Part shown: piece by piece, positions 1-64,000 of the stretch
Position numbering within the stretch: the stretch's first letter is position 1
How the letters are laid out: each line of letters opens with the position of its first letter
Assembly: GCF_001687665.2 (NCBI RefSeq)
Contig: NZ_CP016543.2
Coordinates: 1,612,001 to 1,676,000 of the forward strand
Direction: 5' to 3'
DNA from: Planococcus donghaensis
Lineage (GTDB): Bacteria > Bacillota > Bacilli > Bacillales_A > Planococcaceae
DNA: 64,000 nucleotides
Program-made: the position numbers and the translations under genes
Notes under the pieces: generated by a model
Seen by the model: the letters and a program-made list of their open reading frames with translations, nothing else
Databases searched by the model: none
Told to the model about the DNA's origin: nothing

Positions 1-438
1 TATGAAGTAGTTTGTCATAATGACTTTGCTCTATACAACCTTATTTTCAATCAAGAAAAGCCAGTTGGAATTATTGATTTTGATCATGCTTGTCCTGGTC
101 CAAGACTTTGGGATATTGCTTATACACTTTATACGTGTATCCCTTTATCAAGGTACAATCTAGCAGAATCAGAGGATAAAAAAGTTTACTACAATGCCTC
201 AAAAGATGCGGATCGCATAAAGCAGCGGGTACAGTTGTTTTTCGAATCTTACGGAGATAAAGTGGATAAGAATTATTTGGAGATGGTTTTGCTGCGATTA
301 GATGGATTATGTGAAACGATAGCAAGAAAAGCTGCTGAAGGGAATCTTGCATTTCAACAAATGATAAGTGAAGGTCACATAGAACATTACCAAAAGGAAA
401 TTGAATTTATACGAGAACGTGGTCATGAATGGATTTGA
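1..438 (+). CDS. Aminoglycoside phosphotransferase-fold kinase, C-terminal part
   Basis: The reading frame is open from base 1, so only the last 145 codons are present and the start lies upstream. The Brenner-type catalytic loop HNDFALYN is visible at visible residues 6-13, followed by IDFDHACPGPRLWDIA, the metal-binding IDF/D region of the APH/choline-kinase fold (PF01636). This family transfers the gamma phosphate of ATP or GTP to a small hydroxylated substrate. The substrate cannot be read from this fragment, and many chromosomal members of Bacillales are not resistance genes. The helical tail ends at TGA and is followed directly by a hairpin terminator. Confidence 0.85.
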   Translation, partial: YEVVCHNDFALYNLIFNQEKPVGIIDFDHACPGPRLWDIAYTLYTCIPLSRYNLAESEDKKVYYNASKDADRIKQRVQLFFESYGDKVDKNYLEMVLLRLDGLCETIARKAAEGNLAFQQMISEGHIEHYQKEIEFIRERGHEWI

Positions 439-446
439 AAAACTAA

Positions 447-501
447 AAAAATTGCCATTTGAGAATCCCTTTTAATCCGGAAACTCAATGGCAATTTTTA
501 A
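447..501 (+). terminator. Bidirectional hairpin terminator
   Basis: ATTGCCATTTGAG pairs with CTCAATGGCAAT with one bulged T. The stem is preceded by an A-run and followed by a T-run, so it can serve both the kinase gene and the convergent YciI-like gene. Confidence 0.75.
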
Positions 502-547
502 ATAGTTAGCGAAATCATACTGAGCGGTTCTGTCGTTTCAAGTGCAA

Positions 548-898
548 CTAAAATACTTCACGCAATTCAATCTGACCATTACCTTCTCCTTGAGGGTCAG
601 GCATACGCATGGCCCATTCAATAGCTTCTTCTTTTGAGTTCACCTCGATAAGGATAAACCCGGCGATTATATTTTCGGGTTCAGAAAATGGCCCATTTGT
701 AATCACAGGATTTTCTGCTAATTTCGGATAAGAAATACGCATTCCACTTGAACTTGGTTTAAGCCCTTTCGCCATAACCCTTACTCCTGCCTCGATTAAC
801 TCTTTATTGTATTTGTCCATAGCTTCGATAAGTTCTAAGCTTGGTCTATTTCCAGCTTCTGAATTTTTTGAGGATTTAACGATCAACATAAATAACAT
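548..898 (-). CDS. YciI-like (YCII/DGPF) family protein
   Basis: A 116-residue protein of the YCII-related family (PF03795), small alpha-beta barrel proteins often found beside ECF sigma factors. The family signature is modified here to NGPFSEPENIIAGF (about residues 69-82), followed by the usual helix SKEEAIEWA. Family members bind small ligands, and no reaction is established for this subgroup. The ATG is preceded on its strand by GGGAGGTAAAAAT, a strong ribosome site. It stands alone, convergent with the upstream kinase gene and divergent from the DUF2243 gene. Confidence 0.8.
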   Translation of the reverse strand: MLFMLIVKSSKNSEAGNRPSLELIEAMDKYNKELIEAGVRVMAKGLKPSSSGMRISYPKLAENPVITNGPFSEPENIIAGFILIEVNSKEEAIEWAMRMPDPQGEGNGQIELREVF

Positions 899-1096
899 AT
901 TTTTACCTCCCTTAATAGTGAAGTGCCTTCCGTTGTCATTAGTATAAATCTATTTTAAATACAAAGCTTCTAGAAATTAACGCTGAATTATTCTATTCAA
1001 ACCTGCAATAGTCGGCTATTGGAGTAGGCGTTTATTTAACAAGGTAAAAGGGAAAAAGAGCCTGTGGAAAAATATATATATGAGGGAGCTGTGTGT

Positions 1097-1570
1097 ATGG
1101 AAAAAAATCAAGGTTCCTATTCGTTTCGCAATTTAGGGTCTGGTCTTCTTTTTGGTATGGGGTTAGTGGCCTTTATCGACGAAGCTGTTTTTCATCAAAT
1201 TTTAGGCTGGCATCATTTTTATGACAAGTCAACAACTGCAGTTGGTTTGTTTTCCGATGGCTTGTTTCATGCATTCAGTTGGTTTGCGACAGTGGCGTCC
1301 CTGTTTCTATTTGCAGACCTTCGAAGAAGAAATTCGCTTTGGATAAAAAGATGGATTAGCGGTGTGTTTCTTGGAGCGGGCTTTTTCCAACTTTATGATG
1401 GACTGGTTCACCACAAACTTTTAGAACTGCATCAAATTCGCTATCATGTCGATATTCTGCCGTACGATATTGTTTGGAACGGCGTTGCAGTGATCATTCT
1501 ACTTATGGGTGTCTTTCTTTATATGCAAACTCAAAAAGCAAAAGGGCTGCAAAAGAAGGGAGATAGGTGA
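1097..1570 (+). CDS. DUF2243 membrane protein
   Basis: A four-helix integral membrane protein of the DUF2243 family, 157 residues from the ATG at 1097. That ATG has GAGGGAG nine bases upstream; an in-frame GTG at 1064 would add 11 residues but has no comparable ribosome site. Conserved features include DEAVFHQILGWHHFYD near the N terminus and QLYDGLVHHKLLELHQIRY later, giving a His-rich membrane face. Its stop overlaps the possible GTG start of the following CtaG-like gene by four bases, so the two are cotranscribed. DUF2243 next to CtaG is a recurring pair in Bacillota and Actinobacteria, which suggests a role around haem-copper oxidase or copper delivery (inference). Confidence 0.85.
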   Translation: MEKNQGSYSFRNLGSGLLFGMGLVAFIDEAVFHQILGWHHFYDKSTTAVGLFSDGLFHAFSWFATVASLFLFADLRRRNSLWIKRWISGVFLGAGFFQLYDGLVHHKLLELHQIRYHVDILPYDIVWNGVAVIILLMGVFLYMQTQKAKGLQKKGDR

Positions 1571-2358
1571 GCATGCATTCTCATGTTCAAGCACAAGGGA
1601 CAAGTTTCGAGATAATCGTGACATTGTTGTTACTCTCAATGGTTTTTCTTTATCCCTTTGCTGCGATTAGAACAAATCGAAAATATAAAGAATGGCCAGT
1701 TTATCGCTATGTATTCTGGATTACGGGCGTTTTTAGTATAGGAGTAGCACTGACTGGCCCATTGGCTGAGTTTGCTCACAGCAACTTTAAAGGACATATG
1801 GTTACGCATCTACTAATAGGAATGTTGGCACCGCTTCTTTTTGTGTTCGCTACACCAATGACTTTATTGTTGCGAACTTTAAAGGTGACTACTGCAAGAA
1901 AACTGACTCGTGTCTTAAAAAGTCGTCTGCTGCAGTTTTTAACCAATCCCGTGACAGCTACTGTTCTTAATATTGGTGGACTTTATGTTCTTTATACGAC
2001 TGATTTGTATATGCTGATGCATCAATCACTTGTTCTTTATGGACTGATTCATTTGCATGTTTTTCTAGCGGGATATTTGTTTACGTTGTCCATTATATAC
2101 GTTGACGTGACATCACATCGATATAGCTATATGTACCGAGCCATTGTATTGATCTTAGCAATAGCAGGACACAAAATTTTATCCAAGTATATATACGCAA
2201 ATCCTCTAAAAAGCGTTCCGAGAGCGGATGCTGAAGCAGGCAGTATGCTGATGTATTATGGAGGAGATCTTATTGAACTCGTTTTAATTATTTTCTTATG
2301 TTACCAATGGTATAAATCAACTGCACCACGTTTCACAAACCCTTTATACAAAACTTAA
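1567..2358 (+). CDS. ctaG: CtaG-like cytochrome c oxidase assembly protein
   Basis: A polytopic membrane protein of the caa3_CtaG family (PF09678), 263 residues from GTG 1567 or 261 from ATG 1573. The AAGGGAG ribosome site at about 1556-1562 is spaced better for the ATG, so 1573 may be the true start. Seven or so membrane helices are evident. Conserved HSNFKGHMVTHLLIGM (about residues 73-88) carries the His cluster typical of the family. CtaG of Bacillus subtilis is needed for active caa3 oxidase, probably through copper delivery to CuA or CuB. There is no cytochrome oxidase operon in the window, so this copy works in trans or on another copper enzyme. Confidence 0.85.
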   Translation: MSMHSHVQAQGTSFEIIVTLLLLSMVFLYPFAAIRTNRKYKEWPVYRYVFWITGVFSIGVALTGPLAEFAHSNFKGHMVTHLLIGMLAPLLFVFATPMTLLLRTLKVTTARKLTRVLKSRLLQFLTNPVTATVLNIGGLYVLYTTDLYMLMHQSLVLYGLIHLHVFLAGYLFTLSIIYVDVTSHRYSYMYRAIVLILAIAGHKILSKYIYANPLKSVPRADAEAGSMLMYYGGDLIELVLIIFLCYQWYKSTAPRFTNPLYKT

Positions 2359-2389
2359 CTAGAGTTGGAAACCAGCAACAAATGCGCAA

Positions 2390-2423
2390 CAAAAAGAGGC
2401 TCTCAATATAGAGCCTCTTTTCA
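2390..2423 (-). terminator. Hairpin terminator, left end of the paired repeat
   Basis: AAAAGAGGCTCT pairs with AGAGCCTCTTTT. A- and T-runs on both sides let it end the CtaG transcript on the plus strand and a leftward transcript from the repeat on the minus strand. A near-identical hairpin sits at 2840-2871 in mirror position. Confidence 0.7.
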
Positions 2424-2426
2424 GCT

Positions 2427-2836
2427 TGTAGACAAAGTCTTATTAAACTGAATAATGATGCATAATCTTCAACTAGGCTGGCCACTTCGCTTTCCATGGG
2501 CTCAGCTGCAGCCTCCTCGTCACTGGCGTTCCTGCGGGGTCTTCAGCTTTCGCTGTCCCATAGGAGTCTTCGTGACCAACCTAGTTGAAGGTTTCCAGCT
2601 TCGATCACTATGAGGTATTTGAGTGCGCTTCACCATAAAAGTAACCTATCAAAAAAATTTACCCACTCGCTTCAGGATTCGGAGCACCTAGTGGCGACTC
2701 CAGCGGAAAAACGAAGTGGTGAGACCCCGCAGGAGCTTGCGACGAGGAGGCTCAGCGCGGAGTCCGCGGAAAGCGTCCACTAAGTGCGGAGAATCCTATA
2801 TGCATACAAAATTGAGTAAATATTCTTTTGTCTACA
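2427..2836. repeat. 410-bp head-to-head pair of a structured intergenic repeat
   Basis: The segment is bounded by the inverted words TGTAGACAAA (2427-2436) and TTTGTCTACA (2827-2836). It contains two divergent copies of one about 123-bp element, 2467-2590 (minus orientation) and 2674-2796 (plus orientation). Shared cores in plus-copy sense are GACTCC, GAGACCCCGCAGGA, GACGAGGAGGCTCAGC and GGAAAGCG. Copy 1 is closed by CTTCAACTAGG/CCTAGTTGAAG, copy 2 by an unrelated imperfect stem containing AGGATTC...GAATCCT. All parts are symmetric about position 2631.5. No open reading frame of substance is present. Similar GC-rich elements are, from memory, widespread between genes of Bacillaceae and Planococcaceae; their role is unknown to me. 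Confidence 0.8.
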
Positions 2837-2839
2837 GTC

Positions 2840-2871
2840 TGAGAGGCTCTCATTAAAGAGCCTCTTTTTTC
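2840..2871 (+). terminator. Hairpin terminator, right end of the paired repeat
   Basis: AGAGGCTCT pairs with AGAGCCTCT and is followed by TTTTTT on the plus strand only. The nearest gene to its right is on the minus strand, so the only plus-strand transcript it could end is one coming from the repeat copy at 2674-2796. Confidence 0.7.
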
Positions 2872-2915
2872 TGTGTAGAGATAGTGTTTAAAAGACACGG
2901 AAACTTAGCTTTGAT

Positions 2916-4151
2916 TTACCTGCTCTCTTTAGAAAGACTAGGTAAAGTTTCGCGTAACCGCATTGCAGCGATTATCCCTGCACTCAACGGTAAAATAGCG
3001 ACCAATCCGATAGCCCAACTGACATTGAGTAAATCTGTTAATATGCCGGCAAATAATGCGCCAAAGGCATATCCACTATCCCGCCAAAAACGATAAACCC
3101 CCATTGAAGAAGCTCTCCATGATGGTTCTGCGATATCACTTATAGAAGCTTGTAGTGTTGGATAAACCATCGCAGTCCCAATACCTAACAAGATAGCTGC
3201 CACAATCCAGGTATTGTATTCATTGACGAGCAAAATCATCCATAGTGAAAGGGCTTGTAGCCACATACCGCTAACAATCAATTTTTTTCTGCCTATTTTA
3301 TCGCTAAGAAAACCAGTAAAAAGTTGAAAAAAGCCCCATGAAGCTGGGTAAATGGCAACCAGTAATCCGATTTGCGATAAAGTTAGCCCGACGCTTGCAA
3401 AAAAAATCGGAAACAGTCCCCACGCCATGCCATCTTTTAGGTTGGTGCTTAGTCCGGAAAAGGTGAGGATAGATAAATTTTTGTTTTTATACGTCGTATT
3501 TTTGAAGACATCTGCCGCTGAAAGTGTCGAATTTTTAGTAGACGTGCTAGTTTGTAATTGAATGTGTGCTTGCGTATCTTTTACGATTAGCGATAATGAA
3601 AAACCGATTAAGACAATGACAATTCCAATATAAAAAGGTTCTGGTCGGTTTGAATAACTCGACGCAATAAAACCTGAAACAGCGGCCATTACCGCTACCC
3701 CGGTATAACCTGCAAATTCATTAAATCCTACAGCAAATCCTCTTTGGGTAGGTTTTGCTAAATCAATCTTCATGTTTACGGTCATAGACCACGTAAGTCC
3801 TTGGTTAATACCTAAAAAAATGTTTGCGACTACAATCATCCACCACGAGCTTGCGAAGATCACAAGTAAAGGGACGAGTAATCCAACACTCCAGCCAATG
3901 AGCAAAACTTTCTTTCTTCCAAACCGGTCGGCGATGGTTCCTGCGAAATAGTTCACAATAGCTTTTGAGAATCCAAAACTAATGATGAAAGATAATGCCG
4001 CACTTGTAGAGACTAGGCCAAAATCTTCTTCGCCGATAATTGGAAGGATAGTTCTCTCTAAGCCAACCATAGATCCTACAAAAAAGTTTGTTACAACTAA
4101 AAGGAGGAAATTCAGTAAATTTTCTTTGATGCCAATTTGTACAGTTTTCAT
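2916..4151 (-). CDS. MFS family transporter
   Basis: A 12-helix major facilitator of 411 residues, starting at ATG 4151 behind AAGGTGGG. A TTG 18 bases upstream is less likely because it overlaps that ribosome site. The cytoplasmic loop 2-3 motif appears as GTIADRFGRKKVLLIG (about residues 70-85), and its duplicated form GFLSDKIGRKKL lies in the second half. This marks the drug/proton-antiporter-like side of the family. The substrate cannot be deduced. It is a single-gene unit with no local regulator in the same orientation. Confidence 0.85.
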   Translation of the reverse strand: MKTVQIGIKENLLNFLLLVVTNFFVGSMVGLERTILPIIGEEDFGLVSTSAALSFIISFGFSKAIVNYFAGTIADRFGRKKVLLIGWSVGLLVPLLVIFASSWWMIVVANIFLGINQGLTWSMTVNMKIDLAKPTQRGFAVGFNEFAGYTGVAVMAAVSGFIASSYSNRPEPFYIGIVIVLIGFSLSLIVKDTQAHIQLQTSTSTKNSTLSAADVFKNTTYKNKNLSILTFSGLSTNLKDGMAWGLFPIFFASVGLTLSQIGLLVAIYPASWGFFQLFTGFLSDKIGRKKLIVSGMWLQALSLWMILLVNEYNTWIVAAILLGIGTAMVYPTLQASISDIAEPSWRASSMGVYRFWRDSGYAFGALFAGILTDLLNVSWAIGLVAILPLSAGIIAAMRLRETLPSLSKESR

Positions 4152-4515
4152 AATGCCCACCTTCAACAAAAGGCTTTCCTTTTGTTATTTTCTTTATTCA
4201 TCTTGTTTACTGTTCACTTTGCGGTTGAGTATTTAGTATATCAATAGTACAGGTTCGAATCGATTATCAAAACTGAGACACTGACGGGAACATTAAATAA
4301 ATAGGTAATCCGCGCCCATTCACTTCACCTTATTAAATAACTATTTTTGTACGTAATCTTATTAAACGATTGAAGCAAACAGCTATGAATAAGTAAAGAT
4401 AAATTCCTGAATTTACTAGTTTGTATAAATGTTAAAATAAAGAAATAAAAAACTTTGAAAATCTTGTAACGAAACCATTATTTTTTAGATATATAAAGTG
4501 AAAGGAGGTAGAAGT
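4152..4515. other. Intergenic region before the ECF sigma gene
   Basis: This AT-rich stretch holds the promoters of the divergent MFS and sigma genes. A TGTAAC at about 4463 could be the -35 of an autoregulated ECF promoter, but no convincing CGT-type -10 follows. No other structure was recognised. Confidence 0.35.
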
Positions 4516-4995
4516 GTGGATGAACTTACGGAAATATATGAACAACACGCAGAGCAGGTCTATAAATACTTGATCTCACTTTGTCGGAATATGGATATAG
4601 CAGATGAACTAACGCAAGAAACATTTTATCAAGCTATTCGTTCTATTGACAATTACAATGGCGAATGCAAAATGTCGGTCTGGCTATGTCAAATTGCTAA
4701 ACATACTTATTATAAGTACGTCGACAAGCAAGTAAAGCAAGTTAACCTACATACTGAAGATCAAGAAAAGTCGTTAGAACGAGAGTTAATCGCTAGCGAA
4801 AACAAAATTGAACTTTTCCGTATGGTTCATTTCCTAGAGGAACCTTACAAAGAAATTGTTTTGCTGCGACTTTTAGGAGACTTGTCTTTTAAAGAAATTG
4901 GTGAAATTCATCAACGAAACGAAAACTGGGCGAGGGTGTCTTTTTACAGAGCAAAATTAAAATTGAGAGAGCGAGGAACTGTCTATGAAAAATGA
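4516..4995 (+). CDS. ECF-type RNA polymerase sigma factor
   Basis: A sigma-70 family extracytoplasmic-function factor of 159 residues. Region 2 (about residues 5-75) includes DELTQETFYQAIRSI and the region 2.4-like LCQIAKHTYYKYV. Region 4 (about 105-155) holds the helix-turn-helix DLSFKEIGEIHQRNENWARV. The GTG at 4516 is chosen because GGAGG at 4504-4508 sits seven bases upstream; an in-frame GTG at 4498 would place that site inside the gene. The stop overlaps the anti-sigma gene by 11 bases, the classic sigma/anti-sigma arrangement. The regulon and inducing signal are unknown. Confidence 0.92.
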   Translation: MDELTEIYEQHAEQVYKYLISLCRNMDIADELTQETFYQAIRSIDNYNGECKMSVWLCQIAKHTYYKYVDKQVKQVNLHTEDQEKSLERELIASENKIELFRMVHFLEEPYKEIVLLRLLGDLSFKEIGEIHQRNENWARVSFYRAKLKLRERGTVYEK

Positions 4996-5833
4996 ATGTT
5001 ACATAGTCCGAGATTTAATGCCTTCATACATCGATCAGCTATGCAGTGATGAAAGTAGAAGATTTATCGAACAGCATGTGAAAGGTTGTGCGTCATGTTC
5101 TCACGTATTGCAGCAGATGCGAGCGGAATTGAATGATGGAGAAAAAGTTGAACTACCAAGTCGAATAGAGCAAAAAAAACCGTTTGAAAAAATATCAAAT
5201 TTATTAAAGGCCCAAGGCAACTTTTCGCAATTCTTAAAAGCGTCTTTTTGGCTTTCGCTGTTAATTACCATTATTCTTTTGGCGTTCTCTTTTAACAATT
5301 TCATCCCTTGGCAAGAAAATCAACAAGAAGCTGAGCGCGTAGAACAACAACGTCAGGAAATGATGGATAAAGCCTTTGCAGCATTACCAGTAGAAGGACT
5401 GCCTGACAAAACAGCATTACAAACTGTATTTGATCAGTACGAAGAACAACTGCAACATATTGCCGTGTTCGCCAAAGAAGATGTAAGAGAGATTAGTTCG
5501 TTGCCAGCAGAGCCCAGTGCAATGTTTCCTATTGATTATGAAAAAGCGTTGCTTGTCGTGGGTGAAAATGGAGAAATTACGGAACCAATTGTTCCAAATG
5601 AGTATGACATTGGAACAATTGTGATGGCGAGCGAAGAGAAATTGGTCCAATTTGAATACAAAAACGCGTATCTCAAAACCGTCGAAAATGCCCACCAAAC
5701 AAAATACTATTCTCTTAAGGTTTGGGAATTGTTTTCTTTACCACTCGCATTTGGTTTGACCACGTTATTTATTTTTGCTATATGGAGTTACCAAAAGCGC
5801 ATCATGAAACCGTTGAGACCTCAAGTTGGGTGA
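4985..5833 (+). CDS. Zinc-finger anti-sigma factor, membrane anchored
   Basis: A 282-residue partner of the preceding sigma factor. The N-terminal zf-HC2 anti-sigma domain shows HVKGCASC (His31, Cys35, Cys38), with Cys5 as a further possible zinc ligand. A first membrane helix spans about residues 88-108. An external domain of about 140 residues follows, and a second helix lies at about 250-270 before a short basic tail. The protein should hold the sigma factor at the membrane until an envelope signal releases it. The external domain resembles nothing I recognise by eye and would be the sensor. It overlaps the sigma gene and ends just before a strong terminator. Confidence 0.88.
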   Translation: MKNECYIVRDLMPSYIDQLCSDESRRFIEQHVKGCASCSHVLQQMRAELNDGEKVELPSRIEQKKPFEKISNLLKAQGNFSQFLKASFWLSLLITIILLAFSFNNFIPWQENQQEAERVEQQRQEMMDKAFAALPVEGLPDKTALQTVFDQYEEQLQHIAVFAKEDVREISSLPAEPSAMFPIDYEKALLVVGENGEITEPIVPNEYDIGTIVMASEEKLVQFEYKNAYLKTVENAHQTKYYSLKVWELFSLPLAFGLTTLFIFAIWSYQKRIMKPLRPQVG

Positions 5834-5861
5834 AATACTGCTACATTCACTTTAATCCAAA

Positions 5862-5908
5862 ATAAGAGAGACGAGCCTATACGTATAGGCTCGTCTCTCT
5901 TATGTTAT
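5862..5908. terminator. Perfect 42-bp palindrome acting as bidirectional terminator
   Basis: Positions 5862-5882 are the exact reverse complement of 5883-5903 (core GAGCCTATACGTATAGGCTC), followed by a T-rich run. It lies between the convergent anti-sigma gene and the membrane protein gene at 5942 and can end both transcripts. Confidence 0.85.
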
Positions 5909-5941
5909 TTTTGGTTTTTTGAGGTCTTCTGTGTAAAGAAA

Positions 5942-6376
5942 CTAATTGGGTAATAGATAGTAAATAGCAGTCAAAAATACGATTAACGGGATATTAAATA
6001 GTAGTGTGAGCAAAGCGCTTTCTACAGTTAAGGTTTTGTATTCAAAGTATACCCTCATAAAAGTTAAAATAATCCATGAAAAAAGCAAACTCCATTTAAC
6101 AATAAAGAAGATATCATAGCCAATTGGGAAACCAAAAAATAAGGCGAGAAGACCGTATACATATATCATCGGATAAATAATAGCTACAGCACTCAAAATA
6201 ATGAGTATGCGCAAAATCCAGGAAGCACGATAAATTCCGGCGTAGCGAGTTTCTTTTAGTGTAGGTACTTTTAAGTACTTTCTAACAAAAAATTCAACCA
6301 TTACATGGAGTAGAATGTACATGTATAAATAGATGAATATACTTTCTTGATAGAAAATTTCTTCGATTTCATTCAT
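5942..6376 (-). CDS. Small polytopic membrane protein, possibly DUF4181
   Basis: A 144-residue protein with four predicted membrane helices and the motif RYAGIYRASWILRI between the first two. Layout and length resemble the DUF4181 family of Bacillales, but this assignment is by eye and uncertain. The ATG follows GAGGTGG with six bases of spacing. It lies 59 bases downstream of a small membrane protein gene at 6436-6609 in the same orientation and is probably cotranscribed with it. Function unknown. Confidence 0.7.
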   Translation of the reverse strand: MNEIEEIFYQESIFIYLYMYILLHVMVEFFVRKYLKVPTLKETRYAGIYRASWILRILIILSAVAIIYPMIYVYGLLALFFGFPIGYDIFFIVKWSLLFSWIILTFMRVYFEYKTLTVESALLTLLFNIPLIVFLTAIYYLLPN

Positions 6377-6435
6377 ATCGATCCACCTCGAGTTCTTTAT
6401 TTATTTCGAAATCGAAGATCTCATGACACGCTAGA

Positions 6436-6609
6436 TTAGTCTCCACCGCTCGTATAATGATTATCCCCCATTTGGTAATTAGAGCTTTCGCCAGGTCTCG
6501 TATGAGGATTGATGGCATTGAGGGAGGTATCATTTCTTTTTTTCCGCTTCCATTCAATCAGTGCGCCAAGTGAAATTAGTGATGCAATGGGAACTATGAA
6601 AATCCACAT
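6436..6609 (-). CDS. Small single-span membrane protein (57 aa)
   Basis: Translation from ATG 6609 gives MWIFIVPIASLISLGALIEW, one membrane helix, followed at once by a basic patch (KRKKRND) and a polar tail ending YTSGGD. Charge placement predicts N-out/C-in. AAAGGACG lies 12 bases before the ATG. Bacillales carry many such helix-plus-basic-tail miniproteins next to membrane genes. Another frame overlapping this region (6369-6557) lacks these properties and is not a gene. Function unknown. Confidence 0.65.
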   Translation of the reverse strand: MWIFIVPIASLISLGALIEWKRKKRNDTSLNAINPHTRPGESSNYQMGDNHYTSGGD

Positions 6610-6760
6610 GTTGGTTTCACGTCCTTTCTACTAAAATCTTTTAAATTGGTAATTCCTTATGAAAATTTTAACATAGATTCTGGGAAAAAAATACAGTTAA
6701 TAAGAGGAAGAAGCTAAATTTTATCTTACAATAAAGACTGGTAAGTATTTTTTCTGATAA

Positions 6761-6949
6761 AGTAAACTAAATGGGATTGGGAAGAACGTTAAGTTATACT
6801 GTATTTTTGCGTTAGTACTGGGTGGACCAATTGGAATCGGAACCATACTAACTGTGTGTTTTGCCGGACTACTGCTTAACTTTTTTATGCCCCCAATTGC
6901 CAAAGCAATCGATCGCGTCATTGTACCGCCAGTCACTTCAACTCATTAA
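6761..6949 (+). pseudogene. C-terminal remnant of a YczE/YitT-type membrane protein
   Basis: An open stretch with no start codon encodes LGGPIGIGTILTVCFAGLLL and then NFFMPPIAKAIDR. This matches the last helix of YczE-like integral membrane proteins, whose C termini carry a GGPxGIGT motif. The frame begins after a stop at 6758-6760 and no upstream half is present, so the gene has been truncated. It ends 11 bases before the next gene and its tail supplies that gene's AGGAG site. The family call is by motif recall only. Confidence 0.55.
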
Positions 6950-6960
6950 AAGGAGAGTGC

Positions 6961-7788
6961 ATGATGAGGAAATTGTTAATACTAGGAGTCAGTGGATTAG
7001 TCGGAAGAGCGTTAGTTGAAGAATGCAAAGAAAGTTTTGAAATATTCGGTACGTATTCCACATCGCCTATAGACCTTTCTAAAAACAACCAGTTTCAACT
7101 AAACGTTAGTGAATTAGATCAACTGAAAAACATCATTCGCAAAGTAAATCCTGATGCCGTTGTTTCGTGTTTGAGAGGGGACTTTGACCAGCAACTACGA
7201 TTTCATAAAGAGTTGGCATTAGAATTAAGAGAAACGAACGGGGTTTGTTATTATGTCTCTACTGCCAACGTATTTGACGGAGATTACACTAAACATCATT
7301 CTGAAAGAGACCAACCGAATGCTGAGTCTTTGTATGGAAAGTTTAAAATTAGCTGTGAACACGAGTTAAAACAAATTTTAAATGAACGGGCTGTGATAAT
7401 AAGAATTCCGCAAATATGGGGAAAACAGTCCCCAAGACTTAAGGGAATCGAATCTGCAATTGAAGAAGGTCAACTTGAGGTATACGACAATTTGGCATGC
7501 AATAACTTGTCGGACACTTTATTAGCAAAACAGCTAAAATACATTATTGAAAATAATTTAGAAGGAATCTTTCATCTTGGCACTGTTGATATGATGATTC
7601 ATCAACAATTTATAGAAAAGCTCGTAAAAAAAATTACGGATAAAAAAATCGAGCTAAACCTTCAGTCGATTCCAAATGTCCTTGGAATCTGCCATTTTGG
7701 GTTAACAAGTGTCCGACACGAAATTCCTGAAAACTTACAAATAACCAATCAAGAGCTGATCGACTATTTAATCGGATCAAGTGAATAA
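6961..7788 (+). CDS. RmlD-like SDR family sugar-nucleotide reductase
   Basis: A 275-residue extended short-chain dehydrogenase of the RmlD (dTDP-4-dehydrorhamnose reductase) substrate-binding family. The NAD(P) loop GVSGLVGRA lies at residues 9-17, the catalytic tyrosine region STANVFDGDY near 100, and the YxxxK motif as YGKFK near 123-127. The start is one of two adjacent ATGs (6961 or 6964) behind AGGAG. No dTDP-rhamnose genes adjoin it, so the true substrate is open; stand-alone members occur in many Bacillales. A weak hairpin terminator follows. Confidence 0.8.
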   Translation: MMRKLLILGVSGLVGRALVEECKESFEIFGTYSTSPIDLSKNNQFQLNVSELDQLKNIIRKVNPDAVVSCLRGDFDQQLRFHKELALELRETNGVCYYVSTANVFDGDYTKHHSERDQPNAESLYGKFKISCEHELKQILNERAVIIRIPQIWGKQSPRLKGIESAIEEGQLEVYDNLACNNLSDTLLAKQLKYIIENNLEGIFHLGTVDMMIHQQFIEKLVKKITDKKIELNLQSIPNVLGICHFGLTSVRHEIPENLQITNQELIDYLIGSSE

Positions 7789-7802
7789 AAGACTTATGAA
7801 AT

Positions 7803-7828
7803 AAGAACTTCAAATGGAGTTCTTTTTT
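7803..7828 (+). terminator. Hairpin terminator
   Basis: AGAACT pairs with AGTTCT and a TTTTTT run follows, directly after the RmlD-like gene. Confidence 0.65.
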
Positions 7829-7852
7829 GTTTGTGAAATATTCAGTTAATTA

Positions 7853-7903
7853 TTGACCAGGTTAGTCAATTCATGTAATAATGAAATTGACCAGAGTAGT
7901 CAA
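7853..7903 (+). promoter_or_regulatory. Promoter with two tandem TetR-type operators
   Basis: Two 17-bp dyads share the form TTGAC-N7-GTCAA: TTGACCAGGTTAGTCAA (7853-7869) and TTGACCAGAGTAGTCAA (7887-7903), 34 bp centre to centre. The first contains a -35 (TTGACC), with a -10 (TAATAA) 17 bp later at 7876-7881. The second therefore covers the region just after the transcription start. The promoter drives the TetR gene and the ABC genes behind it, so autorepression is the natural reading. Confidence 0.8.
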
Positions 7904-7932
7904 AGAGTTTTGGTGTGAAAAGGGGGATTCTA

Positions 7933-8547
7933 GTGGAAGATTTATTAAAAAACGTAGATCTTGAAAAAAGAGATCGAATCCTTAATAGTGCCATGAAAGA
8001 GTTTAGTAAAAACACATTCCAAAAAGCTTCGACCAATAAGATTGTTGAAGATGCTGGGATTTCTAAAGGACTGTTATTTCATTACTTCGGAAACAAGGAA
8101 AAGTTATATAAGTACTTAGAGTTTTTTACGTTTAAAGTAATGACTGACGAAATTAACAATGAATTGGATTGGAACAACCAAGACATACTTGTGCGATTAA
8201 AAGAAATATCGATGATTAAACTTAAAGTGTTTCAAAAGTATCCCTACTTAACGGACTTTTCACTGTTGCTTTTTAAAGATTCGACTGTTGAAGAAATTAT
8301 GCACAAATATCCAGATTTTCCGTTAAAGCTTTATGGCCAAGTCTATACGCACAATATAGATTATTCTCTTTTTAAAAAGGATCTTGATGTAGAAAAAGCG
8401 TTGAACATTATCAAGTGGACGATGGAAAAATTCAGTGACGAATTCAGAAAAGATTTAGAACTAGGTGTAACCAAATTTGATAATCAATCAGTGGAAAAAG
8501 AAATCTTCAAGTATATCGACATGCTTAAAGAGTGCTTTTATCGATAG
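7933..8547 (+). CDS. TetR family repressor of the ABC exporter operon
   Basis: A 204-residue TetR/AcrR regulator. The N-terminal helix-turn-helix (about residues 15-60) reads FQKASTNKIVEDAGISKGLL followed by FHYFGNKEKLYKYL, the family hallmark. The C-terminal ligand domain is unassigned. GTG 7933 is chosen since AGGGGG ends six bases upstream; a GTG 18 bases earlier would lie in that site. Two operator dyads overlap its own promoter. The three genes that follow form an ABC-2 exporter, so the regulator most likely senses the exported compound. Confidence 0.9.
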   Translation: MEDLLKNVDLEKRDRILNSAMKEFSKNTFQKASTNKIVEDAGISKGLLFHYFGNKEKLYKYLEFFTFKVMTDEINNELDWNNQDILVRLKEISMIKLKVFQKYPYLTDFSLLLFKDSTVEEIMHKYPDFPLKLYGQVYTHNIDYSLFKKDLDVEKALNIIKWTMEKFSDEFRKDLELGVTKFDNQSVEKEIFKYIDMLKECFYR

Positions 8548-8574
8548 ATCTAGTCAAGAGAAGGAGGGAATCCA

Positions 8575-9429
8575 ATGATTTCTGTTAAAAATTTATACCA
8601 CTCCTATAACAAAGACGGAAAGTATCAAGTAAAAGATGTTAGTTTTGAAGTCGCGAATGGGGAAGTGTTCGGGTTTTTAGGTCCATCTGGAGCAGGGAAG
8701 TCAACTGCCCTAAATATTCTTACAGGTCTTTTACCACTTCAACAAGGTGAAGTGGTGGTTGGGGGATATGATTTAAAAAAGGTTTCAAACGAGAGGTTCA
8801 ACAAAATCGGGATGAGTTTTGAACAGTCGAATGTTTATAGCAAACTTACAGCAAAAGAAAATTTAGATTTTTACCGAAAATTATTTGATGTGCCAACGCT
8901 AGATTCGCATGCGCTATTAAAGCTTGTTGGTTTAGAAGGCAAAGAGCATGTAAAGGCTGGTGAATTTTCAAAAGGAATGAAGCATCGGCTAACTTTTGCG
9001 AGATCGATGATCAATAATCCAGAAATGTGGTTTTTAGATGAACCGACTACAGGGCTTGACCCATCTATCGCTGCAGATATTAAAGACATCATTAAAGAAA
9101 AAAACAAAGAAGGCGTGACGGTATTTTTAACGACGCATAACATGTTTATTGCAGACGAACTGTGTGACCGAGTGGCTTTTATCGTAGATGGAGAAATTAA
9201 ACTAATTGATTCACCAAAAAATTTAAAGCTGCAATACGGCGATAAACTTGTTGAAGTGGAATATATGGAAAAAGGAGAAGTCATAAAAACGACCTTGTCT
9301 ACTGTATTGCCAGAAGATAAAAAAGAGCTACAAAAGATTATTGAACACCATGACATTCAAACGATGCATACAAAAGAAGCTACGCTTGAAGAAATCTTCA
9401 TAAAGGTTACTGGAAGGGGGCTTGTTTAA
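8575..9429 (+). CDS. ABC-2 exporter ATP-binding protein
   Basis: A 284-residue nucleotide-binding subunit. Walker A GPSGAGKST is at residues 36-44. The signature is FSKGMKHR, a variant of LSGGQ common in drug and antibiotic exporters. Walker B with WFLDEPTTGLD is near residue 151 and the switch histidine lies in TTHNM. A C-terminal extension of about 70 residues follows the core. The ATG is behind AAGGAGGG. It belongs with the two permease genes, the first of which starts one base after its stop. Confidence 0.93.
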   Translation: MISVKNLYHSYNKDGKYQVKDVSFEVANGEVFGFLGPSGAGKSTALNILTGLLPLQQGEVVVGGYDLKKVSNERFNKIGMSFEQSNVYSKLTAKENLDFYRKLFDVPTLDSHALLKLVGLEGKEHVKAGEFSKGMKHRLTFARSMINNPEMWFLDEPTTGLDPSIAADIKDIIKEKNKEGVTVFLTTHNMFIADELCDRVAFIVDGEIKLIDSPKNLKLQYGDKLVEVEYMEKGEVIKTTLSTVLPEDKKELQKIIEHHDIQTMHTKEATLEEIFIKVTGRGLV

Positions 9430-9430
9430 C

Positions 9431-10540
9431 ATGAAACTCTTTTCTAGCTTTATAAAAGAGTTGAAGCTAGCCTCACGAGGGTTTTACTTTTACATCGAAT
9501 TGTTTATGGCGGTAATCATTTTAGCGGTATTTCTGTTATTGGTTCCCGATAACTTTAATAACCAAAGAACGGAATATATCTACTTTGATATGCCAAGTCA
9601 AACGAGTGAGTTGTTTTTACAAGAAATCTTACAAGAAGACACTGATGGGAAAGCAGCGCCTGTCAAAGTTGAAGTAGATAAGCAAGAAAAAGACGCTATG
9701 CTATACACCACATCGGATCAAAAAATATACGTATTGACGAGCCGTGAAGACGTTATCTATATGGCAGATAGAGAAAAGAAAATTGCTGCGGTAGTGAAAT
9801 TAGATAGTGATAACGCGATAAACTATGAATATTACTTACAAGGATATGAATCCGATAAGTTTAAGAACCTATTAAAAATACTTCATGTGGAGTCCAATGA
9901 AACCATAGAAGCTGCGATGAATAATCAAGACGTAAGGCCATTAGCTGACAATACCCTTGTGTTATCAGATAAAGAAAATATGATGCCTTCAGTTTTAGTA
10001 TTCAATGGGGCGCTCATGGGGCTATTTATTATTGCTGCATACATTTTCTTAGATAGAAAAGAAGGGGTTATTATGGCTTATGCTGTTACACCTTCTCCTG
10101 TTTGGCAATACTTGATGAGTAAAGTTGGCGTCATTCTAGTAACGACAATACTGTCCAGTTTTTTAGTCATAATTCCTGTAATGGGAACACAGCCGGACTA
10201 CTTATTGTTGCTACTATTGCTAGTAACTACTGCTTTTTTTTCGTCATCCCTAGGGCTTTTAATTGCAAGCTTCTATAAAAATGTGACACAAGCTTTTGGA
10301 GCGATTTATGGATTTATGTTGTTAATGATTCTTCCCAATATTGCTTATTTTATCCCAAGTTGGAATCCGAATTACCTAAAACTAATCCCTACCTATCCAA
10401 TGTTAGAAGGATTTAAATCGGTACTGCTCGGAAATAATGATTGGTTATACGTGCTAACAATTTCTGGAGGCTTTCTATTGGTTGGAGCAATTTTGTTCAG
10501 TATTTCAAACCGAAGATACAAGAAAACTCTTTTAGGCTAA
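9431..10540 (+). CDS. ABC-2 type permease, first subunit
   Basis: A 369-residue permease of ABC-2 topology. An N-terminal helix (about 18-40) is followed by an extracytoplasmic domain of about 140 residues, then five or six helices from about residue 185 on. ATG 9431 follows the ATP-binding gene stop by one base, with GGAAGGGGG ten bases upstream; the TTG at 9422 would overlap that gene. With the next gene it should form a heterodimeric exporter channel. The transported substrate is unknown. Confidence 0.88.
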   Translation: MKLFSSFIKELKLASRGFYFYIELFMAVIILAVFLLLVPDNFNNQRTEYIYFDMPSQTSELFLQEILQEDTDGKAAPVKVEVDKQEKDAMLYTTSDQKIYVLTSREDVIYMADREKKIAAVVKLDSDNAINYEYYLQGYESDKFKNLLKILHVESNETIEAAMNNQDVRPLADNTLVLSDKENMMPSVLVFNGALMGLFIIAAYIFLDRKEGVIMAYAVTPSPVWQYLMSKVGVILVTTILSSFLVIIPVMGTQPDYLLLLLLLVTTAFFSSSLGLLIASFYKNVTQAFGAIYGFMLLMILPNIAYFIPSWNPNYLKLIPTYPMLEGFKSVLLGNNDWLYVLTISGGFLLVGAILFSISNRRYKKTLLG

Positions 10541-10552
10541 GGAGGGGTAACG

Positions 10553-11554
10553 ATGATTCGTAAAATCTGGGCAATATTCAGAAGAGACTTGAAAGTAAAC
10601 TTAAAAGATTCGATTGCTCTTTACATCTTATTCATTCCAATTCTCCTTGCCGTTTTAATCAATCTTTTTACACCTGGGATAAATGAAACGACAGTAGACC
10701 TGGCATTATTAGAAGGAGATAATCCTAGTCAAATCAGTTATTTAGAGCAATTTGCAGAAGTAGAGCTTTTTAAAACTATTGATCAAGTACAGCAACGCGT
10801 CGAAGAAAGAGATGCCACAATCGGAATAGTTCCAGAAAACGGTGGCTATTATTTAATGACACAAGGCAATGAGCCTGAAGGCATTGTCGATTATGCGAAA
10901 ATATTAACTAGTTTTTATGAGCTGGATATTTCGATAGAAGAAACCAATAGCGAGTTATTCGATTTTGAACGAACCGTACCCCCGTTAAAAAAGACGTTAG
11001 TAAACACAATGATTCTGCTGATTTCGATCCTTGGAGGGATGCTCATAGCATTGAATATCGTTGAAGAAAAGGCAGATAACACATTAAGTGCGATTAACTT
11101 AACGCCTGCTGGCAGACTTACTTTTGTATTAGGAAAAAGTGTAATCGGAGTACTGCTTTCTATTATTGGTACTCTTTCTTTAATCGTTATTACAGGATTT
11201 GGCACCGTAAATCTGCTGCAATTATTACTAGTTTTACTGGTGACGAGTTTACTTAGTATTTCAGTAGGCTTTATCCAAGGGCTGACTAGTAGCGACATAA
11301 TGACCGCAGCCGGCAGTATTAAAATACTGTTTCTTCCTTTACTTGCAGGTGTATTAGCAATTGAAATGCTCGGAGATAAATGGCAAAAATTCTTTTATTG
11401 GAATCCTTTTTACTGGGCCTATAAAGGAAACGATCTGATTTTATCTCAAAGTGGAACATGGTCGCAGATTTTTATGTATTCTGGTATCGTTTTGCTCATT
11501 AGTGGGATTGTTTACCTTTTCTTAGCCCCAAAGATTCGAAAAGGGCTCGAATGA
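10553..11554 (+). CDS. ABC-2 type permease, second subunit
   Basis: A 333-residue ABC-2 permease with an N-terminal helix at about residues 22-42, an external loop domain to about 140, and five helices afterwards, ending in a short basic tail. It has its own GGAGGGG ribosome site 12 bases after the previous stop. Both permeases keep the same long first external loop, as in exporters of large or amphipathic compounds. It is the last gene of the TetR-controlled operon and is followed by a good terminator. Confidence 0.88.
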   Translation: MIRKIWAIFRRDLKVNLKDSIALYILFIPILLAVLINLFTPGINETTVDLALLEGDNPSQISYLEQFAEVELFKTIDQVQQRVEERDATIGIVPENGGYYLMTQGNEPEGIVDYAKILTSFYELDISIEETNSELFDFERTVPPLKKTLVNTMILLISILGGMLIALNIVEEKADNTLSAINLTPAGRLTFVLGKSVIGVLLSIIGTLSLIVITGFGTVNLLQLLLVLLVTSLLSISVGFIQGLTSSDIMTAAGSIKILFLPLLAGVLAIEMLGDKWQKFFYWNPFYWAYKGNDLILSQSGTWSQIFMYSGIVLLISGIVYLFLAPKIRKGLE

Positions 11555-11590
11555 TAAGAAAATCATATGCGAAATAGATAGATTTAGGGA

Positions 11591-11619
11591 AGAAGCTTGT
11601 AATTAAGCTTCTTTTTTTT
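11591..11619 (+). terminator. Hairpin terminator of the ABC operon
   Basis: AGAAGCTT pairs with AAGCTTCT around a six-base loop, followed by a run of eight Ts. Confidence 0.85.
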
Positions 11620-11830
11620 GATTATTAGGAAATAAGTATACAATTTTTGTTTATTTTATGGGAATTAATGTTATTCTGTACAAAGGTGATCTGTTTTCTG
11701 TTAATTTACAGTAGTGTTTTTGAAAATATATTATTGCTAATTGCTGTAAAGAATTGTATTGAATTGTTTATCAAAATTATGTGAACCCTATTACAATCAG
11801 GGTGTTTATTGAAAATGGAGGAGACTACCA

Positions 11831-13642
11831 GTGAATCAATTAGTTGTGCAAAACTGGAATTTAAATTCTTTATACAAAGGTGGAAGCCAATCAATTCAAT
11901 TAGCTAAACTTATAAGTCGTATAGTGGAACAGTTATATATTGTCAATGATGAAATTAGCGTACATAAAATAGCAATAAGAAAGCAGAATTTGCAACCATT
12001 ACTTTCCATAGTTCAACAGTTTCAGTTGATACTGAGTGAGTGGGAGGAAGTAGATGAATTTTTGCTTTGTGCCTATTCTGAAAATGTTAATAATAGTTCA
12101 GCGATCAGCCTAATAGAGAAAAGTGATAGTTTAAAAGTAGAAATTGATACGTTAAAAGTAAAAGTAAACCAACTTCTTGCATCGCTGCCTGAAGATGTAT
12201 GGAATGAGTTTATCCAGCTAGAAGAAATCCAACCAATTACCTTTTATTTAGAAAAACAAAAAAAGGAAGTTTGTGATCGTTTACCTGCTGAAATGGAAAG
12301 GTTAATCAGTATAATGTCTGTAAATGGCATAAAAGGCTGGGAGCAACAGCAACAGTTTATGCTTTCAAAATTGAAAGTGTTGCTAGAAGTGGATGGATAT
12401 AAAGAGTCAGTTTCCATTGGCCAAGCCTTAAATTATGCGATTCACTCTAAAGATGACACATTACGTAAGCGGACAGCACAAGGCATTAAAGAAGTATGTG
12501 AGGCAGAAGCCGCTTCATTTGCTGCTGTATTCAATCATATTGCTGGTGCTCGTTTAGATATATATGAACAGCGAGGATGGACTAACTTATTAAAAGAAGC
12601 CGTTGAACAAAACGATATAAACGAAGAAACGATTCATTTAGCGATCGCTTCAATTGATGAAAATAAGAAAAGTTATTTAACTTATATTCAACGAAAACTT
12701 GAATTGAGTCGAACAGAGCGAGCTAGTTGGTTTGACTTAGTTACCCCATTATTTGCACCTGTTGAAAAAATTTCGTATAACGAAGCGAGAGAGATTATTT
12801 TGACGCAATTTTATCGGTTTAGTGAAAAGTTAGGGCGATTTGCAGAAATGGCGTTTGAGAGTGATTGGATTGAAAGTGAAAATCGCCCGAATAAAGCAGA
12901 AAGTGGATTTTGCACTTCTATGCCTATATCGAAGGAAAGTCGTATATTTTTCACTTATCGAGAAACATACCAAGATGTTTTAACCTTAGCTCACGAACTC
13001 GGACATGCCTATCATAATTTCATCATTCATGAGGAACCCGCACTTGCTCAACAAACTGGCATAAGTGTCGCTGAGACTGCCTCCACATTTATGGAGAATT
13101 TAGTACTAGACGCTGTAATCGGTCAAACGACCAATGAGCAAGATAAACTAGCACTTCTAGAGATGAAAATCAAAAATGGACTTATGTATGTAGGGGCCGT
13201 ACCAAACATGTTCCGTTTTGAACAAGCATTCTATAAGAAAAGAAAACAAGGACCATTATCTGTCCAAGAAATAAACGAATTGTTGAGTAGTGTAGAAAAC
13301 TCCTTTTATGAAGGGCAAATTGAAGATTTAGCACTTTATAAATGGATTTATACAAGCCATTTTTATGATGCTGATAAGCCTTTTTACAACATACCTTATA
13401 CAATCGGTTATTTGTTTAGCAACGGCATTTACGAGATGTCTCTTTTGGATCCGTATGGCTTTGAAGAACGCTATGATGAGCTTTTGCGTAATTCTGGAAG
13501 AATGACAGTCGAACAATTGGCGCAAACCTTCTTACATGTAGATATATCGAAGCGAGAATTTTGGCATGCTTCTCAACAGCCTTTGAAAGATGCGATTGAG
13601 GAGTATATAAGAATAACTGAGAAGTATTGCGTACTAGACTAA
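11831..13642 (+). CDS. M3 family oligoendopeptidase (PepF-like)
   Basis: A 603-residue zinc metallopeptidase of the M3 family. The active site HELGH is at residues 388-392, and the third ligand Glu lies in SVAETASTFMENL about 28 residues later. Length and the PepF-type N-terminal helical region fit oligoendopeptidase F relatives, which cut peptides of about 7-17 residues in the cytoplasm. The GTG start has GGAGGAG seven bases upstream. It is monocistronic with a strong terminator. The role could be peptide nutrition or clearance of signal peptides; nothing nearby decides. Confidence 0.92.
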   Translation: MNQLVVQNWNLNSLYKGGSQSIQLAKLISRIVEQLYIVNDEISVHKIAIRKQNLQPLLSIVQQFQLILSEWEEVDEFLLCAYSENVNNSSAISLIEKSDSLKVEIDTLKVKVNQLLASLPEDVWNEFIQLEEIQPITFYLEKQKKEVCDRLPAEMERLISIMSVNGIKGWEQQQQFMLSKLKVLLEVDGYKESVSIGQALNYAIHSKDDTLRKRTAQGIKEVCEAEAASFAAVFNHIAGARLDIYEQRGWTNLLKEAVEQNDINEETIHLAIASIDENKKSYLTYIQRKLELSRTERASWFDLVTPLFAPVEKISYNEAREIILTQFYRFSEKLGRFAEMAFESDWIESENRPNKAESGFCTSMPISKESRIFFTYRETYQDVLTLAHELGHAYHNFIIHEEPALAQQTGISVAETASTFMENLVLDAVIGQTTNEQDKLALLEMKIKNGLMYVGAVPNMFRFEQAFYKKRKQGPLSVQEINELLSSVENSFYEGQIEDLALYKWIYTSHFYDADKPFYNIPYTIGYLFSNGIYEMSLLDPYGFEERYDELLRNSGRMTVEQLAQTFLHVDISKREFWHASQQPLKDAIEEYIRITEKYCVLD

Positions 13643-13663
13643 CATTTCAGGACATAGTCTGAA

Positions 13664-13718
13664 AAAAACACCTTCAACAAGTACAGTTTCAGCCTGTACT
13701 TATATTGAAGGTGTTTTT
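13664..13718. terminator. Bidirectional hairpin terminator
   Basis: AAACACCTTCAA pairs with TTGAAGGTGTTT and an inner AAGTACAG pairs with CTGTACTT, with A- and T-runs outside. It separates the convergent M3 peptidase and thioredoxin-like genes. Confidence 0.85.
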
Positions 13719-13753
13719 CCTATTTTGCTAATATTAACTATAAAGTGCACATT

Positions 13754-14308
13754 TTAATCGAGGTTTTCTGTTTGCTCAATCATAATCTGTTCATCCATTG
13801 GGCCGACAATCTTCTGGGCAATTTCGCCTTTTGTATTCAAAATGTAAGTTGTCGGGACTGTGCGCACTTGGTATGCTTGTGCCACTTCTCCAGATTCATC
13901 CATCGGAATTTGGAAAGTTAAGCCAAACTCATCAATAAACGAACGGATGGCTTCGTCGCCTTTGTCTTGGGAGGTCAAATTGACGGCCAGTATTTCGACG
14001 TCCCCGTCTGGATTGTTTTCATGAAATTGTTGCATATGCGGCATTTCTGCGCGGCATGGCGGACACCAAGTTGCCCAGAAGTTAAGAATCACTTTTTTTC
14101 CACGATAATCGGACAAGTGAACCGTTTCGCCATTTTGATCGGTTAATGTAAAATCGGGTGCTTCTGCTCCTGGAGTGAGCCCTGTCGTAGCCGACTGGTT
14201 GGATTCTACTTTAGATTGTGTAGATTCGTTTTCTTTTGCTATGAAGTTGGTGGCAATAATGGAAATGGCTGCTAACAATAAAATGGCAAAAAGTACTTTT
14301 TTAATCAT
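13754..14308 (-). CDS. ResA/TlpA-like thiol-disulfide oxidoreductase
   Basis: A membrane-anchored thioredoxin-fold protein of 184 residues: N-terminal helix at about 4-23, linker, then the AhpC/TSA-like Redoxin domain with active site WCPPC (Cys82 and Cys85) inside NFWATWCPPCRAEM. A cis-proline region follows (RTVPTTYIL). ResA-type proteins reduce apocytochrome c cysteines or other extracytoplasmic disulfides. The start overlaps the upstream membrane gene stop by four bases (ATGA), so the two act together, the membrane partner perhaps supplying electrons or localisation. No ResBC genes adjoin it. Confidence 0.88.
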   Translation of the reverse strand: MIKKVLFAILLLAAISIIATNFIAKENESTQSKVESNQSATTGLTPGAEAPDFTLTDQNGETVHLSDYRGKKVILNFWATWCPPCRAEMPHMQQFHENNPDGDVEILAVNLTSQDKGDEAIRSFIDEFGLTFQIPMDESGEVAQAYQVRTVPTTYILNTKGEIAQKIVGPMDEQIMIEQTENLD

Positions 14309-14925
14309 ACAATCTGTCCTTTCTGTGTAAATCGGTTATAAAAATAAATCGTTATTACTGCAAGTGTCACAAATGTTGCCGTTTGCCAAGAGATCAAAGG
14401 AGCAAATACGCTTACAATTAGCAGCTCTAATGTAAATAAGGCTGCGAGTAGTAAATCGGTCGGAACATCTGCACGTTTAACAAGATAGCGAATAGCTAAC
14501 ATACTTAGGATCAGCAAAAGGCTATGAAAAATTGCTTCTAGTACATTGTTTTCGAAGATTTGCAATACAGCTTGATAAGATACAAAAAACAATAGCCAAG
14601 CAAAAACAGGTTGGTTAGCTAGTTTCGGTTGTTTAGTAAAGAGAAGCGTTAAATACACCATTACTAGAACAATTCCTAATACGTGACCGTATAAACCACC
14701 ATTAAAATAAAGAATAGATAAAGGCATTTCAAGAAAATTTTCGAAATTCAATGGGATGTAGCTTAGTTTCCAGATGAGAATATATAGTGACACCGCATTC
14801 CATAACCAGTCACCCGTTTTTTCTTTTAATGCAAAACGTACTAAAAAGCTTGTTAATGCAGCTGCGATCAAGACTGAAACCCATATGGCCGGGATTGTTA
14901 AGTGAAATATTGGGACATAGCTCAT
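14305..14925 (-). CDS. Polytopic membrane protein paired with the ResA-like thioredoxin
   Basis: A 206-residue protein from ATG 14925, which has GGGAG eight bases upstream; an ATG 15 bases earlier contains that site. About seven hydrophobic segments are present with few charged residues. NGGLYGHVLG in the middle faintly recalls prolipoprotein diacylglyceryl transferase relatives, but the Lgt catalytic arginine motif was not seen, so this is only a hint. It has no cysteine pair that would mark it as a CcdA/DsbD electron carrier. It is translationally coupled to the downstream thioredoxin-like gene. Confidence 0.7.
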   Translation of the reverse strand: MSYVPIFHLTIPAIWVSVLIAAALTSFLVRFALKEKTGDWLWNAVSLYILIWKLSYIPLNFENFLEMPLSILYFNGGLYGHVLGIVLVMVYLTLLFTKQPKLANQPVFAWLLFFVSYQAVLQIFENNVLEAIFHSLLLILSMLAIRYLVKRADVPTDLLLAALFTLELLIVSVFAPLISWQTATFVTLAVITIYFYNRFTQKGQIV

Positions 14926-15075
14926 AGTGGTAACTCCCATCGTGCTTTTTGTTTCATAAAAATCTCTCCATCCGTATTTTACTCAACGCTTTCCATTATA
15001 TCGGAATGCACAATCTTTTCATCTTTTTTGTTTGACAGGTATGATTAAAACAATACCAAATTAGGAGGTAAAAGT

Positions 15076-15675
15076 ATGGCGTCTTGGCATGAACGTTTTC
15101 AAACGAAAGAATATTTGTATGGAACAGAACCAAACGTATTCATTAAAAATACTCATCCTAGCTTGAATCTTTCAGGGGATGCACTTGCGATAGCAGAAGG
15201 CGAAGGACGCAATGCCGTATATCTTGCAGAACAAGGAATGCAAGTTACTTCCTGGGATATTGCACAAAGTGGCTTAGATAAAACAATGCAACTTGCAAAA
15301 GATCGTTCAGTAACTGTCTCAACCAAATTGGTAGATTTGTCGCAAGCTGTATGGTCAGAAAACAAATGGGATGAAATTATTTGTGTGTTTGGTCATTATC
15401 CAAAAGAAGTTCAGCAGAAAACGTTCGAAGGGGTAAAACGTGCATTAAAACCAGGAGGGTATTTTTTAATGGAAGTATACTCTGTGGATCAACTCCATTA
15501 TGGGACAGGTGGACCGAAAACAGAAAAACTTCTATATCAGCCAAAAGAAGTATTGTCGGCATTTACCGACTACCGAATCGTTCATTTTTTCACAGGGGAA
15601 GTCATAAGAAATGAAGGGACTTTACATAATGGCTTGTCTCATGTAATTCAACTTGTTGTTCAAAAGCCGGTTTAA
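15076..15675 (+). CDS. Class I SAM-dependent methyltransferase
   Basis: A 199-residue methyltransferase of the TehB-like group. The N terminus WHERFQTKEYLYGTEPN is typical. The SAM-binding loop appears as AIAEGEGRNAVYLAEQG (about residues 38-54), with Asp of motif II in SWDIA. Motif IV-V lies around DEIICVFGHY and LKPGGYFLMEVY. The ATG follows AGGAGG. It is a single gene between convergent neighbours. Family members act on small hydrophobic or metalloid substrates; this one cannot be assigned. Confidence 0.85.
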   Translation: MASWHERFQTKEYLYGTEPNVFIKNTHPSLNLSGDALAIAEGEGRNAVYLAEQGMQVTSWDIAQSGLDKTMQLAKDRSVTVSTKLVDLSQAVWSENKWDEIICVFGHYPKEVQQKTFEGVKRALKPGGYFLMEVYSVDQLHYGTGGPKTEKLLYQPKEVLSAFTDYRIVHFFTGEVIRNEGTLHNGLSHVIQLVVQKPV

Positions 15676-15685
15676 GAAGAAAAAC

Positions 15686-15735
15686 AGAGAAACCCCCAGC
15701 AATTCTGAGAAGTTCAGGTTGTCGGGGTTTTCTCT
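15686..15735 (+). terminator. Hairpin terminator of the methyltransferase gene
   Basis: GAGAAACCCC pairs with GGGGTTTTCTC and further pairs lie inside the loop. It lies just after the methyltransferase stop. Confidence 0.65.
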
Positions 15736-15751
15736 ACATATTTTGAAAATA

Positions 15752-15786
15752 TTAAAGCCGTAAATGTGATTGTCACACACGGCTTG
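15752..15786 (-). terminator. Terminator of the YdcZ-Crp operon
   Basis: AAGCCGT and ACGGCTT pair, with GTGA/TCAC inside. The stem includes the last codons and stop of the 15773 gene, and a T-rich tail follows on the minus strand. Confidence 0.55.
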
Positions 15787-16258
15787 TTTGTGCAACATCA
15801 GAAGAAGCGGTGCGGTTTGTTGTTGACTTAGGTCCAAGTTGGAACAGCAATGCGCCACTTGCGATTAATACAAGTGCAGCAAGAGACTGCCAAGTAAAAG
15901 GAACTTTTTCAAGACCGAACCAGCCAAGTGTATCCCACACAAGCCCGAAGAATATTTGAGAGATCATGACCAGTGAGATGGCTGCACTCGGCCCCAATTT
16001 CTGGACGCCTTGAGTCACGGAAGCAACAACGCCAACTCCAAGAATGCCGCTGAACCAAAACCACGGCTCAGCTTGAAAGTGGAAAAGAGTCTTTCCTTCG
16101 AAAACGAGTCCTGCTACCAGCGAAGCGACAAAGCCGAGAAGCAGAACAAGGGTGGTCGTCGACCAGACACTTACCCTTTTTTTGACGTTCGCATTAAATG
16201 TGTTTTGAACGCATACAAATGCGCCACCTAGAAAAGCTAGCAGAATGCCGATTGCCAT
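15773..16258 (-). CDS. YdcZ-type DMT transporter, second copy
   Basis: A 161-residue five-helix protein of the DMT_YdcZ (DUF606, PF04657) family, half-size members of the drug/metabolite transporter superfamily. The start GILLAFLGGAFVCVQNTFNA and the motif GVGVASVTQGVQKLGPSAAI are characteristic. Such proteins work as homo- or heterodimers, and the presence of another half-size copy (16953-17378) in the same operon suggests a heteromeric pair. A guanidinium-type substrate is possible but undetermined. The ATG follows the Crp-like gene by 11 bases. Confidence 0.85.
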   Translation of the reverse strand: MAIGILLAFLGGAFVCVQNTFNANVKKRVSVWSTTTLVLLLGFVASLVAGLVFEGKTLFHFQAEPWFWFSGILGVGVVASVTQGVQKLGPSAAISLVMISQIFFGLVWDTLGWFGLEKVPFTWQSLAALVLIASGALLFQLGPKSTTNRTASSDVAQTSRV

Positions 16259-16269
16259 TAAAGTTCCTC

Positions 16270-16938
16270 CTATTCGTAAATGTTGTTGCCAAACTGGTTT
16301 AACATGGAGTTTCGATTAATTACTGTGATTTTTCCACGCTTTTTCAAAATCCATCCTTGTTCTTCAAACTGTTTTAATACCCGATTCAAATGCCGGTAGC
16401 TTGTGCCGATTAAATCTGCCATGTCTACAAGTGAAGTCGAGTCGAGCGTAGTATCATCTGATGTCATTGCCAGTAAGTAGCTCGCAACCCGAACATCGAC
16501 TGGATACAACAAACTGAAATTCATAGCGTGCGATTTAAGCTCGAATTTGTGGGTAATCGTCTCTAGCAAAAACTGTAGCCATTCCGTGTTGTTCATCATA
16601 TTAGTTTCCAGCGCATCGTACGGAATACAAATGACTGTTGTTGTGGTAACGGCTTCAACGGTATTAATCAGCGTACATTTTCGGATATATTCAATATCTC
16701 CAACAAAGTCAAAAGGAGATTTAAATGCCAATATAAGTCTTTTGCCTTCCGGTGATAGCCTTGACACTTTTAATTTTCCTTCTACTAACAAATAGAGTGT
16801 GTCGGATTTCTCGCCTTGTGAAAACAATGGACTGCCACCTATGTAGGTTTCCAATTGCATGGCTTGTTGTACGCGATCTGGGAACATCGTGCTCAAGTTA
16901 TATTGTTCAAGGTAACCGGATACAGTTTCTTTTTTCAT
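16270..16938 (-). CDS. Crp/Fnr family transcriptional regulator
   Basis: A 222-residue regulator with an N-terminal cyclic-nucleotide-like beta-roll (about residues 20-130) and C-terminal winged helix-turn-helix (about 165-215; DLIGTSYRHLNRVLKQFEEQ). No iron-sulfur cysteine cluster and no clear PRFB-type cAMP loop are seen, so the ligand is unknown. It resembles the YeiL group. ATG 16938 is chosen with AAGGGGTG seven bases upstream; a longer frame running back into the previous gene is rejected. It sits between two YdcZ-type transporter genes, which it probably controls. Confidence 0.88.
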   Translation of the reverse strand: MKKETVSGYLEQYNLSTMFPDRVQQAMQLETYIGGSPLFSQGEKSDTLYLLVEGKLKVSRLSPEGKRLILAFKSPFDFVGDIEYIRKCTLINTVEAVTTTTVICIPYDALETNMMNNTEWLQFLLETITHKFELKSHAMNFSLLYPVDVRVASYLLAMTSDDTTLDSTSLVDMADLIGTSYRHLNRVLKQFEEQGWILKKRGKITVINRNSMLNQFGNNIYE

Positions 16939-16952
16939 AATTAAACACCCCT

Positions 16953-17378
16953 TTACCATTTCAAGACAATGACCCCCGCAATCATTAAGGCAACACCGAG
17001 TAGCTGATTGCGCCCAATGGTCTTTTTGGGCATATCCAACCAACCTTTAGAGTCAATCAGCACGGCTGTGATCAGTTGTGCAATTAAAAACACGCCAATT
17101 GTCAGTGTCACACCCAAATGGTGAATCGCTGTCATGTTGATAAACAGTACGATTGCTGCTAGCATACCGCCTGATGCATAAAGTGGAGAGACTTGAGTCA
17201 GTTGTTGATACGACCGATCTTTTAATGCCAAGACGATTGCTAATGCTAAGATAAAGCCAGTAAATTGGGTCATCGTGGCAGCTTGCCATGTGCCGATTTG
17301 CGAACTGATAGCGGCGTTTGCGACACTTTGAAACGTCAGGAAAAAACCTCCTGCCAATGCAAAAAATATGCCTTTCAT
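16953..17378 (-). CDS. YdcZ-type DMT transporter, first copy
   Basis: A 141-residue five-helix half-size transporter of the DMT_YdcZ family: start GIFFALAGGFFLTFQSVANA, middle QFTGFILALAIVLAL, end GVALMIAGVIVL. ATG 17378 is preferred over GTG 17387, because AAGGAG directly abuts the GTG. It is the first gene of a three-gene minus-strand operon with the Crp-like regulator and the second YdcZ-type gene. The two copies are divergent in sequence, as expected for subunits inserted with opposite topology. Confidence 0.85.
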   Translation of the reverse strand: MKGIFFALAGGFFLTFQSVANAAISSQIGTWQAATMTQFTGFILALAIVLALKDRSYQQLTQVSPLYASGGMLAAIVLFINMTAIHHLGVTLTIGVFLIAQLITAVLIDSKGWLDMPKKTIGRNQLLGVALMIAGVIVLKW

Positions 17379-17566
17379 TCGATTCACACTCCTTATATCT
17401 TTTTAACTGTACTAGCAGCAAAAAAATACCGAAAGGACATATGTCCCATTATTATTCCTTTCTTATTGTTTGTCTAGTAGCATAAAAAAGGAGATTCATC
17501 ATTGCAGTGTTTAACTTCAATCATTTACGCTATGCAAATTAGACGACTTTCGATTTATTCCATAAT

Positions 17567-17615
17567 AAAGGCGCAATGGGTATCAGCTTTCCAGCTAATA
17601 CCCATTGCGCCTTTT
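17567..17615 (-). terminator. Strong hairpin terminator of the hydroxybutyrate operon
   Basis: AAAGGCGCAATGGGTAT pairs perfectly with ATACCCATTGCGCCTTT around a 14-base loop. It lies 12 bases past the dehydrogenase stop. Confidence 0.88.
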
Positions 17616-17626
17616 CGTGTATAAAG

Positions 17627-18403
17627 TTATTGTGCTGTGTAACCGCCATCGATGACGATTGTTTGGCCAGTAATGCTTTTCGCTTTGTTGCTTGCCAAAT
17701 AAAGAGCAGCATCTGCAATTTCAGCAACGTCTAGCAAACGTTTTTGAGGCACAAGCGGTAAAAGAACTTCTGCTAGTACTTTTTCGATTGGCACATTACG
17801 TGTCTTAGCTAAATCAGCCATTTGACCACGCACTAATGGTGTATCGACATAACCTGGTGCAATTGCATTAACTGTAATGCTGTGTTCTGCTCCTTCTAAA
17901 GCAGCGACTTTTGTTAAGCCAATAACGCCGTGTTTCGCGCTGTTGTATGCAGCTTTGCCAGCAAAACCAATCAATCCATTGATAGAAGAGATGTTAATAA
18001 TGCGTCCAAATCCTTGTTCTTTCATAATTGGGAAAACTGTTTTAGTCAAAATGAACGGCGCAGTTAACATGATTTTTAGCATCAATTCGTATTTAGCTGT
18101 TGGAAATTCTTCGATAGGAGATACGTGCTGCAAGCCAGCATTGTTAATGACGATGTCAACGCGACCATAAGTTTTTTTAGTTTCTGCTACTAAGTTTTGA
18201 AGCTCAGACTCGCTAGTAACATCAGCTTTAACGCCGATTGCTTCAAAGCCATCGTTTCTCAGTGATTGAGCAGATTCTTGTAACACTTCATTATTAATAT
18301 CTGATAAAACGACTTTTGCGCCACTTTCTGCGAAGTGTTTCCCAATTTCAAAACCGATACCGCGAGCAGATCCAGTAATAATTACGACTTTTTGTTCTAC
18401 CAT
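17627..18403 (-). CDS. 3-hydroxybutyrate dehydrogenase
   Basis: A classical SDR of 258 residues from ATG 18403 (GGAGG nine bases upstream; the upstream ATG at 18418 overlaps this site). The NAD loop TGSARGIG is at residues 10-17, NNAG at 87-90, and catalytic Ser140, Tyr153 and Lys157 are all present. The specific stretch GYVDTPLVRGQMADLAKTRN and the C-terminal KSITGQTIVIDGGYTAQ match D-3-hydroxybutyrate dehydrogenases, which convert 3-hydroxybutyrate and NAD to acetoacetate. The adjacent GntP-type permease supports uptake and oxidation of 3-hydroxybutyrate. Confidence 0.92.
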   Translation of the reverse strand: MVEQKVVIITGSARGIGFEIGKHFAESGAKVVLSDINNEVLQESAQSLRNDGFEAIGVKADVTSESELQNLVAETKKTYGRVDIVINNAGLQHVSPIEEFPTAKYELMLKIMLTAPFILTKTVFPIMKEQGFGRIINISSINGLIGFAGKAAYNSAKHGVIGLTKVAALEGAEHSITVNAIAPGYVDTPLVRGQMADLAKTRNVPIEKVLAEVLLPLVPQKRLLDVAEIADAALYLASNKAKSITGQTIVIDGGYTAQ

Positions 18404-18446
18404 GTTAAATTCCTCCATATAATGTAATTTAGTTTAATTGATGTGG

Positions 18447-19730
18447 TTATACTAAACCAATGCCACCCATAATAATGCCGACGATTACAGCGATTGTTGG
18501 AATAACCAATGCGACAACAAAGACATCTTTATATGTTTCTTTATGCGTCAATCCAGTTACTGCAAGCAAAGTTAATAATGCACCATTGTTTGGCAAAATA
18601 GATGCACCCGCAGCTACAGAAGCCATTCGGTGGAACACTTCTGGGTTGATGCCAGTAGTTTGTGACAAGTTATAAAACGTATCACCTAGTGTACTAAGCG
18701 CAATTCCCATACCACCTGAAGCAGATCCGGTAATCATGGCCATTACTTGAATCGCTAGTGATTGGGCAACCAAAGGGTTGTCCGATACATTAAGTAGCCA
18801 TTCTGTAATGTTGTCAAAAGCAGGAACGATTGCGATAACAGCTCCAAAACCAACAGCCGCACTGGTGTTAAGGATAGCCATAACAGAACCTTTTGCTCCT
18901 TCGTTAATCGAGAAGATAAATTTCTTATAAACTTTCACGTTGATTAGCATAATACTAACAATACCAAGCATTAACGCATAAATTGGTTCAAGTTTTACAA
19001 CGTTCAAAAGAATCACGACTACAATAAGAGGAACTAATGACAAGAACCAACTCGGTGTAGAACTTTCATCACTTTTTGAAGAACCAGGTGTTTCACGCAT
19101 TACAAAACCTTCACCTTTTGCCGAAAGTTTTTTCTCTCGATACGCTAACCAAGCATAACCTCCAACTGCCATGATTAACGTAGTGACGATTCCAATAACT
19201 GGACCCGCCATTGGGGTTGTATTGTAGTAAGCAATCGGGATTAAGTTTTGAATCTGCGGTGTGCCGGGCATCGATGTCATTGTAAATGTGAATGCTCCAA
19301 GCGCAAAAGTAGGAACTAAAAGTTTGCGTGTAACGTTAGCTTCCCGGAACAATTCAAGTGCAATTGGGTAGACTGCAAATACCACAACGAACAAACTTAC
19401 TCCTCCGTAAGTCAATAACGCAGATGCGATAAGCACGCCTAAAATTGCACGTTTGCCACCGATTAATTGAGTAACTTTCTTCGCAACAGCTTTCGCCGCT
19501 CCTGTTTCTTCCATCAATTTACCGAATATTGCCCCCAGTAAGAAAATTGGAAACCATTTTTGTACAAAATTTACTAAACCGTTCATATACGTATCGGTAT
19601 ATGTTGAGTAAACGTCTAGTCCGCTTAAAAGTGCTACGACTCCTGCTGCTAATGGAGCCACCCATATAATAGACCATCCCAAATAGGCAAGTGCCATTAA
19701 TAGGATCAGTCCGATAAGAATGCTTAACAT
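18447..19730 (-). CDS. GntP family permease, probable hydroxybutyrate importer
   Basis: A 427-residue gluconate-permease-family protein with about 12 hydrophobic segments. Typical stretches are MTSMPGTPQIQNLIPIAYYN (about residues 151-170) and SILPNNGALLTLLAVTGLTH near the end. GntP proteins import organic acids with protons. The gene is 43 bases upstream of the 3-hydroxybutyrate dehydrogenase on the same strand and no sugar-acid kinase is nearby, so 3-hydroxybutyrate is the likely substrate (inference from context). A degraded paralogue lies at 20086-20459. Confidence 0.88.
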   Translation of the reverse strand: MLSILIGLILLMALAYLGWSIIWVAPLAAGVVALLSGLDVYSTYTDTYMNGLVNFVQKWFPIFLLGAIFGKLMEETGAAKAVAKKVTQLIGGKRAILGVLIASALLTYGGVSLFVVVFAVYPIALELFREANVTRKLLVPTFALGAFTFTMTSMPGTPQIQNLIPIAYYNTTPMAGPVIGIVTTLIMAVGGYAWLAYREKKLSAKGEGFVMRETPGSSKSDESSTPSWFLSLVPLIVVVILLNVVKLEPIYALMLGIVSIMLINVKVYKKFIFSINEGAKGSVMAILNTSAAVGFGAVIAIVPAFDNITEWLLNVSDNPLVAQSLAIQVMAMITGSASGGMGIALSTLGDTFYNLSQTTGINPEVFHRMASVAAGASILPNNGALLTLLAVTGLTHKETYKDVFVVALVIPTIAVIVGIIMGGIGLV

Positions 19731-20085
19731 GTGTTCTCTCCTCTTTCTAATGTGTGAATCTATTATTTTTGCCGAAGCAAGGACTTATTATACATGAATA
19801 AAGATATATTGAAATAAATATATGCTAAATGATGAAATAAAAAACAATTGCGATATTTACATATTTTCTTGTATTTTTGTTATAAATGCTATTTGATAGA
19901 GCATCCATATGTGTGTTTGAAAAGCGGTTTTTAATATTTTAGATAGATCTAACAATTCATCGTACATTTAATGTTATCTTAAAATTATTAACTCGGACCA
20001 ATTGTGAAACGAATCAAAATAGGTTCGCAATTAGCTTAACTAATCTATGAGGTATGGTGTCTTCTTTCATTTCTTATGGAAAATT
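19731..20085. other. AT-rich intergenic region upstream of the GntP-type gene
   Basis: This stretch contains the leftward promoter of the hydroxybutyrate operon. A search by eye for a sigma-54 -24/-12 element on the minus strand found none. No small gene with a ribosome site was recognised. Confidence 0.35.
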
Positions 20086-20459
20086 GATGGCGTAGTTGTT
20101 TTGTTTACCGGGTTATCTTATTTGGAATTCCGGCGCAGACAAGCGAAAAAAGCGGGAGAGGGTTATAGTGGTTTTACTGAAAAGGCTGCTCGACACTAAA
20201 TAAAGAAGACGACGCTCGTATAGAATTGTCGTCTACCAATTCCAAAACCCAACAGCTATTAGCATTTGTTCCTCTGGTTTTGGTTGCAGTTATGAACAGT
20301 TATTTAGTTCGAGCAATTCCGGGGTGGTATCCAAATGGGTTCGACTTTGCAGCTTTAGCACTGGTTAATGGTGCGGTTACTACAAGTGCGCTGGGCGATC
20401 AATTCAATAAAGCCATAGCTGCGGCTAACATCCCGCCAGAATTGTTTGGCATTGTCTAA
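20086..20459 (+). pseudogene. Degraded GntP-family permease
   Basis: Two frames carry parts of a GntP-type transporter. From 20086 the frame encodes a helix plus the loop LEFRRRQAKKAGEGYSGF and ends at a TAA (20197-20199). From 20226 a second frame encodes LLAFVPLVLVAVMNSYLVRA and then NGAVTTSALGDQFNKAIAAA with NIPPELF. The same elements occur in family members as the AxxxGEGY loop, the next helix and the IPPELxHRxAS segment. Most of the N-terminal half, a middle part and the C terminus are missing, and the two pieces are frameshifted. No start codon with a ribosome site exists. Confidence 0.7.
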
Positions 20460-20471
20460 CTACTTATTTGT

Positions 20472-20509
20472 TAAAGAGCTGTCGAGTCTAAGGTCTCGGC
20501 GGCTTTTTA
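20472..20509 (+). terminator. Hairpin terminator after the permease remnant
   Basis: AGAGCTGTCGAG pairs with CTCGGCGGCTTTT through G-U pairs, and TTTTT follows. Confidence 0.6.
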
Positions 20510-20658
20510 ACATTATAGAAAGAAAAGAGCTAGATGATTTTAGCTACTAAGAAGGAGTAATGTAAAAACAATTGAATTACTAATAGTTAAGGGGTAAGCA
20601 GATACTGCTTATTTAAACTCAAGTAATTGGTGACAAAAATAGGATAGGGGTGCGTTAT

Positions 20659-21558
20659 ATGAATAAACTATCACTAGATCAATTTGAAAAAGCTGCTTTG
20701 TTTATAAAAACAACAGCACGACCTTTAGAGCGGACTTTATTTGCATGGGAATTTGAAGGTGGTAGCTCTGAGGCTATTTTAAGTGAAGTGAAAAAATTTC
20801 AGAACAAAGATGGCGGATTTGGTCATGGCTTGGAATCGGATTTTCGCTGTAAGGAATCTTCAGCTTTGGCGACTGCGGTTGGATTGCATCTTTTGAGCGA
20901 TATTGGCGTAACAGAGACAGAAGCAACAGTGGAAAAGGGCATTCAATATTTACTAAATACGTTTAAGCAAGAAAAGCAAGGGTGGCAAATCGTCCCACGT
21001 GCTGTTGAAAATGCACCGCGAGCGATTTGGTGGAACTACAGTGAGGATTGGGCATGGGGCAATCCGACCGCTGAAATCATTGGACTTCTCCATCATTATC
21101 AGAATTTAGTACCGGCGGATTTCTTAGAAGAAATCACATCCCGCGCATTAAATTATTTAAATAACTTAACCACATATGAACCGCATGAGTTGCTTAGTTT
21201 TTTAAAACTGTATAAACAACTTCCTGCGTCGCAGCAAGCTGTTATTTTCCAGAAGTTGAGCGACATTTTAAAAGAATGTGTCACAACAGATTCAAATCAA
21301 TGGGACTCATATAGTCTACAACCTCTTCAAGTGGTTTCTACACCTAACTCTGATTTTTACGATTTATTCAAAGAAACAATTCCAGAAAATTTAACGTATG
21401 TAATTCAAAAGCAATCTGAAGGTGGCTATTGGAATCCTACATGGCAATGGGGGCAATTTGAAAAAGAATGGGAAGTAGCCAAACAGGAATGGCAAGGTGT
21501 GCTAACGCTCACTAATTTGAAAATTCTTCGCGCATTTAACGCACTGGAAACGAGCTAG
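20659..21558 (+). CDS. Prenyltransferase/terpene-cyclase-fold protein of unknown function
   Basis: A 299-residue soluble protein. KKFQNKDGGFGHGLESDFRC (about residues 45-64) resembles the QxxDGxF repeat of alpha-alpha toroid proteins (prenyltransferase/squalene-cyclase repeat). A later KQSEGGYWNPTWQWGQFEKEW looks like a second, degenerate unit. The acidic motif of a cyclase (DxDD) is not seen, so catalysis is doubtful. ATG 20659 has AGGGG eight bases upstream; the GTG nine bases earlier overlaps that site. The gene is monocistronic. Function unknown. Confidence 0.7.
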   Translation: MNKLSLDQFEKAALFIKTTARPLERTLFAWEFEGGSSEAILSEVKKFQNKDGGFGHGLESDFRCKESSALATAVGLHLLSDIGVTETEATVEKGIQYLLNTFKQEKQGWQIVPRAVENAPRAIWWNYSEDWAWGNPTAEIIGLLHHYQNLVPADFLEEITSRALNYLNNLTTYEPHELLSFLKLYKQLPASQQAVIFQKLSDILKECVTTDSNQWDSYSLQPLQVVSTPNSDFYDLFKETIPENLTYVIQKQSEGGYWNPTWQWGQFEKEWEVAKQEWQGVLTLTNLKILRAFNALETS

Positions 21559-21671
21559 AATTCGTTCAAATGATTGTTCTGAATAGGAGCATACCCAAGA
21601 AAAAAGATGGATGAACTAACTAACTATAGTAAGCATTTATCAAGAAAATTGGAAAGGTGGTGGCATTTAAT

Positions 21672-22208
21672 ATGAGAAAGTTGATTTTGAATTTAGCCAT
21701 TAGTTTAGATGGTTTTATTTCAGATGAGCACGGGGGATTTGGTTGGATTGTAGGGCACGGAGATACCAAAAACGACACGTCCGATGTATTTGATTTTGCC
21801 GAATTTATGGACAGTATCGATACCATCGTTATGGGCTCAAAAGCATACGAAGACGTAGTGTTAACCAACCTGGATACGTATGCCGACAAAAAGATTTTAG
21901 TTGCAACGACAAGAGAGCTCGAAAAAAGAGATAATGTCGAATTTATTCAAGGTGATGTTTGTAAAGTGGTCTTGGCATTAAAAGAAAAAGAAGGCAAAGA
22001 CATTTGGTTATATGGTGGAGGAATTCTTGCCGATCCATTTGTGAAAGCGAACCTTGTAGATGAATACATTATCGGAATTATTCCAACCATTTTAGGAAGG
22101 GGACGCACGTTGTTTAAAGGGGACAATCCGAAAATTGATTTGCATCTTGATCGTGCGACTGTGACGGATGGAATCTCGATGTTAGTGTATAGCAGAAAAT
22201 CAAGCTGA
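21672..22208 (+). CDS. Dihydrofolate reductase/RibD C-terminal-like family protein
   Basis: A 178-residue protein of the RibD C-terminal-domain family (PF01872), the YwjB/YyaP-like group of Bacillales. Recognisable parts are NLAISLDGFISDEHGG at the start, IVMGSKAYEDV (about residues 57-67), KILVATTREL and the NADPH-binding LYGGGILADPFVKANLVDEY. Members bind NADPH, but the substrate is not known for stand-alone copies. ATG 21672 is chosen; a GTG at 21657 lies within the AAAGGTGG ribosome site. It ends one base before the convergent gene at 22210. Confidence 0.85.
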   Translation: MRKLILNLAISLDGFISDEHGGFGWIVGHGDTKNDTSDVFDFAEFMDSIDTIVMGSKAYEDVVLTNLDTYADKKILVATTRELEKRDNVEFIQGDVCKVVLALKEKEGKDIWLYGGGILADPFVKANLVDEYIIGIIPTILGRGRTLFKGDNPKIDLHLDRATVTDGISMLVYSRKSS

Positions 22209-22209
22209 A

Positions 22210-22611
22210 TTAAATTTCATAGGATTTAACGTCAATAATTTTTGCTGACTTCGCTGCATTGCTAAACGTCAGGACATAGCAAAACTCAATGTAATCGCCC
22301 TTTGATAATGTAATTGCGCCATTGACCGAAGCTAACTTCCCATGCGTAATAACTTGATAAATCTCGAGACCAATAACATGTTTTTTTTCGTTTAGTACCC
22401 ATTTGATTAATTCATCTTGACCATTCACTACTTTGTTTTGGTTTATTTGATGCCATTGGATCGAGTCACTAGTGTAACTTTGTATGCTGGCAGTTTGGCC
22501 CATTAAAACCGCTAGTATAAAATCGAGTACAATTTGTTTTCTGGGGGCGTTGTTGCAGTCTTTTGGAATCACCAAATTTAGTTTGTCATCATTCTCACCC
22601 ATTTTAGCCAT
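22210..22611 (-). CDS. NTF2-like/SnoaL-fold protein
   Basis: A 133-residue protein with the cone-shaped NTF2-like pattern: N-terminal helix RKQIVLDFILAVLMGQ, then SYTSDSIQWHQINQNKVVNG and strands ending FCYVLTFSNAAKSAKIIDVK. The nearest recognisable group is SnoaL-like/DUF4440 ligand-binding proteins. No catalytic Asp-His pair can be assigned with confidence. It is convergent and almost abutting with the RibD-like gene. Function unknown. Confidence 0.65.
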   Translation of the reverse strand: MAKMGENDDKLNLVIPKDCNNAPRKQIVLDFILAVLMGQTASIQSYTSDSIQWHQINQNKVVNGQDELIKWVLNEKKHVIGLEIYQVITHGKLASVNGAITLSKGDYIEFCYVLTFSNAAKSAKIIDVKSYEI

Positions 22612-22684
22612 CTCCTTACTAGTTTCAAATTGATTAAATCTTTTAACGTGCTGCGAGTTGTACTGTTAAATAAGGAGAACGAAG

Positions 22685-23206
22685 ATGAAGCACTTAATAT
22701 TTAAAGTTTTAATTTTTATAGTCTTTATTTTAATTATTATATTATCAGATACACCTTATTTGATAAAAGTCATTTTATCAGGCATTATGTTGTTTTTTCT
22801 TTTGCCCTTTGGAGATGAAGTCTTTTCAAAAGAAAGGCTTACTAGAAAGGTTAAAGCAGCTTTTGTCAGCACTGCAACTTTTGTCGTTTTACTCTATCTG
22901 TTTCCGGCTTTAATATACAAAGATGCACTCGTGTTAAGTAGCGTTGAAGAAAGTGCTAGCTTCTTTTATGTAGTACTATTTTCTTCTTTTTTAGGGTTTT
23001 TCGTTTATGGATTACCGGTATCTTTATTGTCAGACTGGATTTCGATTCGCTTTACTTACCGGTTTGCAATGGCTGCTTTTGTCCATATTGGATTTGGATT
23101 GCTGTTGTTTCAATTTTTGTACATACTTCCAGCTGTTTGTGCTGTCGTATTTTTAATAGTTGATGAAATGCTGCGTACAAAGAGTATAACGCGTTTGAAT
23201 AATTGA
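22685..23206 (+). CDS. Polytopic membrane protein of unknown function
   Basis: A 173-residue protein with about five membrane helices, starting at an ATG behind AAGGAGAACGAAG. A charged loop (DEVFSKERLTRKVKA, about residues 44-58) separates the first pair of helices from the rest. No family was recognised. It is monocistronic and followed by a strong terminator. Confidence 0.65.
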   Translation: MKHLIFKVLIFIVFILIIILSDTPYLIKVILSGIMLFFLLPFGDEVFSKERLTRKVKAAFVSTATFVVLLYLFPALIYKDALVLSSVEESASFFYVVLFSSFLGFFVYGLPVSLLSDWISIRFTYRFAMAAFVHIGFGLLLFQFLYILPAVCAVVFLIVDEMLRTKSITRLNN

Positions 23207-23231
23207 GCTAAGAAAAGAGTTTAATCTATAC

Positions 23232-23272
23232 AAAAAAACAAGTAGCGAAAGATTTCGCTACTTGTTTTTTTG
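23232..23272. terminator. Strong hairpin terminator
   Basis: AACAAGTAGCGAAA pairs with TTTCGCTACTTGTT around a three-base loop, with long A- and T-runs outside. It can stop transcription in both directions. Confidence 0.88.
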
Positions 23273-23304
23273 TGAAATGTGTTAGTTCAATAAGTTAGTT
23301 GCTC

Positions 23305-23691
23305 CTATTCGTTAGAAAACACTTTTACAGCAAATGGAAAGTGCATAACTCCTGTATCTGAAAAGTTGAATTCTGCCCATAATTTATAGAATCCAGCTGA
23401 TGGAAAATTGGCTTCAAATACCGTTTGATCACTTGATATGGGATGAACATGGAGAAATTGTTTTCCGTGTTCATCTAATACAACAACATGACCTAAAGCA
23501 CCTAAATAAGGCAAAGGGGTTTCGTCCTTTAAGTTGAAGGATAATGTAGCTGGTTTACCAGCAATTAACTGGGGTCTTTCGAATGTAACTTTTTTACCGT
23601 TAAACTCTTTAGTTGAATACTCATTTTCAATAAGGGTTTCCCAATTAATTTCAGCTTACGGGATAAACTCCATAGAAAATGTATAGTTTCC
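23305..23691 (-). pseudogene. Broken YtkA/FixH-like secreted domain protein
   Basis: The minus frame reads from 23691 as GNYTFSMEFIP, then stop (TAA, 23656-23658), then AEINWETLIENEYSTKEF, and continues open to 23305. The second part contains AGKPATLSFNLKDETPLPYL, GHVVVLDEHGKQFLHVHP and a final ADVx-like strand ending FAVKVFSNE. This is the Ig-like YtkA domain seen in extracytoplasmic copper or haem-related proteins, with its HVHP motif intact. There is no start, no signal peptide, and stops at 23656 and 23692. Intact relatives often sit beside copper genes, and a copper cluster lies 3 kb away. Confidence 0.6.
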
Positions 23692-23718
23692 TTAAAGAAT
23701 ACAATTCGGTAGCAAGAA

Positions 23719-23762
23719 AAAAGGAAGAAACATGATATCTTTTTATCACTTTTCTTCCTTTG
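23719..23762 (-). terminator. Terminator of the DedA-PAP2 gene
   Basis: AAAGGAAGAAA pairs with TTTCTTCCTTT, and on the minus strand a T-run follows. It lies shortly after the 23780 stop. Confidence 0.7.
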
Positions 23763-23779
23763 AATATAAAAATATATTT

Positions 23780-25102
23780 TTACAAATTAGCTTTTCTTTT
23801 GAAAACACTATTTGTAGTCTTCGAGTTTTTTAGTAAAAGAAGAAATTCGAAAGTGAAAATTGTAAATCCAAGCCATACACCCCCAAAAACATAGCCAGCT
23901 AAAATGTCACTAGGAAGTTCTAGCTCTAAATACATGCGACTTATCGAAATTAACATCAAAAGAATGAATATGACAAAAGGGAAGAATGTACGAACCGAAA
24001 CCTTTTCGATAGTTCTAACTAAGATAAAGACGACAATCCCATAAATCACAAATGTCATTAAAGACTGCTCGCTCGGAAATGAATACCATAGATTTTCTAG
24101 TGTTTGATTCAAAGGAGAGAAATTATGGAATATCCTTCTCAAACATTCTTCGTATATTTCACCGCCTCCAATAACCACTACCAGCAACAAAAATTAGGGC
24201 ACTCTATCTTTATTTTTCCATAAAATCCAAAAGGCTATAAATAATAGACTGAAGATTAATGTGTTTCTAGAACCGAGGAGTGAAAAAAACAACATAAAGT
24301 TTGCCCAAGATTCAGTGAAAATAAACTGGATTACTAAATTCGTAATGTCGTTGAAATCTTGAAATTCATTTTCTAAAAAATCCTGTATTAACCCAAGCAT
24401 TAAAAGAAACAAACCAAAAGTGACTATTGCTGTGCTTATTAATAAAGTGGCGACCTTTTTACGCGAATGCATCAAGTATAAAGAAATTTCCAAAAAACGA
24501 GTGGCATAATCATGGAACTGCGCTTTGTATTTTTTGTATAGATACATCCCGACTAAAAAAACAAGTACGAATACAGCAGCTATGAAGAAATATTTTTTGA
24601 TCGAACTATGAAATTGTTCCCACTCGGGACCTAGAATTTTGCCGATTGTTATAAATAGACTGACCCAAAGAAAAGCGCCACTATATGCATATAAGGCATA
24701 TAGTCGAAATGGTATTTGAATAATTCCGGAAAAATAGCCTGTAATATGTCTAATACCTGGTATAAAATACGCAACGATTAACAACTTATTTCCGTGTTTA
24801 TTAAACCATACGGATATCTTACTGATTTTTGTTGGTCCCATATGAAAATGATGTCCATATTTGGTGAAAAAAGGTGCTCCTAATTTGCGACCGATAGAAT
24901 AAGAAATGGTCATGCCGATTGAAGTACCTGCACCTCCTACGATTATGCTATAAGCCCAGTTTAAATCATGTTGGTACACAAGAAACCCGCTGTAAGTCAT
25001 AAGAACTTCACCAGGTATAGGAAAAGCAATCAGTTCAAGAAGTAGTGCTCCGAACAAAACGATATATCCATACTGTTCAAGGTAAGCAATGATATTCTCC
25101 AT
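23780..25102 (-). pseudogene. DedA-PAP2 fusion gene interrupted by one in-frame stop
   Basis: One continuous minus-strand frame of 441 codons holds a single internal TAA at 24194-24196. The first part (25102-24194, 302 aa) is a complete DedA/SNARE-associated domain (ELIAFPIPGEVLMTYSGFLV; FIPGIRHITGYFSG) plus the first helices of a PAP2 domain. The second part (24193-23780) continues the PAP2 domain. PAP2 motifs are degraded: the PSGH motif reads PSEQ, and SRxYLxxHxPSD reads SRMYLELELPSD, so both catalytic histidines are gone. ATG 25102 follows GGAGG. The DedA half could still be made; the phosphatase half is inactive by sequence and cut off by the stop. Confidence 0.8.
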
Positions 25103-25400
25103 AAGAAATGCCTCCAAATAGTATCTCGTATAAATTAGTTTACAGCAAAAGTGAATGTCACTCTAGGTTCAAACAAAATGGTGTGTCGTTTTTAAAAAAT
25201 GGCTGTGTGTAATTTCAACTTCTCACTATATACATAAAACAATTTAAATGTGCAGTTTGTGTCCAATTTTCATATTCCTGTTTAACTAAAAGTGGTCTAG
25301 GGAAAATTCAAGTAATCGCAAAGCAGTGTGGACAGTAATTTTTAAGAACAAAAAATGTTCATGTGCTGGAGTACTTGTACATAGAATGGAGGAATGGAGA
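25103..25400. other. Intergenic region between the DedA-PAP2 and APC genes
   Basis: AT-rich divergent promoter region. Frames that extend the APC gene upstream to 25326 lack ribosome sites. No further structure was seen. Confidence 0.35.
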
Positions 25401-26693
25401 ATGGCAGACTATAAAAAGAATAGTATTTCCTTAACGGGGGCTGTCGGATTAGGAACAGGCGTGATGATTAGCGCAGGGATTTTCGCCTTACTTGGCCAAG
25501 TCGCACAACTTGCAGGAGCTTGGTTTCCATTAATATTTATTGCTGGGGGACTTGTTACTGCGTTTAGTGCTTATTCTTATATTAGGCTAAGCAATGAGTT
25601 TCCATCAGCAGGTGGAATTGGCATGTTTTTAGTTCAAGCTTATGGTAAGGGGACGATCACAGCTGCAGCTGCCTTATTAATGGCCATTTCAATGGTTATT
25701 AACCAAAGTTTGGTTGCTAGAACATTTGGTACGTACACCTTACAACTTTTTGATGTGGATCAATCAAGTTATCTTGTTCCATTATTGGGGGTTGGGTTAC
25801 TAACTTTCGCATTTCTAGTGAATATTTCTGGGAATAGTTTTATCCAGTCGTTTACATCCGTAGCGTCATTATTGAAAATTGCGGGATTAGCTGTGTTTGG
25901 AATAGGCGGATTAAGCGTCGCAGGATTTTCATTTGCACCCGCAGAGAGTGGTGGCAATTCGGTAGATCCTACCATTGCAAGCTATATTGCTGCGGTAGCA
26001 TTAACAATTTTAGCTTTCAAAGGGTTTACTACGATTACCAATAGTGGTTCTGAAATAACCAAACCTAAGAAAAATGTAGGTAGAGCCATTATGATTTCGA
26101 TTTCAGTTAGTTTACTTGTGTACTTATTAATCGCATGGTCAGTTTCTAGTAATTTGCCGTTGGACCAAATTATTAAAACAAAAGATTATGCACTTGCTGA
26201 AGCCGCTAGACCTGCATTTGGCGATTATGGACTTTGGTTTACTGTTGCTATAGCCATTATCGCAACAATTTCTGGAATTATCGCAAGTGTATTTGCTGTC
26301 TCTCGAATGTTAGCAATGTTAACAGATATGAAACTAATTCCTCATAAACATTTTGGTATGCCAGGGGATATTCAAATGCATACCTTGGTTTACACAATCG
26401 TGTTGGCGATGTTCCTAACCATCTTTTTCGACTTGAGTCGAATTGCTTCAATGGGGGCAATTTTATATTTGGTTATGGATATGATTATTCATTTGGGCGT
26501 GTTCAAGCATTTACGCAAAAAAGTGGGAGCCAATTCTGTGATCGTGCTAACAGCTTTATCATTAGATGCCATCATACTTACTGCCTTTATATGGGTGAAG
26601 ATAAACTCTGATTTATTTGTAGTCGGTGTCTCATTTGTGTTTATCCTGCTAATTTTTGCAGGAGAGCGTTTCTTTTTAAAACGTACTGCTTAA
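25401..26693 (+). CDS. APC superfamily amino acid/amine permease
   Basis: A 430-residue permease with about 12 helices, from ATG 25401 (GGAGG eight bases upstream). The first helix has the broken unwound motif GLGTGVMISAGIFALLG typical of the APC fold, and the loop ITNSGSEITKPKKNVGRAI marks the amino acid/polyamine/organocation group. The substrate cannot be told. It is monocistronic and shares a terminator with the convergent multicopper oxidase gene. Confidence 0.88.
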   Translation: MADYKKNSISLTGAVGLGTGVMISAGIFALLGQVAQLAGAWFPLIFIAGGLVTAFSAYSYIRLSNEFPSAGGIGMFLVQAYGKGTITAAAALLMAISMVINQSLVARTFGTYTLQLFDVDQSSYLVPLLGVGLLTFAFLVNISGNSFIQSFTSVASLLKIAGLAVFGIGGLSVAGFSFAPAESGGNSVDPTIASYIAAVALTILAFKGFTTITNSGSEITKPKKNVGRAIMISISVSLLVYLLIAWSVSSNLPLDQIIKTKDYALAEAARPAFGDYGLWFTVAIAIIATISGIIASVFAVSRMLAMLTDMKLIPHKHFGMPGDIQMHTLVYTIVLAMFLTIFFDLSRIASMGAILYLVMDMIIHLGVFKHLRKKVGANSVIVLTALSLDAIILTAFIWVKINSDLFVVGVSFVFILLIFAGERFFLKRTA

Positions 26694-26726
26694 CCGATTT
26701 ATAAATGTCGTAAAACTAAGCAAATA

Positions 26727-26777
26727 AATACCCCCGCAGAGCCAAGATTCGAGCTGGCTGTGCGGGGGTAATTTTTA
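26727..26777. terminator. GC-rich bidirectional terminator
   Basis: TACCCCCGCA pairs with TGCGGGGGTA and AGCC with GGCT inside, with ATTTTTATT following on the plus strand. It serves two convergent genes. Confidence 0.85.
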
Positions 26778-26781
26778 TTGG

Positions 26782-28284
26782 TTAATAGATTTCAATTTGT
26801 CCCATCATACCATTGTCTTCATGTTCTAATATATGACAATGAAATACGTATACGCCTTTCTCTGGGAATGTGACGAGTATTTTCACTTTTTCTCCTGGAT
26901 TAACTAATATACTGTCTTTTAAACCTTGTTCGTCTGGATCTACTTCTTTACCATCACGAGATATAACTTTAAATTGAGTCCCGTGAATGTGGAACGGGTG
27001 AATCATACCACCCATCATATCTTTTTTATTGTAAACTTCCCACACCTCGGTCACGCCTTGTTCTTGGCGTAAATCAATGCGGTCGGCATCGAATTTCTTG
27101 CCATTAATGGTTACCATGTCCATCATGCCAAACAATTCGATGTTTTTTTCAACAGGCATTTCTTTTTCTTCTTGAGATAGGAATGGCTCTTCAGTTGTCC
27201 ACATTTCAGTAGAATCTGCGGTAGCACCGTCAAGTTTCACATCAAATGGCAACAATTCAACGTCTTCATCATTTATGATAGCAAGCGATTCTTCGGCTGT
27301 TAGTTTTGAAAAATCTATTAGAATCTCTGCGCGCTCTGATGCCGCCAATGTCAATTCTTGAATCTCGACAGGTTCATCGAGCAAACTGCCATCAGATGCA
27401 ATTTGCGTAAAGCTAGCGCCATTGCTTAAACTAAATGTGTAGTTTCGTGCATTCGAGCCATTTAATAAACGGAAACGCATTATCGGTTCCGTAACCGTTA
27501 ATTTAGGATTGATTGTGCCATTAACGATAGAAACGTCTCCTAATGTGCCATCTTCATTCATAAGTTGATTGTAATTCAACTGTTTGTCTTCATCAAAAAG
27601 GCGATCTTGGAAAATCAGTGGAATATCGTTAACTCCATATTCGTTAGGTATAGCTGGGTCTTCCTTATCAGAGCTATCGATAAGCAACATACCTGATAAT
27701 CCTCTATATACTTGCTCAGCCGTCATTTCATGGACATGGGGATGATACCACAAAGTTGCGGCTGGCTGATCGGCTTCGAGCGTTATGATCCGACTTTCTC
27801 CAGGCTGAATTTCATCAAAGGGTCCTCCATCTATCTCACCGGCAACTTCAAGTCCGTGCCAATGAAATGTAGTAGTTTCGTTTAAGTCGTTTGTAATTTT
27901 AACATCTACTTTTTTGCCTTCTTCTATTGTGAGAGTAGGGCCTAGTAAGTCGCCATTGTATCCGTAAGTTTCAGTTGATATTCCATTGAAAAATTCGGTA
28001 GTTCCTTGTTGTGCAACGACTTCATAATCATAATTTTGACCCTGCTGCTTTTCAAGTAATGGAGGTATAGCTAATTCATTTGAACCTTCAGAAGAGGCAA
28101 GTGAAGGGACATTACCATGATTCATCATTGAACCCATACCGCCCTGATTCATTCCTCCCATGCTTTGTTCAGAATCTTCTCCGCCCATCATATTTGAATT
28201 CATGCCACCACTATTACCGGAACAAGCAGATAAAGTTATTGCTAAAAAAAACAAGAATCCGATCAATCCAAATTTTTTATTCAT
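26782..28284 (-). CDS. Multicopper oxidase lipoprotein
   Basis: A 500-residue extracytoplasmic multicopper oxidase. The signal peptide ends in lipobox LSAC (Cys21), so the mature protein is lipid-anchored. A Met/Gly-rich stretch (about residues 27-55, many GGM repeats) follows and may bind Cu(I). All four copper motifs are intact: HWHG at 141-144, HPHVH at 181-185, HPFHIHG at about 429-435 and HCHILEHEDNGMM at about 482-494. Such enzymes oxidise Cu(I), Fe(II), Mn(II) or phenols with oxygen. Beside a CopB ATPase, cuprous oxidase function is most likely. ATG 28284 is chosen for the signal peptide; a longer frame reaching 28407 is not needed. Confidence 0.93.
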   Translation of the reverse strand: MNKKFGLIGFLFFLAITLSACSGNSGGMNSNMMGGEDSEQSMGGMNQGGMGSMMNHGNVPSLASSEGSNELAIPPLLEKQQGQNYDYEVVAQQGTTEFFNGISTETYGYNGDLLGPTLTIEEGKKVDVKITNDLNETTTFHWHGLEVAGEIDGGPFDEIQPGESRIITLEADQPAATLWYHPHVHEMTAEQVYRGLSGMLLIDSSDKEDPAIPNEYGVNDIPLIFQDRLFDEDKQLNYNQLMNEDGTLGDVSIVNGTINPKLTVTEPIMRFRLLNGSNARNYTFSLSNGASFTQIASDGSLLDEPVEIQELTLAASERAEILIDFSKLTAEESLAIINDEDVELLPFDVKLDGATADSTEMWTTEEPFLSQEEKEMPVEKNIELFGMMDMVTINGKKFDADRIDLRQEQGVTEVWEVYNKKDMMGGMIHPFHIHGTQFKVISRDGKEVDPDEQGLKDSILVNPGEKVKILVTFPEKGVYVFHCHILEHEDNGMMGQIEIY

Positions 28285-28472
28285 TATATACCCTTCTTTC
28301 TTATCCGTAATATTTCTACTGTACCCAAAAGATATGCACATCTCGTGCAGGAATAGTGTCACTATGATGTACATCCGGATAAGGGGCAAAGAAGGATCCC
28401 TCTGCACAAAAAATCAAAATTATTCCTTTACACTTATTTTAGAACTGATAGATAGAAAGTAGGAGAACAGCG

Positions 28473-29378
28473 ATGATAAAGCAGTTAAGATCGATGATTA
28501 TAATGAGTGCGGTGATTTTAACAGGATGTAGTGACAGCGCTGAGTCCAAAAAAGAAATTCCGTATAGTGGGGAACTCAATCATGTTCATGGAATAGGCTA
28601 CGCTGGTAATAATGGTGGATTGTATTTTGCGGCTCATGCAGGGATGAAAATTTATCGTGAAGGAAGTTGGTTCGCCATTTCCGACGACTTTTTCGATTAT
28701 ATGGGATTTAACGCAATAGACCAAGGCTTTTATACATCAGGACATCCGAGTGCCGACTCAACTATGCCAAATCCACTTGGGATTCAAAAAAGTTTAGATG
28801 GCGGAAAATCTTTGGAACCTATTGCTTTTGAAGGAGAAACGGATTTTCATGCAATGGCTGTTGGATATGTTAGTCATGATATTTTCTTATTAAACCCAGA
28901 AGCCAATTCCGAATTAGCAGCTGGTTTTTATAAACGCACAAGTACGGATGATCAATGGGATGCTGTGAATGCAGCAGGATTAGAAGGAGAACTTTCAGCG
29001 CTTGCTCTACATCCTAGTGACTCTAATTTTGTTGCAGCAGCAACATCTACTGGAGTGTACGTCTCAGGAGATGGTGGAGAACAATTTGATCGAATTACAA
29101 ATGAAGTAGCTCGTGGAACAGCCGTTTTCTTTAATGAAACCGAATTGTATTACGCAAGCTATGAAGATAGTGCAAGATTGACAAAATATACAATTACAAC
29201 AAAAAAAGAAGAACAAGTCAATTTACCAAATCCTACGCAAGATGCGGTAGCTTTTATTTCTCAAAATCCTGCAAATAAAGACGAAATTGGGTTATACACT
29301 CTGCAAGGAGAAGTTTTTTTAACCCAAGATAATGGGGGTACGTGGTTGCCTTTACTTCAAGAAGGCAAAGTAGATTAA
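28473..29378 (+). CDS. BNR/sortilin-like lipoprotein (F510_1955-type glycosylhydrolase family)
   Basis: A 301-residue lipoprotein with lipobox LTGCSDS (Cys19). The mature part begins with LNHVHGIGYAGNNGGLYFAA and contains BNR-like Asp-box features (SLDGGKS, SGDGGEQF, TQDNGGTW), indicating a beta-propeller. It matches the family annotated F510_1955 glycosylhydrolase, for which I know no proven activity. It lies 40 bases upstream of the CopB ATPase on the same strand, and such lipoproteins recur beside copper export genes in Bacillales, so a copper or metal role is likelier than glycan cleavage (inference). Confidence 0.8.
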   Translation: MIKQLRSMIIMSAVILTGCSDSAESKKEIPYSGELNHVHGIGYAGNNGGLYFAAHAGMKIYREGSWFAISDDFFDYMGFNAIDQGFYTSGHPSADSTMPNPLGIQKSLDGGKSLEPIAFEGETDFHAMAVGYVSHDIFLLNPEANSELAAGFYKRTSTDDQWDAVNAAGLEGELSALALHPSDSNFVAAATSTGVYVSGDGGEQFDRITNEVARGTAVFFNETELYYASYEDSARLTKYTITTKKEEQVNLPNPTQDAVAFISQNPANKDEIGLYTLQGEVFLTQDNGGTWLPLLQEGKVD

Positions 29379-29427
29379 CATAAAACGTTTATAGCTAAGG
29401 AGAAGCCAATAAAAAGGAGTGGTTAAG

Positions 29428-31473
29428 ATGAACGCTAAAAACTCACATCATAATCATGAAAAACAGACACCAGAACACGCACATGATAAAAAGAATGCAC
29501 ATCATTCAAATCACAATCACCAAGGTCACGGGAGACACGAGGATATGGTAGCTGATTTTAAAAAACGATTTTTTATATCCTTAATTTTAACTTTGCCAAT
29601 TTTAGCTTTGTCTCCAATGATTCAACATTTTTTTAGAGTCGATTGGCGCTTTGATAATGACCTATATATTTTATTTGTTTTGTCAACCATTGTTTTCTTT
29701 TATGGTGGATGGCCATTTTTAACAGGAGGAATTCGTGAACTTAAAGATAAAAATCCAGGCATGATGACCTTGATCGCATTAGCAATTACCATTGCTTATG
29801 GCTATAGTACACTGGTTGTCTTTGGCTGGGATGGCAATCAATTGTTTTGGGAATTGGCTACATTAGTTGTCATCATGTTACTTGGTCATTGGATTGAAAT
29901 GCGTTCGATTATGGGGGCTTCTAATGCTTTAGAGGAATTAATCCAGCTCATGCCAAGTGAAGCACATAAACTAGACGAAAATAACGATGTTCATGATGTG
30001 CCATTAGCGGACATCCAAAACAACGATCGATTGTTAGTTAAACCGGGCGAGAAAATTCCAGTAGATGGATTGATCATTGAAGGAAAATCAACAATTGATG
30101 AAGCTATGCTTACAGGGGAATCGCTTCCTATTGAAAAAGAAGAGGGAGACCAAGTTATTGGTGGCTCTGTAAATAATGAGGGTTCATTAATTGTTGAAGT
30201 AGAAAAAACAGGGGAAGCATCCTATTTATCGCAAGTGGTGAAGCTGGTAAAAGAAGCGCAAGAGTCTAAATCTAGAACACAAGATTTAACCAATCGCGCA
30301 GCCAAGTGGTTATTTTACTTAGCTATCGTAGCAGGACTTATAACCTTTTCTGTATGGATTCTCCTAGGCTTCACTGTAGATGTAGCAGTGGAACGAATGG
30401 TAACGGTTATGGTTATTACATGTCCTCATGCATTAGGTTTAGCAGCGCCCCTCGTAGTAGCCGTTTCAACATCAATATCGGCTAAAAAAGGGTTGTTAAT
30501 TCGCAATCGTGCAGGATTTGAAGACGCACGCCACTTAAACGCAGTAGTTTTTGATAAAACAGGCACATTAACAAAAGGGGAATTCGGTGTTACCAATATT
30601 ATACCGAGTGGCGATTATACAAAAGATGAAGTTCTGCAGTTTGCTGCTGCGATTGAACAAAATTCAGAGCATCCCATTGCGACGGGTATTGTGAGTTCTG
30701 CGAAAGATCAAGGACTTGAACAGAAAAGAGTAACAGACTTCGAATCGATTACCGGAAAAGGCATTCAAGGACAAGTAGGCGGTCAGAAAATAAATGTAGT
30801 AAGTCCAAAGTATGTAAATGATAATAATCTAAGCTTTGATGAACAGCAGTTTAATGAGTTATCAGAAGAAGGGAAAACAGTTGTATTTGTATTAGTCGAA
30901 GACCAACTCGCTGGTATGATTGCGCTCGCTGATATCGTACGAGAAACTGCTAAAGAAGCCGTATCGGCGCTGAAAGAACAAGGGATTCATTCAATTATGT
31001 TGACAGGGGACAATCAAAAAGTAGCGAATTGGGTAGCCAAACAACTTGGCATTGACGAAGTTTACGCAGAAGTGCTGCCAGATGATAAAGCCAACCAAAT
31101 TAAAGAAATTAAAGATAAAGGTTGGAAAGTGGCGATGACTGGAGATGGTGTTAATGATGCACCAGCACTAGCAACAGCTCATTTAGGAATTGCAATTGGA
31201 GCGGGAACGGACGTTGCGATGGAAACAGCGGATGTTATTCTTGTTCAGAGCAACCCGAATGATGTAGTCGAATTAATGGAATTATCGAAAAAAACTTATC
31301 GAAAAATGGTTCAAAATTTATGGTGGGCAACGGGATACAATATATTTGCGATTCCATTAGCAGCCGGTGTTTTAGCGCCATGGGGAATTATTGTGAGTCC
31401 GGCAGTGGGAGCGGTATTAATGAGTTTGAGTACGATAATTGTGGCTATTAATGCGAAGCTATTAAAAGAATAA
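29428..31473 (+). CDS. copB: Copper-exporting P1B-type ATPase, CopB group
   Basis: A 681-residue heavy-metal ATPase. Residues 7-38 are strikingly His-rich ([20 protein letters not shown] and more) in place of a CxxC metal domain. The membrane metal site is TCPHALG (about residues 331-337), the CPH signature of the P1B-3 CopB group. The phosphorylation site DKTGTLTKG starts at about residue 375, and the hinge [10 protein letters not shown] is near 572. ATG 29428 is used, as AAGGAG abuts the alternative GTG at 29419. The CopB group expels Cu(II)/Cu(I). The neighbouring multicopper oxidase would oxidise exported copper. Confidence 0.93.
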
Positions 31474-31676
31474 TAGAAGAAACACAAATCCCTTTCTTGT
31501 GAAGTAGTGTGACAATATCGGGGTTTATTTTTGTACTTACAAGTAATACAAAAAAAGTTAAGAATTTTCACTCCTTTTTTGCATTTTTAGATAGCTTCTT
31601 GCTAAATTTCCTGTAATATGAAATTAAAGATGTAAAAAGTAAAATTTTAACTAGGCAAATAGAAGGGGGCGCAAAC

Positions 31677-32975
31677 TTGAACATGAAATCAAAATGGATC
31701 GTGACCAATATTTCAATTGTATTGGCCCTCTCTCTATACACCACTACATCAAACGCAACCACATTAAGTGAGCTTGAAAAAAAGCAGCAAGAAACAGAAC
31801 AAAAGAAAAGTGAATTGCATTCTGGTATAGAAGAAAAAACAAATGCCATCAGTACAAACCAAACAAAGTTATTTGAAATTATGGAGAAAATAACAGAATT
31901 AACGAATAAAATTAACGAAATGGAATATTATATCGTAGAAGTTCAAGAGGAAATTAATCAACGGAAAATTGAAATTGATGAGTTGCAAAATTCAATTGAA
32001 GCATTTGAAAACAAAATAGCAGAGCGCACAGAATTGTTAAAAGAACGTGTTCGTGCTATACAAATGAGTGGAGGATCAATCGATTATATCGATGTTCTGC
32101 TAAGTGCTAATAGTTTTGTTGATTTTATCGACCGGTTCTCGGCTGTAAACACATTAATAGAAGCAGACCGTGAAATCATGTTACAGCAAGTTGAAGACAC
32201 TAAACTATTAGCTAAACAAAAAGCAATTGTGGAAACCAAACTTGAAGAACAAAAAGAGCGTCAATCCGCACTTCAAGAACTAAACAATTCAATAGCAGCT
32301 CAAAAGAAAGAACATGCTGAATATGTTGTGAAACTAACAGCAGAACAACAGCGATTAGCAAAAGCAAAATCCGAATTGGAAAATCGATTTGAAGAAGAAT
32401 TGGAACTGAGCGAGAAACTAGAAAAGCAAATCAGTGCAGAACAAGCTCGCCTTGCTGAATTGGCAAGAAAAGCGGAAGAAGAACGTAAGCGAAAAGCCGC
32501 AGAAGAAGAGCGGTTACGACAAGCTTCAAGCAATCAATCATCTGTGAATATTACGCAAAAAATCGCAAACTCTCCTTTTATTAGACCTGCAGCGGGCAGA
32601 TACACTTCTGGATTTGGTGGTCGGGACATAGGGGATGGAGCGGAAACACATTTAGGTTATGATATCGCGAATGCAACTGGGACATCAGTTGTCGCAGCCG
32701 CAGATGGATATGTATCTTTTGCAGGAGTCATGGGTGGATATGGCAACGTTGTGATTCTTACACACTCTATCAACGGTCAAACGCACGCGACAGTATACGC
32801 GCACTTAAATTCAATAAATGTATCTGTCAGTCAATTTGTATCACAAGGTGAGCAAGTTGGCGGCATGGGGAACACGGGGCGTTCGACTGGAACTCATGTA
32901 CATTTCGAAGTGCACGTAGGTCCTTGGAATGGATCAAGATCAAACGCTGTAGATCCAGCTCAATATATATGGTAA
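31677..32975 (+). CDS. Secreted coiled-coil LytM (M23) peptidoglycan hydrolase
   Basis: A 432-residue EnvC/CwlO-like protein: signal peptide (about 1-27), a long charged coiled coil (about 30-280) and a C-terminal M23 LytM domain (about 305-430). Zinc ligands are visible in HLGYDIA (His, Asp) and GTHVHFEVH (His-x-His). The coiled coil fits regulation by FtsEX-type partners or self-inhibition. The TTG at 31677 has AAGGGGG seven bases upstream; an ATG six bases later is the alternative. It is followed by a terminator and a SpoIIP gene in the same orientation. Confidence 0.88.
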   Translation: MNMKSKWIVTNISIVLALSLYTTTSNATTLSELEKKQQETEQKKSELHSGIEEKTNAISTNQTKLFEIMEKITELTNKINEMEYYIVEVQEEINQRKIEIDELQNSIEAFENKIAERTELLKERVRAIQMSGGSIDYIDVLLSANSFVDFIDRFSAVNTLIEADREIMLQQVEDTKLLAKQKAIVETKLEEQKERQSALQELNNSIAAQKKEHAEYVVKLTAEQQRLAKAKSELENRFEEELELSEKLEKQISAEQARLAELARKAEEERKRKAAEEERLRQASSNQSSVNITQKIANSPFIRPAAGRYTSGFGGRDIGDGAETHLGYDIANATGTSVVAAADGYVSFAGVMGGYGNVVILTHSINGQTHATVYAHLNSINVSVSQFVSQGEQVGGMGNTGRSTGTHVHFEVHVGPWNGSRSNAVDPAQYIW

Positions 32976-32982
32976 ACGTTTT

Positions 32983-33021
32983 AAACAATCGTCCCTGTTT
33001 ACAAGTGACGATTGTTTTTTT
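32983..33021 (+). terminator. Hairpin terminator
   Basis: AAACAATCGTC pairs with GACGATTGTTT, followed by a T-run, between the LytM and SpoIIP genes. Confidence 0.8.
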
Positions 33022-33057
33022 ATCTTCTAAAAATATTTTTGTAAAGTAGGTCAAAAT

Positions 33058-34122
33058 GTGGCAAATAAAAACGAAATAACAAATACACCCAATAAAAGCA
33101 AAAAGAAAAAATCGAAATCAACAGGATTCTTCTATCTATTAGTCATCTTCATAGCCAGTTTATTACTTGTTGCTTTAGCATTTGTTTACAAAGGTTTAAA
33201 AGAAGATGCGACAAGTAGTTCTCAAACTAATGATCCAAGCTCGTCAGAATCGGCTGATGCAAGCAAGTTTTCATTTTACTTTAACCTACTCAATCCGTTT
33301 GGCGAAAAACCGGACGCTTCTGAGCCTAAGGTGGAGGCCAGTTTAAAAACCGGGCAGCAAGCAAGTGATGAATTTCTTCCGCCCATGAAAACTTTTATAG
33401 ATGAAAAGGAATTATCTTCAAGCTTTAATGAAGCTTTGTTTGATGATATAAGTTCTAGAACAAATATCGACACGGGACATTCAACCTTAGACAAAGACGT
33501 CATCTATATATATCAGAGTCATAGTAGAGAAGCATTTTTACCATATTTAAAAAACGTAAATGAACCCGAAGAAGCTTTTCATTCAAAAGCAAATGTAACA
33601 TTAGTGGGAAAAATGCTAGGAAAAGCACTAGAACGAAGAGGAATAGGATCAACAGTTAATTCTACAGACAATATTCAAGAACTAAATTCAAGAGGTATGA
33701 ACTACGGAAGCTCTTATTTAGTGGCGGGGGAACAAGTAAAAGCAGCAATCCAAGACAATCCAGATTTAGAAGTTTTTATCGATATTCACCGAGATTCCTT
33801 GCGTAAAGATTCTACAACGGTCAACGTAAACGGAAATGATTATGCACGGATATTGTTTATAGTAGGAACAGGTCACAAAGAATTTAAAAAAAATTTAGCT
33901 TTTGCAAAAGAGTTGCAATTGCAACTTGATACAAAATATCCAAATTTATCAAAGGGAATATTAGAAAAAGATAAGAGCCAAGGTAACGGCGTATACAATC
34001 AGAACTTAGCTGCCAACGCAATTATTGTTGAAATAGGTGGTGTTGATAATACCGTAGATGAACTTTACTTGTCTGTCGAGGCATTGGCGGATGTATTGAG
34101 CGATAATTATTGGCATGAATAA
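33058..34122 (+). CDS. spoIIP: SpoIIP-like N-acetylmuramoyl-L-alanine amidase
   Basis: A 354-residue protein with a single membrane helix (about 21-42), a Ser-rich linker and a C-terminal SpoIIP domain (about 140-350). Conserved stretches are YIYQSHSREAFLPYL, FIDIHRDSLR and NAIIVEIGGVDNTVDELY, which supply the expected His and Glu residues. SpoIIP is the amidase/endopeptidase that thins septal peptidoglycan during engulfment with SpoIID and SpoIIM. It is not next to gpr as in the usual arrangement. The GTG start has only a weak AGTAGGT site. It suggests a spore-forming ancestry, or a second SpoIIP paralogue. Confidence 0.85.
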   Translation: MANKNEITNTPNKSKKKKSKSTGFFYLLVIFIASLLLVALAFVYKGLKEDATSSSQTNDPSSSESADASKFSFYFNLLNPFGEKPDASEPKVEASLKTGQQASDEFLPPMKTFIDEKELSSSFNEALFDDISSRTNIDTGHSTLDKDVIYIYQSHSREAFLPYLKNVNEPEEAFHSKANVTLVGKMLGKALERRGIGSTVNSTDNIQELNSRGMNYGSSYLVAGEQVKAAIQDNPDLEVFIDIHRDSLRKDSTTVNVNGNDYARILFIVGTGHKEFKKNLAFAKELQLQLDTKYPNLSKGILEKDKSQGNGVYNQNLAANAIIVEIGGVDNTVDELYLSVEALADVLSDNYWHE

Positions 34123-34441
34123 TTAACTGTAGGAAGGCTCAGTAGTTCTAAATCCTTCCTCACCAAGTATATAAGGTAATAAAATGTTAAATATATGAAA
34201 TAATCCTCATTTTGAAAATTTCTTTCAATAAATTACAGAAAAATATAAATATTTATAGATTTAGGTATATATTCCCTGTATAATGTAGAAAGATAATAGT
34301 AAAGGCTCATTTTATGTTAGCGTACGATTATTTCGTAGGGCAAGGGTGTTGTATAAACTGTATTTTACATAAGTCACATACAAACCTTTACAATTAATGA
34401 GCTTCTTTATTATCTAAACTAAAAGTGAAAGGGTGGTTATT
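34123..34441 (+). promoter_or_regulatory. Promoter and structured 5' leader of the coiled-coil protein gene
   Basis: TATAAT at 34279-34284 is a good -10, with only a weak -35 (TAGATT) 17 bases before it. The implied leader is about 150 nt. It contains GCTCATT (34305-34311) complementary to AATGAGC (34396-34402), extended by AAAG/CTTT, and an internal hairpin TACGA-N5-TCGTA (34323-34337). No known riboswitch class was recognised. Confidence 0.4.
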
Positions 34442-35140
34442 ATGAAGAAAAAGTTTTTATCGATTTCGTTAATGCTTGTCCTATTAACTGGCGTAGCAAG
34501 TCCTACTTTGGCAGCTAGCGACAAAGATGTAGAAGAAGCAATAAAAATGATCGAAAAAACAAATGTTGAGATTGATGAAAAAATCGAAAAAGCCGTCATA
34601 AAAGCAGATGAATTGCAAGAAGATTACCTGCTAGACATTCGCAAAATTGAAGAGGGCGGTAAGGTTCTCGATGTTAAGATTGAAAAGAATGAAATGCTTG
34701 TTGAGTTAGAAATGTCTAGACATGATTTGAAAAAGCAAGTGAAACTAAAAGAAAAGTTAGATAAACTGGAAGAAAAAATGGCAGAAGAGCAAGCAAAAAT
34801 CGATAAAGAATTAGCAGAAATCAATTCGAAAATTACAGAACTAACACAAAGAATTGTAACTGCTGAGGATAAAGACACGAAGAAATTAGAAAAGAAATTA
34901 AATAAACTAACAGAAAAACTAAACACTAAATCAGTTAAGTTTGATGAAAAAACAACAAAATACACGTCTGAGTTAAATAAAGTGATTACAGATATTTACG
35001 ATGTAACACTTAAAATGTCTGCAGATACAATCGCAAAAGCTGCTGAAAAAGGCATTGAAGCAGAATGCAGTTGGAAGCTTGTTCGTTTTGCGGACCAATG
35101 GGTATGGATAGATCCAATTCGTGTAGTTGGAAGAAGATAA
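34442..35140 (+). CDS. Secreted coiled-coil protein of unknown function
   Basis: A 232-residue protein with a signal peptide (about 1-25, cut after LAAS). It is then almost wholly a Lys/Glu-rich coiled coil (about 30-195), with a short C-terminal part WKLVRFADQWVWIDPIRVVG. Composition resembles surface or wall-associated helical proteins. No catalytic domain is present. ATG 34442 follows AAAGGGTGG. A perfect hairpin terminator lies just behind it. The long leader upstream suggests post-transcriptional control. Confidence 0.7.
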   Translation: MKKKFLSISLMLVLLTGVASPTLAASDKDVEEAIKMIEKTNVEIDEKIEKAVIKADELQEDYLLDIRKIEEGGKVLDVKIEKNEMLVELEMSRHDLKKQVKLKEKLDKLEEKMAEEQAKIDKELAEINSKITELTQRIVTAEDKDTKKLEKKLNKLTEKLNTKSVKFDEKTTKYTSELNKVITDIYDVTLKMSADTIAKAAEKGIEAECSWKLVRFADQWVWIDPIRVVGRR

Positions 35141-35170
35141 TTTTTACAATTCAGTATTCGTTTGTAGTAC

Positions 35171-35207
35171 AATAAAGACGAGTTCATGATGAACTCGTCT
35201 TTATTCG
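35171..35207 (+). terminator. Strong hairpin terminator
   Basis: AATAAAGACGAGTTCA pairs perfectly with TGAACTCGTCTTTATT around TGA. It sits inside the extended frame of the next gene, which supports the later start of that gene at 35225. Confidence 0.85.
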
Positions 35208-35224
35208 TGTTGAGGTGGGATGAT

Positions 35225-36148
35225 ATGGACGGTTTTAAGGTTGGTAAAAAAGGTGAATTTCTTGAAACGGTTGATTTTGAAGACAATACTTCCTTAAGCC
35301 TTATTACCAAGGGAGATGGTGTAGAAATTTTACATCAATCTATTGAAGAAGGAATGTTATTTTATGTTTACCCAAGCGAAAATCCCAATGCTGTAGAATT
35401 TTATTTTGTGTTGTCAGGAGAAATTTTTTATGATCTTGGTAACCAGAGAGAGAGATTAGGTCCTGAAGATTATTTTACAACACGTGGTCTTAAAGAGCCT
35501 ATTTATTTCACAGCCTTATCGAAAGTAACTTTACTGTGTGTTTTCACCGAGCAAACATTTTTCCACATTAGTAAAGAAATTTCGAAGTTAATGGATATTA
35601 TGAAGCAGGTTGAAGACAAAGATAGATATACGCATAAACATAGTCATCGTGTCGCTACATATTCTGTACGTATTGCTCAAAAGTTAGAGCTAAACAAAGA
35701 ACAACTTGAAAATTTGACAGTCGCTGCTTTTTTACACGATATCGGGAAAATACATGTTCCTTCTGAAGTGTTAAACAAACCAGGACGATTGACTACTGAA
35801 GAATTTGATCTTATTAAAAAGCATCCTTTTGATGGGGCTGAAATGGTTCGGAATTCTTATTACTACGAGCTCGCGCCGATTATTGAACAACATCACGAAC
35901 GACTGGATGGCAGTGGATATCCTAATGGTCTAAGCGGAGATGAAATCCTCTTAGAATCTCGAATTATTGCAGTGAGTGATACGTTTGATGCGATGACTGA
36001 GGACCGGGTTTATCGAAAAGCATTAGAAGATCATGTCGCGATTGCTGAACTAAAGAAATTTGCAGGGAAGCATTTTGACGAAGATGTAGTTGCGGCTTTT
36101 GAGCAAATTTTAATAGAAGAAGGAAAGATTATTCATACACACGAATAA
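35225..36148 (+). CDS. Cupin-HD-GYP domain protein
   Basis: A 307-residue protein. The N-terminal part (about 20-110) resembles a cupin ligand barrel. The C-terminal HD-GYP domain (about 120-300) shows HSHRVATYS, FLHDIGKIHVP, HPFDGAEM and HHERLDGSGYPNGLSG, with the GYP motif intact. HD-GYP proteins hydrolyse cyclic di-GMP or related dinucleotides. The cupin may sense a small molecule and set that activity. ATG 35225 has AGGTGG upstream. It is monocistronic, with no partner diguanylate cyclase in view. Confidence 0.88.
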   Translation: MDGFKVGKKGEFLETVDFEDNTSLSLITKGDGVEILHQSIEEGMLFYVYPSENPNAVEFYFVLSGEIFYDLGNQRERLGPEDYFTTRGLKEPIYFTALSKVTLLCVFTEQTFFHISKEISKLMDIMKQVEDKDRYTHKHSHRVATYSVRIAQKLELNKEQLENLTVAAFLHDIGKIHVPSEVLNKPGRLTTEEFDLIKKHPFDGAEMVRNSYYYELAPIIEQHHERLDGSGYPNGLSGDEILLESRIIAVSDTFDAMTEDRVYRKALEDHVAIAELKKFAGKHFDEDVVAAFEQILIEEGKIIHTHE

Positions 36149-36149
36149 T

Positions 36150-36193
36150 AGACAAAGCCAACGAGAAATTCTCAGTTGACTTTGTCTTTTTTT
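36150..36193 (+). terminator. Hairpin terminator of the HD-GYP gene
   Basis: AGACAAAG pairs with CTTTGTCT, with further pairs inside, and a seven-T tail follows. Confidence 0.75.
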
Positions 36194-36214
36194 ATACGAT
36201 TTCCAACCAGGATG

Positions 36215-36874
36215 TTAAACTTTATTTGTTTTAGCTAATATGATTTCGCGTATATATTTCATTGACTGGACATGCGCTTCTTCGGCAGTATAACGATTTC
36301 GATTGTTCAAGACATTTGTAAACATACCTTGCCAAATTAAGTTTGTAAGTTCATTAAGTTCTTCTGCTTCATCCTCATCTACCACTCCTGCTTTAATCAT
36401 ATAGCTAATGGCAAAACGTCCGCGATCATCGATATTTCTTTTCATTAAAGCGGGTTTCAACTCGTCTGAAACATCCAGTAAATCTGCGGGATAAAGTTCA
36501 TAATAATGCGCTAATAGACTTTCGGGGTGTTCACCGAGGTCCATTAAATAAGCAGAATGGAACACGTCCGGATTTTTAAATGAATGTTCACTAAAAACTT
36601 CCCAAGCGACCAAGTATTTTTCGATTGGATCGCTGGTTTTTTTTATTTCTTCAGTTACAACTTTAAAATAAGGCTTTAAAAATTTTAAAGACGCAAAAAA
36701 CAGTAGGTGCGATAACTCCCCAAAATAATTATAAATAGTTGCGCTATTGTAACCGGCTTTATCAGCTACTTTCCGTATGGTTACTTGTTTAAATCCTTCG
36801 GTATGAATTAACTCTTCAGTCGCATCGATAAAATATGTCCACATTCGCCTTTTTTTTAATTCTTTATTGTTCAT
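36215..36874 (-). CDS. TetR family regulator
   Basis: A 219-residue TetR-type regulator: N-terminal helix-turn-helix with FKQVTIRKVADKAGYNSATI and YNYFGELSHLLFFA (about residues 24-60). The C-terminal ligand domain is unassigned. It is divergent from the BCCT carrier gene with a 141-bp gap that holds a perfect 16-bp palindrome, so it probably controls the carrier-hydrolase operon and itself. The ATG follows AAGGAAGTG. Confidence 0.88.
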   Translation of the reverse strand: MNNKELKKRRMWTYFIDATEELIHTEGFKQVTIRKVADKAGYNSATIYNYFGELSHLLFFASLKFLKPYFKVVTEEIKKTSDPIEKYLVAWEVFSEHSFKNPDVFHSAYLMDLGEHPESLLAHYYELYPADLLDVSDELKPALMKRNIDDRGRFAISYMIKAGVVDEDEAEELNELTNLIWQGMFTNVLNNRNRYTAEEAHVQSMKYIREIILAKTNKV

Positions 36875-36957
36875 GGCAATTCACTTCCTTAAAATTATTT
36901 ATTTTTAAAATATATTGATTATTCATTTAAATACATGATAACATGAAAAATATTAAA

Positions 36958-36973
36958 AGTAATCATGATTACT
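36958..36973. promoter_or_regulatory. Perfect 16-bp palindrome, candidate TetR operator
   Basis: AGTAATCATGATTACT reads the same on both strands. It lies between the divergent TetR and BCCT genes, 43 bases before the BCCT start. Related half-sites (CATGATAA, CATGATTAT) flank it. Position and symmetry fit an operator for the adjacent TetR protein. Confidence 0.65.
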
Positions 36974-37015
36974 AATTAAACATGATTATTTTATCTTTAT
37001 AAAGGGGGAAGGTAA

Positions 37016-38611
37016 ATGAACAAAGTTAAAATTGATCCATTGGTTTTTTGGTCTTCGTTAATAGTAATTGTGGCAGCAACTTTATCGCTAGTTATTTTTA
37101 GAGGATCTGCAGAACCGGTAATGAACAAAATGATGACAAGTATTACATACAATCTGGATTGGGCATTTCAATTTCTTACCTTTGGAATATTTATATTACT
37201 GGTATGGTTAGTTTTTAGTCGCTATGGAAAAGTGCGTCTCGGCGAAGAAGCACCTGAATTTTCAACATTCAGTTGGGGAGCTATGCTGTTTTGTGCTGGA
37301 ATGGGCACAAGTATCATGTTTTGGTCGATGATGGAACCACTTTACTACTATATGGGACCACCGTTCGGTATTGAACCTAATAGCAATGAGTCAGCCGAAT
37401 GGGCAGTCGCATACGGCATGTTCCATTGGGGAATTTCTGCATGGGCATTGTACGCATTGCCTACCGTCACAATTGCTTATTCGTTTTTTGTAAAGAAAAA
37501 CCGTTCGCTAAAAATTAGTACAGCATGTCGAGGCGTTTTAGGTAAACATGCTGACGGACCAATTGGGAAAATTATCGATATTATGGTTATTTGGAGCTTG
37601 GTTGGTGGACTTGGAACATCTCTTGGTCTTGGTGTACCTATGGTTTCTGCCGTTATTGGTGAAATTTTTGGTGTTCAACAATCTCTACAATTAAGTATAA
37701 TTATCATCTTGATTTGGACCGTTATTTACGGAGCTAGTGCATATATGGGTTTATATAAAGGTATTCGTAAATTAAGCGATTTGAATGTTTATTTAGCACT
37801 AGGCTTAGCATTATTCGTTTTAGTCACAGGTCCTACTTTGTTCATTTTATCGAACTTCTCAAATAGTTTCGGGTTAATGTTACAAAATTTCGCATTAATG
37901 AGTTTTTCAACAGATCCTGTTGAAAAAGGAGGATTTCCACAAGCTTGGACTGTATTTTATTGGGCTTGGTTTGCAGCGACAGCACCATTTATTGGCCTGT
38001 TTGTAGCGAGAATTTCTCGAGGTCGCACAATACGTGAATTGATCATTCATATATTACTATGGGGATCACTGGGTAGCTGGATTTATTTCGGTATATTTGG
38101 CGGCTATACTATGAATTTGCAGTTAACAGGTGCATTGAATGTGGTCGATATGCTTAATAATAGCGGAGGACCAGCAACCATTGTTGAAATTTTACGAACA
38201 ATTCCACTCGACTTTTTAGTATTGCCATTCTTCGCTATATTAGCGTTTATCTTTTTGGCAACGTCGCTTGATTCAGCTACGTATATTCTTTCCGCAATTG
38301 CGACAAAAGAGTTGATTGGTGACCAAGAGCCCGCACGTTGGCATCGTATGTTATGGGGGGCTGTTCTCGCAGTTCTTGCGGTGTCGTTATTGATGATTGG
38401 CGGACTAAAGGTCATTCAGACTTCGTCCGTAATTGTTTCGGTACCAGTCATTATTCTTTATTTACTATTAACATCTTCTCTACTGAAATGGTTAAAGCAA
38501 GATTTTCCAGATCAACTAGGGGAGAAGGTTCTTGCAACAAAGGAAAATTTCGTAGAAGAAAAAGAGATCTATAAAATTGGATTAAAAAATGCTAAAGAGG
38601 TGGAAGAGTAA
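37016..38611 (+). CDS. BCCT family transporter
   Basis: A 531-residue betaine/carnitine/choline-type carrier with 12 helices. The motif region GMGTSIMFWSMMEPLYYYMG (about residues 97-116) and the Trp-rich segment SWIYFGIFGGYTMN are characteristic. Substrates of the family carry a quaternary ammonium or sulfonium group. There is no long osmosensing C-terminal tail, which speaks for a nutrient rather than a stress carrier. ATG 37016 is behind a GGGGGAAGG site. Its stop overlaps the start of the CocE/NonD hydrolase gene by one base (TAATG), tying uptake to hydrolysis. Confidence 0.9.
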   Translation: MNKVKIDPLVFWSSLIVIVAATLSLVIFRGSAEPVMNKMMTSITYNLDWAFQFLTFGIFILLVWLVFSRYGKVRLGEEAPEFSTFSWGAMLFCAGMGTSIMFWSMMEPLYYYMGPPFGIEPNSNESAEWAVAYGMFHWGISAWALYALPTVTIAYSFFVKKNRSLKISTACRGVLGKHADGPIGKIIDIMVIWSLVGGLGTSLGLGVPMVSAVIGEIFGVQQSLQLSIIIILIWTVIYGASAYMGLYKGIRKLSDLNVYLALGLALFVLVTGPTLFILSNFSNSFGLMLQNFALMSFSTDPVEKGGFPQAWTVFYWAWFAATAPFIGLFVARISRGRTIRELIIHILLWGSLGSWIYFGIFGGYTMNLQLTGALNVVDMLNNSGGPATIVEILRTIPLDFLVLPFFAILAFIFLATSLDSATYILSAIATKELIGDQEPARWHRMLWGAVLAVLAVSLLMIGGLKVIQTSSVIVSVPVIILYLLLTSSLLKWLKQDFPDQLGEKVLATKENFVEEKEIYKIGLKNAKEVEE

Positions 38612-40656
38612 TGGTTTTTAATGTTCGAGAAAGCACACGTAGTATTAAGCGTGAGTTTCCACATGAAGTGGAAGTAACCGAACATGTGTGGATCCCGATG
38701 TCTGACGGCACAAGATTGTCTGCCAAGTTGTGGATACCCAAAAGTGCGTATGCGAGTCCTGTACCGGTTATTTTAGAATATCTTCCGTATCGAAAAAATG
38801 AATTTACTGCACTTCGTGATTCAATCCGTCATCCTTATTTCGCAGGACATGGCTATGCCAGCATTCGCGTAGATATTCGAGGTTGTGGTGATTCAGAGGG
38901 CATCATTTACGATGAATACGAAAAACAAGAACAAGATGACGCTTTAGAGGTTTTAAACTGGATCACTAAACAAGGCTGGTCAACGGGATCGGTTGGCATG
39001 ATTGGAAAATCGTGGGGAGGTTTTAATGGTCTTCAAGTCGCAGCACTTAATCATCCCGCATTAAAAACCATCATTACGTTATGTTCAACAGATGATCGTT
39101 ATGCGGATGACGTACATTATAAAGGTGGTGCTTTACTTGCTTCTGATATGCTTTGGTGGGCTTCGACAATGCTTGTATATAACGCTCGACCACAAGATCC
39201 ATCAAATGTAGGGGAGTCATGGCGTGAAAACTGGTTAGAACGCTTAGAAAAAATACCACCATTTGTGGAAGAATGGATGCGCCATCAGCGAAGAGATGAT
39301 TACTGGAAGCACGGTTCAGTTTGCGAGAATTATGATGACATCAAAATTCCTGTTTATGCAGTCGGTGGTTGGGCAGACGGTTATACAAACGCAGTATTTC
39401 GTTTGATCCAAAATTTAAAAGGGCCGAAAAAAGGATTAATTGGACCTTGGGCACATGAATATCCAGAAGTGGCGGTGCCTGGTCCTCAAATTGGATTTTT
39501 ACAAGAATGTCTTCGTTGGTGGGATCAATGGTTAAAAGAAGAAGATACAGGCATTATGGATGAACCGGTGTTGCGTATGTGGCTTCAAGATGCAGTACCA
39601 CCCAAAACCGATTACCATGTCCGACCTGGCGAATGGGTGCTTGAGAATAGTTGGCCAACACCTAATTCTGAAGAGAAAAGTTTTTTCCTTGGAAATCATC
39701 AACTGACTGAAAGTCCAGAAAGCAGTTCAGAAATGTTGAAGACACATCAACAGCATGGTTTATATGCAGGTGTTTATTGTCCGTTCGGTCAAGAAGGCGA
39801 TATGGCATCAGATCAGGCAATTGAAAACGGTCTGTCAAATACATTTACAAGTACACCTCTAAAAAAAGAATTAAGCATTCTTGGTTTTCCAAAGCTCAAA
39901 GTAAAACTAATTAGTGATCATAAACGGGCTAATCTTGCTGTTAGGTTGAGTGATTTATCACCAACAGGAACTTCAAAACTAATTTCCTGGGGACAATTAA
40001 ACTTGACTCATCGAAATAGCCACGAGTTACCAGAAGATGTACCAATCGACCAGGAATTTACGGCTATAGTGGAACTAGATGCCATAGGCTATAAAGTTCC
40101 AAAAGGACATAGTCTTCAGTTATCTATTTCACCAACGTACTGGCCACATATGTGGCCGACTGCAGAAAAAGCAGAACTGTTTATTATAAAAGATCAAGAC
40201 ACACAGTTAGTCATCCCTTCTTACAAGAACACTACAAATGAAGAAGACATCATTCCATTTGAAGAGCCGGAAACAGCTGCTGTCATGGAGCGTGAAGTGC
40301 TTCGTGAAGCTGGACGAACGCGTGAAATCACTCATAATACAGTTACCAATGAATGGGTATTAAATGATTTTTCAGATGAAGGATGTCGACGTTTACCAGC
40401 TAATGGGTTGGAATACGGAAGTACAAACAAAAATATCTATCGAATAAAAGAAGGGGATCCTTTGTCCGCTTCCGTTCAATGTGATTGGACGTTAACTGTC
40501 GGTCGCAAAGAATGGCAAACAAGTTTAGAATCTGTCTCAACAATGACGGCTGATGAAAAAAAATTCTATATTACGAGTCATCTTAAAGCTTTCGAAGGAG
40601 ATAACGTACTTTACGATACATGCAGGACTTTTGAAGTCGATCGTGATTTTAATTAA
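38611..40656 (+). CDS. CocE/NonD family acyl hydrolase (S15-like)
   Basis: A 681-residue alpha/beta hydrolase of the CocE/NonD family (PF02129 with the C-terminal PF08530 jelly roll). The nucleophile is Ser134 in GKSWGG. The oxyanion-type motif YLPYRKNEF and catalytic region GPWAHEYPEVAVPGP are visible. Family members split esters, amides or X-Pro peptides. Start and stop codons overlap with the BCCT gene, so the likely substrate is an ester or amide carrying a quaternary amine brought in by that carrier (inference). No signal peptide: a cytoplasmic enzyme. Confidence 0.9.
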   Translation: MVFNVRESTRSIKREFPHEVEVTEHVWIPMSDGTRLSAKLWIPKSAYASPVPVILEYLPYRKNEFTALRDSIRHPYFAGHGYASIRVDIRGCGDSEGIIYDEYEKQEQDDALEVLNWITKQGWSTGSVGMIGKSWGGFNGLQVAALNHPALKTIITLCSTDDRYADDVHYKGGALLASDMLWWASTMLVYNARPQDPSNVGESWRENWLERLEKIPPFVEEWMRHQRRDDYWKHGSVCENYDDIKIPVYAVGGWADGYTNAVFRLIQNLKGPKKGLIGPWAHEYPEVAVPGPQIGFLQECLRWWDQWLKEEDTGIMDEPVLRMWLQDAVPPKTDYHVRPGEWVLENSWPTPNSEEKSFFLGNHQLTESPESSSEMLKTHQQHGLYAGVYCPFGQEGDMASDQAIENGLSNTFTSTPLKKELSILGFPKLKVKLISDHKRANLAVRLSDLSPTGTSKLISWGQLNLTHRNSHELPEDVPIDQEFTAIVELDAIGYKVPKGHSLQLSISPTYWPHMWPTAEKAELFIIKDQDTQLVIPSYKNTTNEEDIIPFEEPETAAVMEREVLREAGRTREITHNTVTNEWVLNDFSDEGCRRLPANGLEYGSTNKNIYRIKEGDPLSASVQCDWTLTVGRKEWQTSLESVSTMTADEKKFYITSHLKAFEGDNVLYDTCRTFEVDRDFN

Positions 40657-40686
40657 TCGACTATCTGAATAGCGGGCGGGGACTCT

Positions 40687-41226
40687 GTGAATTCAATCTT
40701 AATGCTTATTGTTCTAATTAACGTTGCTTATATGACCCTGTTTACTTTGCGCATGATTTTAGTTATTAAAGGTTACCGAAAAGTAGCTGCATTTTTATCC
40801 ATGGTAGAAGTGTTTATATACTTAATGGGGTTAACTATCGTTCTGGATAATCTAAGTAACCCTGTCAATCTTGCAGCATATTGTATCGGATGGGGAATAG
40901 GTGTATATCTCGGAGGAATTATTGAAAATCGACTAGCACTTGGTTATATCGTGTTTGATATTATTGTTGATGCATTAGAAATTGATTTAGCGAGGCATCT
41001 AAGAGGTAAGGGTTACGGTGTTACATCATGGACTGCAGAAGGAAAAGATGGAGAACGATTGTGTTTAAAAGTTTTAGCAAAACGGAAAAATGAAAGCAAG
41101 CTCCGAAGTTTTGTGACCCAGTTGTCTCCAAAAGCATTTATCATTTCCTATGAACCTAATCGCTATAATGGTGGTTTTCTTATGGGGAGTTTTGAATCCA
41201 TTATTCAGATCAACAATAAAATATAA
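40687..41226 (+). CDS. UPF0316 (YebE-like, DUF5698/DUF2179) membrane protein
   Basis: A 179-residue protein: three membrane helices (about 4-85) followed by a cytoplasmic DUF2179 domain (about 100-175). Stretches such as LAAYCIGWGIGVYLGGIIEN and RLALGYIVFDI match the UPF0316 family of Bacillales. It lies 30 bases after the hydrolase gene in the same orientation and ahead of a strong terminator, so it is the third gene of the BCCT operon. The GTG start is behind GCGGGG. Function unknown. Confidence 0.85.
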   Translation: MNSILMLIVLINVAYMTLFTLRMILVIKGYRKVAAFLSMVEVFIYLMGLTIVLDNLSNPVNLAAYCIGWGIGVYLGGIIENRLALGYIVFDIIVDALEIDLARHLRGKGYGVTSWTAEGKDGERLCLKVLAKRKNESKLRSFVTQLSPKAFIISYEPNRYNGGFLMGSFESIIQINNKI

Positions 41227-41244
41227 ATGATACTAAATAACTTA

Positions 41245-41281
41245 CAAAAGACTTCTTGTGCATTCACAAGAAGTCTTTTGT
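41245..41281. terminator. Perfect 16-bp stem terminator
   Basis: CAAAAGACTTCTTGTG pairs exactly with CACAAGAAGTCTTTTG around a four-base loop. It lies between convergent operons and can act on both. Confidence 0.88.
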
Positions 41282-41296
41282 ATGAACAAAGGTTGG

Positions 41297-42388
41297 TTAT
41301 TCGTAAAGATCTTTATACTTTTTCATAAATTTACGGTCAATATACTGTTTAATCTTCCACGGGATTTTCCCGTGGAAAAGTTGACTCCCATAAGAAAGAA
41401 AAGCTTCACCATCGCCCGTAGACAAAATCGATATATACCTTTTTTGAGGAGTGAACCGCACTAACTGGCCTTTCGTTAAACTCTTCTTAATGTTTTCCCA
41501 AAGAATTGGGCCCTGACGAACCGCATAGACGCCATTTTTAGCAAGTGCAGGATACTGATCAATGGTGACACAATCTCCTGCTCCAAAAATTTCAGGATGC
41601 TGATTGTTTTGCAACATTTCATTCACGAGTAAATAGCCATCTTCGTCCGTAGTCAATCCGGAAGATTGGAATAAATCAAAACTTTTCGGGCCAGTTAACC
41701 ACAAAACTGCTGATTGCGGGTGGTTGTCGCCTGCACTCGTTGTTACGCTGTTTTCATCAACAGACTCAATCCCCGTACCCGAATAAAACGGCAATCTTTT
41801 TTGCGCAGCAATCGATTCGATTTTTTTAGAAGCTGCAGTTCCTTGACTCATCAATAACGCTGTCGAACTAAACAACGCTATATTGGCAGACAACTGATGT
41901 TGTTTTCGCCAAGATAGGATTGAAAATGCTAGTTCTACCCCTGATGCGCCGCCTCCCACAACTATCGGATGAGAAGATTCCCGCATCTTTACTAATTGCT
42001 CGGGAAAGCGATAGTTTGGTTTGATCGATAAAGCATAGTTTTCAATCGCTTTTGGAATAGCAGTTTGTGAGCCAATATCAAATGATACAACATCATATGT
42101 ATAAACTGCTCCGTTTGATCCCATCATTTCTTGTGCATTCGCATCGATAGCTGTAATTGCATCTTCATTAAATTCAACCCCTATGCTTTGACATAGTTTC
42201 TTTAAGTCAATTCGAATTTCGTCCAAGTTATATACGCCTTCTGTATAGCCTGAGAACATTCCCGAATAATACTGATAAGGGGACGGTGAGATTAATAAGA
42301 TACGCCAGTCTTTTTGAGAATCCTTCTTTAATTGTTCTAGACAATGCAAATGAGCATGTCCGCCTCCTACTAATACAAGTGTCTTCAT
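41297..42388 (-). CDS. NDH-2/SelD-N-terminus-like pyridine nucleotide-disulfide oxidoreductase
   Basis: A 363-residue flavoprotein. The FAD loop LVGGGHAHLHCLEQL (residues 5-19) with GGHAHxH is the hallmark of the group related to the N-terminal extension of SelD and to type II NADH dehydrogenases. The NAD(P) loop VVGGGASGVELAF lies at about residue 143, and the second FAD motif IFGAGDCV at about 290. No SelD domain follows. Its stop is 16 bases before the terminator at 41245-41281. It is cotranscribed with the CDP-alcohol phosphatidyltransferase gene upstream. The electron acceptor is unknown. Confidence 0.85.
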   Translation of the reverse strand: MKTLVLVGGGHAHLHCLEQLKKDSQKDWRILLISPSPYQYYSGMFSGYTEGVYNLDEIRIDLKKLCQSIGVEFNEDAITAIDANAQEMMGSNGAVYTYDVVSFDIGSQTAIPKAIENYALSIKPNYRFPEQLVKMRESSHPIVVGGGASGVELAFSILSWRKQHQLSANIALFSSTALLMSQGTAASKKIESIAAQKRLPFYSGTGIESVDENSVTTSAGDNHPQSAVLWLTGPKSFDLFQSSGLTTDEDGYLLVNEMLQNNQHPEIFGAGDCVTIDQYPALAKNGVYAVRQGPILWENIKKSLTKGQLVRFTPQKRYISILSTGDGEAFLSYGSQLFHGKIPWKIKQYIDRKFMKKYKDLYE

Positions 42389-42404
42389 CCCTCACTACTC
42401 CTAT

Positions 42405-42995
42405 CTAATACAAAATTCGTTTTGCTTCAGCCATGCGTTGGTAAATGGTGAAAAGTTGAATCGCGATAAAAATCAGTGTAATGACTGTTAAATATGTTGA
42501 AAACACAATCATTAGGGTAAACAATAGAAAGCCTTCTGTTCTTTCTGCTAGCCCTGCTTGATAGTAGAAAGATTTAACGCCTTTTTTGTCAGACAAAGCT
42601 CCGACAGTTAGAAAAACAGTCATACCAATGATTATAGAAGTGCTTAACAGCAATAACGCCCACATGGCGTCTGGAAAACGAAAAGCCAGCCCTAAAATCA
42701 CGCTGATTTCTACCATTCGATCAAAGCTAATATCGAGTAGCGTTCCCCAAGAAGAAGGTTTGGTTTTGCGGGCCATGGTCCCATCCACTACATCCAAATA
42801 TCCTGAGAACCACAGTACAACGATTGCCCAAAAAGGTTGGTCGAGGTAAATAAAGACCCCGGATGAAAGACCGATCGCAAATGCAATTTTGGTTACGCCA
42901 TTTGCAGTGAAGCCTTCTTTCAGTAAGAAGTCAGCTGTTTTGTCAACGACCGGTTGAATATGTTTTCGTCCATATGTATCGAGCATCAGGTTCAC
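42405..42995 (-). CDS. CDP-alcohol phosphatidyltransferase family protein (YnjF-like)
   Basis: A 196-residue membrane enzyme. The family motif DG-x2-AR-x7-G-x3-D-x3-D is complete as DGTMARKTKPSSWGTLLDIS followed by FD (about residues 73-94). Such enzymes join a CDP-activated alcohol to a second alcohol, as in PgsA or PssA. This size and the short N terminus resemble E. coli YnjF. Its start is 17 bp upstream of the flavoprotein gene start in the same operon, and it is divergent from the YnjBCD-containing operon. The lipid product is unknown. Confidence 0.88.
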   Translation of the reverse strand: MNLMLDTYGRKHIQPVVDKTADFLLKEGFTANGVTKIAFAIGLSSGVFIYLDQPFWAIVVLWFSGYLDVVDGTMARKTKPSSWGTLLDISFDRMVEISVILGLAFRFPDAMWALLLLSTSIIIGMTVFLTVGALSDKKGVKSFYYQAGLAERTEGFLLFTLMIVFSTYLTVITLIFIAIQLFTIYQRMAEAKRILY

Positions 42996-43160
42996 CTTTT
43001 CGTTTTTAGAATACTTTAAGTATAAAGGATGTTCCCAATTGTAACCCGTAATCTCACTCGATTCAAAATAACTAGAGGTAGATGAGGGTGATTAAGAGAA
43101 AGTGAGTCTTCTTTATTGCTAAAATGGATGTAATGTAAAAAGAGAAAGGAAATGATATAG

Positions 43161-45044
43161 ATGGTTAAAAAATACGATGTTGCCATAATCGGAGCTGGAG
43201 CAGCCGGATTAACAGCTGCATTTACAGCGGCTGGATTTTCTAAAAGCGTGGTTCTGATTGATAAAAATTTACCGGGCGGAGAATGTACGTGGTCTGGTTG
43301 TATTCCGAGCAAGTCACTTATCAATATTGCAAAAGAAGTACATCATGCAAAAAAATATACGCCTGATTTACAAGTGGATACTTCAGTTGTATTAGAAGAC
43401 ATTCAAGATGTTATTCAAAAAGTATATGCAGGCGAATCCCCAGAAGTCTTAAAGGAAGCTGGCATTGATTTTATTAATAGCTATGCAAAATTTATCGAAC
43501 CGCATGCACTAGAAGTAGATAATGAGCGCATTGAAGCAAAAAAAATCATTCTTTCGACAGGGTCTTCTCCAATGGTTCCGCCAATTGAAGGGTTAAACCA
43601 AGTTAGTTATTTAACGAATGAAACCATTTTCACTCAAAAAACGTTTCCAAAAACAATGACCATTCTCGGTGGTGGAGCGATTGGCGTGGAGTTAAGCCAA
43701 GCGTTAAATCGACTTGGCGTTAACGTAACACTTGTTGAGAAATTTGAGCGGATTTTACCTAAAGACGAAGAAGAACTGGTGTTGATGATTCAACAACGTT
43801 TGATCGATGAAGGGGTAACGATTCATACAGGCGCAACTGCCGTTCGTGCTGAGCAAACTGAAGAAATCATTGATTTGATTATTGAAAAAGACGGCAAGGA
43901 AATGACGGTTAGCGGAGAAGGGCTGTTAGTAGCGCTTGGACGTCAAGCAAATGTAAACGGTTTTGGGTTGGAAACAGCTGGTGTTGAATTCGATTCGAAA
44001 AGCATTCAAGTTGATGAACATTTAGAAACAACCGCAAAAGGAATTTATGCAATTGGTGATGTCGTTGGGCCTTATCAATTGTCGCATATGGCTAATGCAC
44101 AAGGAATTTTAGCGACACAAAACGCCATTTTGCCCATCAATCGAAAAATGGACTACGAGCATGTGACGTGGTGTACATATACAGATCCTGAGCTCGGCAG
44201 ATCCGGATTATCCGAAGAAGAAGCCCGCGGAAAATACGGCGACTCGATTCGAGTATACGAGCACGAATACGCTGACTTAGACCGTGCCAATACGAAAAAA
44301 GACAGCATTGGGAAAGTGAAACTTATTTTAGATAAAAAAGGTTATATTCTAGGTGCGAGTATTCTTGGGGACCGAGCAGGTGAAATCATTAGCCAAATTC
44401 AAACCATCAAAACCTTGAAAGTTAATATGGGGAAACTATCTGGCGTGATTCATCCGTACCCTACGTATAGTGAAGTGTTGGTGAAAATCGGCAAAAAGGT
44501 TTTCGTCGACAATTTATTAAACCAACCGGTTGTCAAAACGTTCAATAAAGCAAAAGCAGGAGAACTGCCGGCAAAAAAAATTGGTATATACGGAGCCGCG
44601 ACGGCAACTGGACTTAGCATTGCAAACTTAGTCGTTCACAACAACATTAAACCTAAACTTGGTGTTAAAAATGGCCGTTTAAAAGAAATGCCTACTACAC
44701 CGAATGCAGTATCTTCTCAAACCACGAAACCAGATATGTCTGTACCGGCATGGCCTTATAACGGCAGCAAACATGTCGCCAAACAAAGTTTACTTGAGAT
44801 GCTCGAGAATTATGATGGCATCAAAATTCAGCAAAATGAGGAAAATTACGTACGTGCAGTGGCGATCTCCAAACCATTAAGGTTTAAAGATGACATTGAA
44901 TTTTATTTTAACGATGCCACAGAGCGCATTGAATTTCGTTCAGCATCGCGTGCAGGACATTCAGACTGGGGCGTCAACCGCAAACGTTATGACGAAATGA
45001 GAAGTCGTTATTTTAGCATTTTGGCGCACAAACAAAATTCATGA
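43161..45044 (+). CDS. Mercuric-reductase-like flavoprotein fused to DUF1499
   Basis: A 627-residue fusion. Residues 1-460 form a dihydrolipoamide-dehydrogenase/mercuric-reductase-type disulfide oxidoreductase: FAD loop IGAGAAGLTAAF, redox cysteines Cys42 and Cys47 in GGECTWSGCIPSK, NAD(P) loop ILGGGAIGVELSQAL, and the interface motif HPYPTYSEV in place of the usual HAHPTxSE. Residues about 510-620 are a DUF1499 domain (TPNAVSSQTTKPD, then IEFRSASRAGHSDWGVNRKR). No mercury-binding C-terminal CC pair is present. The stop overlaps the TVP38 gene by four bases. The redox substrate is unknown. Confidence 0.9.
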   Translation: MVKKYDVAIIGAGAAGLTAAFTAAGFSKSVVLIDKNLPGGECTWSGCIPSKSLINIAKEVHHAKKYTPDLQVDTSVVLEDIQDVIQKVYAGESPEVLKEAGIDFINSYAKFIEPHALEVDNERIEAKKIILSTGSSPMVPPIEGLNQVSYLTNETIFTQKTFPKTMTILGGGAIGVELSQALNRLGVNVTLVEKFERILPKDEEELVLMIQQRLIDEGVTIHTGATAVRAEQTEEIIDLIIEKDGKEMTVSGEGLLVALGRQANVNGFGLETAGVEFDSKSIQVDEHLETTAKGIYAIGDVVGPYQLSHMANAQGILATQNAILPINRKMDYEHVTWCTYTDPELGRSGLSEEEARGKYGDSIRVYEHEYADLDRANTKKDSIGKVKLILDKKGYILGASILGDRAGEIISQIQTIKTLKVNMGKLSGVIHPYPTYSEVLVKIGKKVFVDNLLNQPVVKTFNKAKAGELPAKKIGIYGAATATGLSIANLVVHNNIKPKLGVKNGRLKEMPTTPNAVSSQTTKPDMSVPAWPYNGSKHVAKQSLLEMLENYDGIKIQQNEENYVRAVAISKPLRFKDDIEFYFNDATERIEFRSASRAGHSDWGVNRKRYDEMRSRYFSILAHKQNS

Positions 45045-45700
45045 AAAAGAGCAAAGGTTTTCAAATTGCCAAATGGGTAGCAATTGCCGCGTTAATCGGC
45101 ATTGCCATTTGGCTCAGCCGCTCTGTTTTTCAAGTAGATGCCAATGATCTTCGTAATTGGATTTTGTCATTCGGTATTTGGTCACCCATTTTTTATATCT
45201 TAATTTACACTGTTCGACCGCTCATTTTTTTTCCAGCATCAGTTTTATCGATTGCCGGCGGTCTAGCATTTGGGGCTTGGCTGGGTACACTTTATACCAT
45301 AATTGGAGCAACACTTGGGGCAATGTTGTCATTTTATGTCGCCAAAACGCTAGGGAAAAGTTTTGTACGCAAAGCTTGGACCGGTAATGTCGGGAAAATT
45401 CAATCTCAAATGGAACAAAATGGCTTTTTCTACGTCTTGCTGTTTCGTTTTATTCCCGTTATTAATTTTGATTTGATTAGTTATGTCGCGGCTTTTGCGA
45501 AAGTGCGCTTTTCGTCTTTTGCATTAGCTACATTTATCGGAATAATCCCGGGTACGTTTGCTTATAATTTTTTGGGCAGTAGTTTTGTTAGTGGAAATCC
45601 GAAAATCATCATTCTTGCTGTCGTTGTTTTCGTTATACTAACAGTAGTACCCATTGCTTTACGCAATCGGTGGAACAAAAAACAAACACTCAATAAATAA
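45041..45700 (+). CDS. TVP38/TMEM64 family membrane protein (YdjX/YdjZ-like)
   Basis: A 219-residue integral membrane protein with the VTT (SNARE-associated, PF09335) domain: RPLIFFPASVLSIAGGLAFG, GATLGAMLSFYVAKTLG, and RFIPVINFDLISYVAAFAKV. The family belongs to the DedA superfamily of membrane proteins linked to lipid scrambling and export. It is translationally coupled (ATGA overlap) to the flavoprotein gene and precedes the YnjBCD-type ABC genes, as TVP38 proteins do in the E. coli ydjXYZ-ynjABCD region. Confidence 0.88.
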   Translation: MKKSKGFQIAKWVAIAALIGIAIWLSRSVFQVDANDLRNWILSFGIWSPIFYILIYTVRPLIFFPASVLSIAGGLAFGAWLGTLYTIIGATLGAMLSFYVAKTLGKSFVRKAWTGNVGKIQSQMEQNGFFYVLLFRFIPVINFDLISYVAAFAKVRFSSFALATFIGIIPGTFAYNFLGSSFVSGNPKIIILAVVVFVILTVVPIALRNRWNKKQTLNK

Positions 45701-45736
45701 CAGCTACTTTATCAACGGATTTAGGAAGTGTAAAAA

Positions 45737-46984
45737 ATGAAGAACTCCGTATTTTTAGCATCAGCCTTTCTGACGCTGACGTTATCTGCATGTTCTCAAA
45801 ACACGGATAATCAGACAGCTGAAGAAACAGAGCAGTTACTGACAAGTGATTGGCAAACAATCGCAGATTCAGCAACCGGGCAACAAGTGAATATGTATAT
45901 GTGGGGCGGCAGCGACAACATTAATCGGTATATTGATGAGTGGGTAGCACCTCGTTTAAACCAAGAACACAATGTGGAATTAAACCGTGTCCCAATGAAC
46001 GACTCACAAGACATTATCAATCAATTGGTGGATGAAAAGTTTGCGGGCAAGTCGAGTGGCAGCATGGACATCATTTGGATCAACGGTGAAAATTTCAAAG
46101 CTGCTAAAGACAATGAATTGTTGTGGGGGAGTTTTAGTGGGCAATTGCCGAATTTTAACGACTTTATCGACAAAGATGCGCCTGAAATTGCGTATGATTT
46201 TGGTGAACCTGTAGACGGTCTCGAAGCGCCGTGGGGCAAAGCCCAATTTGTCTTTGTGCACGATGAAAGCAAATCGCCCACTCCGCCAAAATCTATGGAT
46301 GAATTGGCAGAATGGGTTCAAGAAAACCCAGGACAGTTTACGTACCCTGCGTTACCTGACTTTACAGGCAGTGCGTTTGTTCGTCACGTGTTGTATGAAA
46401 CAACAGGTGGCTACGAGCAGTATCAGCAACCTGCTGCGTCGATTCCAAATTTAGAAACACAACTCGAACCAATGTGGGATTATTTAAATCGCATCGAGCC
46501 ATATTTATGGCGAGACGGAGAAACCTATCCCGAAAGTTTAGCGAAACAAGATCAATTGTATGCAAGTGGTGAAATTGGCATGACGATGAGTTACGATCCG
46601 GCACTTGCGGCGAGCGAAGTGTTGAAAGGGCGTTTTCCTGAGTCCACCCGCACATTTGTGTTGGATGGTGGCACGCTTTCCAATACCCACTTCTTGTCGA
46701 TTCCATTCAACTCTTCTGCAAAAGCAGGAGCAATGGTTGCCATCAACGAAATGTTGTCGCCAGAAGCGCAAACGGCAAAACTGTCGCCTGAAAACTGGGG
46801 AGACTTGTCTGCACTGGACCTAACTTTATTGTCTCTTGAACAACAAGACGCCATGAATGCAGTCGACTTAGGTGCAGCCACGCTGTCGTTAACGGAATTA
46901 GAGGAGCACCGACTTCCAGAATTATCATCAGACTATATTGAAATTATCGAAAAAGGATGGTTACAACATGTGGCAAAAGAATAA
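45737..46984 (+). CDS. ABC transporter substrate-binding lipoprotein (YnjB-like)
   Basis: A 415-residue extracytoplasmic binding protein with lipobox LSACSQN (Cys19). Features include YMWGGSDNINRYIDEWVAPR (about residues 54-73), IIWINGENFKA and a C-terminal ELEEHRLPELSSDYIEIIEK. It belongs to the YnjB group of spermidine/putrescine-type binding proteins. Ligand unknown. The end of the gene overlaps the first permease by 17 bases. Confidence 0.88.
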   Translation: MKNSVFLASAFLTLTLSACSQNTDNQTAEETEQLLTSDWQTIADSATGQQVNMYMWGGSDNINRYIDEWVAPRLNQEHNVELNRVPMNDSQDIINQLVDEKFAGKSSGSMDIIWINGENFKAAKDNELLWGSFSGQLPNFNDFIDKDAPEIAYDFGEPVDGLEAPWGKAQFVFVHDESKSPTPPKSMDELAEWVQENPGQFTYPALPDFTGSAFVRHVLYETTGGYEQYQQPAASIPNLETQLEPMWDYLNRIEPYLWRDGETYPESLAKQDQLYASGEIGMTMSYDPALAASEVLKGRFPESTRTFVLDGGTLSNTHFLSIPFNSSAKAGAMVAINEMLSPEAQTAKLSPENWGDLSALDLTLLSLEQQDAMNAVDLGAATLSLTELEEHRLPELSSDYIEIIEKGWLQHVAKE

Positions 46985-47852
46985 ACCGTATCTTTTGTTG
47001 CTTCCTGCCATCGGCACCCTGGTCCTCCTGTTTTTTGGAGGGCTTTTTGATGGATTTTTAAAAAGTCTTGGTTATTTTCCAGCACTTGGTCAAACTGATT
47101 TTATCGTTACAGCTTATCGCCAGCTATTTAGCTCATCTGAATTTTGGGCATCGTTTAACTTAACCCTTCGTGTGGCATTGTTGTCTTCGTTATTTGCGGC
47201 TGGGTTAGGTGCACTTTTAGCCATTTCCTTGTTTATGCTAAAAGAATCAACTAACGACAAAAGCTCGTCTATTTGGCATCGATTGTTTCAATTGCCCTTA
47301 ACGATTCCGCATCTTGTAGGTGGCTATATTATCGTGTTGTTGTTTATGCAAAGTGGTTTTCTGTCTCGAATTGCGACCAATCTTGGCGTCATCGATACAA
47401 TTGCGGAGTTTCCCGTTTTAGTAAATGATGCGTTTGGTTGGGGCATCATTTTGACTTATGCATGGAAAGAAGCACCTTTTATCTCATTAATGATTTATCC
47501 AGTATTGTCACGAATCCATCAGTCTTGGCGTGACGTATCCCGTATTTTTGGTGCCAATCGTTGGAATTATATCCGAGAAATTGTGATTCCTGTTATGATG
47601 CCTGCTTGGACGGTCGCGACATTTATCGTATTTGTCTTTACGTTTTCTGCGTTTGAAGTTCCGTTTTTACTTGGGGTTACGTATCCGAGTACACTGCCGG
47701 TTTATTCCTATCAGCTCTATACGAGTGGGACACTCGCAGACCGACCAGAAGCACTTGCCGTCAATATCATCTTGGCAAGTTTTACTGTGTTATTGGGAGT
47801 CGTGGTTTACGCAATTAATAAACGTTGGAACGCTGTAAAGGGGTGGGATTGA
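46968..47852 (+). CDS. ABC transporter permease (YnjC N-terminal-half-like)
   Basis: A 294-residue BPD_transp_1 permease with six helices. The EAA-type cytoplasmic loop is visible as DVSRIFGANRWNYIREIVIP (about residues 191-210). ATG 46968 is chosen with AAAGGATGG before it; a frame start at 46938 would lie deeper in the previous gene. In E. coli YnjC both permease halves are one protein, while here they are two genes. It ends with TGATG overlap into the second permease. Confidence 0.88.
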   Translation: MWQKNKPYLLLLPAIGTLVLLFFGGLFDGFLKSLGYFPALGQTDFIVTAYRQLFSSSEFWASFNLTLRVALLSSLFAAGLGALLAISLFMLKESTNDKSSSIWHRLFQLPLTIPHLVGGYIIVLLFMQSGFLSRIATNLGVIDTIAEFPVLVNDAFGWGIILTYAWKEAPFISLMIYPVLSRIHQSWRDVSRIFGANRWNYIREIVIPVMMPAWTVATFIVFVFTFSAFEVPFLLGVTYPSTLPVYSYQLYTSGTLADRPEALAVNIILASFTVLLGVVVYAINKRWNAVKGWD

Positions 47853-48661
47853 TGAAAAACCCTCAAGTGATCATCAAAATCATTTTGTATGTATTGGTCT
47901 TCTTTTTGATGTTCTTCCCTTTTATCCCGCTCTTTTTATCCAGTTTGTCATTCGGTTGGCAATGGCCAAACATTTTACCGGATTCAATTAGTTTTCGAGC
48001 ATGGGATTATGTGTTGTTTAGCAGTTCAGGCACTTGGCAAGCAGTAGGGGTTAGTTTACTCATTGCATTGATTGTCACAGTTGTAAATATTTTGCTCGCA
48101 GTACCTGCCGCTAATGCACTTGTGCGAAATTCGTTTCGCGGCAAATGGCTAATGGAAGCCATTATTTTTGCGCCCATCATTATTCCGCCTTTTGTTGCAG
48201 TAATGGGCATTCATTTGACGTTTTTGAAGCTTGGCTTAACAGAGACGATAGCGGGAGTCGTGTTAGCTCATATATCGCCTACTTTGCCTTATGTGGTGCG
48301 CGCCATTATGATTAGCTATCAAACCTTATCGATCGATTGGGAAGACCAAGCACGCATGCTTGGAGCGGGGCCAATTGCTCGATTTATATTTGTGGTGATG
48401 CCTCATTTACTACCCGGAATTGTAGCAGGAGCTAGTCTAAGTATTTTAATCTCATTAAGTCAGTACTTGATCACTTTTATCATTGGTTCAGGACAAGTAG
48501 TTACATTATCCATTTTATTATTCCCATTTATAAGCGGGGGTGACCCGGCAATCGCTTCTGCCTACTCATTGTTGTTTGCGGGGATGGCGATTTTAACGTT
48601 GATTGGACTGGATGTTCTTTTGAAAAAATACTATCAACAGAAAAAAGCCGTAACAAACTAG
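47852..48661 (+). CDS. ABC transporter permease (YnjC C-terminal-half-like)
   Basis: A 269-residue BPD_transp_1 permease, six helices, with EAA loop DWEDQARMLGAGPIARFIFV (about residues 160-179). ATG 47852 overlaps the stop of the preceding permease by one base and has AAAGGGGTGG upstream. It pairs with that permease to form the membrane channel of the importer. Its C terminus VLLKKYYQQKKAVTN is basic, so cytoplasmic. Confidence 0.88.
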   Translation: MKNPQVIIKIILYVLVFFLMFFPFIPLFLSSLSFGWQWPNILPDSISFRAWDYVLFSSSGTWQAVGVSLLIALIVTVVNILLAVPAANALVRNSFRGKWLMEAIIFAPIIIPPFVAVMGIHLTFLKLGLTETIAGVVLAHISPTLPYVVRAIMISYQTLSIDWEDQARMLGAGPIARFIFVVMPHLLPGIVAGASLSILISLSQYLITFIIGSGQVVTLSILLFPFISGGDPAIASAYSLLFAGMAILTLIGLDVLLKKYYQQKKAVTN

Positions 48662-48678
48662 GCTAAAGGAGTGAGAAA

Positions 48679-49755
48679 ATGAGCGATTTGCGAATAATCA
48701 ATGTAGAAAAACAATACAAGCAACCCCAACAAAAAGACAACCCAGCCTTTTCGTTACAGCCTGTCAATTTGACGGTTCACGAAGGCGAGTTTTTCTCATT
48801 GCTTGGACCTTCTGGTTGCGGCAAAACCAGTTTGTTAAAACTTGTTGCGGGATTGCTTCCACCCGATCACGGAGAAATTTGGGTTGGTGATCAAAATTTA
48901 ACCCGAGTTCCATCAGAAGCACGAAACTTTGCGATGGTTTTTCAACAATCACTTTTGTTTCCACATATGACGGTGGAAGACAATGTCGCTTTCGGGCTCA
49001 AAATGCAAAAAGTTGAAAAACAGCAACGTTTGAAAAAAGCGCGCGAGATGCTTGAACATGTGGGGTTGCAGGGCTATGGCAGCCGATTTCCCGGTGAACT
49101 GAGTGGAGGCCAACAACAACGTGTGGCTCTAGCCCGAGCGTTAGTAGCCAATCCGCGTGTGCTCTTGATGGATGAGCCATTCAGTGCGTTAGATCCGGGA
49201 CTACGAGAAGAAATGCGTGACTTGCTTAGTCGGATTCAACTAGAGTTTCATGTCACCGTGTTGTTTGTTACACACGACCGAGAAGAAGCTTTTTCATTAT
49301 CGGACCGAATCGCTGTGATGAGTCAAGGGGAGATATTGCAAGTGGGTACTGCCAAAGAATTATACGAACGCCCATTAACAACAAAAGTCGCTTTGTTTCT
49401 AGGAATGAAAAACATCATTAAAGGAAATGTTGAAGAGGGTTGTTTTCGTTCGATGGATGGCTGTTTTGAATTTTTAGTGGACGCAACGACTCCACATGCT
49501 CCAAGTTATGTAATCGTCCGACCTGAAGCTTTGCAACTGGTAACAGAAGCTTCCCCAATTGGTGAAGCCGCCATTCAATTGCATGGAACAGTGGAACAAA
49601 TGAAATTTAATCATGGTTTCTATTCAGTCAAACTAAGTGTGGGTGATTCACCCTTAACATGTAGCCTTTCGAGTCAACAAGCAGAAGGGTTTTGTGTAGG
49701 TCAAACAATCGTGTTGCAAATAGACAAAAAAGATTTATGGTTCGTGAATGAATAA
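48679..49755 (+). CDS. ABC transporter ATP-binding protein (YnjD-like)
   Basis: A 358-residue importer ATPase of the polyamine/iron/sulfate class. Walker A is GPSGCGKTS (about residues 44-52), Q-loop FQQSLLFPHMTVEDNVAFG, signature LSGGQQQR, Walker B LLMDEPFSALDPG and the switch His in VTHDREEA. A C-terminal TOBE-like regulatory domain spans about 245-358. It completes the YnjBCD-type importer and ends the operon. The E. coli YnjD is shorter; the TOBE part is typical of the POT/FbpC class. Confidence 0.9.
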   Translation: MSDLRIINVEKQYKQPQQKDNPAFSLQPVNLTVHEGEFFSLLGPSGCGKTSLLKLVAGLLPPDHGEIWVGDQNLTRVPSEARNFAMVFQQSLLFPHMTVEDNVAFGLKMQKVEKQQRLKKAREMLEHVGLQGYGSRFPGELSGGQQQRVALARALVANPRVLLMDEPFSALDPGLREEMRDLLSRIQLEFHVTVLFVTHDREEAFSLSDRIAVMSQGEILQVGTAKELYERPLTTKVALFLGMKNIIKGNVEEGCFRSMDGCFEFLVDATTPHAPSYVIVRPEALQLVTEASPIGEAAIQLHGTVEQMKFNHGFYSVKLSVGDSPLTCSLSSQQAEGFCVGQTIVLQIDKKDLWFVNE

Positions 49756-49866
49756 TATTCAAATGGGAATAAATGATTTATAAGCATTATTCAATTCGAT
49801 AAATTTAAAATGAATGAATATATTCATCCTGAATGAATAATGAATTACTTATTCAATTCAGTCGAA
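49741..49866. repeat. Cluster of TGAAT/ATTCA repeats and dyads
   Basis: The words TGAATGAATA or TTATTCAATTC recur several times here. They include a perfect 14-bp palindrome (ATGAATATATTCAT, 49814-49827) and an inverted repeat TGAATGAATAA/TTATTCAATTCA (49830-49860). No T-run follows, so this is not an ordinary terminator. It may be a multi-site operator ahead of arsR. Confidence 0.5.
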
Positions 49867-50005
49867 TACAACAGGTTATAAAATTCTTTGCCAACCAAAA
49901 TATATAGCTGGAATTTAGTCGTTTTTAAAACTTGCTATATAAAGTATAAGCTTTGACTTATATAATAATAATGGCATACACTTAATCTAAAGGAGTGGAT
50001 CTTCT

Positions 50006-50353
50006 ATGGAGACTTTATCTAAACAATCTGCAACTGACGTTACCGCTCTTCTGAAAGCCGTTAGCGATCCCACTCGTCTACTGATGATGAAATTGGTCGA
50101 GACGAATGAGTATTGCGTATGCCAATTTGTTGAAATGTTTGGGATGAGCCAACCAGCGATCAGTCAACATTTACGAAAGCTAAAACAAGCAGGGCTTTTA
50201 AAGGAAAATAGAAATGGGCAATGGCGGTTTTATTCGATGAATAAAGAATCCATCCACGCTACCTTGCTGTTGGATATTTTAAGCCACATTGAAGACTCCG
50301 ATGCACAACTTCAAGCTCTGCGCGCGAAAGAAAAACCGGTAAATTGCTTTTAA
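50006..50353 (+). CDS. arsR: ArsR family metalloid-sensing repressor
   Basis: A 115-residue ArsR/SmtB winged-helix repressor. Cys37 and Cys39 (EYCVCQFVEMF) sit at the start of the recognition region, as in arsenite-sensing ArsR proteins (ELCVCDL). The helix-turn-helix is GMSQPAISQHLRKLKQAGLL. An AT-rich dyad and a TTGACT -35 lie upstream. It precedes arsC by 29 bases. No arsenite efflux gene (arsB or acr3) follows, so export must be encoded elsewhere. Confidence 0.9.
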   Translation: METLSKQSATDVTALLKAVSDPTRLLMMKLVETNEYCVCQFVEMFGMSQPAISQHLRKLKQAGLLKENRNGQWRFYSMNKESIHATLLLDILSHIEDSDAQLQALRAKEKPVNCF

Positions 50354-50382
50354 AATTATAGTAGTACAAAGGAGAACTCATT

Positions 50383-50802
50383 ATGACGAAAAAAATTATT
50401 TATTTCTTATGCACAGGAAACTCATGCCGCAGTCAAATGGCTGAAGGATGGGCAAAACAACATTTAGCAGCCGAATGGGATGTATACAGCGCTGGCATTG
50501 AAGCTCATGGATTAAATCCAAATGCGGTAAAAGCAATGAATGAAGTAGATATTGATATTTCAACTCAAACTTCAGACATTATTGATAACGACTTGCTTCA
50601 CCGTGCAGATTTCATCGTAACGCTTTGCGGTGATGCTGCAGATAAATGCCCGGTAACTCCGGCACACATTCGTCGTGAGCATTGGGGCTTTGAAGATCCC
50701 GCAAAAGCACAAGGCACAGAAGAAGAAAAGTGGACGGTATTCCAAACAGTTCGCGATGCTATCGGAACGCGCATCGAATCGTTTGCGAAAACTGGCATCT
50801 AA
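50383..50802 (+). CDS. arsC: Thioredoxin-coupled arsenate reductase
   Basis: A 139-residue ArsC of the low-molecular-weight phosphatase type. The P-loop [13 protein letters not shown] starts at Cys10, and the redox relay Cys82 and Cys89 is complete ([12 protein letters not shown]). These are exactly the positions of the well-studied Staphylococcus aureus and Bacillus enzymes. It reduces arsenate to arsenite using thioredoxin. It is the second gene of the arsRC unit and is followed by a good terminator. Confidence 0.95.
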
Positions 50803-50818
50803 CTACATGATTAGCACG

Positions 50819-50854
50819 AAACCCACAAGCTTTTTAGCTTGTGGGTTTTCTTTT
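50819..50854 (+). terminator. Hairpin terminator of arsRC
   Basis: AAACCCACAAGCT pairs with AGCTTGTGGGTTT, followed by TCTTTT. Confidence 0.85.
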
Positions 50855-50960
50855 GTCTAAATTGTCAATCGATTCCAACAACTTCATTGACACAGTTGGG
50901 GGTGCTACTTATACTTGCTATATAACAGTTTCGCTATTTTTACACGAGAGGGGTCATTTT

Positions 50961-52556
50961 ATGCTGGCAACATTAACACCACTTGATTGGAAACGCCGCG
51001 CGGTAAAATACTATCCGGAGAAAGTTGCGGTGATTGACGGAGACAAAAAGTTTACATACAAAGAGTTTGGCAAACGAGTAGATCAACTTACAATCGCTTT
51101 ACATAATGCGGGTATTGGCAACAAAGACCATGTGGCGGTGATGTTGCCAAATAATCATGCGATGCTGGAGTGTTTTTATGGGATTATCCCGCTTGGCGCG
51201 GTGATTGTTCCGCTTAATTATCGCTTGTCTACAAAAGATTTAACGTATATTTTAGAACATAGCGACGCAAAAATATTAATAGTTGATGCGGAGTTCGGCA
51301 AAATGCTTGAAGATGTACAAGATGAACTCCCAATTGAAAAGTACATAATCGTGGCAGTAGATGGCTTTGAATCAACGATTAACGGAGAAGACTATGAAGC
51401 GTTTATCGAGAACGTAGCGGTTGATGCGAAAGTGCCTTACGTCGATTTGGATGAAAACCAAATGCTGTCGTTAAATTATACGAGCGGGACAACTTCTAGC
51501 CCCAAAGGAGTCATGCAAACGCATCGCACCAATTACTTGAATGCAGCCAACTTCTTGCATCATTTGGAGATTAAGTTCGATGACGTGTATTTGCATACCT
51601 TGCCAATGTTTCATACAAACGGATGGGGAGGCGTTTGGGCCATTACGGCAGCGGGAGCTACGCATGTTTGTTTACGTAAAGTAGACCCTCCGCTCATTTT
51701 GGAGTTATTTGAAAGTCATGGCATCACGTCACTTTGCGGTGCACCGACAGTTGTTAATATGCTTGTTAATGAACCTAAAGCAAAACAACTAGAATTGACT
51801 CAGACCATACGGATGGGAACTGCAGGTGCACCACCTGCTGCTGCTTTGATTGCGAAAGCACAAAGCATTCTTGGATTGAATATGATGCATGTGTACGGCT
51901 TGACTGAAACATCTCCGTTTATCTTGTACTGCGAATGGAAAAACGAATTTAATGATTTGGATTCTGACCAACAAGCATCTATAAAAGCACGCCAAGGCAT
52001 AGAACTCGCTTTTAATGGCGAAACAAAAGTCGTTAACCAAGAAGACGGCGAAGAAGTGGCTTGGAACGGAAAAGAACTGGGGGAAATCGTCACGCGCGGC
52101 AACGTCGTGATGGCGGGTTATTACAAAGACCCTGAAAAAACAGCAGAGGCAATTCGTGATGGGTGGTTTTATACTGGGGATTTGGCGGTGACGCATCCGG
52201 ATGGCTTTATCGAAATTCAAGATCGCATTAAAGACATGATCATTTCAGGCGGTGAAAATATTTCTTCTACCGAAATCGAAGGCGTTTTGTATAAGCATCC
52301 TGCCATTGCTGAAGTGGCTGTGATTGCTGTACCGGATGAAAAGTGGGGGGAAGTACCAAAAGCCATTATTGTGTTGCATCAAGGCGTGCAAGTAACCGAA
52401 CAAGAAATTCTCGATTATACGCGCGAACACATGTCGCGCTTTAAAGTACCAAAATCCGTAGACTTTGTTGAATCATTGCCTAAAACGGCAACTGGGAAAC
52501 TGCAGAAGTTCCAGCTGCGGGAAATGTATTGGGGACGAGGAAAAAAAGTAAATTAA
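50961..52556 (+). CDS. Medium/long-chain acyl-CoA synthetase
   Basis: A 531-residue AMP-forming ligase. The ATP loop LNYTSGTTSSPKGVMQTH begins at about residue 170. HVYGLTETSPF is the A5-type motif, WFYTGDLAVTHPDGFIEIQD the A7 region, and the A10 lysine is in PKTATGKLQKF. It resembles AlkK/FadD3-type fatty acyl-CoA synthetases. ATG 50961 has GAGAGGGG before it; frames reaching 50841 would run through the arsC terminator. Fatty acid plus ATP and CoA give acyl-CoA and AMP. It is monocistronic. Confidence 0.9.
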   Translation: MLATLTPLDWKRRAVKYYPEKVAVIDGDKKFTYKEFGKRVDQLTIALHNAGIGNKDHVAVMLPNNHAMLECFYGIIPLGAVIVPLNYRLSTKDLTYILEHSDAKILIVDAEFGKMLEDVQDELPIEKYIIVAVDGFESTINGEDYEAFIENVAVDAKVPYVDLDENQMLSLNYTSGTTSSPKGVMQTHRTNYLNAANFLHHLEIKFDDVYLHTLPMFHTNGWGGVWAITAAGATHVCLRKVDPPLILELFESHGITSLCGAPTVVNMLVNEPKAKQLELTQTIRMGTAGAPPAAALIAKAQSILGLNMMHVYGLTETSPFILYCEWKNEFNDLDSDQQASIKARQGIELAFNGETKVVNQEDGEEVAWNGKELGEIVTRGNVVMAGYYKDPEKTAEAIRDGWFYTGDLAVTHPDGFIEIQDRIKDMIISGGENISSTEIEGVLYKHPAIAEVAVIAVPDEKWGEVPKAIIVLHQGVQVTEQEILDYTREHMSRFKVPKSVDFVESLPKTATGKLQKFQLREMYWGRGKKVN

Positions 52557-52560
52557 CGTT

Positions 52561-52606
52561 AAAAACCGTTTATTCATGAAGTTTCTCATGAATAAACGGT
52601 TTTTGT
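52561..52606. terminator. Long perfect-stem terminator
   Basis: AAAAACCGTTTATTCATGA pairs with TCATGAATAAACGGTTTTT. It can act in both directions, ending the synthetase gene and the small gene at 52619. Confidence 0.88.
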
Positions 52607-52618
52607 AATTCATCATGG

Positions 52619-52780
52619 TTATAAAACGACTACAAAGATTAACGTGAACACTAAACTAGTAACGGTTGATATCACCCAGTAGTTTTTGTCGCGAATGTTG
52701 AGCAAAAGAAATCCAACGATAAAATTGATGAGTAGCATAGCGATAAACACAAGAGCCAGGGTAAGTGGTATATAGAACAT
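52619..52780 (-). CDS. Small two-span membrane protein (53 aa)
   Basis: Translation from ATG 52780 gives MFYIPLTLALVFIAMLLINF, a short loop RDKNYW, and a second helix ending FVVVL. GGAGGAG sits six bases before the ATG, a very strong ribosome site, and a terminator lies just past the stop. It starts 19 bases after the stop of the DinB-like gene on the same strand, so it is probably cotranscribed with it. Another frame covering 52656-52874 has no such signals. Function unknown. Confidence 0.7.
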   Translation of the reverse strand: MFYIPLTLALVFIAMLLINFIVGFLLLNIRDKNYWVISTVTSLVFTLIFVVVL

Positions 52781-52798
52781 AGAGTGCTCCTCCAACCG

Positions 52799-53335
52799 TT
52801 AAGATTGATGTTTCTTTAACTCCGACTGTAAATACGATTCTGATTTTCCTTTTGGAATACTCAGTGTTTCCCAATTGTCATTTTTTATTTGCTTTCCAAT
52901 ATAAACAATCTGACCGACGTGGTAAGCGTAATGAGCCATTTGTCTTTCAATGGCTTCTAATACTGTGTGTTTTTCTCCACGAATGGTGATCCTTTTTAAT
53001 AAGTCTTGGTTTTCTAAACTTCTCAATGTAGTAAACAATGTAGTCCAGCCTTTTTCCCAAACAATGATCAGTTCGTGTTTCGTTAAAATACCCTCTTCAA
53101 ATTCCTGATCACGATTTCTAGTGGGTTTTTCTCCATCCGTCGTTAAAAAATCAGACCATCTAGATGCCATGTTTCCACTTACATGCGTGACGATAATTCC
53201 CACGCTATTAGAAGCCTCGTTTAATCTCCAGTGAACATCAGCCTCAGATAATTGATAGATGGTTCGATCTCCAAGATCCTTAACACTTTGAAACCGCTCT
53301 TGAATCACCTTCAAATATTCTGTTTCGAGTTCCAT
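52799..53335 (-). CDS. DinB/DUF1572 family protein
   Basis: A 178-residue four-helix-bundle protein of the DinB-like superfamily, DUF1572 group. The metal-binding histidines are visible: one in GIIVTHVSGNMASRW (about residues 50-64) and two in MAHYAYHVGQIVYIGKQ (about 132-148), with DFLTTDGEKPTRNRD between. ATG 53335 is preferred, as the upstream ATG (53353) overlaps the AAGGAG site. Family members act as metal-dependent thiol S-transferases using bacillithiol or mycothiol, but DUF1572 members are uncharacterised. Confidence 0.85.
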   Translation of the reverse strand: MELETEYLKVIQERFQSVKDLGDRTIYQLSEADVHWRLNEASNSVGIIVTHVSGNMASRWSDFLTTDGEKPTRNRDQEFEEGILTKHELIIVWEKGWTTLFTTLRSLENQDLLKRITIRGEKHTVLEAIERQMAHYAYHVGQIVYIGKQIKNDNWETLSIPKGKSESYLQSELKKHQS

Positions 53336-53379
53336 AATTACACACTCCTTCATTTTTATACATGCCGAATTGAGGTGTT

Positions 53380-53685
53380 TTAGTGTTCAGAATCTATGGC
53401 AGCATTTGTATTGTCTTCTATAGAAGCTAAATACCCATCACTGTCTAACTTCACTTCTAAATAGTAGTTCTTGTGTTGCTGATTTTGCACAATCACAAAG
53501 TAATTGCCTCTGCCAACATCCTATCTAGTTCCGCCGTGAGACAAGTTATTGCTTTCGTGATAGTTAGTTACGATAAAATCTTTTGCGTAATGAAAGGCGG
53601 CCATTTCGTTTGCTTTATGTTCGCTATATAAATAAACGGCACCAACGATTATTCCGATAGTCAAAAATGTAAAGGCATGTGACAT
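53380..53685 (-). pseudogene. Small membrane-anchored protein gene with in-frame TAG
   Basis: From ATG 53685 the frame encodes a 54-residue part with one N-terminal helix (FTFLTIGIIVGAVYLYSEHK), meets TAG at 53521-53523, and continues open for 46 codons (start DVGRGNYFVIVQNQQHKNYY) to TAA at 53380-53382. The two parts together look like one short protein with an N-terminal anchor and a small beta-rich domain. Codon choice is protein-like on both sides. The ribosome site is weak. It is either a recent nonsense mutation or a sequence error. The family is not recognised. Confidence 0.55.
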
Positions 53686-53838
53686 TTACTGCTCTACTTA
53701 GAATAACTAGACTGACGGGTTTTTTTAACTCTATCATGAAATATTCCTTTTTTTTTACGCCTTCCCAAACTAAAGGACCCAATCCATGAAAGACTCATAA
53801 TTCAATTATAACTATAAAAAACGACTGTCATTCCGATA
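53686..53838. other. Intergenic region
   Basis: AT-rich stretch between the broken small gene and the promoter of the acylation operon. No gene or repeat recognised. Confidence 0.3.
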
Positions 53839-53887
53839 TTGACTTTTCTTTTCATATACTTATACTTGATTATGAGAATCATTTTCA
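53839..53887 (+). promoter_or_regulatory. Promoter with overlapping Fur box
   Basis: TTGACT (53839-53844) and TATACT (53861-53866) are 16 bp apart. Directly downstream, where transcription should begin, TGAGAATCATTTTCA (53873-53887) fits the Bacillus 7-1-7 Fur consensus TGATAATNATTATCA with only the two variable positions changed, and is a symmetric dyad. Binding there would block the promoter, so the operon from 53991 should be switched on by iron shortage. Confidence 0.75.
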
Positions 53888-53990
53888 ATAAGATTGTTAA
53901 AAGAGACTCCGTGGAAAGAAATTAACGGAATCGAAGTATATAAAATAGCGTCATGTTGATGCTCATGAACGCAATAGTGAAAGGATGTAA

Positions 53991-54242
53991 ATGATGAAAA
54001 ATATCGAAAAATATAGAAATGCTTTTATGGATGCGTTGGAACTGGAAGAAGAGGATGTAAGTGAAGAGTTAGCATTAGGAGAAACAAGAGAATGGGATTC
54101 CCTTGGACATATGATTCTGATTTCTACGATGGAAGATGTTTTTGATGTGTCAATCGATGCTGAATGGATGACAGAATTTGATTCGTATAAGGCAGGAAAA
54201 GAACTCTTGAATCGTTTAGGAGTAGACTTTGTAAATGAATAG
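53991..54242 (+). CDS. Acyl carrier protein of the Dlt-like operon
   Basis: An 83-residue carrier protein with the phosphopantetheine site DSLGHM (Ser37). It has the acidic helix composition expected (ELEEEDVSEELALGE). In the Dlt pathway this role belongs to DltC (Dcp). Here the carrier gene comes first rather than third. The stop overlaps the ligase start by eight bases, so the two products are made together. AAGG lies six bases before the first ATG (a second ATG follows immediately). Confidence 0.88.
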   Translation: MMKNIEKYRNAFMDALELEEEDVSEELALGETREWDSLGHMILISTMEDVFDVSIDAEWMTEFDSYKAGKELLNRLGVDFVNE

Positions 54243-55629
54243 GTTCAAAAATCTTGAAGAGTTTGGCACCCGAACCGCTGTATATGCGGAAAGAGAATAC
54301 TCTTACGCTGAAATGGTAGAGGTTGCTGACGAAATCTGCAGTCATGTAGGTGAAAGAACGCTGGTTTTTTGTTTGTCTTCAAATAACAAAGAGTCTTTAT
54401 TTGGCTACGTGGGCTTTATGAGAGGGCATGTTGTCCCTGTCTTGTTAGATGCATCTATCCCGGTGGAGCGGTTGCAAAAACTAATCGAGCTTTATAAGCC
54501 TTCGTACATTTGGGCGAGTAGTGCTAATCAAGACCTCCAAAACACAATGGAACAATCTTTTGTGTTTGGAGATTACTCATTATTTAAATGTCCGACAGCA
54601 ATTCAACATGATCTTGCTGAAGATCTTGCACTCCTTTTAACCACCTCAGGAAGTACTGGCAGCCCCAAATTTGTTCGCTTGAGTTATGAAAATATCTTCA
54701 AAAACGCTGAATCTATCGTGAAGTATCTTGATATTAAGGCAGATGATAAACCGATCACAACACTTCCTATGAATTACTCTTATGGGCTGTCGATCATCAA
54801 CAGTCACTTCATTAGTGGAGCGACCATAATTGTCACGGATGCATCGATCATGAAAAAAGAGTTTTGGGACGTATGTAAAGAGCAGCGAGCGACAACTTTT
54901 GGAGGCGTTCCTTTTGTCTATGAGATGCTCGATCGGCTGAAGTTTGAAGAGATGGAACTTCCAAGTTTGAAAAAACTAACGCAAGCAGGCGGCAAATTAA
55001 ACCCAGAGCTATCCGCTAAGTTTGCAAATATGTGTAGTCAAAAAGGGATTCAATTTTTGACTATGTACGGTCAAACAGAAGCAACGGCGCGGATGAGCTA
55101 TTTACCGGCCGAAAAAAACCTTGATAAAGCTGGAAGCATTGGAATTGCCATTCCAGGTGGCGAACTGATGCTGCAAGATGACACTGGCAACAACATTACA
55201 GTGCCTCATGAAATTGGCGAATTGATATACAAAGGACCCAATGTTTCTTTAGGGTATGCGGAGTCGTTAGTCGATTTAACGAAAAAAGATGACAACAATG
55301 GATTGTTGCACACAGGTGATCTGGCTTACTTTGATGAGGACGGCTATTTCTACATCACTGGACGAATCAAAAGAATCATTAAAGTCGCTGGAAGCCGCAT
55401 CAGCTTAGATGAAGTGGAAGAACTTTTAACTGAGCATGGTCATGATTGTGTGTGCGCGGGGACAGATGACCAAATGATCGTTTATACATTAAAAGAAGCT
55501 CAGCTTCAAATTAAAAAAATAATTAAGGAAAAATTAAACTTAAGGGGCGTTAAGGTTATCAGGATTGAGGAATTCCCACGCAACCCTTTTGGGAAGATCC
55601 TTTATTCCGAGTTACCTATAGATAGATAA
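54235..55629 (+). CDS. AMP-forming acyl/amino-acid ligase of the Dlt-like operon
   Basis: A 464-residue adenylating enzyme, somewhat shorter than DltA (about 500). Motifs are A3 LTTSGSTGSPKF (about residue 134), A5 MYGQTEATARM, A7-A8 HTGDLAYFDEDGYFYITGR and the A10 lysine in NPFGKILY, so it should be active. It is expected to load an acid onto the adjacent carrier protein. The substrate is not readable. The protein resembles acyl-CoA-synthetase-like members more than DltA by eye, so a D-alanine substrate should not be assumed. Confidence 0.85.
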   Translation: MNRFKNLEEFGTRTAVYAEREYSYAEMVEVADEICSHVGERTLVFCLSSNNKESLFGYVGFMRGHVVPVLLDASIPVERLQKLIELYKPSYIWASSANQDLQNTMEQSFVFGDYSLFKCPTAIQHDLAEDLALLLTTSGSTGSPKFVRLSYENIFKNAESIVKYLDIKADDKPITTLPMNYSYGLSIINSHFISGATIIVTDASIMKKEFWDVCKEQRATTFGGVPFVYEMLDRLKFEEMELPSLKKLTQAGGKLNPELSAKFANMCSQKGIQFLTMYGQTEATARMSYLPAEKNLDKAGSIGIAIPGGELMLQDDTGNNITVPHEIGELIYKGPNVSLGYAESLVDLTKKDDNNGLLHTGDLAYFDEDGYFYITGRIKRIIKVAGSRISLDEVEELLTEHGHDCVCAGTDDQMIVYTLKEAQLQIKKIIKEKLNLRGVKVIRIEEFPRNPFGKILYSELPIDR

Positions 55630-55764
55630 TTTACGATCACCTGAACTCGTTACAGGAGATGTGATAAAACTTTATCTACTGAAAGTTGAAATTGAGTGTA
55701 GGTAAGGTAGTTGTTTATCTTATTTCGTGTAAAATCTTAAGTTTATTTTTGATCAGGTGATTGG

Positions 55765-57216
55765 ATGACTTTTATATCAATTGAGTTTCTGTTATTTTTT
55801 GCAGGTATTGTTTTTACGTATTATTTAATCCCACACAAGTGGAGATGGATTCTTTTACTAGCCGCCAGTTACAGTTTTTACGCTACGTTGAGTGGCTACT
55901 TTGTCCTGTTACTCCTCACAAGCACAGTATTTACGTATTTTACGGGAATACTCATTGAAAAACAGGACACCAAACAACAGAAGAAAAGAGCCATGCTAGT
56001 TGGAATTTGCGTGTTGCTGTTTTTTCTCGGCTGGTTTAAATACTTTAATTTTGTAAATGACTCGATTCGAGCCATTTCAACATACATGAATTGGAATTAT
56101 GCCATACCGTATCAAGAAATTATCCTACCTTTAGCCATTTCTTTTTATACCTTTCAGGCAGTCAGTTACCTTGTCGACATCTCAAGAGGCAAGCAAAAAG
56201 CAGAAAGACATTATGGCTATTTCTCAATCTACTTTGCATTTTTCCCTCAATTGGTTGCTGGACCGATTGAACGTGCTAAAAAATTGCTTCCTCAATTCAA
56301 AGTTGAGCAAACGTTAAACTATGACAACATAAGCTATGGGATGAAGCGAATCGCATGGGGATTTTTTAAGAAAACATTGATTGCGGATCGACTCGCTCCA
56401 ATTGTTGCGAGTGTTTACGATAGTCCGGACCCAACCGGTTCACAAATTGTCCTAGCGACAATTCTGTTCTCAGTTCAATTGTACGCTGATTTTTCAGCAC
56501 TCAGCGACATTGCCATTGGTTGTGCACGGATGCTTGGGATAAAACTAACGGAAAACTTTAAGCAACCGCATTTTGCCACGTCAATCGGAGATTTCTGGAA
56601 TAGATGGCACATTACGCTTTCTACATGGCTTAGAGACTATATCTTTATGCCTTTATGTAAAGGAAAAAAGAAAAGAAGCGAAATTTATGTAGCTATCATC
56701 ATTACGTTTTTAATAAGCGGCATTTGGCACGGAGCGGCTTGGACGTTTGTGTTATGGGGGCTAATTCACGGATTTTACCGTGCTTTTGGAGATCACACAA
56801 AACATTTTCGTGGGAAGATGGCGACGTTTATTCACTTGGATCAAGTTCCATCGCTGCATAAATGGCTGCAAATCGCCACCACTTTTTTGCTCGTGTGTTT
56901 TTCGCGCGTGTTCTTCCGATCGGATTCCGTTACCGCTGCATTTGAAAATGCGCAACATTTCTTGTCGCCTAGTTCGTGGAACCCATCTGGAATCATTGGG
57001 GCGTTTGAGATGTTTTCACTACTCGACTTAGTGATTTTCAGCTTTTTCTTTATCGTTATGCAACTGTTTCATTATATCGAAAGAAAAAATACTTCGACAT
57101 GGAACTGGCTATCACAACGCCCGGCAGTTGCTCGTTTTGCCGTGTATGTATTAATCGTTGTTTCAGTTCTAGTGTTTGGTGCTACAGGTCAAGGATTTGT
57201 TTACGGTGGGTTTTAA
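55765..57216 (+). CDS. MBOAT O-acyltransferase (AlgI/DltB-like)
   Basis: A 483-residue membrane-bound O-acyltransferase with about 11 helices. The catalytic region is ISGIWHGAAWTFVLWGLIHG, with His322 and His335. FFPQLVAGPIERAKKLLPQF and DFWNRWHITLSTWLRDYIFM are the family landmarks. Size and sequence are nearer AlgI/PatA than DltB (about 400). It would move the acyl group from the carrier protein across the membrane to an acceptor. A 135-bp gap separates it from the ligase, and a small hairpin (ACGGAC/GTCCGT, 57227-57252) follows it. Confidence 0.9.
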   Translation: MTFISIEFLLFFAGIVFTYYLIPHKWRWILLLAASYSFYATLSGYFVLLLLTSTVFTYFTGILIEKQDTKQQKKRAMLVGICVLLFFLGWFKYFNFVNDSIRAISTYMNWNYAIPYQEIILPLAISFYTFQAVSYLVDISRGKQKAERHYGYFSIYFAFFPQLVAGPIERAKKLLPQFKVEQTLNYDNISYGMKRIAWGFFKKTLIADRLAPIVASVYDSPDPTGSQIVLATILFSVQLYADFSALSDIAIGCARMLGIKLTENFKQPHFATSIGDFWNRWHITLSTWLRDYIFMPLCKGKKKRSEIYVAIIITFLISGIWHGAAWTFVLWGLIHGFYRAFGDHTKHFRGKMATFIHLDQVPSLHKWLQIATTFLLVCFSRVFFRSDSVTAAFENAQHFLSPSSWNPSGIIGAFEMFSLLDLVIFSFFFIVMQLFHYIERKNTSTWNWLSQRPAVARFAVYVLIVVSVLVFGATGQGFVYGGF

Positions 57217-57291
57217 TCATAAACAAACGGACGCGTATGCGTGTTAGTCCGTCAATTTAGTAAAAAGAGTACAAGATCGAAAGGATTTGCC

Positions 57292-58203
57292 ATGGGCCGT
57301 TTATTCATTAAGTTAATTATAATCTTCACTGTGGCTTTACTGTTATTTATACCAGTGAATAACTTTGTAAAGCAGTCTCGGAGTTACAACATCAACGAGG
57401 ATATCCTGACGTTTAAGAAAGATCCTTATCCCGTTGATATTATCAATCTGGGTGCCTCTCATTCTATGTATGGTTATTATTTTAAGCCAACGGGTTTGGC
57501 TCACTTGGATTTAGCTCTTCCTGGTCAGGCGCTCGAATATGACTTTAAATTATTGAAAGAGTATGGTGAGTATTTGAAATCGGATGGAGTTGTCATTCTA
57601 TCCATTTCTCAAATGACGTTCATAAATAGTGAGAACGAGGATGTAGACGAAGGACGTTATTATGAAATTTTAGATCGTACGCAAATTGAATCGTTTCGAT
57701 TGTTGGATTATTATAAGTACATGTATTTTCCAGGCACAAATAGTGACAATTTTACTTCTGCGCTCTCAAGCAAATGGAAAGGCCTTAAATGGACTTCTCA
57801 TCAATCTTGGGCAAATAATGGGGAAAATTATGCAGAAAGAAAAACCGAATACGTAGAAGAGCAATATAGAAAAGCAATTGAGCATAATTACATGGAACAA
57901 AACCTAGAGCGGTTAAAAGAAATATTGGAATATTGTCAAGAGCAGGGCTACGAGGTCATTCTAACTATGGAGCCCGTACACAAGACGTATCAAGAACATT
58001 TCGACGAAGAAGTCATGAATCGACTTGTTTTTCAGTACTTAAACACTCTTGAAACAGATGTCCCTTTTTTAAATTATATGAACGATGAACGTTTCACAGA
58101 CAACAAAGAGTATTTTATCGATTCCGATCATTTAAACAGTAAGGGAAGAAAAAAATATTCGTGGATCGTTTACGAGGAACTCAAAAGTTTAGGGTATTTT
58201 TGA
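57292..58203 (+). CDS. Membrane-anchored SGNH/DltD-AlgJ-like protein
   Basis: A 303-residue protein with an N-terminal signal anchor (about 5-24) and an extracytoplasmic SGNH-type domain. The nucleophile is Ser56 in LGASHSMYG and the C-terminal dyad is DSDH (Asp277, His280) in DSDHLNSKGRKKYSW. DltD and AlgJ/AlgX-type proteins complete transfer of the acyl group to the polymer outside the cell. ATG 57292 has AAAGGA six bases upstream; a GTG at 57241 lies within a hairpin and has no ribosome site. Last gene of the Fur-box operon. Confidence 0.85.
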   Translation: MGRLFIKLIIIFTVALLLFIPVNNFVKQSRSYNINEDILTFKKDPYPVDIINLGASHSMYGYYFKPTGLAHLDLALPGQALEYDFKLLKEYGEYLKSDGVVILSISQMTFINSENEDVDEGRYYEILDRTQIESFRLLDYYKYMYFPGTNSDNFTSALSSKWKGLKWTSHQSWANNGENYAERKTEYVEEQYRKAIEHNYMEQNLERLKEILEYCQEQGYEVILTMEPVHKTYQEHFDEEVMNRLVFQYLNTLETDVPFLNYMNDERFTDNKEYFIDSDHLNSKGRKKYSWIVYEELKSLGYF

Positions 58204-58270
58204 ACGATTATTATGTTCTATTATTCATCGCTGCTCATTTGAGTGGAAACTAACATGGTTTGTATTAATA

Positions 58271-58326
58271 TCTCCTGGAGGGCAAGAATTGAAACACAAT
58301 TCTTTCTTTCCAGGGGATTTTTTTGT
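58271..58326 (+). terminator. Terminator of the Dlt-like operon
   Basis: TCTCCTGGA pairs with TCCAGGGGA and AAGAATT with AATTCTT inside, followed by a seven-T run. Confidence 0.8.
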
Positions 58327-58379
58327 CTATAAGGGCGAAAATTCGCTGCGTTTAGGACAAAGTTTCTTTATGGACCTTT

Positions 58380-58814
58380 TTAATTGAAGAAATGAATAGG
58401 GAGGTACGGGTATAAGAAGACAACTAGAAGATGAACTCCGATGATACTCCAAGCTACAAAGTGGTTCTCTATTTTTTGAACAACTATAAACATTAGTGAA
58501 CCTGTTAATGCGGCTAACAAGAAAAAAGGACTATTTGAACAATCTGTTAAAAATTCGAGTCCGACTCCAAGTATTATTCCGATACTTGAAAATATAGCAA
58601 CCTTTTTGGGGGTGAAGACCGCCTTATTTAAATCGCTACTTATTATAAAAATAGCAATCAATCCTATAACATACCCAATGAAAGTTGCATACATTATAAA
58701 AAAGTAAAAGTAGTCAGCTTGGTAGTGCGGATCAAATAAGTAAGTCAAAATCATGTATGCGGACACCGAAGAAATAATAGATGCGGAAGAACCTTTCAAA
58801 TAATTGAGTACCAT
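58380..58814 (-). CDS. Four-helix membrane protein of unknown function
   Basis: A 144-residue protein with about four to five membrane helices and almost no charged residues outside two short loops. The ATG follows AGAGGAG. No family was recognised. It lies 55 bases downstream of another small membrane protein gene (58870-59037), same strand, and the two may be cotranscribed. Confidence 0.65.
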   Translation of the reverse strand: MVLNYLKGSSASIISSVSAYMILTYLFDPHYQADYFYFFIMYATFIGYVIGLIAIFIISSDLNKAVFTPKKVAIFSSIGIILGVGLEFLTDCSNSPFFLLAALTGSLMFIVVQKIENHFVAWSIIGVHLLVVFLYPYLPIHFFN

Positions 58815-58869
58815 TTAACTTCTCTCCTCTAAACGATGTCATATATTAGTCAGCATTACATGTTCATAT

Positions 58870-59037
58870 CTAATTAATCGTTATTAAAAATGATGCTGTG
58901 CATGTGATAATTAGAGAAATTGCTAGTCCAATCTGATTTTTACTCATTTTTGAATTCTTTCGCGTTCCTATAAAAAGTGTAACAAGACCATAAAGTGTTC
59001 CACCCGCAAAAATGAGTGACAAGATTATCGAATCCAA
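58870..59037 (-). CDS. Small two-span membrane protein (55 aa)
   Basis: From TTG 59037 the frame reads MDSIILSLIFAGGTLYGLVT, then a basic loop (GTRKNSKMSKNQ) and a second helix ending TASFLITIN. AAAGGAGACG precedes the TTG by eight bases. The helix-basic loop-helix layout predicts both ends outside. Function unknown. Confidence 0.6.
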   Translation of the reverse strand: MDSIILSLIFAGGTLYGLVTLFIGTRKNSKMSKNQIGLAISLIITCTASFLITIN

Positions 59038-59323
59038 TTAAACGTCTCCTTTTGTTACGAGACTTTTTATACGAAGATTACCTTTCGCAAATGCCATTAT
59101 TAGTAAAATTAATATTTAAGTAAATCATGACATTATCAATGAAATATGTAAATGATTTTATCTACTAAGTAGTTCCCAGAAGAGAGGATTGTCTTTACTT
59201 TTATCTACAAACTTAAGTGTTTTAGTGCATGCTGAATAACCCTTTTTTAATATTTTTTATTTTTTAAATAATACCTTGTATTATAGAGTAATGTGAAATA
59301 AAGTAATATAAAGGGGTGTGAAA
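59038..59323. other. AT-rich intergenic region before the PadR gene
   Basis: Contains TATTAT about 45 bases before the PadR start, a possible -10, and the word AGAGGATTGTC (59183-59193) that recurs at 60637 and 61308. No gene seen. Confidence 0.35.
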
Positions 59324-59659
59324 ATGGAAATTAGTAAAGAGGTACTAAAAGGCCATATTGATACATTAATTCTTTCTCTTTTACAGGGCAGAGATATGTA
59401 TGGGTATGAAATAGCTAAAATTGTCCGTGAAAAAAGTGAAGACCAATTCGAGTTAAAAGAAGGAACACTTTATTTATCATTAAAGCGATTAGAAAAAAGT
59501 GAATGGATCACCTCTTACTGGGGCGATGAACAAGGACCAGGAGGAAGAAGGAAATATTACAAACTCACGCCTGTAGGTGAAAAAGGATTTGAAGAAAAAC
59601 GTTCAGAATGGGAATTTGTAAAAAAACTGATGGACTTATTTTTAGAAAGGGGAGAATAG
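59324..59659 (+). CDS. PadR family transcriptional regulator
   Basis: A 111-residue PadR-type winged-helix regulator: LKGHIDTLILSLLQGRDMYG at the start, EGTLYLSLKRLEKSEWI as the recognition region, GGRRKYYKLTPVGEKGF as the wing. ATG 59324 has AAGGGG eight bases upstream; the GTG six bases earlier does not fit. One base separates it from the next gene, a HAAS-domain membrane protein, the standard PadR-DUF1700 pairing. It probably represses its own operon. Confidence 0.9.
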   Translation: MEISKEVLKGHIDTLILSLLQGRDMYGYEIAKIVREKSEDQFELKEGTLYLSLKRLEKSEWITSYWGDEQGPGGRRKYYKLTPVGEKGFEEKRSEWEFVKKLMDLFLERGE

Positions 59660-59660
59660 G

Positions 59661-60479
59661 ATGAAACAAATAGAAGCGTATGTTGAGGAATTGTATCAAG
59701 GTGTCGGTGGAAACAAAAAAGAGATTAATGAGTCAAAAAAAGAAATGAAAAGCCACTTATTAGAAGCTGTTCATGAGTTGAAACAAGAAGGAAAATCAGA
59801 AAAAGAAGCAATTCAACTTGCTATTGAACGTTTTGGTGGAGAACAAGAAATGCGTTCGGTAGTTGGTCAGTTATTTAAGGCACAACGAATATTTGCTAAT
59901 TGGATTCTCTATTTAGCCATAACCGTTCTACTGTTAAGTGTTGTGGCAGTCGGATTAATTTCTGCATACGAAAATGAAAATGCCTCTGAGAATTCCGAAG
60001 TTGCTTCAGCTGTACACGAAATTTTAACTAGTCAAGGTTCGCTAACCGATTCAATGAAAACTGAAATTGCTGCTTTAATCGATGGAACAGATCAAATTTC
60101 AAAAGTTGAAATTTATAACGTCAGTGGTGTAGGTGTAAATTCCGTATTTGACTTCGTAAAGAGCGCAAAACCTGAGTATCAATACAGTAAGTCTGTTTGG
60201 TCTCCAGATTGGCTACTAGCGAACTTTTACCCTTACGGAAGTGGTGGGGGGGATAAGTGGTATGTTCAATTGGAAACACGACTTATCGGCAGCTGGATGG
60301 GAATTATTTTATTTTCAGGATTAGCGGTCTATGCAACGCTATTCACAATGTGGGCAATAATTAATGCCTATCATCACAGACGATTAACTATTGCCTGGAT
60401 TATTGCTTTTGCTATTTTTAATGTAGTCGGTTATTTAGTTTATATTTTAGTAGGTAAGAGAAAAGTGAGATATAACTAA
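59661..60479 (+). CDS. HAAS/DUF1700-type membrane protein partner of PadR
   Basis: A 272-residue protein. The N-terminal helical domain (about 1-75; ESKKEMKSHLLEAVHELKQE and AIERFGGEQEM) is the HAAS/permease-prefix type found beside PadR regulators. It has a membrane helix at about 78-100, an external domain of about 100 residues, and two more helices (about 212-265) with a basic end. The signal it handles is unknown. AGGGGAG precedes the start. A hairpin terminator follows at 60545. Confidence 0.8.
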   Translation: MKQIEAYVEELYQGVGGNKKEINESKKEMKSHLLEAVHELKQEGKSEKEAIQLAIERFGGEQEMRSVVGQLFKAQRIFANWILYLAITVLLLSVVAVGLISAYENENASENSEVASAVHEILTSQGSLTDSMKTEIAALIDGTDQISKVEIYNVSGVGVNSVFDFVKSAKPEYQYSKSVWSPDWLLANFYPYGSGGGDKWYVQLETRLIGSWMGIILFSGLAVYATLFTMWAIINAYHHRRLTIAWIIAFAIFNVVGYLVYILVGKRKVRYN

Positions 60480-60544
60480 AATTGTAAGCTTAGTGGTTAA
60501 GCGCATATTACAATTTCGAGTCTTAATTTGCATATAGTAAAATG

Positions 60545-60584
60545 AAACTCAGCAATCTTTATACCAAGGTAGCTGAGTTTTAGT
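60545..60584 (+). terminator. Hairpin terminator
   Basis: AAACTCAGC pairs with GCTGAGTTT, followed by TAGTTT. Confidence 0.65.
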
Positions 60585-60636
60585 TTATATGTGAAATTTA
60601 TGGAACCAATTTTGAACTCTAATTAATATAAACATT

Positions 60637-60665
60637 AGAGGATTGTCGATAATGATATACAGCTG
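60637..60665. repeat. Left copy of flanking direct repeats
   Basis: AGAGGATTGTCGATAA (60637-60652) and TATACAGCTG (60656-60665) both recur in direct orientation at 61308-61323 and 61287-61296, in swapped order, on the other side of the orphan gene at 60768. Confidence 0.65.
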
Positions 60666-60692
60666 CTTACTCTTTAATTTTTTGAGATATAC

Positions 60693-60719
60693 AAAAAAGA
60701 GTGGCTCCAGTCCACTCTG
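60693..60719 (-). terminator. Terminator of the orphan gene
   Basis: On the minus strand AGAGTGG pairs with CCACTCT and a six-T run follows. Confidence 0.75.
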
Positions 60720-60767
60720 CTTACGGTAACTTCTTTTTCCATTAAGATTTGTTAGTCAACGAAAAGC

Positions 60768-61175
60768 TCATTTTTCAAATCGCACGAATGTTTTTTCTGG
60801 TATTTCAATTTGATCAATATCAAACTCATTAAGTCTTAAGGTTAAGTTGCTCGAGCGCTCTTCGCGCTCCTCGCCGATCCAACACGTGTAATGCTCAAAG
60901 AAATCACCTTTTTCAAGATAGCTGTCCATGATTTCACAAAGCCTAATTAGCTTCTTTTTTGATTCAATTGATGTGCTAGTGTTCGTAGATTTCGAAATTT
61001 CAATTCCCCAATCACTTGATACCTCATAGACATAAGGCGTGGTGAACTGATACTTTTTTACATTTTGACGGTCGAACTTGCTTGAAAAACAGATACCAAT
61101 GAGTATTAAATCATTAGAATCAGGGTCACTAAGCGGTATTTCTATATTGCATCCAATATAGCCTGCTAAACTCAT
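60768..61175 (-). CDS. Orphan soluble protein of unknown function
   Basis: A 135-residue protein from ATG 61175, with GGAGG eight bases upstream; longer frames to 61205 contain that site. It is acidic and polar with no membrane helix or signal peptide (GYIGCNIEIPLSDPDSNDLI; WIGEEREERSSN). No family was recognised. It has its own terminator and is framed by two short direct repeats, which raises the possibility of a small mobile cassette. Confidence 0.65.
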   Translation of the reverse strand: MSLAGYIGCNIEIPLSDPDSNDLILIGICFSSKFDRQNVKKYQFTTPYVYEVSSDWGIEISKSTNTSTSIESKKKLIRLCEIMDSYLEKGDFFEHYTCWIGEEREERSSNLTLRLNEFDIDQIEIPEKTFVRFEK

Positions 61176-61286
61176 CTTCATAACCTCCTTATTGAAAAGC
61201 GCCAATATATTAAAATACAGATCTTGCTAAAATAAGACTTCAAGAAACTTAAAATTGTTGGCAATGTATGTAGACCCTTTTATAAG

Positions 61287-61323
61287 TATACAGCTGGTTG
61301 TAGCAACAGAGGATTGTCGATAA
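61287..61323. repeat. Right copy of flanking direct repeats
   Basis: TATACAGCTG (61287-61296) and AGAGGATTGTCGATAA (61308-61323) match the left copies exactly. Confidence 0.65.
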
Positions 61324-61470
61324 AAAATTCAAATAATTATAAATCGCTTCTATATAGCCCAGTAACTCTATCTAAGCAAGATCAAGATAAACACGAGAAA
61401 AATTCAGTTTTTTTGGATGGATTAATGCCTCCTATGGTAGTATAAATGGATTATGGGTAGGAGGGATAGG

Positions 61471-62388
61471 GTGGAAAATAAATCAGCGTGGCTACTTATT
61501 GCAATCGGTGCTTCACTATGGGGAGTTATCGGGGTTTTTGTTACTTACCTTTATGAAGTAGGGTTTACGCCACTAGAAGTTGTCGCGGTGCGTGTGTTAA
61601 CAGCTTCCATCTTTATGGTTCCTTATGTTTTGATGAAAAATCGGCAGTTGTTCAAAATAAAGGTGAAGGATTCTAGGTATTTCATAGGTACCGGTATTAT
61701 TAGTATTGTTCTCTTTAACTGGTGTTTGTTTAGTTCGATGAGAGAGTCTTCTATTTCGATTGCTTTTATTTTGCTGTATACAGCACCGGCATTTGTGACG
61801 ATTTTATCGCGCATCTTCTTTAAAGAAGCATTAACTGCTCGCAAACTTACAGCCCTCCTCGTTACGTTAATAGGGTGCTCGCTTGTTATTGGAATCTTTT
61901 CTAGTTCTACCGCATCCATTTCACTTTATGGATTAACCCTTGGACTCGGATCAGGATTTTTCTATGCCCTTTACAGCATATTTGGAAAAGCAGCCCTATC
62001 AAAATATGACTCGTTAACCGTTACGGTATACACGTTTCTTTTCGCGACCGTGGCTATAGTCCCTTTTAGTGGATTAGGTTCGAAACTTTCTACTTTGACG
62101 GATTTAAAAGTCCTTGGACTGGTAGTTGGACTTGGCTTTCTTTCGACCATGTTGCCATTTATCTTCTACACAAAAGGTCTTCAATATGTCGAGTCAAGCC
62201 GCGCCTCCATTATCGCAACAATTGAACCTGTCGTTGCTTCGGTCGTAGGGTTCTTTATCTTTAATGAAACGTTATCAACGTGGCAATACCTCGGCATGAT
62301 CATGGTGATCAGCTCGGTCATTATTGTACAGGAATCCAAGAAACAAAAAGCCAATCGCCCCCAGCAATTTGACCAAGCTGGCGCGTAA
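61471..62388 (+). CDS. EamA/DMT family transporter
   Basis: A 305-residue ten-helix drug/metabolite transporter with two EamA repeats (about 7-138 and 150-290). The second repeat starts GLTLGLGSGFFYALYSIFGK, and LQYVESSRASIIATIEPVVA near the end is the usual conserved segment. GTG 61471 is chosen because AGGAGGG ends five bases before it. The ATG at 61453 is upstream of that site. The substrate is unknown. Confidence 0.88.
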   Translation: MENKSAWLLIAIGASLWGVIGVFVTYLYEVGFTPLEVVAVRVLTASIFMVPYVLMKNRQLFKIKVKDSRYFIGTGIISIVLFNWCLFSSMRESSISIAFILLYTAPAFVTILSRIFFKEALTARKLTALLVTLIGCSLVIGIFSSSTASISLYGLTLGLGSGFFYALYSIFGKAALSKYDSLTVTVYTFLFATVAIVPFSGLGSKLSTLTDLKVLGLVVGLGFLSTMLPFIFYTKGLQYVESSRASIIATIEPVVASVVGFFIFNETLSTWQYLGMIMVISSVIIVQESKKQKANRPQQFDQAGA

Positions 62389-62429
62389 GTTCGTTACACA
62401 TACTCTTTACTGATTAATAGGAGGATCTA

Positions 62430-62987
62430 ATGAAATTTATCATGCTATTTGGTCCACAAGCTGTCGGCAAGATGACGATTGGACATGAACTTGAAAAAAG
62501 CACTCTGTTAAAATTGTTTCACAATCATATGACCATTGAACTGTTGCATCCTTTGTTTGAGTTTGGTGATGAAACGTGGCGGCTTTCAACCCTGTTTCGT
62601 CAAGAGATTTTCAAATCGTTCGCCAAAAGTAAGGAAGAAGGCATGATTTTCACCTATGTATGGGCTTTTGATTGCCAAGAGGATTGGGATTTTGTCGAAC
62701 AAACACGGACGATTTTTGAAGCGGCCGGAGGAGAAGTTTATTTTGTTGAACTAGAAGCGGAAGTCACCGAACGTATGGAGCGGAATCGCTCGGCGCATCG
62801 CCTTGAACACAAGCCAACAAAGCGAAACACACAAGCATCTGAACTTGAATTGATCGAGTCGATGAATACATATCGGTTAAACTCGTTGCCAAACGAAATT
62901 CAAGAACCCAATTATATGCGAATTGATAATACACATCTATGTCCCAAAAGCGTTGCGATGAAGATTAAAGATCATTTTAACTTGTAA
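62430..62987 (+). CDS. P-loop kinase-like/AAA family protein
   Basis: A 185-residue nucleotide-binding protein. The Walker A loop is GPQAVGKMT (residues 8-16), with a later LID-like RSAHRLEHKPTKRN (about residues 119-132). The fold resembles small-molecule kinases such as shikimate or chloramphenicol phosphotransferase-like proteins, but no specific substrate motif is seen. The ATG is behind GGAGG. It stands between a DMT transporter and an ANT(4')-like gene in the same orientation. Confidence 0.75.
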   Translation: MKFIMLFGPQAVGKMTIGHELEKSTLLKLFHNHMTIELLHPLFEFGDETWRLSTLFRQEIFKSFAKSKEEGMIFTYVWAFDCQEDWDFVEQTRTIFEAAGGEVYFVELEAEVTERMERNRSAHRLEHKPTKRNTQASELELIESMNTYRLNSLPNEIQEPNYMRIDNTHLCPKSVAMKIKDHFNL

Positions 62988-63052
62988 ATGGCGGGGAAAT
63001 ACTTTCGACTGTTTGTAAACAGAACGAGAGGTTATGTAAGGAGGTAGTTGTA

Positions 63053-63814
63053 TTGTTAATGTATCCTGATTCTACTACTCGAAGTGAAAAAGTAGACATG
63101 ATTGCTGTATTAAAAGAACGGTTGTTGGCAGCTTACGGGGAGCAGCTACTAGCCATCGGCGTATACGGCTCTATAGCGCTAGAGACAGAGGGACCGTATT
63201 CAGATATTGAAATGCATGTGGTGACAAAAGAGTATCATCGCTTAGAAGATCTTGAATTTGTTTACGATAAGTTCAAAATCGAAATCGGTTTTCATGACAA
63301 GCAGGCGTTTTTTGAGAAAGCCAAAAAGATTGATGATGCTTGGGCGATCAAAGCAGGAGCGTTTATCCATGTTTTACCTGTATACGATCCTACAAACCTG
63401 TTTGATCAAGTGAAAAGCTTGCCTTTTAAAGGGTTGAGTTTATCTGCTCACCGTGTAATGAAAGAATTCATGGTGGGGGAGCCATACGAGACCATGGCAA
63501 AAATTCGTAATAGTTACCATAGCGGCAACCACAACTACATCCCGCTTGGCGCAAACGATTTGGTGTGGGAAACAGCCAAGTTAATCGGTCTTGCAAACCA
63601 TACATACTACAGTACAAGAGCGAAAACTTACGAAGAATCCATACAGTTAGAGTCCGTGCCTTCTGGTTACAAAGAAATTGTGCACCACGTGAAATATGGA
63701 CAGCTGACGGATACGGAAATGGTTTACCAGCTTTGTGAAGGTTTATGGACAGGGTTAAATGATTGGATGGAGTCATTGGGATTGGATTACCGGCTCAAAC
63801 AACTTCCGTTTTAG
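63053..63814 (+). CDS. ANT(4')-like aminoglycoside nucleotidyltransferase homologue
   Basis: A 253-residue protein collinear with the kanamycin nucleotidyltransferase ANT(4')-I (256 aa). The catalytic loop is GVYGSIALETEGPYSDIEMH, with Gly39, Ser40, Asp51 and Glu53; the plasmid enzyme has GVYGSLGRQTDGPYSDIEMM. Shared later segments include LPSGY-like VPSGYKEIVHHVKYGQLTDT and the C-terminal IPF-like LPF. TTG 63053 has GGAGG eight bases upstream. The protein is clearly divergent from the resistance enzyme, so activity on aminoglycosides is possible but unproven. Confidence 0.85.
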   Translation: MLMYPDSTTRSEKVDMIAVLKERLLAAYGEQLLAIGVYGSIALETEGPYSDIEMHVVTKEYHRLEDLEFVYDKFKIEIGFHDKQAFFEKAKKIDDAWAIKAGAFIHVLPVYDPTNLFDQVKSLPFKGLSLSAHRVMKEFMVGEPYETMAKIRNSYHSGNHNYIPLGANDLVWETAKLIGLANHTYYSTRAKTYEESIQLESVPSGYKEIVHHVKYGQLTDTEMVYQLCEGLWTGLNDWMESLGLDYRLKQLPF

Positions 63815-63874
63815 TGTTAAATCGGGAATATATTTTTTTATTTAGTTGTATTTCAAAACGGAGGAGCTTATAAA

Positions 63875-64000
63875 ATGCATATACGAAATTCTGCAAAAGC
63901 GGTAATCGAAAAAGAGGGTCATGTGCTACTGACCAAAAATATAGACGCAGAAGGCATCTTTTATTTGTTTCCTGGTGGGGGACAAGAACACGGGGAAGTA
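63875..64000 (+). CDS. Nudix hydrolase, N-terminal part
   Basis: The window ends inside this gene; 42 codons are visible. VIEKEGHVLLTKNIDAEG is followed by FYLFPGGGQEHGEV, the first half of a Nudix box (GGGxExGE). The ATG has GGAGGAG nine bases upstream. It hydrolyses a nucleoside diphosphate linked to an unknown group X. Confidence 0.88.
   Translation, partial: MHIRNSAKAVIEKEGHVLLTKNIDAEGIFYLFPGGGQEHGEV

Follow-up and report, generated by a model that had tools for sequence, protein, structure and literature searches.

On the plus strand of the 64 kb window, by which we mean the whole stretch of DNA that was analysed, taken from a Planococcus-like bacterium, lie four genes encoding, in this order, a stand-alone acyl carrier protein (ACP), an acid-ACP ligase, an MBOAT and a membrane-anchored SGNH-fold protein, preceded by a probable promoter and a Fur box (Table 1). 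A sequence-only reading of the same DNA had listed these four reading frames, and all are present where it placed them. The ACP and ligase genes overlap by 8 bases. For the SGNH protein, ATG 57292 is a more likely start than GTG 57241, because related loci share an MGRLFIK-like start; AAAGGA precedes this ATG.

Table 1. The four genes, their internal landmarks and the upstream control sites, in window coordinates
Feature	Position	Strand	Details or basis
Probable sigma-A promoter, TTGACT-16-TATACT	53839..53866	+	10/12 positions match
Fur box, TGAGAATCATTTTCA	53873..53887	+	12/14 defined positions of TGATAATNATTATCA; starts 12 bases past start of -10
Stand-alone acyl carrier protein (ACP), 83 aa, Ser37 in EWDSLGHM	53991..54242	+	
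AMP-forming acid-ACP ligase, 464 aa; Ser182, Ala251, Lys454	54235..55629	+	PF00501 match, alignment, tree
MBOAT, 483 aa, His282/His322, FVYGGF tail with Tyr480	55765..57216	+	PF03062 match, alignment
Codons of MBOAT hexapeptide tail FVYGGF (residues 478-483)	57196..57213	+	
Membrane-anchored SGNH-fold protein, 303 aa, Ser56-Asp277-His280	57292..58203	+	Predicted model, alignment; ORF listed from GTG 57241

The carrier-ligase-MBOAT-SGNH order is kept in all 36 close relative loci fetched (33 of them distinct), which puts the linkage of the four genes beyond chance. The neighbourhoods of these loci differ widely and, because gene order is constant while the neighbours change, the four genes are a portable cassette; no constant neighbour gene stands beside it in the 36 loci to name the acceptor. 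The order also differs from that of Dlt, as the sequence-only reading had pointed out, since the three control dlt loci run ligase-MBOAT-carrier-DltD.

The ACP falls under the cut-offs of the Pfam PP-binding and PP-binding_2 models and of the NCBIfam ACP models. The DSL serine ascribed to it is borne out by Asp36 and Ser37 in 37/37 cassettes, followed by L in 17 cassettes and by I in the other 20. The ligase matches PF00501 at 1.7e-45 (Pfam profile search), scores 109.5 bits against the DltA model TIGR01734 (cut-off 559.85), and is indeed shorter than DltA, with 464 aa as compared to 484-516 aa in the DltA controls. In B. cereus DltA, Asp197 binds the amino group of D-Ala and Cys269 sets chirality. 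Ser182 and Ala251 replace these residues in 37/37 cassette ligases, as judged from a sequence alignment, not a crystal structure; the pocket alignment left out rows DltA_L097 and own_L019, which are probably on the wrong strand. Binding of an aminoacyl group in the DltA style is therefore unlikely, because the position of the amino-group-binding Asp is Ser throughout; an amino acid might still be bound in some other way. Of the earlier proposal that a self-contained system transfers an acyl or aminoacyl group, the self-contained acylation part stands, while the aminoacyl option, in its DltA style, is weakened by Ser182 (37/37).

In the ligase tree, which took in 11 of the 37 cassette ligases, the cassette and its relatives form a 100/100 clade of 31, separate from a 100/100 group of six DltAs. 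This clade includes all nine cluster ligases, from Bacillota glycan-type clusters; interspersed with the cassette rows are P0081, P0085, and P0108, ligases taken from a database and of unknown context. Half of the related glycan-type-cluster ligases adjoin LuxE/LuxC, and a search with the cassette ACP profile finds ACPs near 5/8 of the related cluster ligases (9e-22 to 5e-27). The sequence-only reading had not noticed that the carrier-ligase half is related to ligases of glycan clusters. A comparable set, ACP-(SDR)-AMP synthetase-LuxE-LuxC, is found in group II flagellin glycosylation islands of Aeromonas according to the available text of PMC7874193. The carrier and ligase of such sets resemble those of the cassette, by sequence in the Bacillota clusters (L155, L156, L157, and L162) and by that description in Aeromonas; their output genes, however, are LuxE/LuxC, presumed reductases (profiled in L155, L156, and L162, and judged by order and sequence starts in L157), whereas the output of the cassette is the MBOAT-SGNH pair. 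LuxE and LuxC are absent among the nine window proteins profiled, and no neighbour is common to most cassettes.

The MBOAT matches PF03062 at 3e-26 (Pfam profile search), reaches 161.2 bits against the DltB model TIGR04091 (cut-off 375), and has both of the histidines claimed for it (His282 and His322, each in 37/37). Its 483 aa, 66-112 residues above the DltB rows of the tree, agree with the AlgI/PatA size given earlier, and by sequence the protein is AlgI/PatA-like. The FxYxxF motif, an acyl-shuttle motif described in the available part of PMC12148441, occurs at the MBOAT C-terminus in 37/37 cassettes, in 8/8 carrier-less pair MBOATs and in 0/8 DltB rows. The FVYGGF tail of the window's MBOAT went unremarked in the sequence-only reading. 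Besides this tail, a scan of positions 52000-60000 found no separate DltX-like small ORF with the motif, though such a scan recovers a DltX-like ORF in 2/3 true dlt loci and so can miss one. In the MBOAT tree, which took in 14 of the 37 cassette MBOATs, the eight DltB rows (seven different) form a separate 100/100 group, and the cassette MBOAT groups with carrier-less pairs, the nearest compared being L135 from a polysaccharide-type cluster. The AU test did not reject a tree in which the cassette MBOAT and DltB together stand opposite the other pairs (p 0.106); because this leaves a side shared with DltB, the sequences support a place for the cassette MBOAT outside the DltB group, and no finer placement. 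With ligase and MBOAT both outside the DltA and DltB groups, the claim of a self-contained, non-Dlt system held up.

No Pfam model matches the SGNH protein over its cut-off. Its predicted structure (mean pLDDT 71, with residues 113-169 unreliable) matches SGNH hydrolases including PatB and DltD in structure comparison, and a single hydrophobic helix lies at the N-terminus (residues 4-22). Ser56 and His280 are kept in 37/37 and Asp277 in 36/37 (as Ser73, His297, and Asp294 in the conservation count, which numbered the protein from GTG); together with the helix, these agree with the anchored Ser-Asp-His protein described earlier. Against DltD (PF04914) the protein gives no match at E up to 10, as compared to 384.7 bits for the control DltD in L136, the one of the three control dlt loci in which DltD was profiled; for its relative in L135 the DltD score, 18.7 bits, stays below the cut-off of 22.7.

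The Fur box, which the sequence-only reading overlooked, is the only site scoring 12 or more in the window. The Fur regulon criterion of PMC5467902 is a box with two mismatches or fewer within 250 bp of an ORF, and the one in the window, with two mismatches, lies 118 bases ahead of the ACP start. A Fur box is found upstream of 32/34 distinct cassette loci, each duplicate locus being taken once; 26 boxes are within 250 bp of the ACP start and six lie farther away, while at L027 and L090 the 700 bp upstream contain no box scoring 12 or more. All 32 boxes have TGA...TCA ends. Outside the cassette, the box frequency is 6/380 other genes (this comparison and the early box counts kept the duplicates L044=L077, L035=L086, and L029=L087), and 0/16 comparison modules (dlt, pair, and related-carrier) have one. 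A promoter score of at least 9 occurs at the box in 27/32 loci, as compared to 81/680 positions drawn at random from these upstream stretches; promoter-like sites overall are at chance in the region (23 found, 22.8 expected). Fur-type sites as good as the window's box are common: the host genome contains 40, versus 25 for the reversed pattern, and five of ten chosen from the 40 fall inside genes. Two sites in the host genome are exact Fur boxes, one at a FecCD permease and the other at a FecE-like/binding-protein operon; in addition, an ABC binding protein gene is preceded by a twin site, TGAGAATGATTTTCA. The cassette is probably repressed by Fur and, in the direction of control that we infer, switched on by iron scarcity.

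We consider the whole to be best explained, with a probability of about 0.7, as a Fur-repressed portable cassette for surface O-acylation with an acid other than D-alanine. The ligase would activate a small carboxylic acid as the adenylate, and not D-alanine in the DltA style, and would load the acyl group onto the phosphopantetheine of the dedicated carrier. The MBOAT (His322, His282) would accept the acyl group from the carrier on the inner side of the membrane, a transfer suggested by gene linkage, although the MBOAT could, by analogy with PatA, use acyl-CoA. It would then attach the group, on the outer side, to Tyr480 in its C-terminal FVYGGF; because the MBOAT carries this proposed shuttle tail, no DltX would be needed. 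The anchored SGNH protein would receive the group on Ser56 and hand it over to the hydroxyl of an acceptor. This acceptor may be a polymer, wall-bound or secreted, and is most likely a wall glycopolymer. Low iron, by lifting Fur repression, would turn the cassette on. We infer every chemical step of this route. The product may even be a wall-tethered siderophore-like coat, that is, a surface polymer with ester-linked metal-binding acids (e.g. hydroxy- or poly-carboxylate) made in iron starvation, which we regard as unlikely. This coat would be made by cells in which no soluble siderophore synthesis was seen.

An acceptor that is instead a small molecule or lipid, e.g. a siderophore or glycolipid completed outside the membrane, seems unlikely. 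Fur control would suit siderophore chemistry and a polymer gene is never constant beside the cassette, but no siderophore synthesis gene was seen: the host genome has no IucA/IucC siderophore synthetase, and its 16 AMP-binding matches (some of them pieces of one gene, from a search not designed to catch every NRPS) lie in open frames that do not exceed 583 aa, which is not enough for an NRPS. In addition, the MBOAT-SGNH pairs covered by the available part of PMC12148441 act on polymers. It is improbable that the pair performs PatA/AlgI-type O-acetylation by acetyl-CoA while carrier and ligase serve a separate job; the grouping of the MBOAT with carrier-less pairs (L135 nearest of those compared) would fit, but carrier and ligase are absent from none of the 36 close loci, not even from the 16 found via the SGNH protein alone, the promoter and Fur box precede the carrier gene, and no terminator-like site was found in the 135-base gap between the ligase and MBOAT genes.

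Very improbable, too, is that the cassette is a diverged form of Dlt, serving teichoic acid D-alanylation where dltABCD is missing. The sequence-only reading had named two joint findings that would refute its own, non-Dlt interpretation: ligase and MBOAT inside the DltA/DltB clades, which the trees do not show, and the lack of any other dlt operon, which is indeed what the host genome shows, with no DltA or DltB over cut-off and no separate dlt operon. DltB over cut-off is likewise absent from all 46 genus genomes (0/46) and from 32/33 cassette genomes tested, a set in which the genomes of L029, L030, L035, and L044 are not included by those names; moreover, the host keeps sulfatase/LtaS-family and TagB/F-family (teichoic-acid-type) genes as possible acceptor routes. 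Against a diverged Dlt stand the TIGR01734 and TIGR04091 scores far below their cut-offs, the absent DltD match, the replacement of both the amino-group Asp and the chirality Cys in every cassette, the lack of a Fur box at the three true dlt loci checked, and a genome (G066) that carries both the cassette and a true dlt. The least probable alternative is that PerR or Zur, not Fur, recognises the palindrome upstream. The regulators of this family do have similar boxes, but PerR and Zur boxes differ from Fur at positions 2 and 14, where 32/32 boxes have the G and C of the Fur consensus, and the two exact host-genome sites adjoin iron-siderophore-type transporter genes.

Compared to known systems, the cassette is like DltABCD/X in having a ligase, carrier, MBOAT, and SGNH-fold protein, with a carrier thioester as the donor by analogy. 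It differs in gene order and ligase pocket, in a longer MBOAT with the shuttle motif fused (DltB has about 400 aa, and the Dlt motif is on the separate DltX), in an SGNH protein without DltD match, and in its Fur box. PatA/PatB and AlgI/AlgJ share the MBOAT type, the fused FxYxxF tail, and a separate anchored SGNH-fold protein with Ser-Asp-His, but have, in the available descriptions, no carrier and an acyl-CoA donor, whereas carrier and ligase accompany the cassette in 36/36; the eight carrier-less pairs of this type that were checked have no Fur box. B. cereus PatA1/PatB1, which O-acetylates the secondary wall polysaccharide, is by description likewise a pair of MBOAT and SGNH-superfamily protein for a Gram-positive wall, and the available text of PMC9487903 does not mention a carrier or ligase.

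In the available part of PMC12148441, MBOAT-SGNH systems split into Dlt, carrier-fed with a separate DltX, and others, acyl-CoA-fed with a fused motif. The cassette appears to join carrier feeding to a self-shuttling MBOAT, a combination absent in the non-Dlt systems of that account. If the wall-coat reading is true, this would be, within the literature searched, the first MBOAT to be fed by a carrier protein and to use its own tail as the acyl shuttle. With four genes, probably one promoter, and an environmental host, the cassette may serve as a compact test bed for the membrane crossing of other carrier-bound acyl groups, and it would tie acylation of the envelope to the control by iron in a set of bacteria that mostly lack Dlt (32/33 cassette genomes).

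By distribution, the four adjacent genes for a carrier protein (ACP), an AMP-forming ligase, an MBOAT and an SGNH protein form a portable cassette. A ligase scan of the genome_contigs collection, at one genome per species, gave 50 loci; the 20 with ligase identity of at least 65% all hold the four genes in cassette order, which is absent from the 30 weaker loci (<65%), one of them (L076) having a ligase–MBOAT–carrier set in dlt order. With the SGNH protein as sole query against 100 genomes (the host and relatives), we retrieved 17 matches, the host's own included, and the whole set is present in all 16 other genomes. The resulting 36 loci (33 distinct, judged on the final 900 bases of the ligase gene) come from Planococcus, Planomicrobium, Solibacillus, Bacillus, Fictibacillus, Sutcliffiella, Metabacillus, Neobacillus, Chryseomicrobium, and further Bacilli. 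It is this pattern, the same genes and order with widely varying neighbours and presence in 14 of 46 Planococcus genomes, that marks the cassette as portable. Genome G013 (L014; L088:9423-12148) has a reported in-frame TGA in its SGNH match and an extra ORF between the MBOAT and SGNH genes, and its copy is possibly in decay.

The host genome (3.32 Mb, listed as 100% complete) encodes a ligase that shares 92% identity with its Planococcus halocryophilus counterpart, and the 135-base gap between ligase and MBOAT lacks a terminator-like site on the + strand. Further upstream lie genes with the sequence appearance of an ArsR-like regulator and, after it, a low-molecular-weight phosphatase/arsenate reductase (50006-50802), and a PRK08162-like acyl-CoA synthetase (50841-52556) that scores below that model's cut-off; a relative of the latter adjoins the cassette in five of the loci fetched, four of them distinct, and in the tree this synthetase is widely separated from the cassette ligase.

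Coordinates of the cassette, its predicted Fur box and related gene sets in other loci
Feature	Coordinates	Strand	Remark
Predicted Fur box TGAGAATCATTTTCA	53873-53887		Directly after promoter-like TTGACT-16-TATACT
Carrier protein (ACP)	53991-54242	+	
Ligase	54235-55629	+	8-base overlap with carrier gene
MBOAT	55765-57216	+	
SGNH protein	57292-58203	+	Start revised to that common to relatives, with AAAGGA upstream
MBOAT–SGNH pair	L135:9922-12351		G316:C45; MBOAT end FIYFQF
Cassette-family ligase	L160:6955-9473		G316:C45, ~25 kb from L135 pair; adjoins carrier-thioesterase protein
Carrier–ligase–LuxE–LuxC sets	L155:1434-5266, L156:8742-13303, L157:9261-13808, L162:6928-11580		

On sequence grounds, the cassette is not Dlt. 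Its ligase and MBOAT fall far below the curated DltA and DltB cut-offs, and its SGNH protein gave no DltD match in a family profile search; the SGNH relative in L135 matches DltD below the cut-off, at 18.7 bits against 22.7. Three true dlt loci, used as controls, have the order ligase–MBOAT–carrier–DltD rather than carrier–ligase–MBOAT–SGNH, and their DltBs (385–417 aa) lack the shuttle motif, a small DltX-like ORF being present in two of the three (FIYNEF, FIYNDF). According to passages of PMC4176424, DltA Asp197 holds the D-Ala amino group and Cys269 sets chirality; in our alignment these positions are Ser182 and Ala251 in 37 of 37 cassettes. Six DltA rows and eight DltB rows each form their own 100/100 group with the cassette outside, and an AU test did not reject placing cassette MBOATs and DltBs on one side against the other MBOAT–SGNH pairs (p 0.106). 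DltB exceeds its cut-off in one of the 33 cassette genomes tested (G066, which has a full dlt operon in addition to the cassette) and in none of the 46 genomes of the genus.

Relatives of the two halves lie in different settings. At 1e-90, the ligase profile found eight relatives beyond the own gene in 398 Bacillota genomes. Four adjoin a matching carrier, LuxE, and LuxC (the last two profiled in L155, L156, and L162), some with a metallo-beta-lactamase-fold or SDR gene too; L161 has a carrier and an SDR gene, in L159 and L160 the ligase adjoins a carrier-thioesterase protein, and L158 has the appearance of an NRPS- or PKS-like cluster. Judging from sequence starts, sugar-biosynthesis genes are nearby in L155, L161, and L162. 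By description, the LuxE/LuxC sets resemble that of Aeromonas flagellin glycosylation islands, given in part of PMC7874193 as ACP, 3-oxoacyl-ACP reductase, AMP-dependent synthetase, luxE, and luxC. Cassette ligases and three database ligases form a 100/100 group, nested in a 100/100 clade of 31 that holds all the cluster relatives. In Candidatus Anaerobiospirillum (Pseudomonadota; L047:5745-9799), a 45%-identical ligase is flanked by ketoacyl synthase-like and LuxE-like genes, by appearance.

The nearest MBOAT among those compared is in the L135 pair (42% identity), in a polysaccharide-type cluster of genome G316, where the pair and a distant ligase are perhaps a dispersed version of the cassette system. 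Since its ligase kin lie in glycan-type clusters and its MBOAT kin in a polysaccharide-type one, the cassette looks as if a carrier–ligase unit of surface-glycan acyl chemistry had been joined to an export-and-transfer pair. A second MBOAT occurs in several Planococcus genomes, namely G034, G015, G012, G045, G008, G032, G026, and G018; the one in G034 (L139:9225-10667) is AlgI-type, without carrier or ligase alongside.

The predicted Fur box TGAGAATCATTTTCA agrees with the Fur consensus at 12 of 14 positions (consensus from passages of PMC5467902; B. subtilis boxes, from passages of PMC6212828) and is the only site of such quality in the 64 kb window. Fur-type boxes (12–14 matches) lie within 700 bp upstream of the cassette in 32 of 34 distinct loci, L027 and L090 being those without, and within 250 bp in 26; all 32 have TGA...TCA ends, and 27 have a promoter score of at least 9 at the box, versus 81 of 680 random positions. 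The rest of these loci have 13 such sites in 710 kb, with a site before 6 of 380 other genes, and the 16 comparison modules have none (3 dlt, 8 pairs, and 5 related carrier genes, whose gene start may not be the operon start). The host genome has 40 sites with at most two mismatches against 25 for the reversed pattern. Ten were inspected. Of the two exact sites, one precedes a FecCD permease and the other has a pyridine-nucleotide oxidoreductase on one side and, on the other, a FecE-like ATPase accompanied by a Peripla_BP_2 binding protein; a one-mismatch site (293461) lies ~145 bases upstream of a ferritin gene (L189:1961-2616), TGAGAATGATTTTCA, a near-twin of the window box, precedes an ABC binding protein gene, one precedes a further gene, and the other five fall within genes. 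The quality of a site is thus no proof in itself, and the case rests on conservation across loci.

The individual parts are already known; we did not find carrier-fed input, a self-shuttling MBOAT, and Fur control combined in the open-access literature searched. Most economically, iron starvation would induce O-acylation of a surface acceptor, the acyl group passing from acyl-ACP to Tyr480 of the MBOAT motif FVYGGF, then to the SGNH nucleophile Ser56, and on to the acceptor, for which the host genome offers five sulfatase/LtaS-family and four TagB/F-family matches as candidate routes. In the ligase pocket, the residue with which DltA binds the amino group is absent; Arg286, which is invariant, may accommodate a second carboxylate on the acid. 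As the host genome has no IucA/IucC match, and none of its 16 AMP-binding matches lies in a frame longer than 583 aa, a soluble siderophore route is not seen; a wall-bound iron ligand is therefore a serious, if unproven, possibility.
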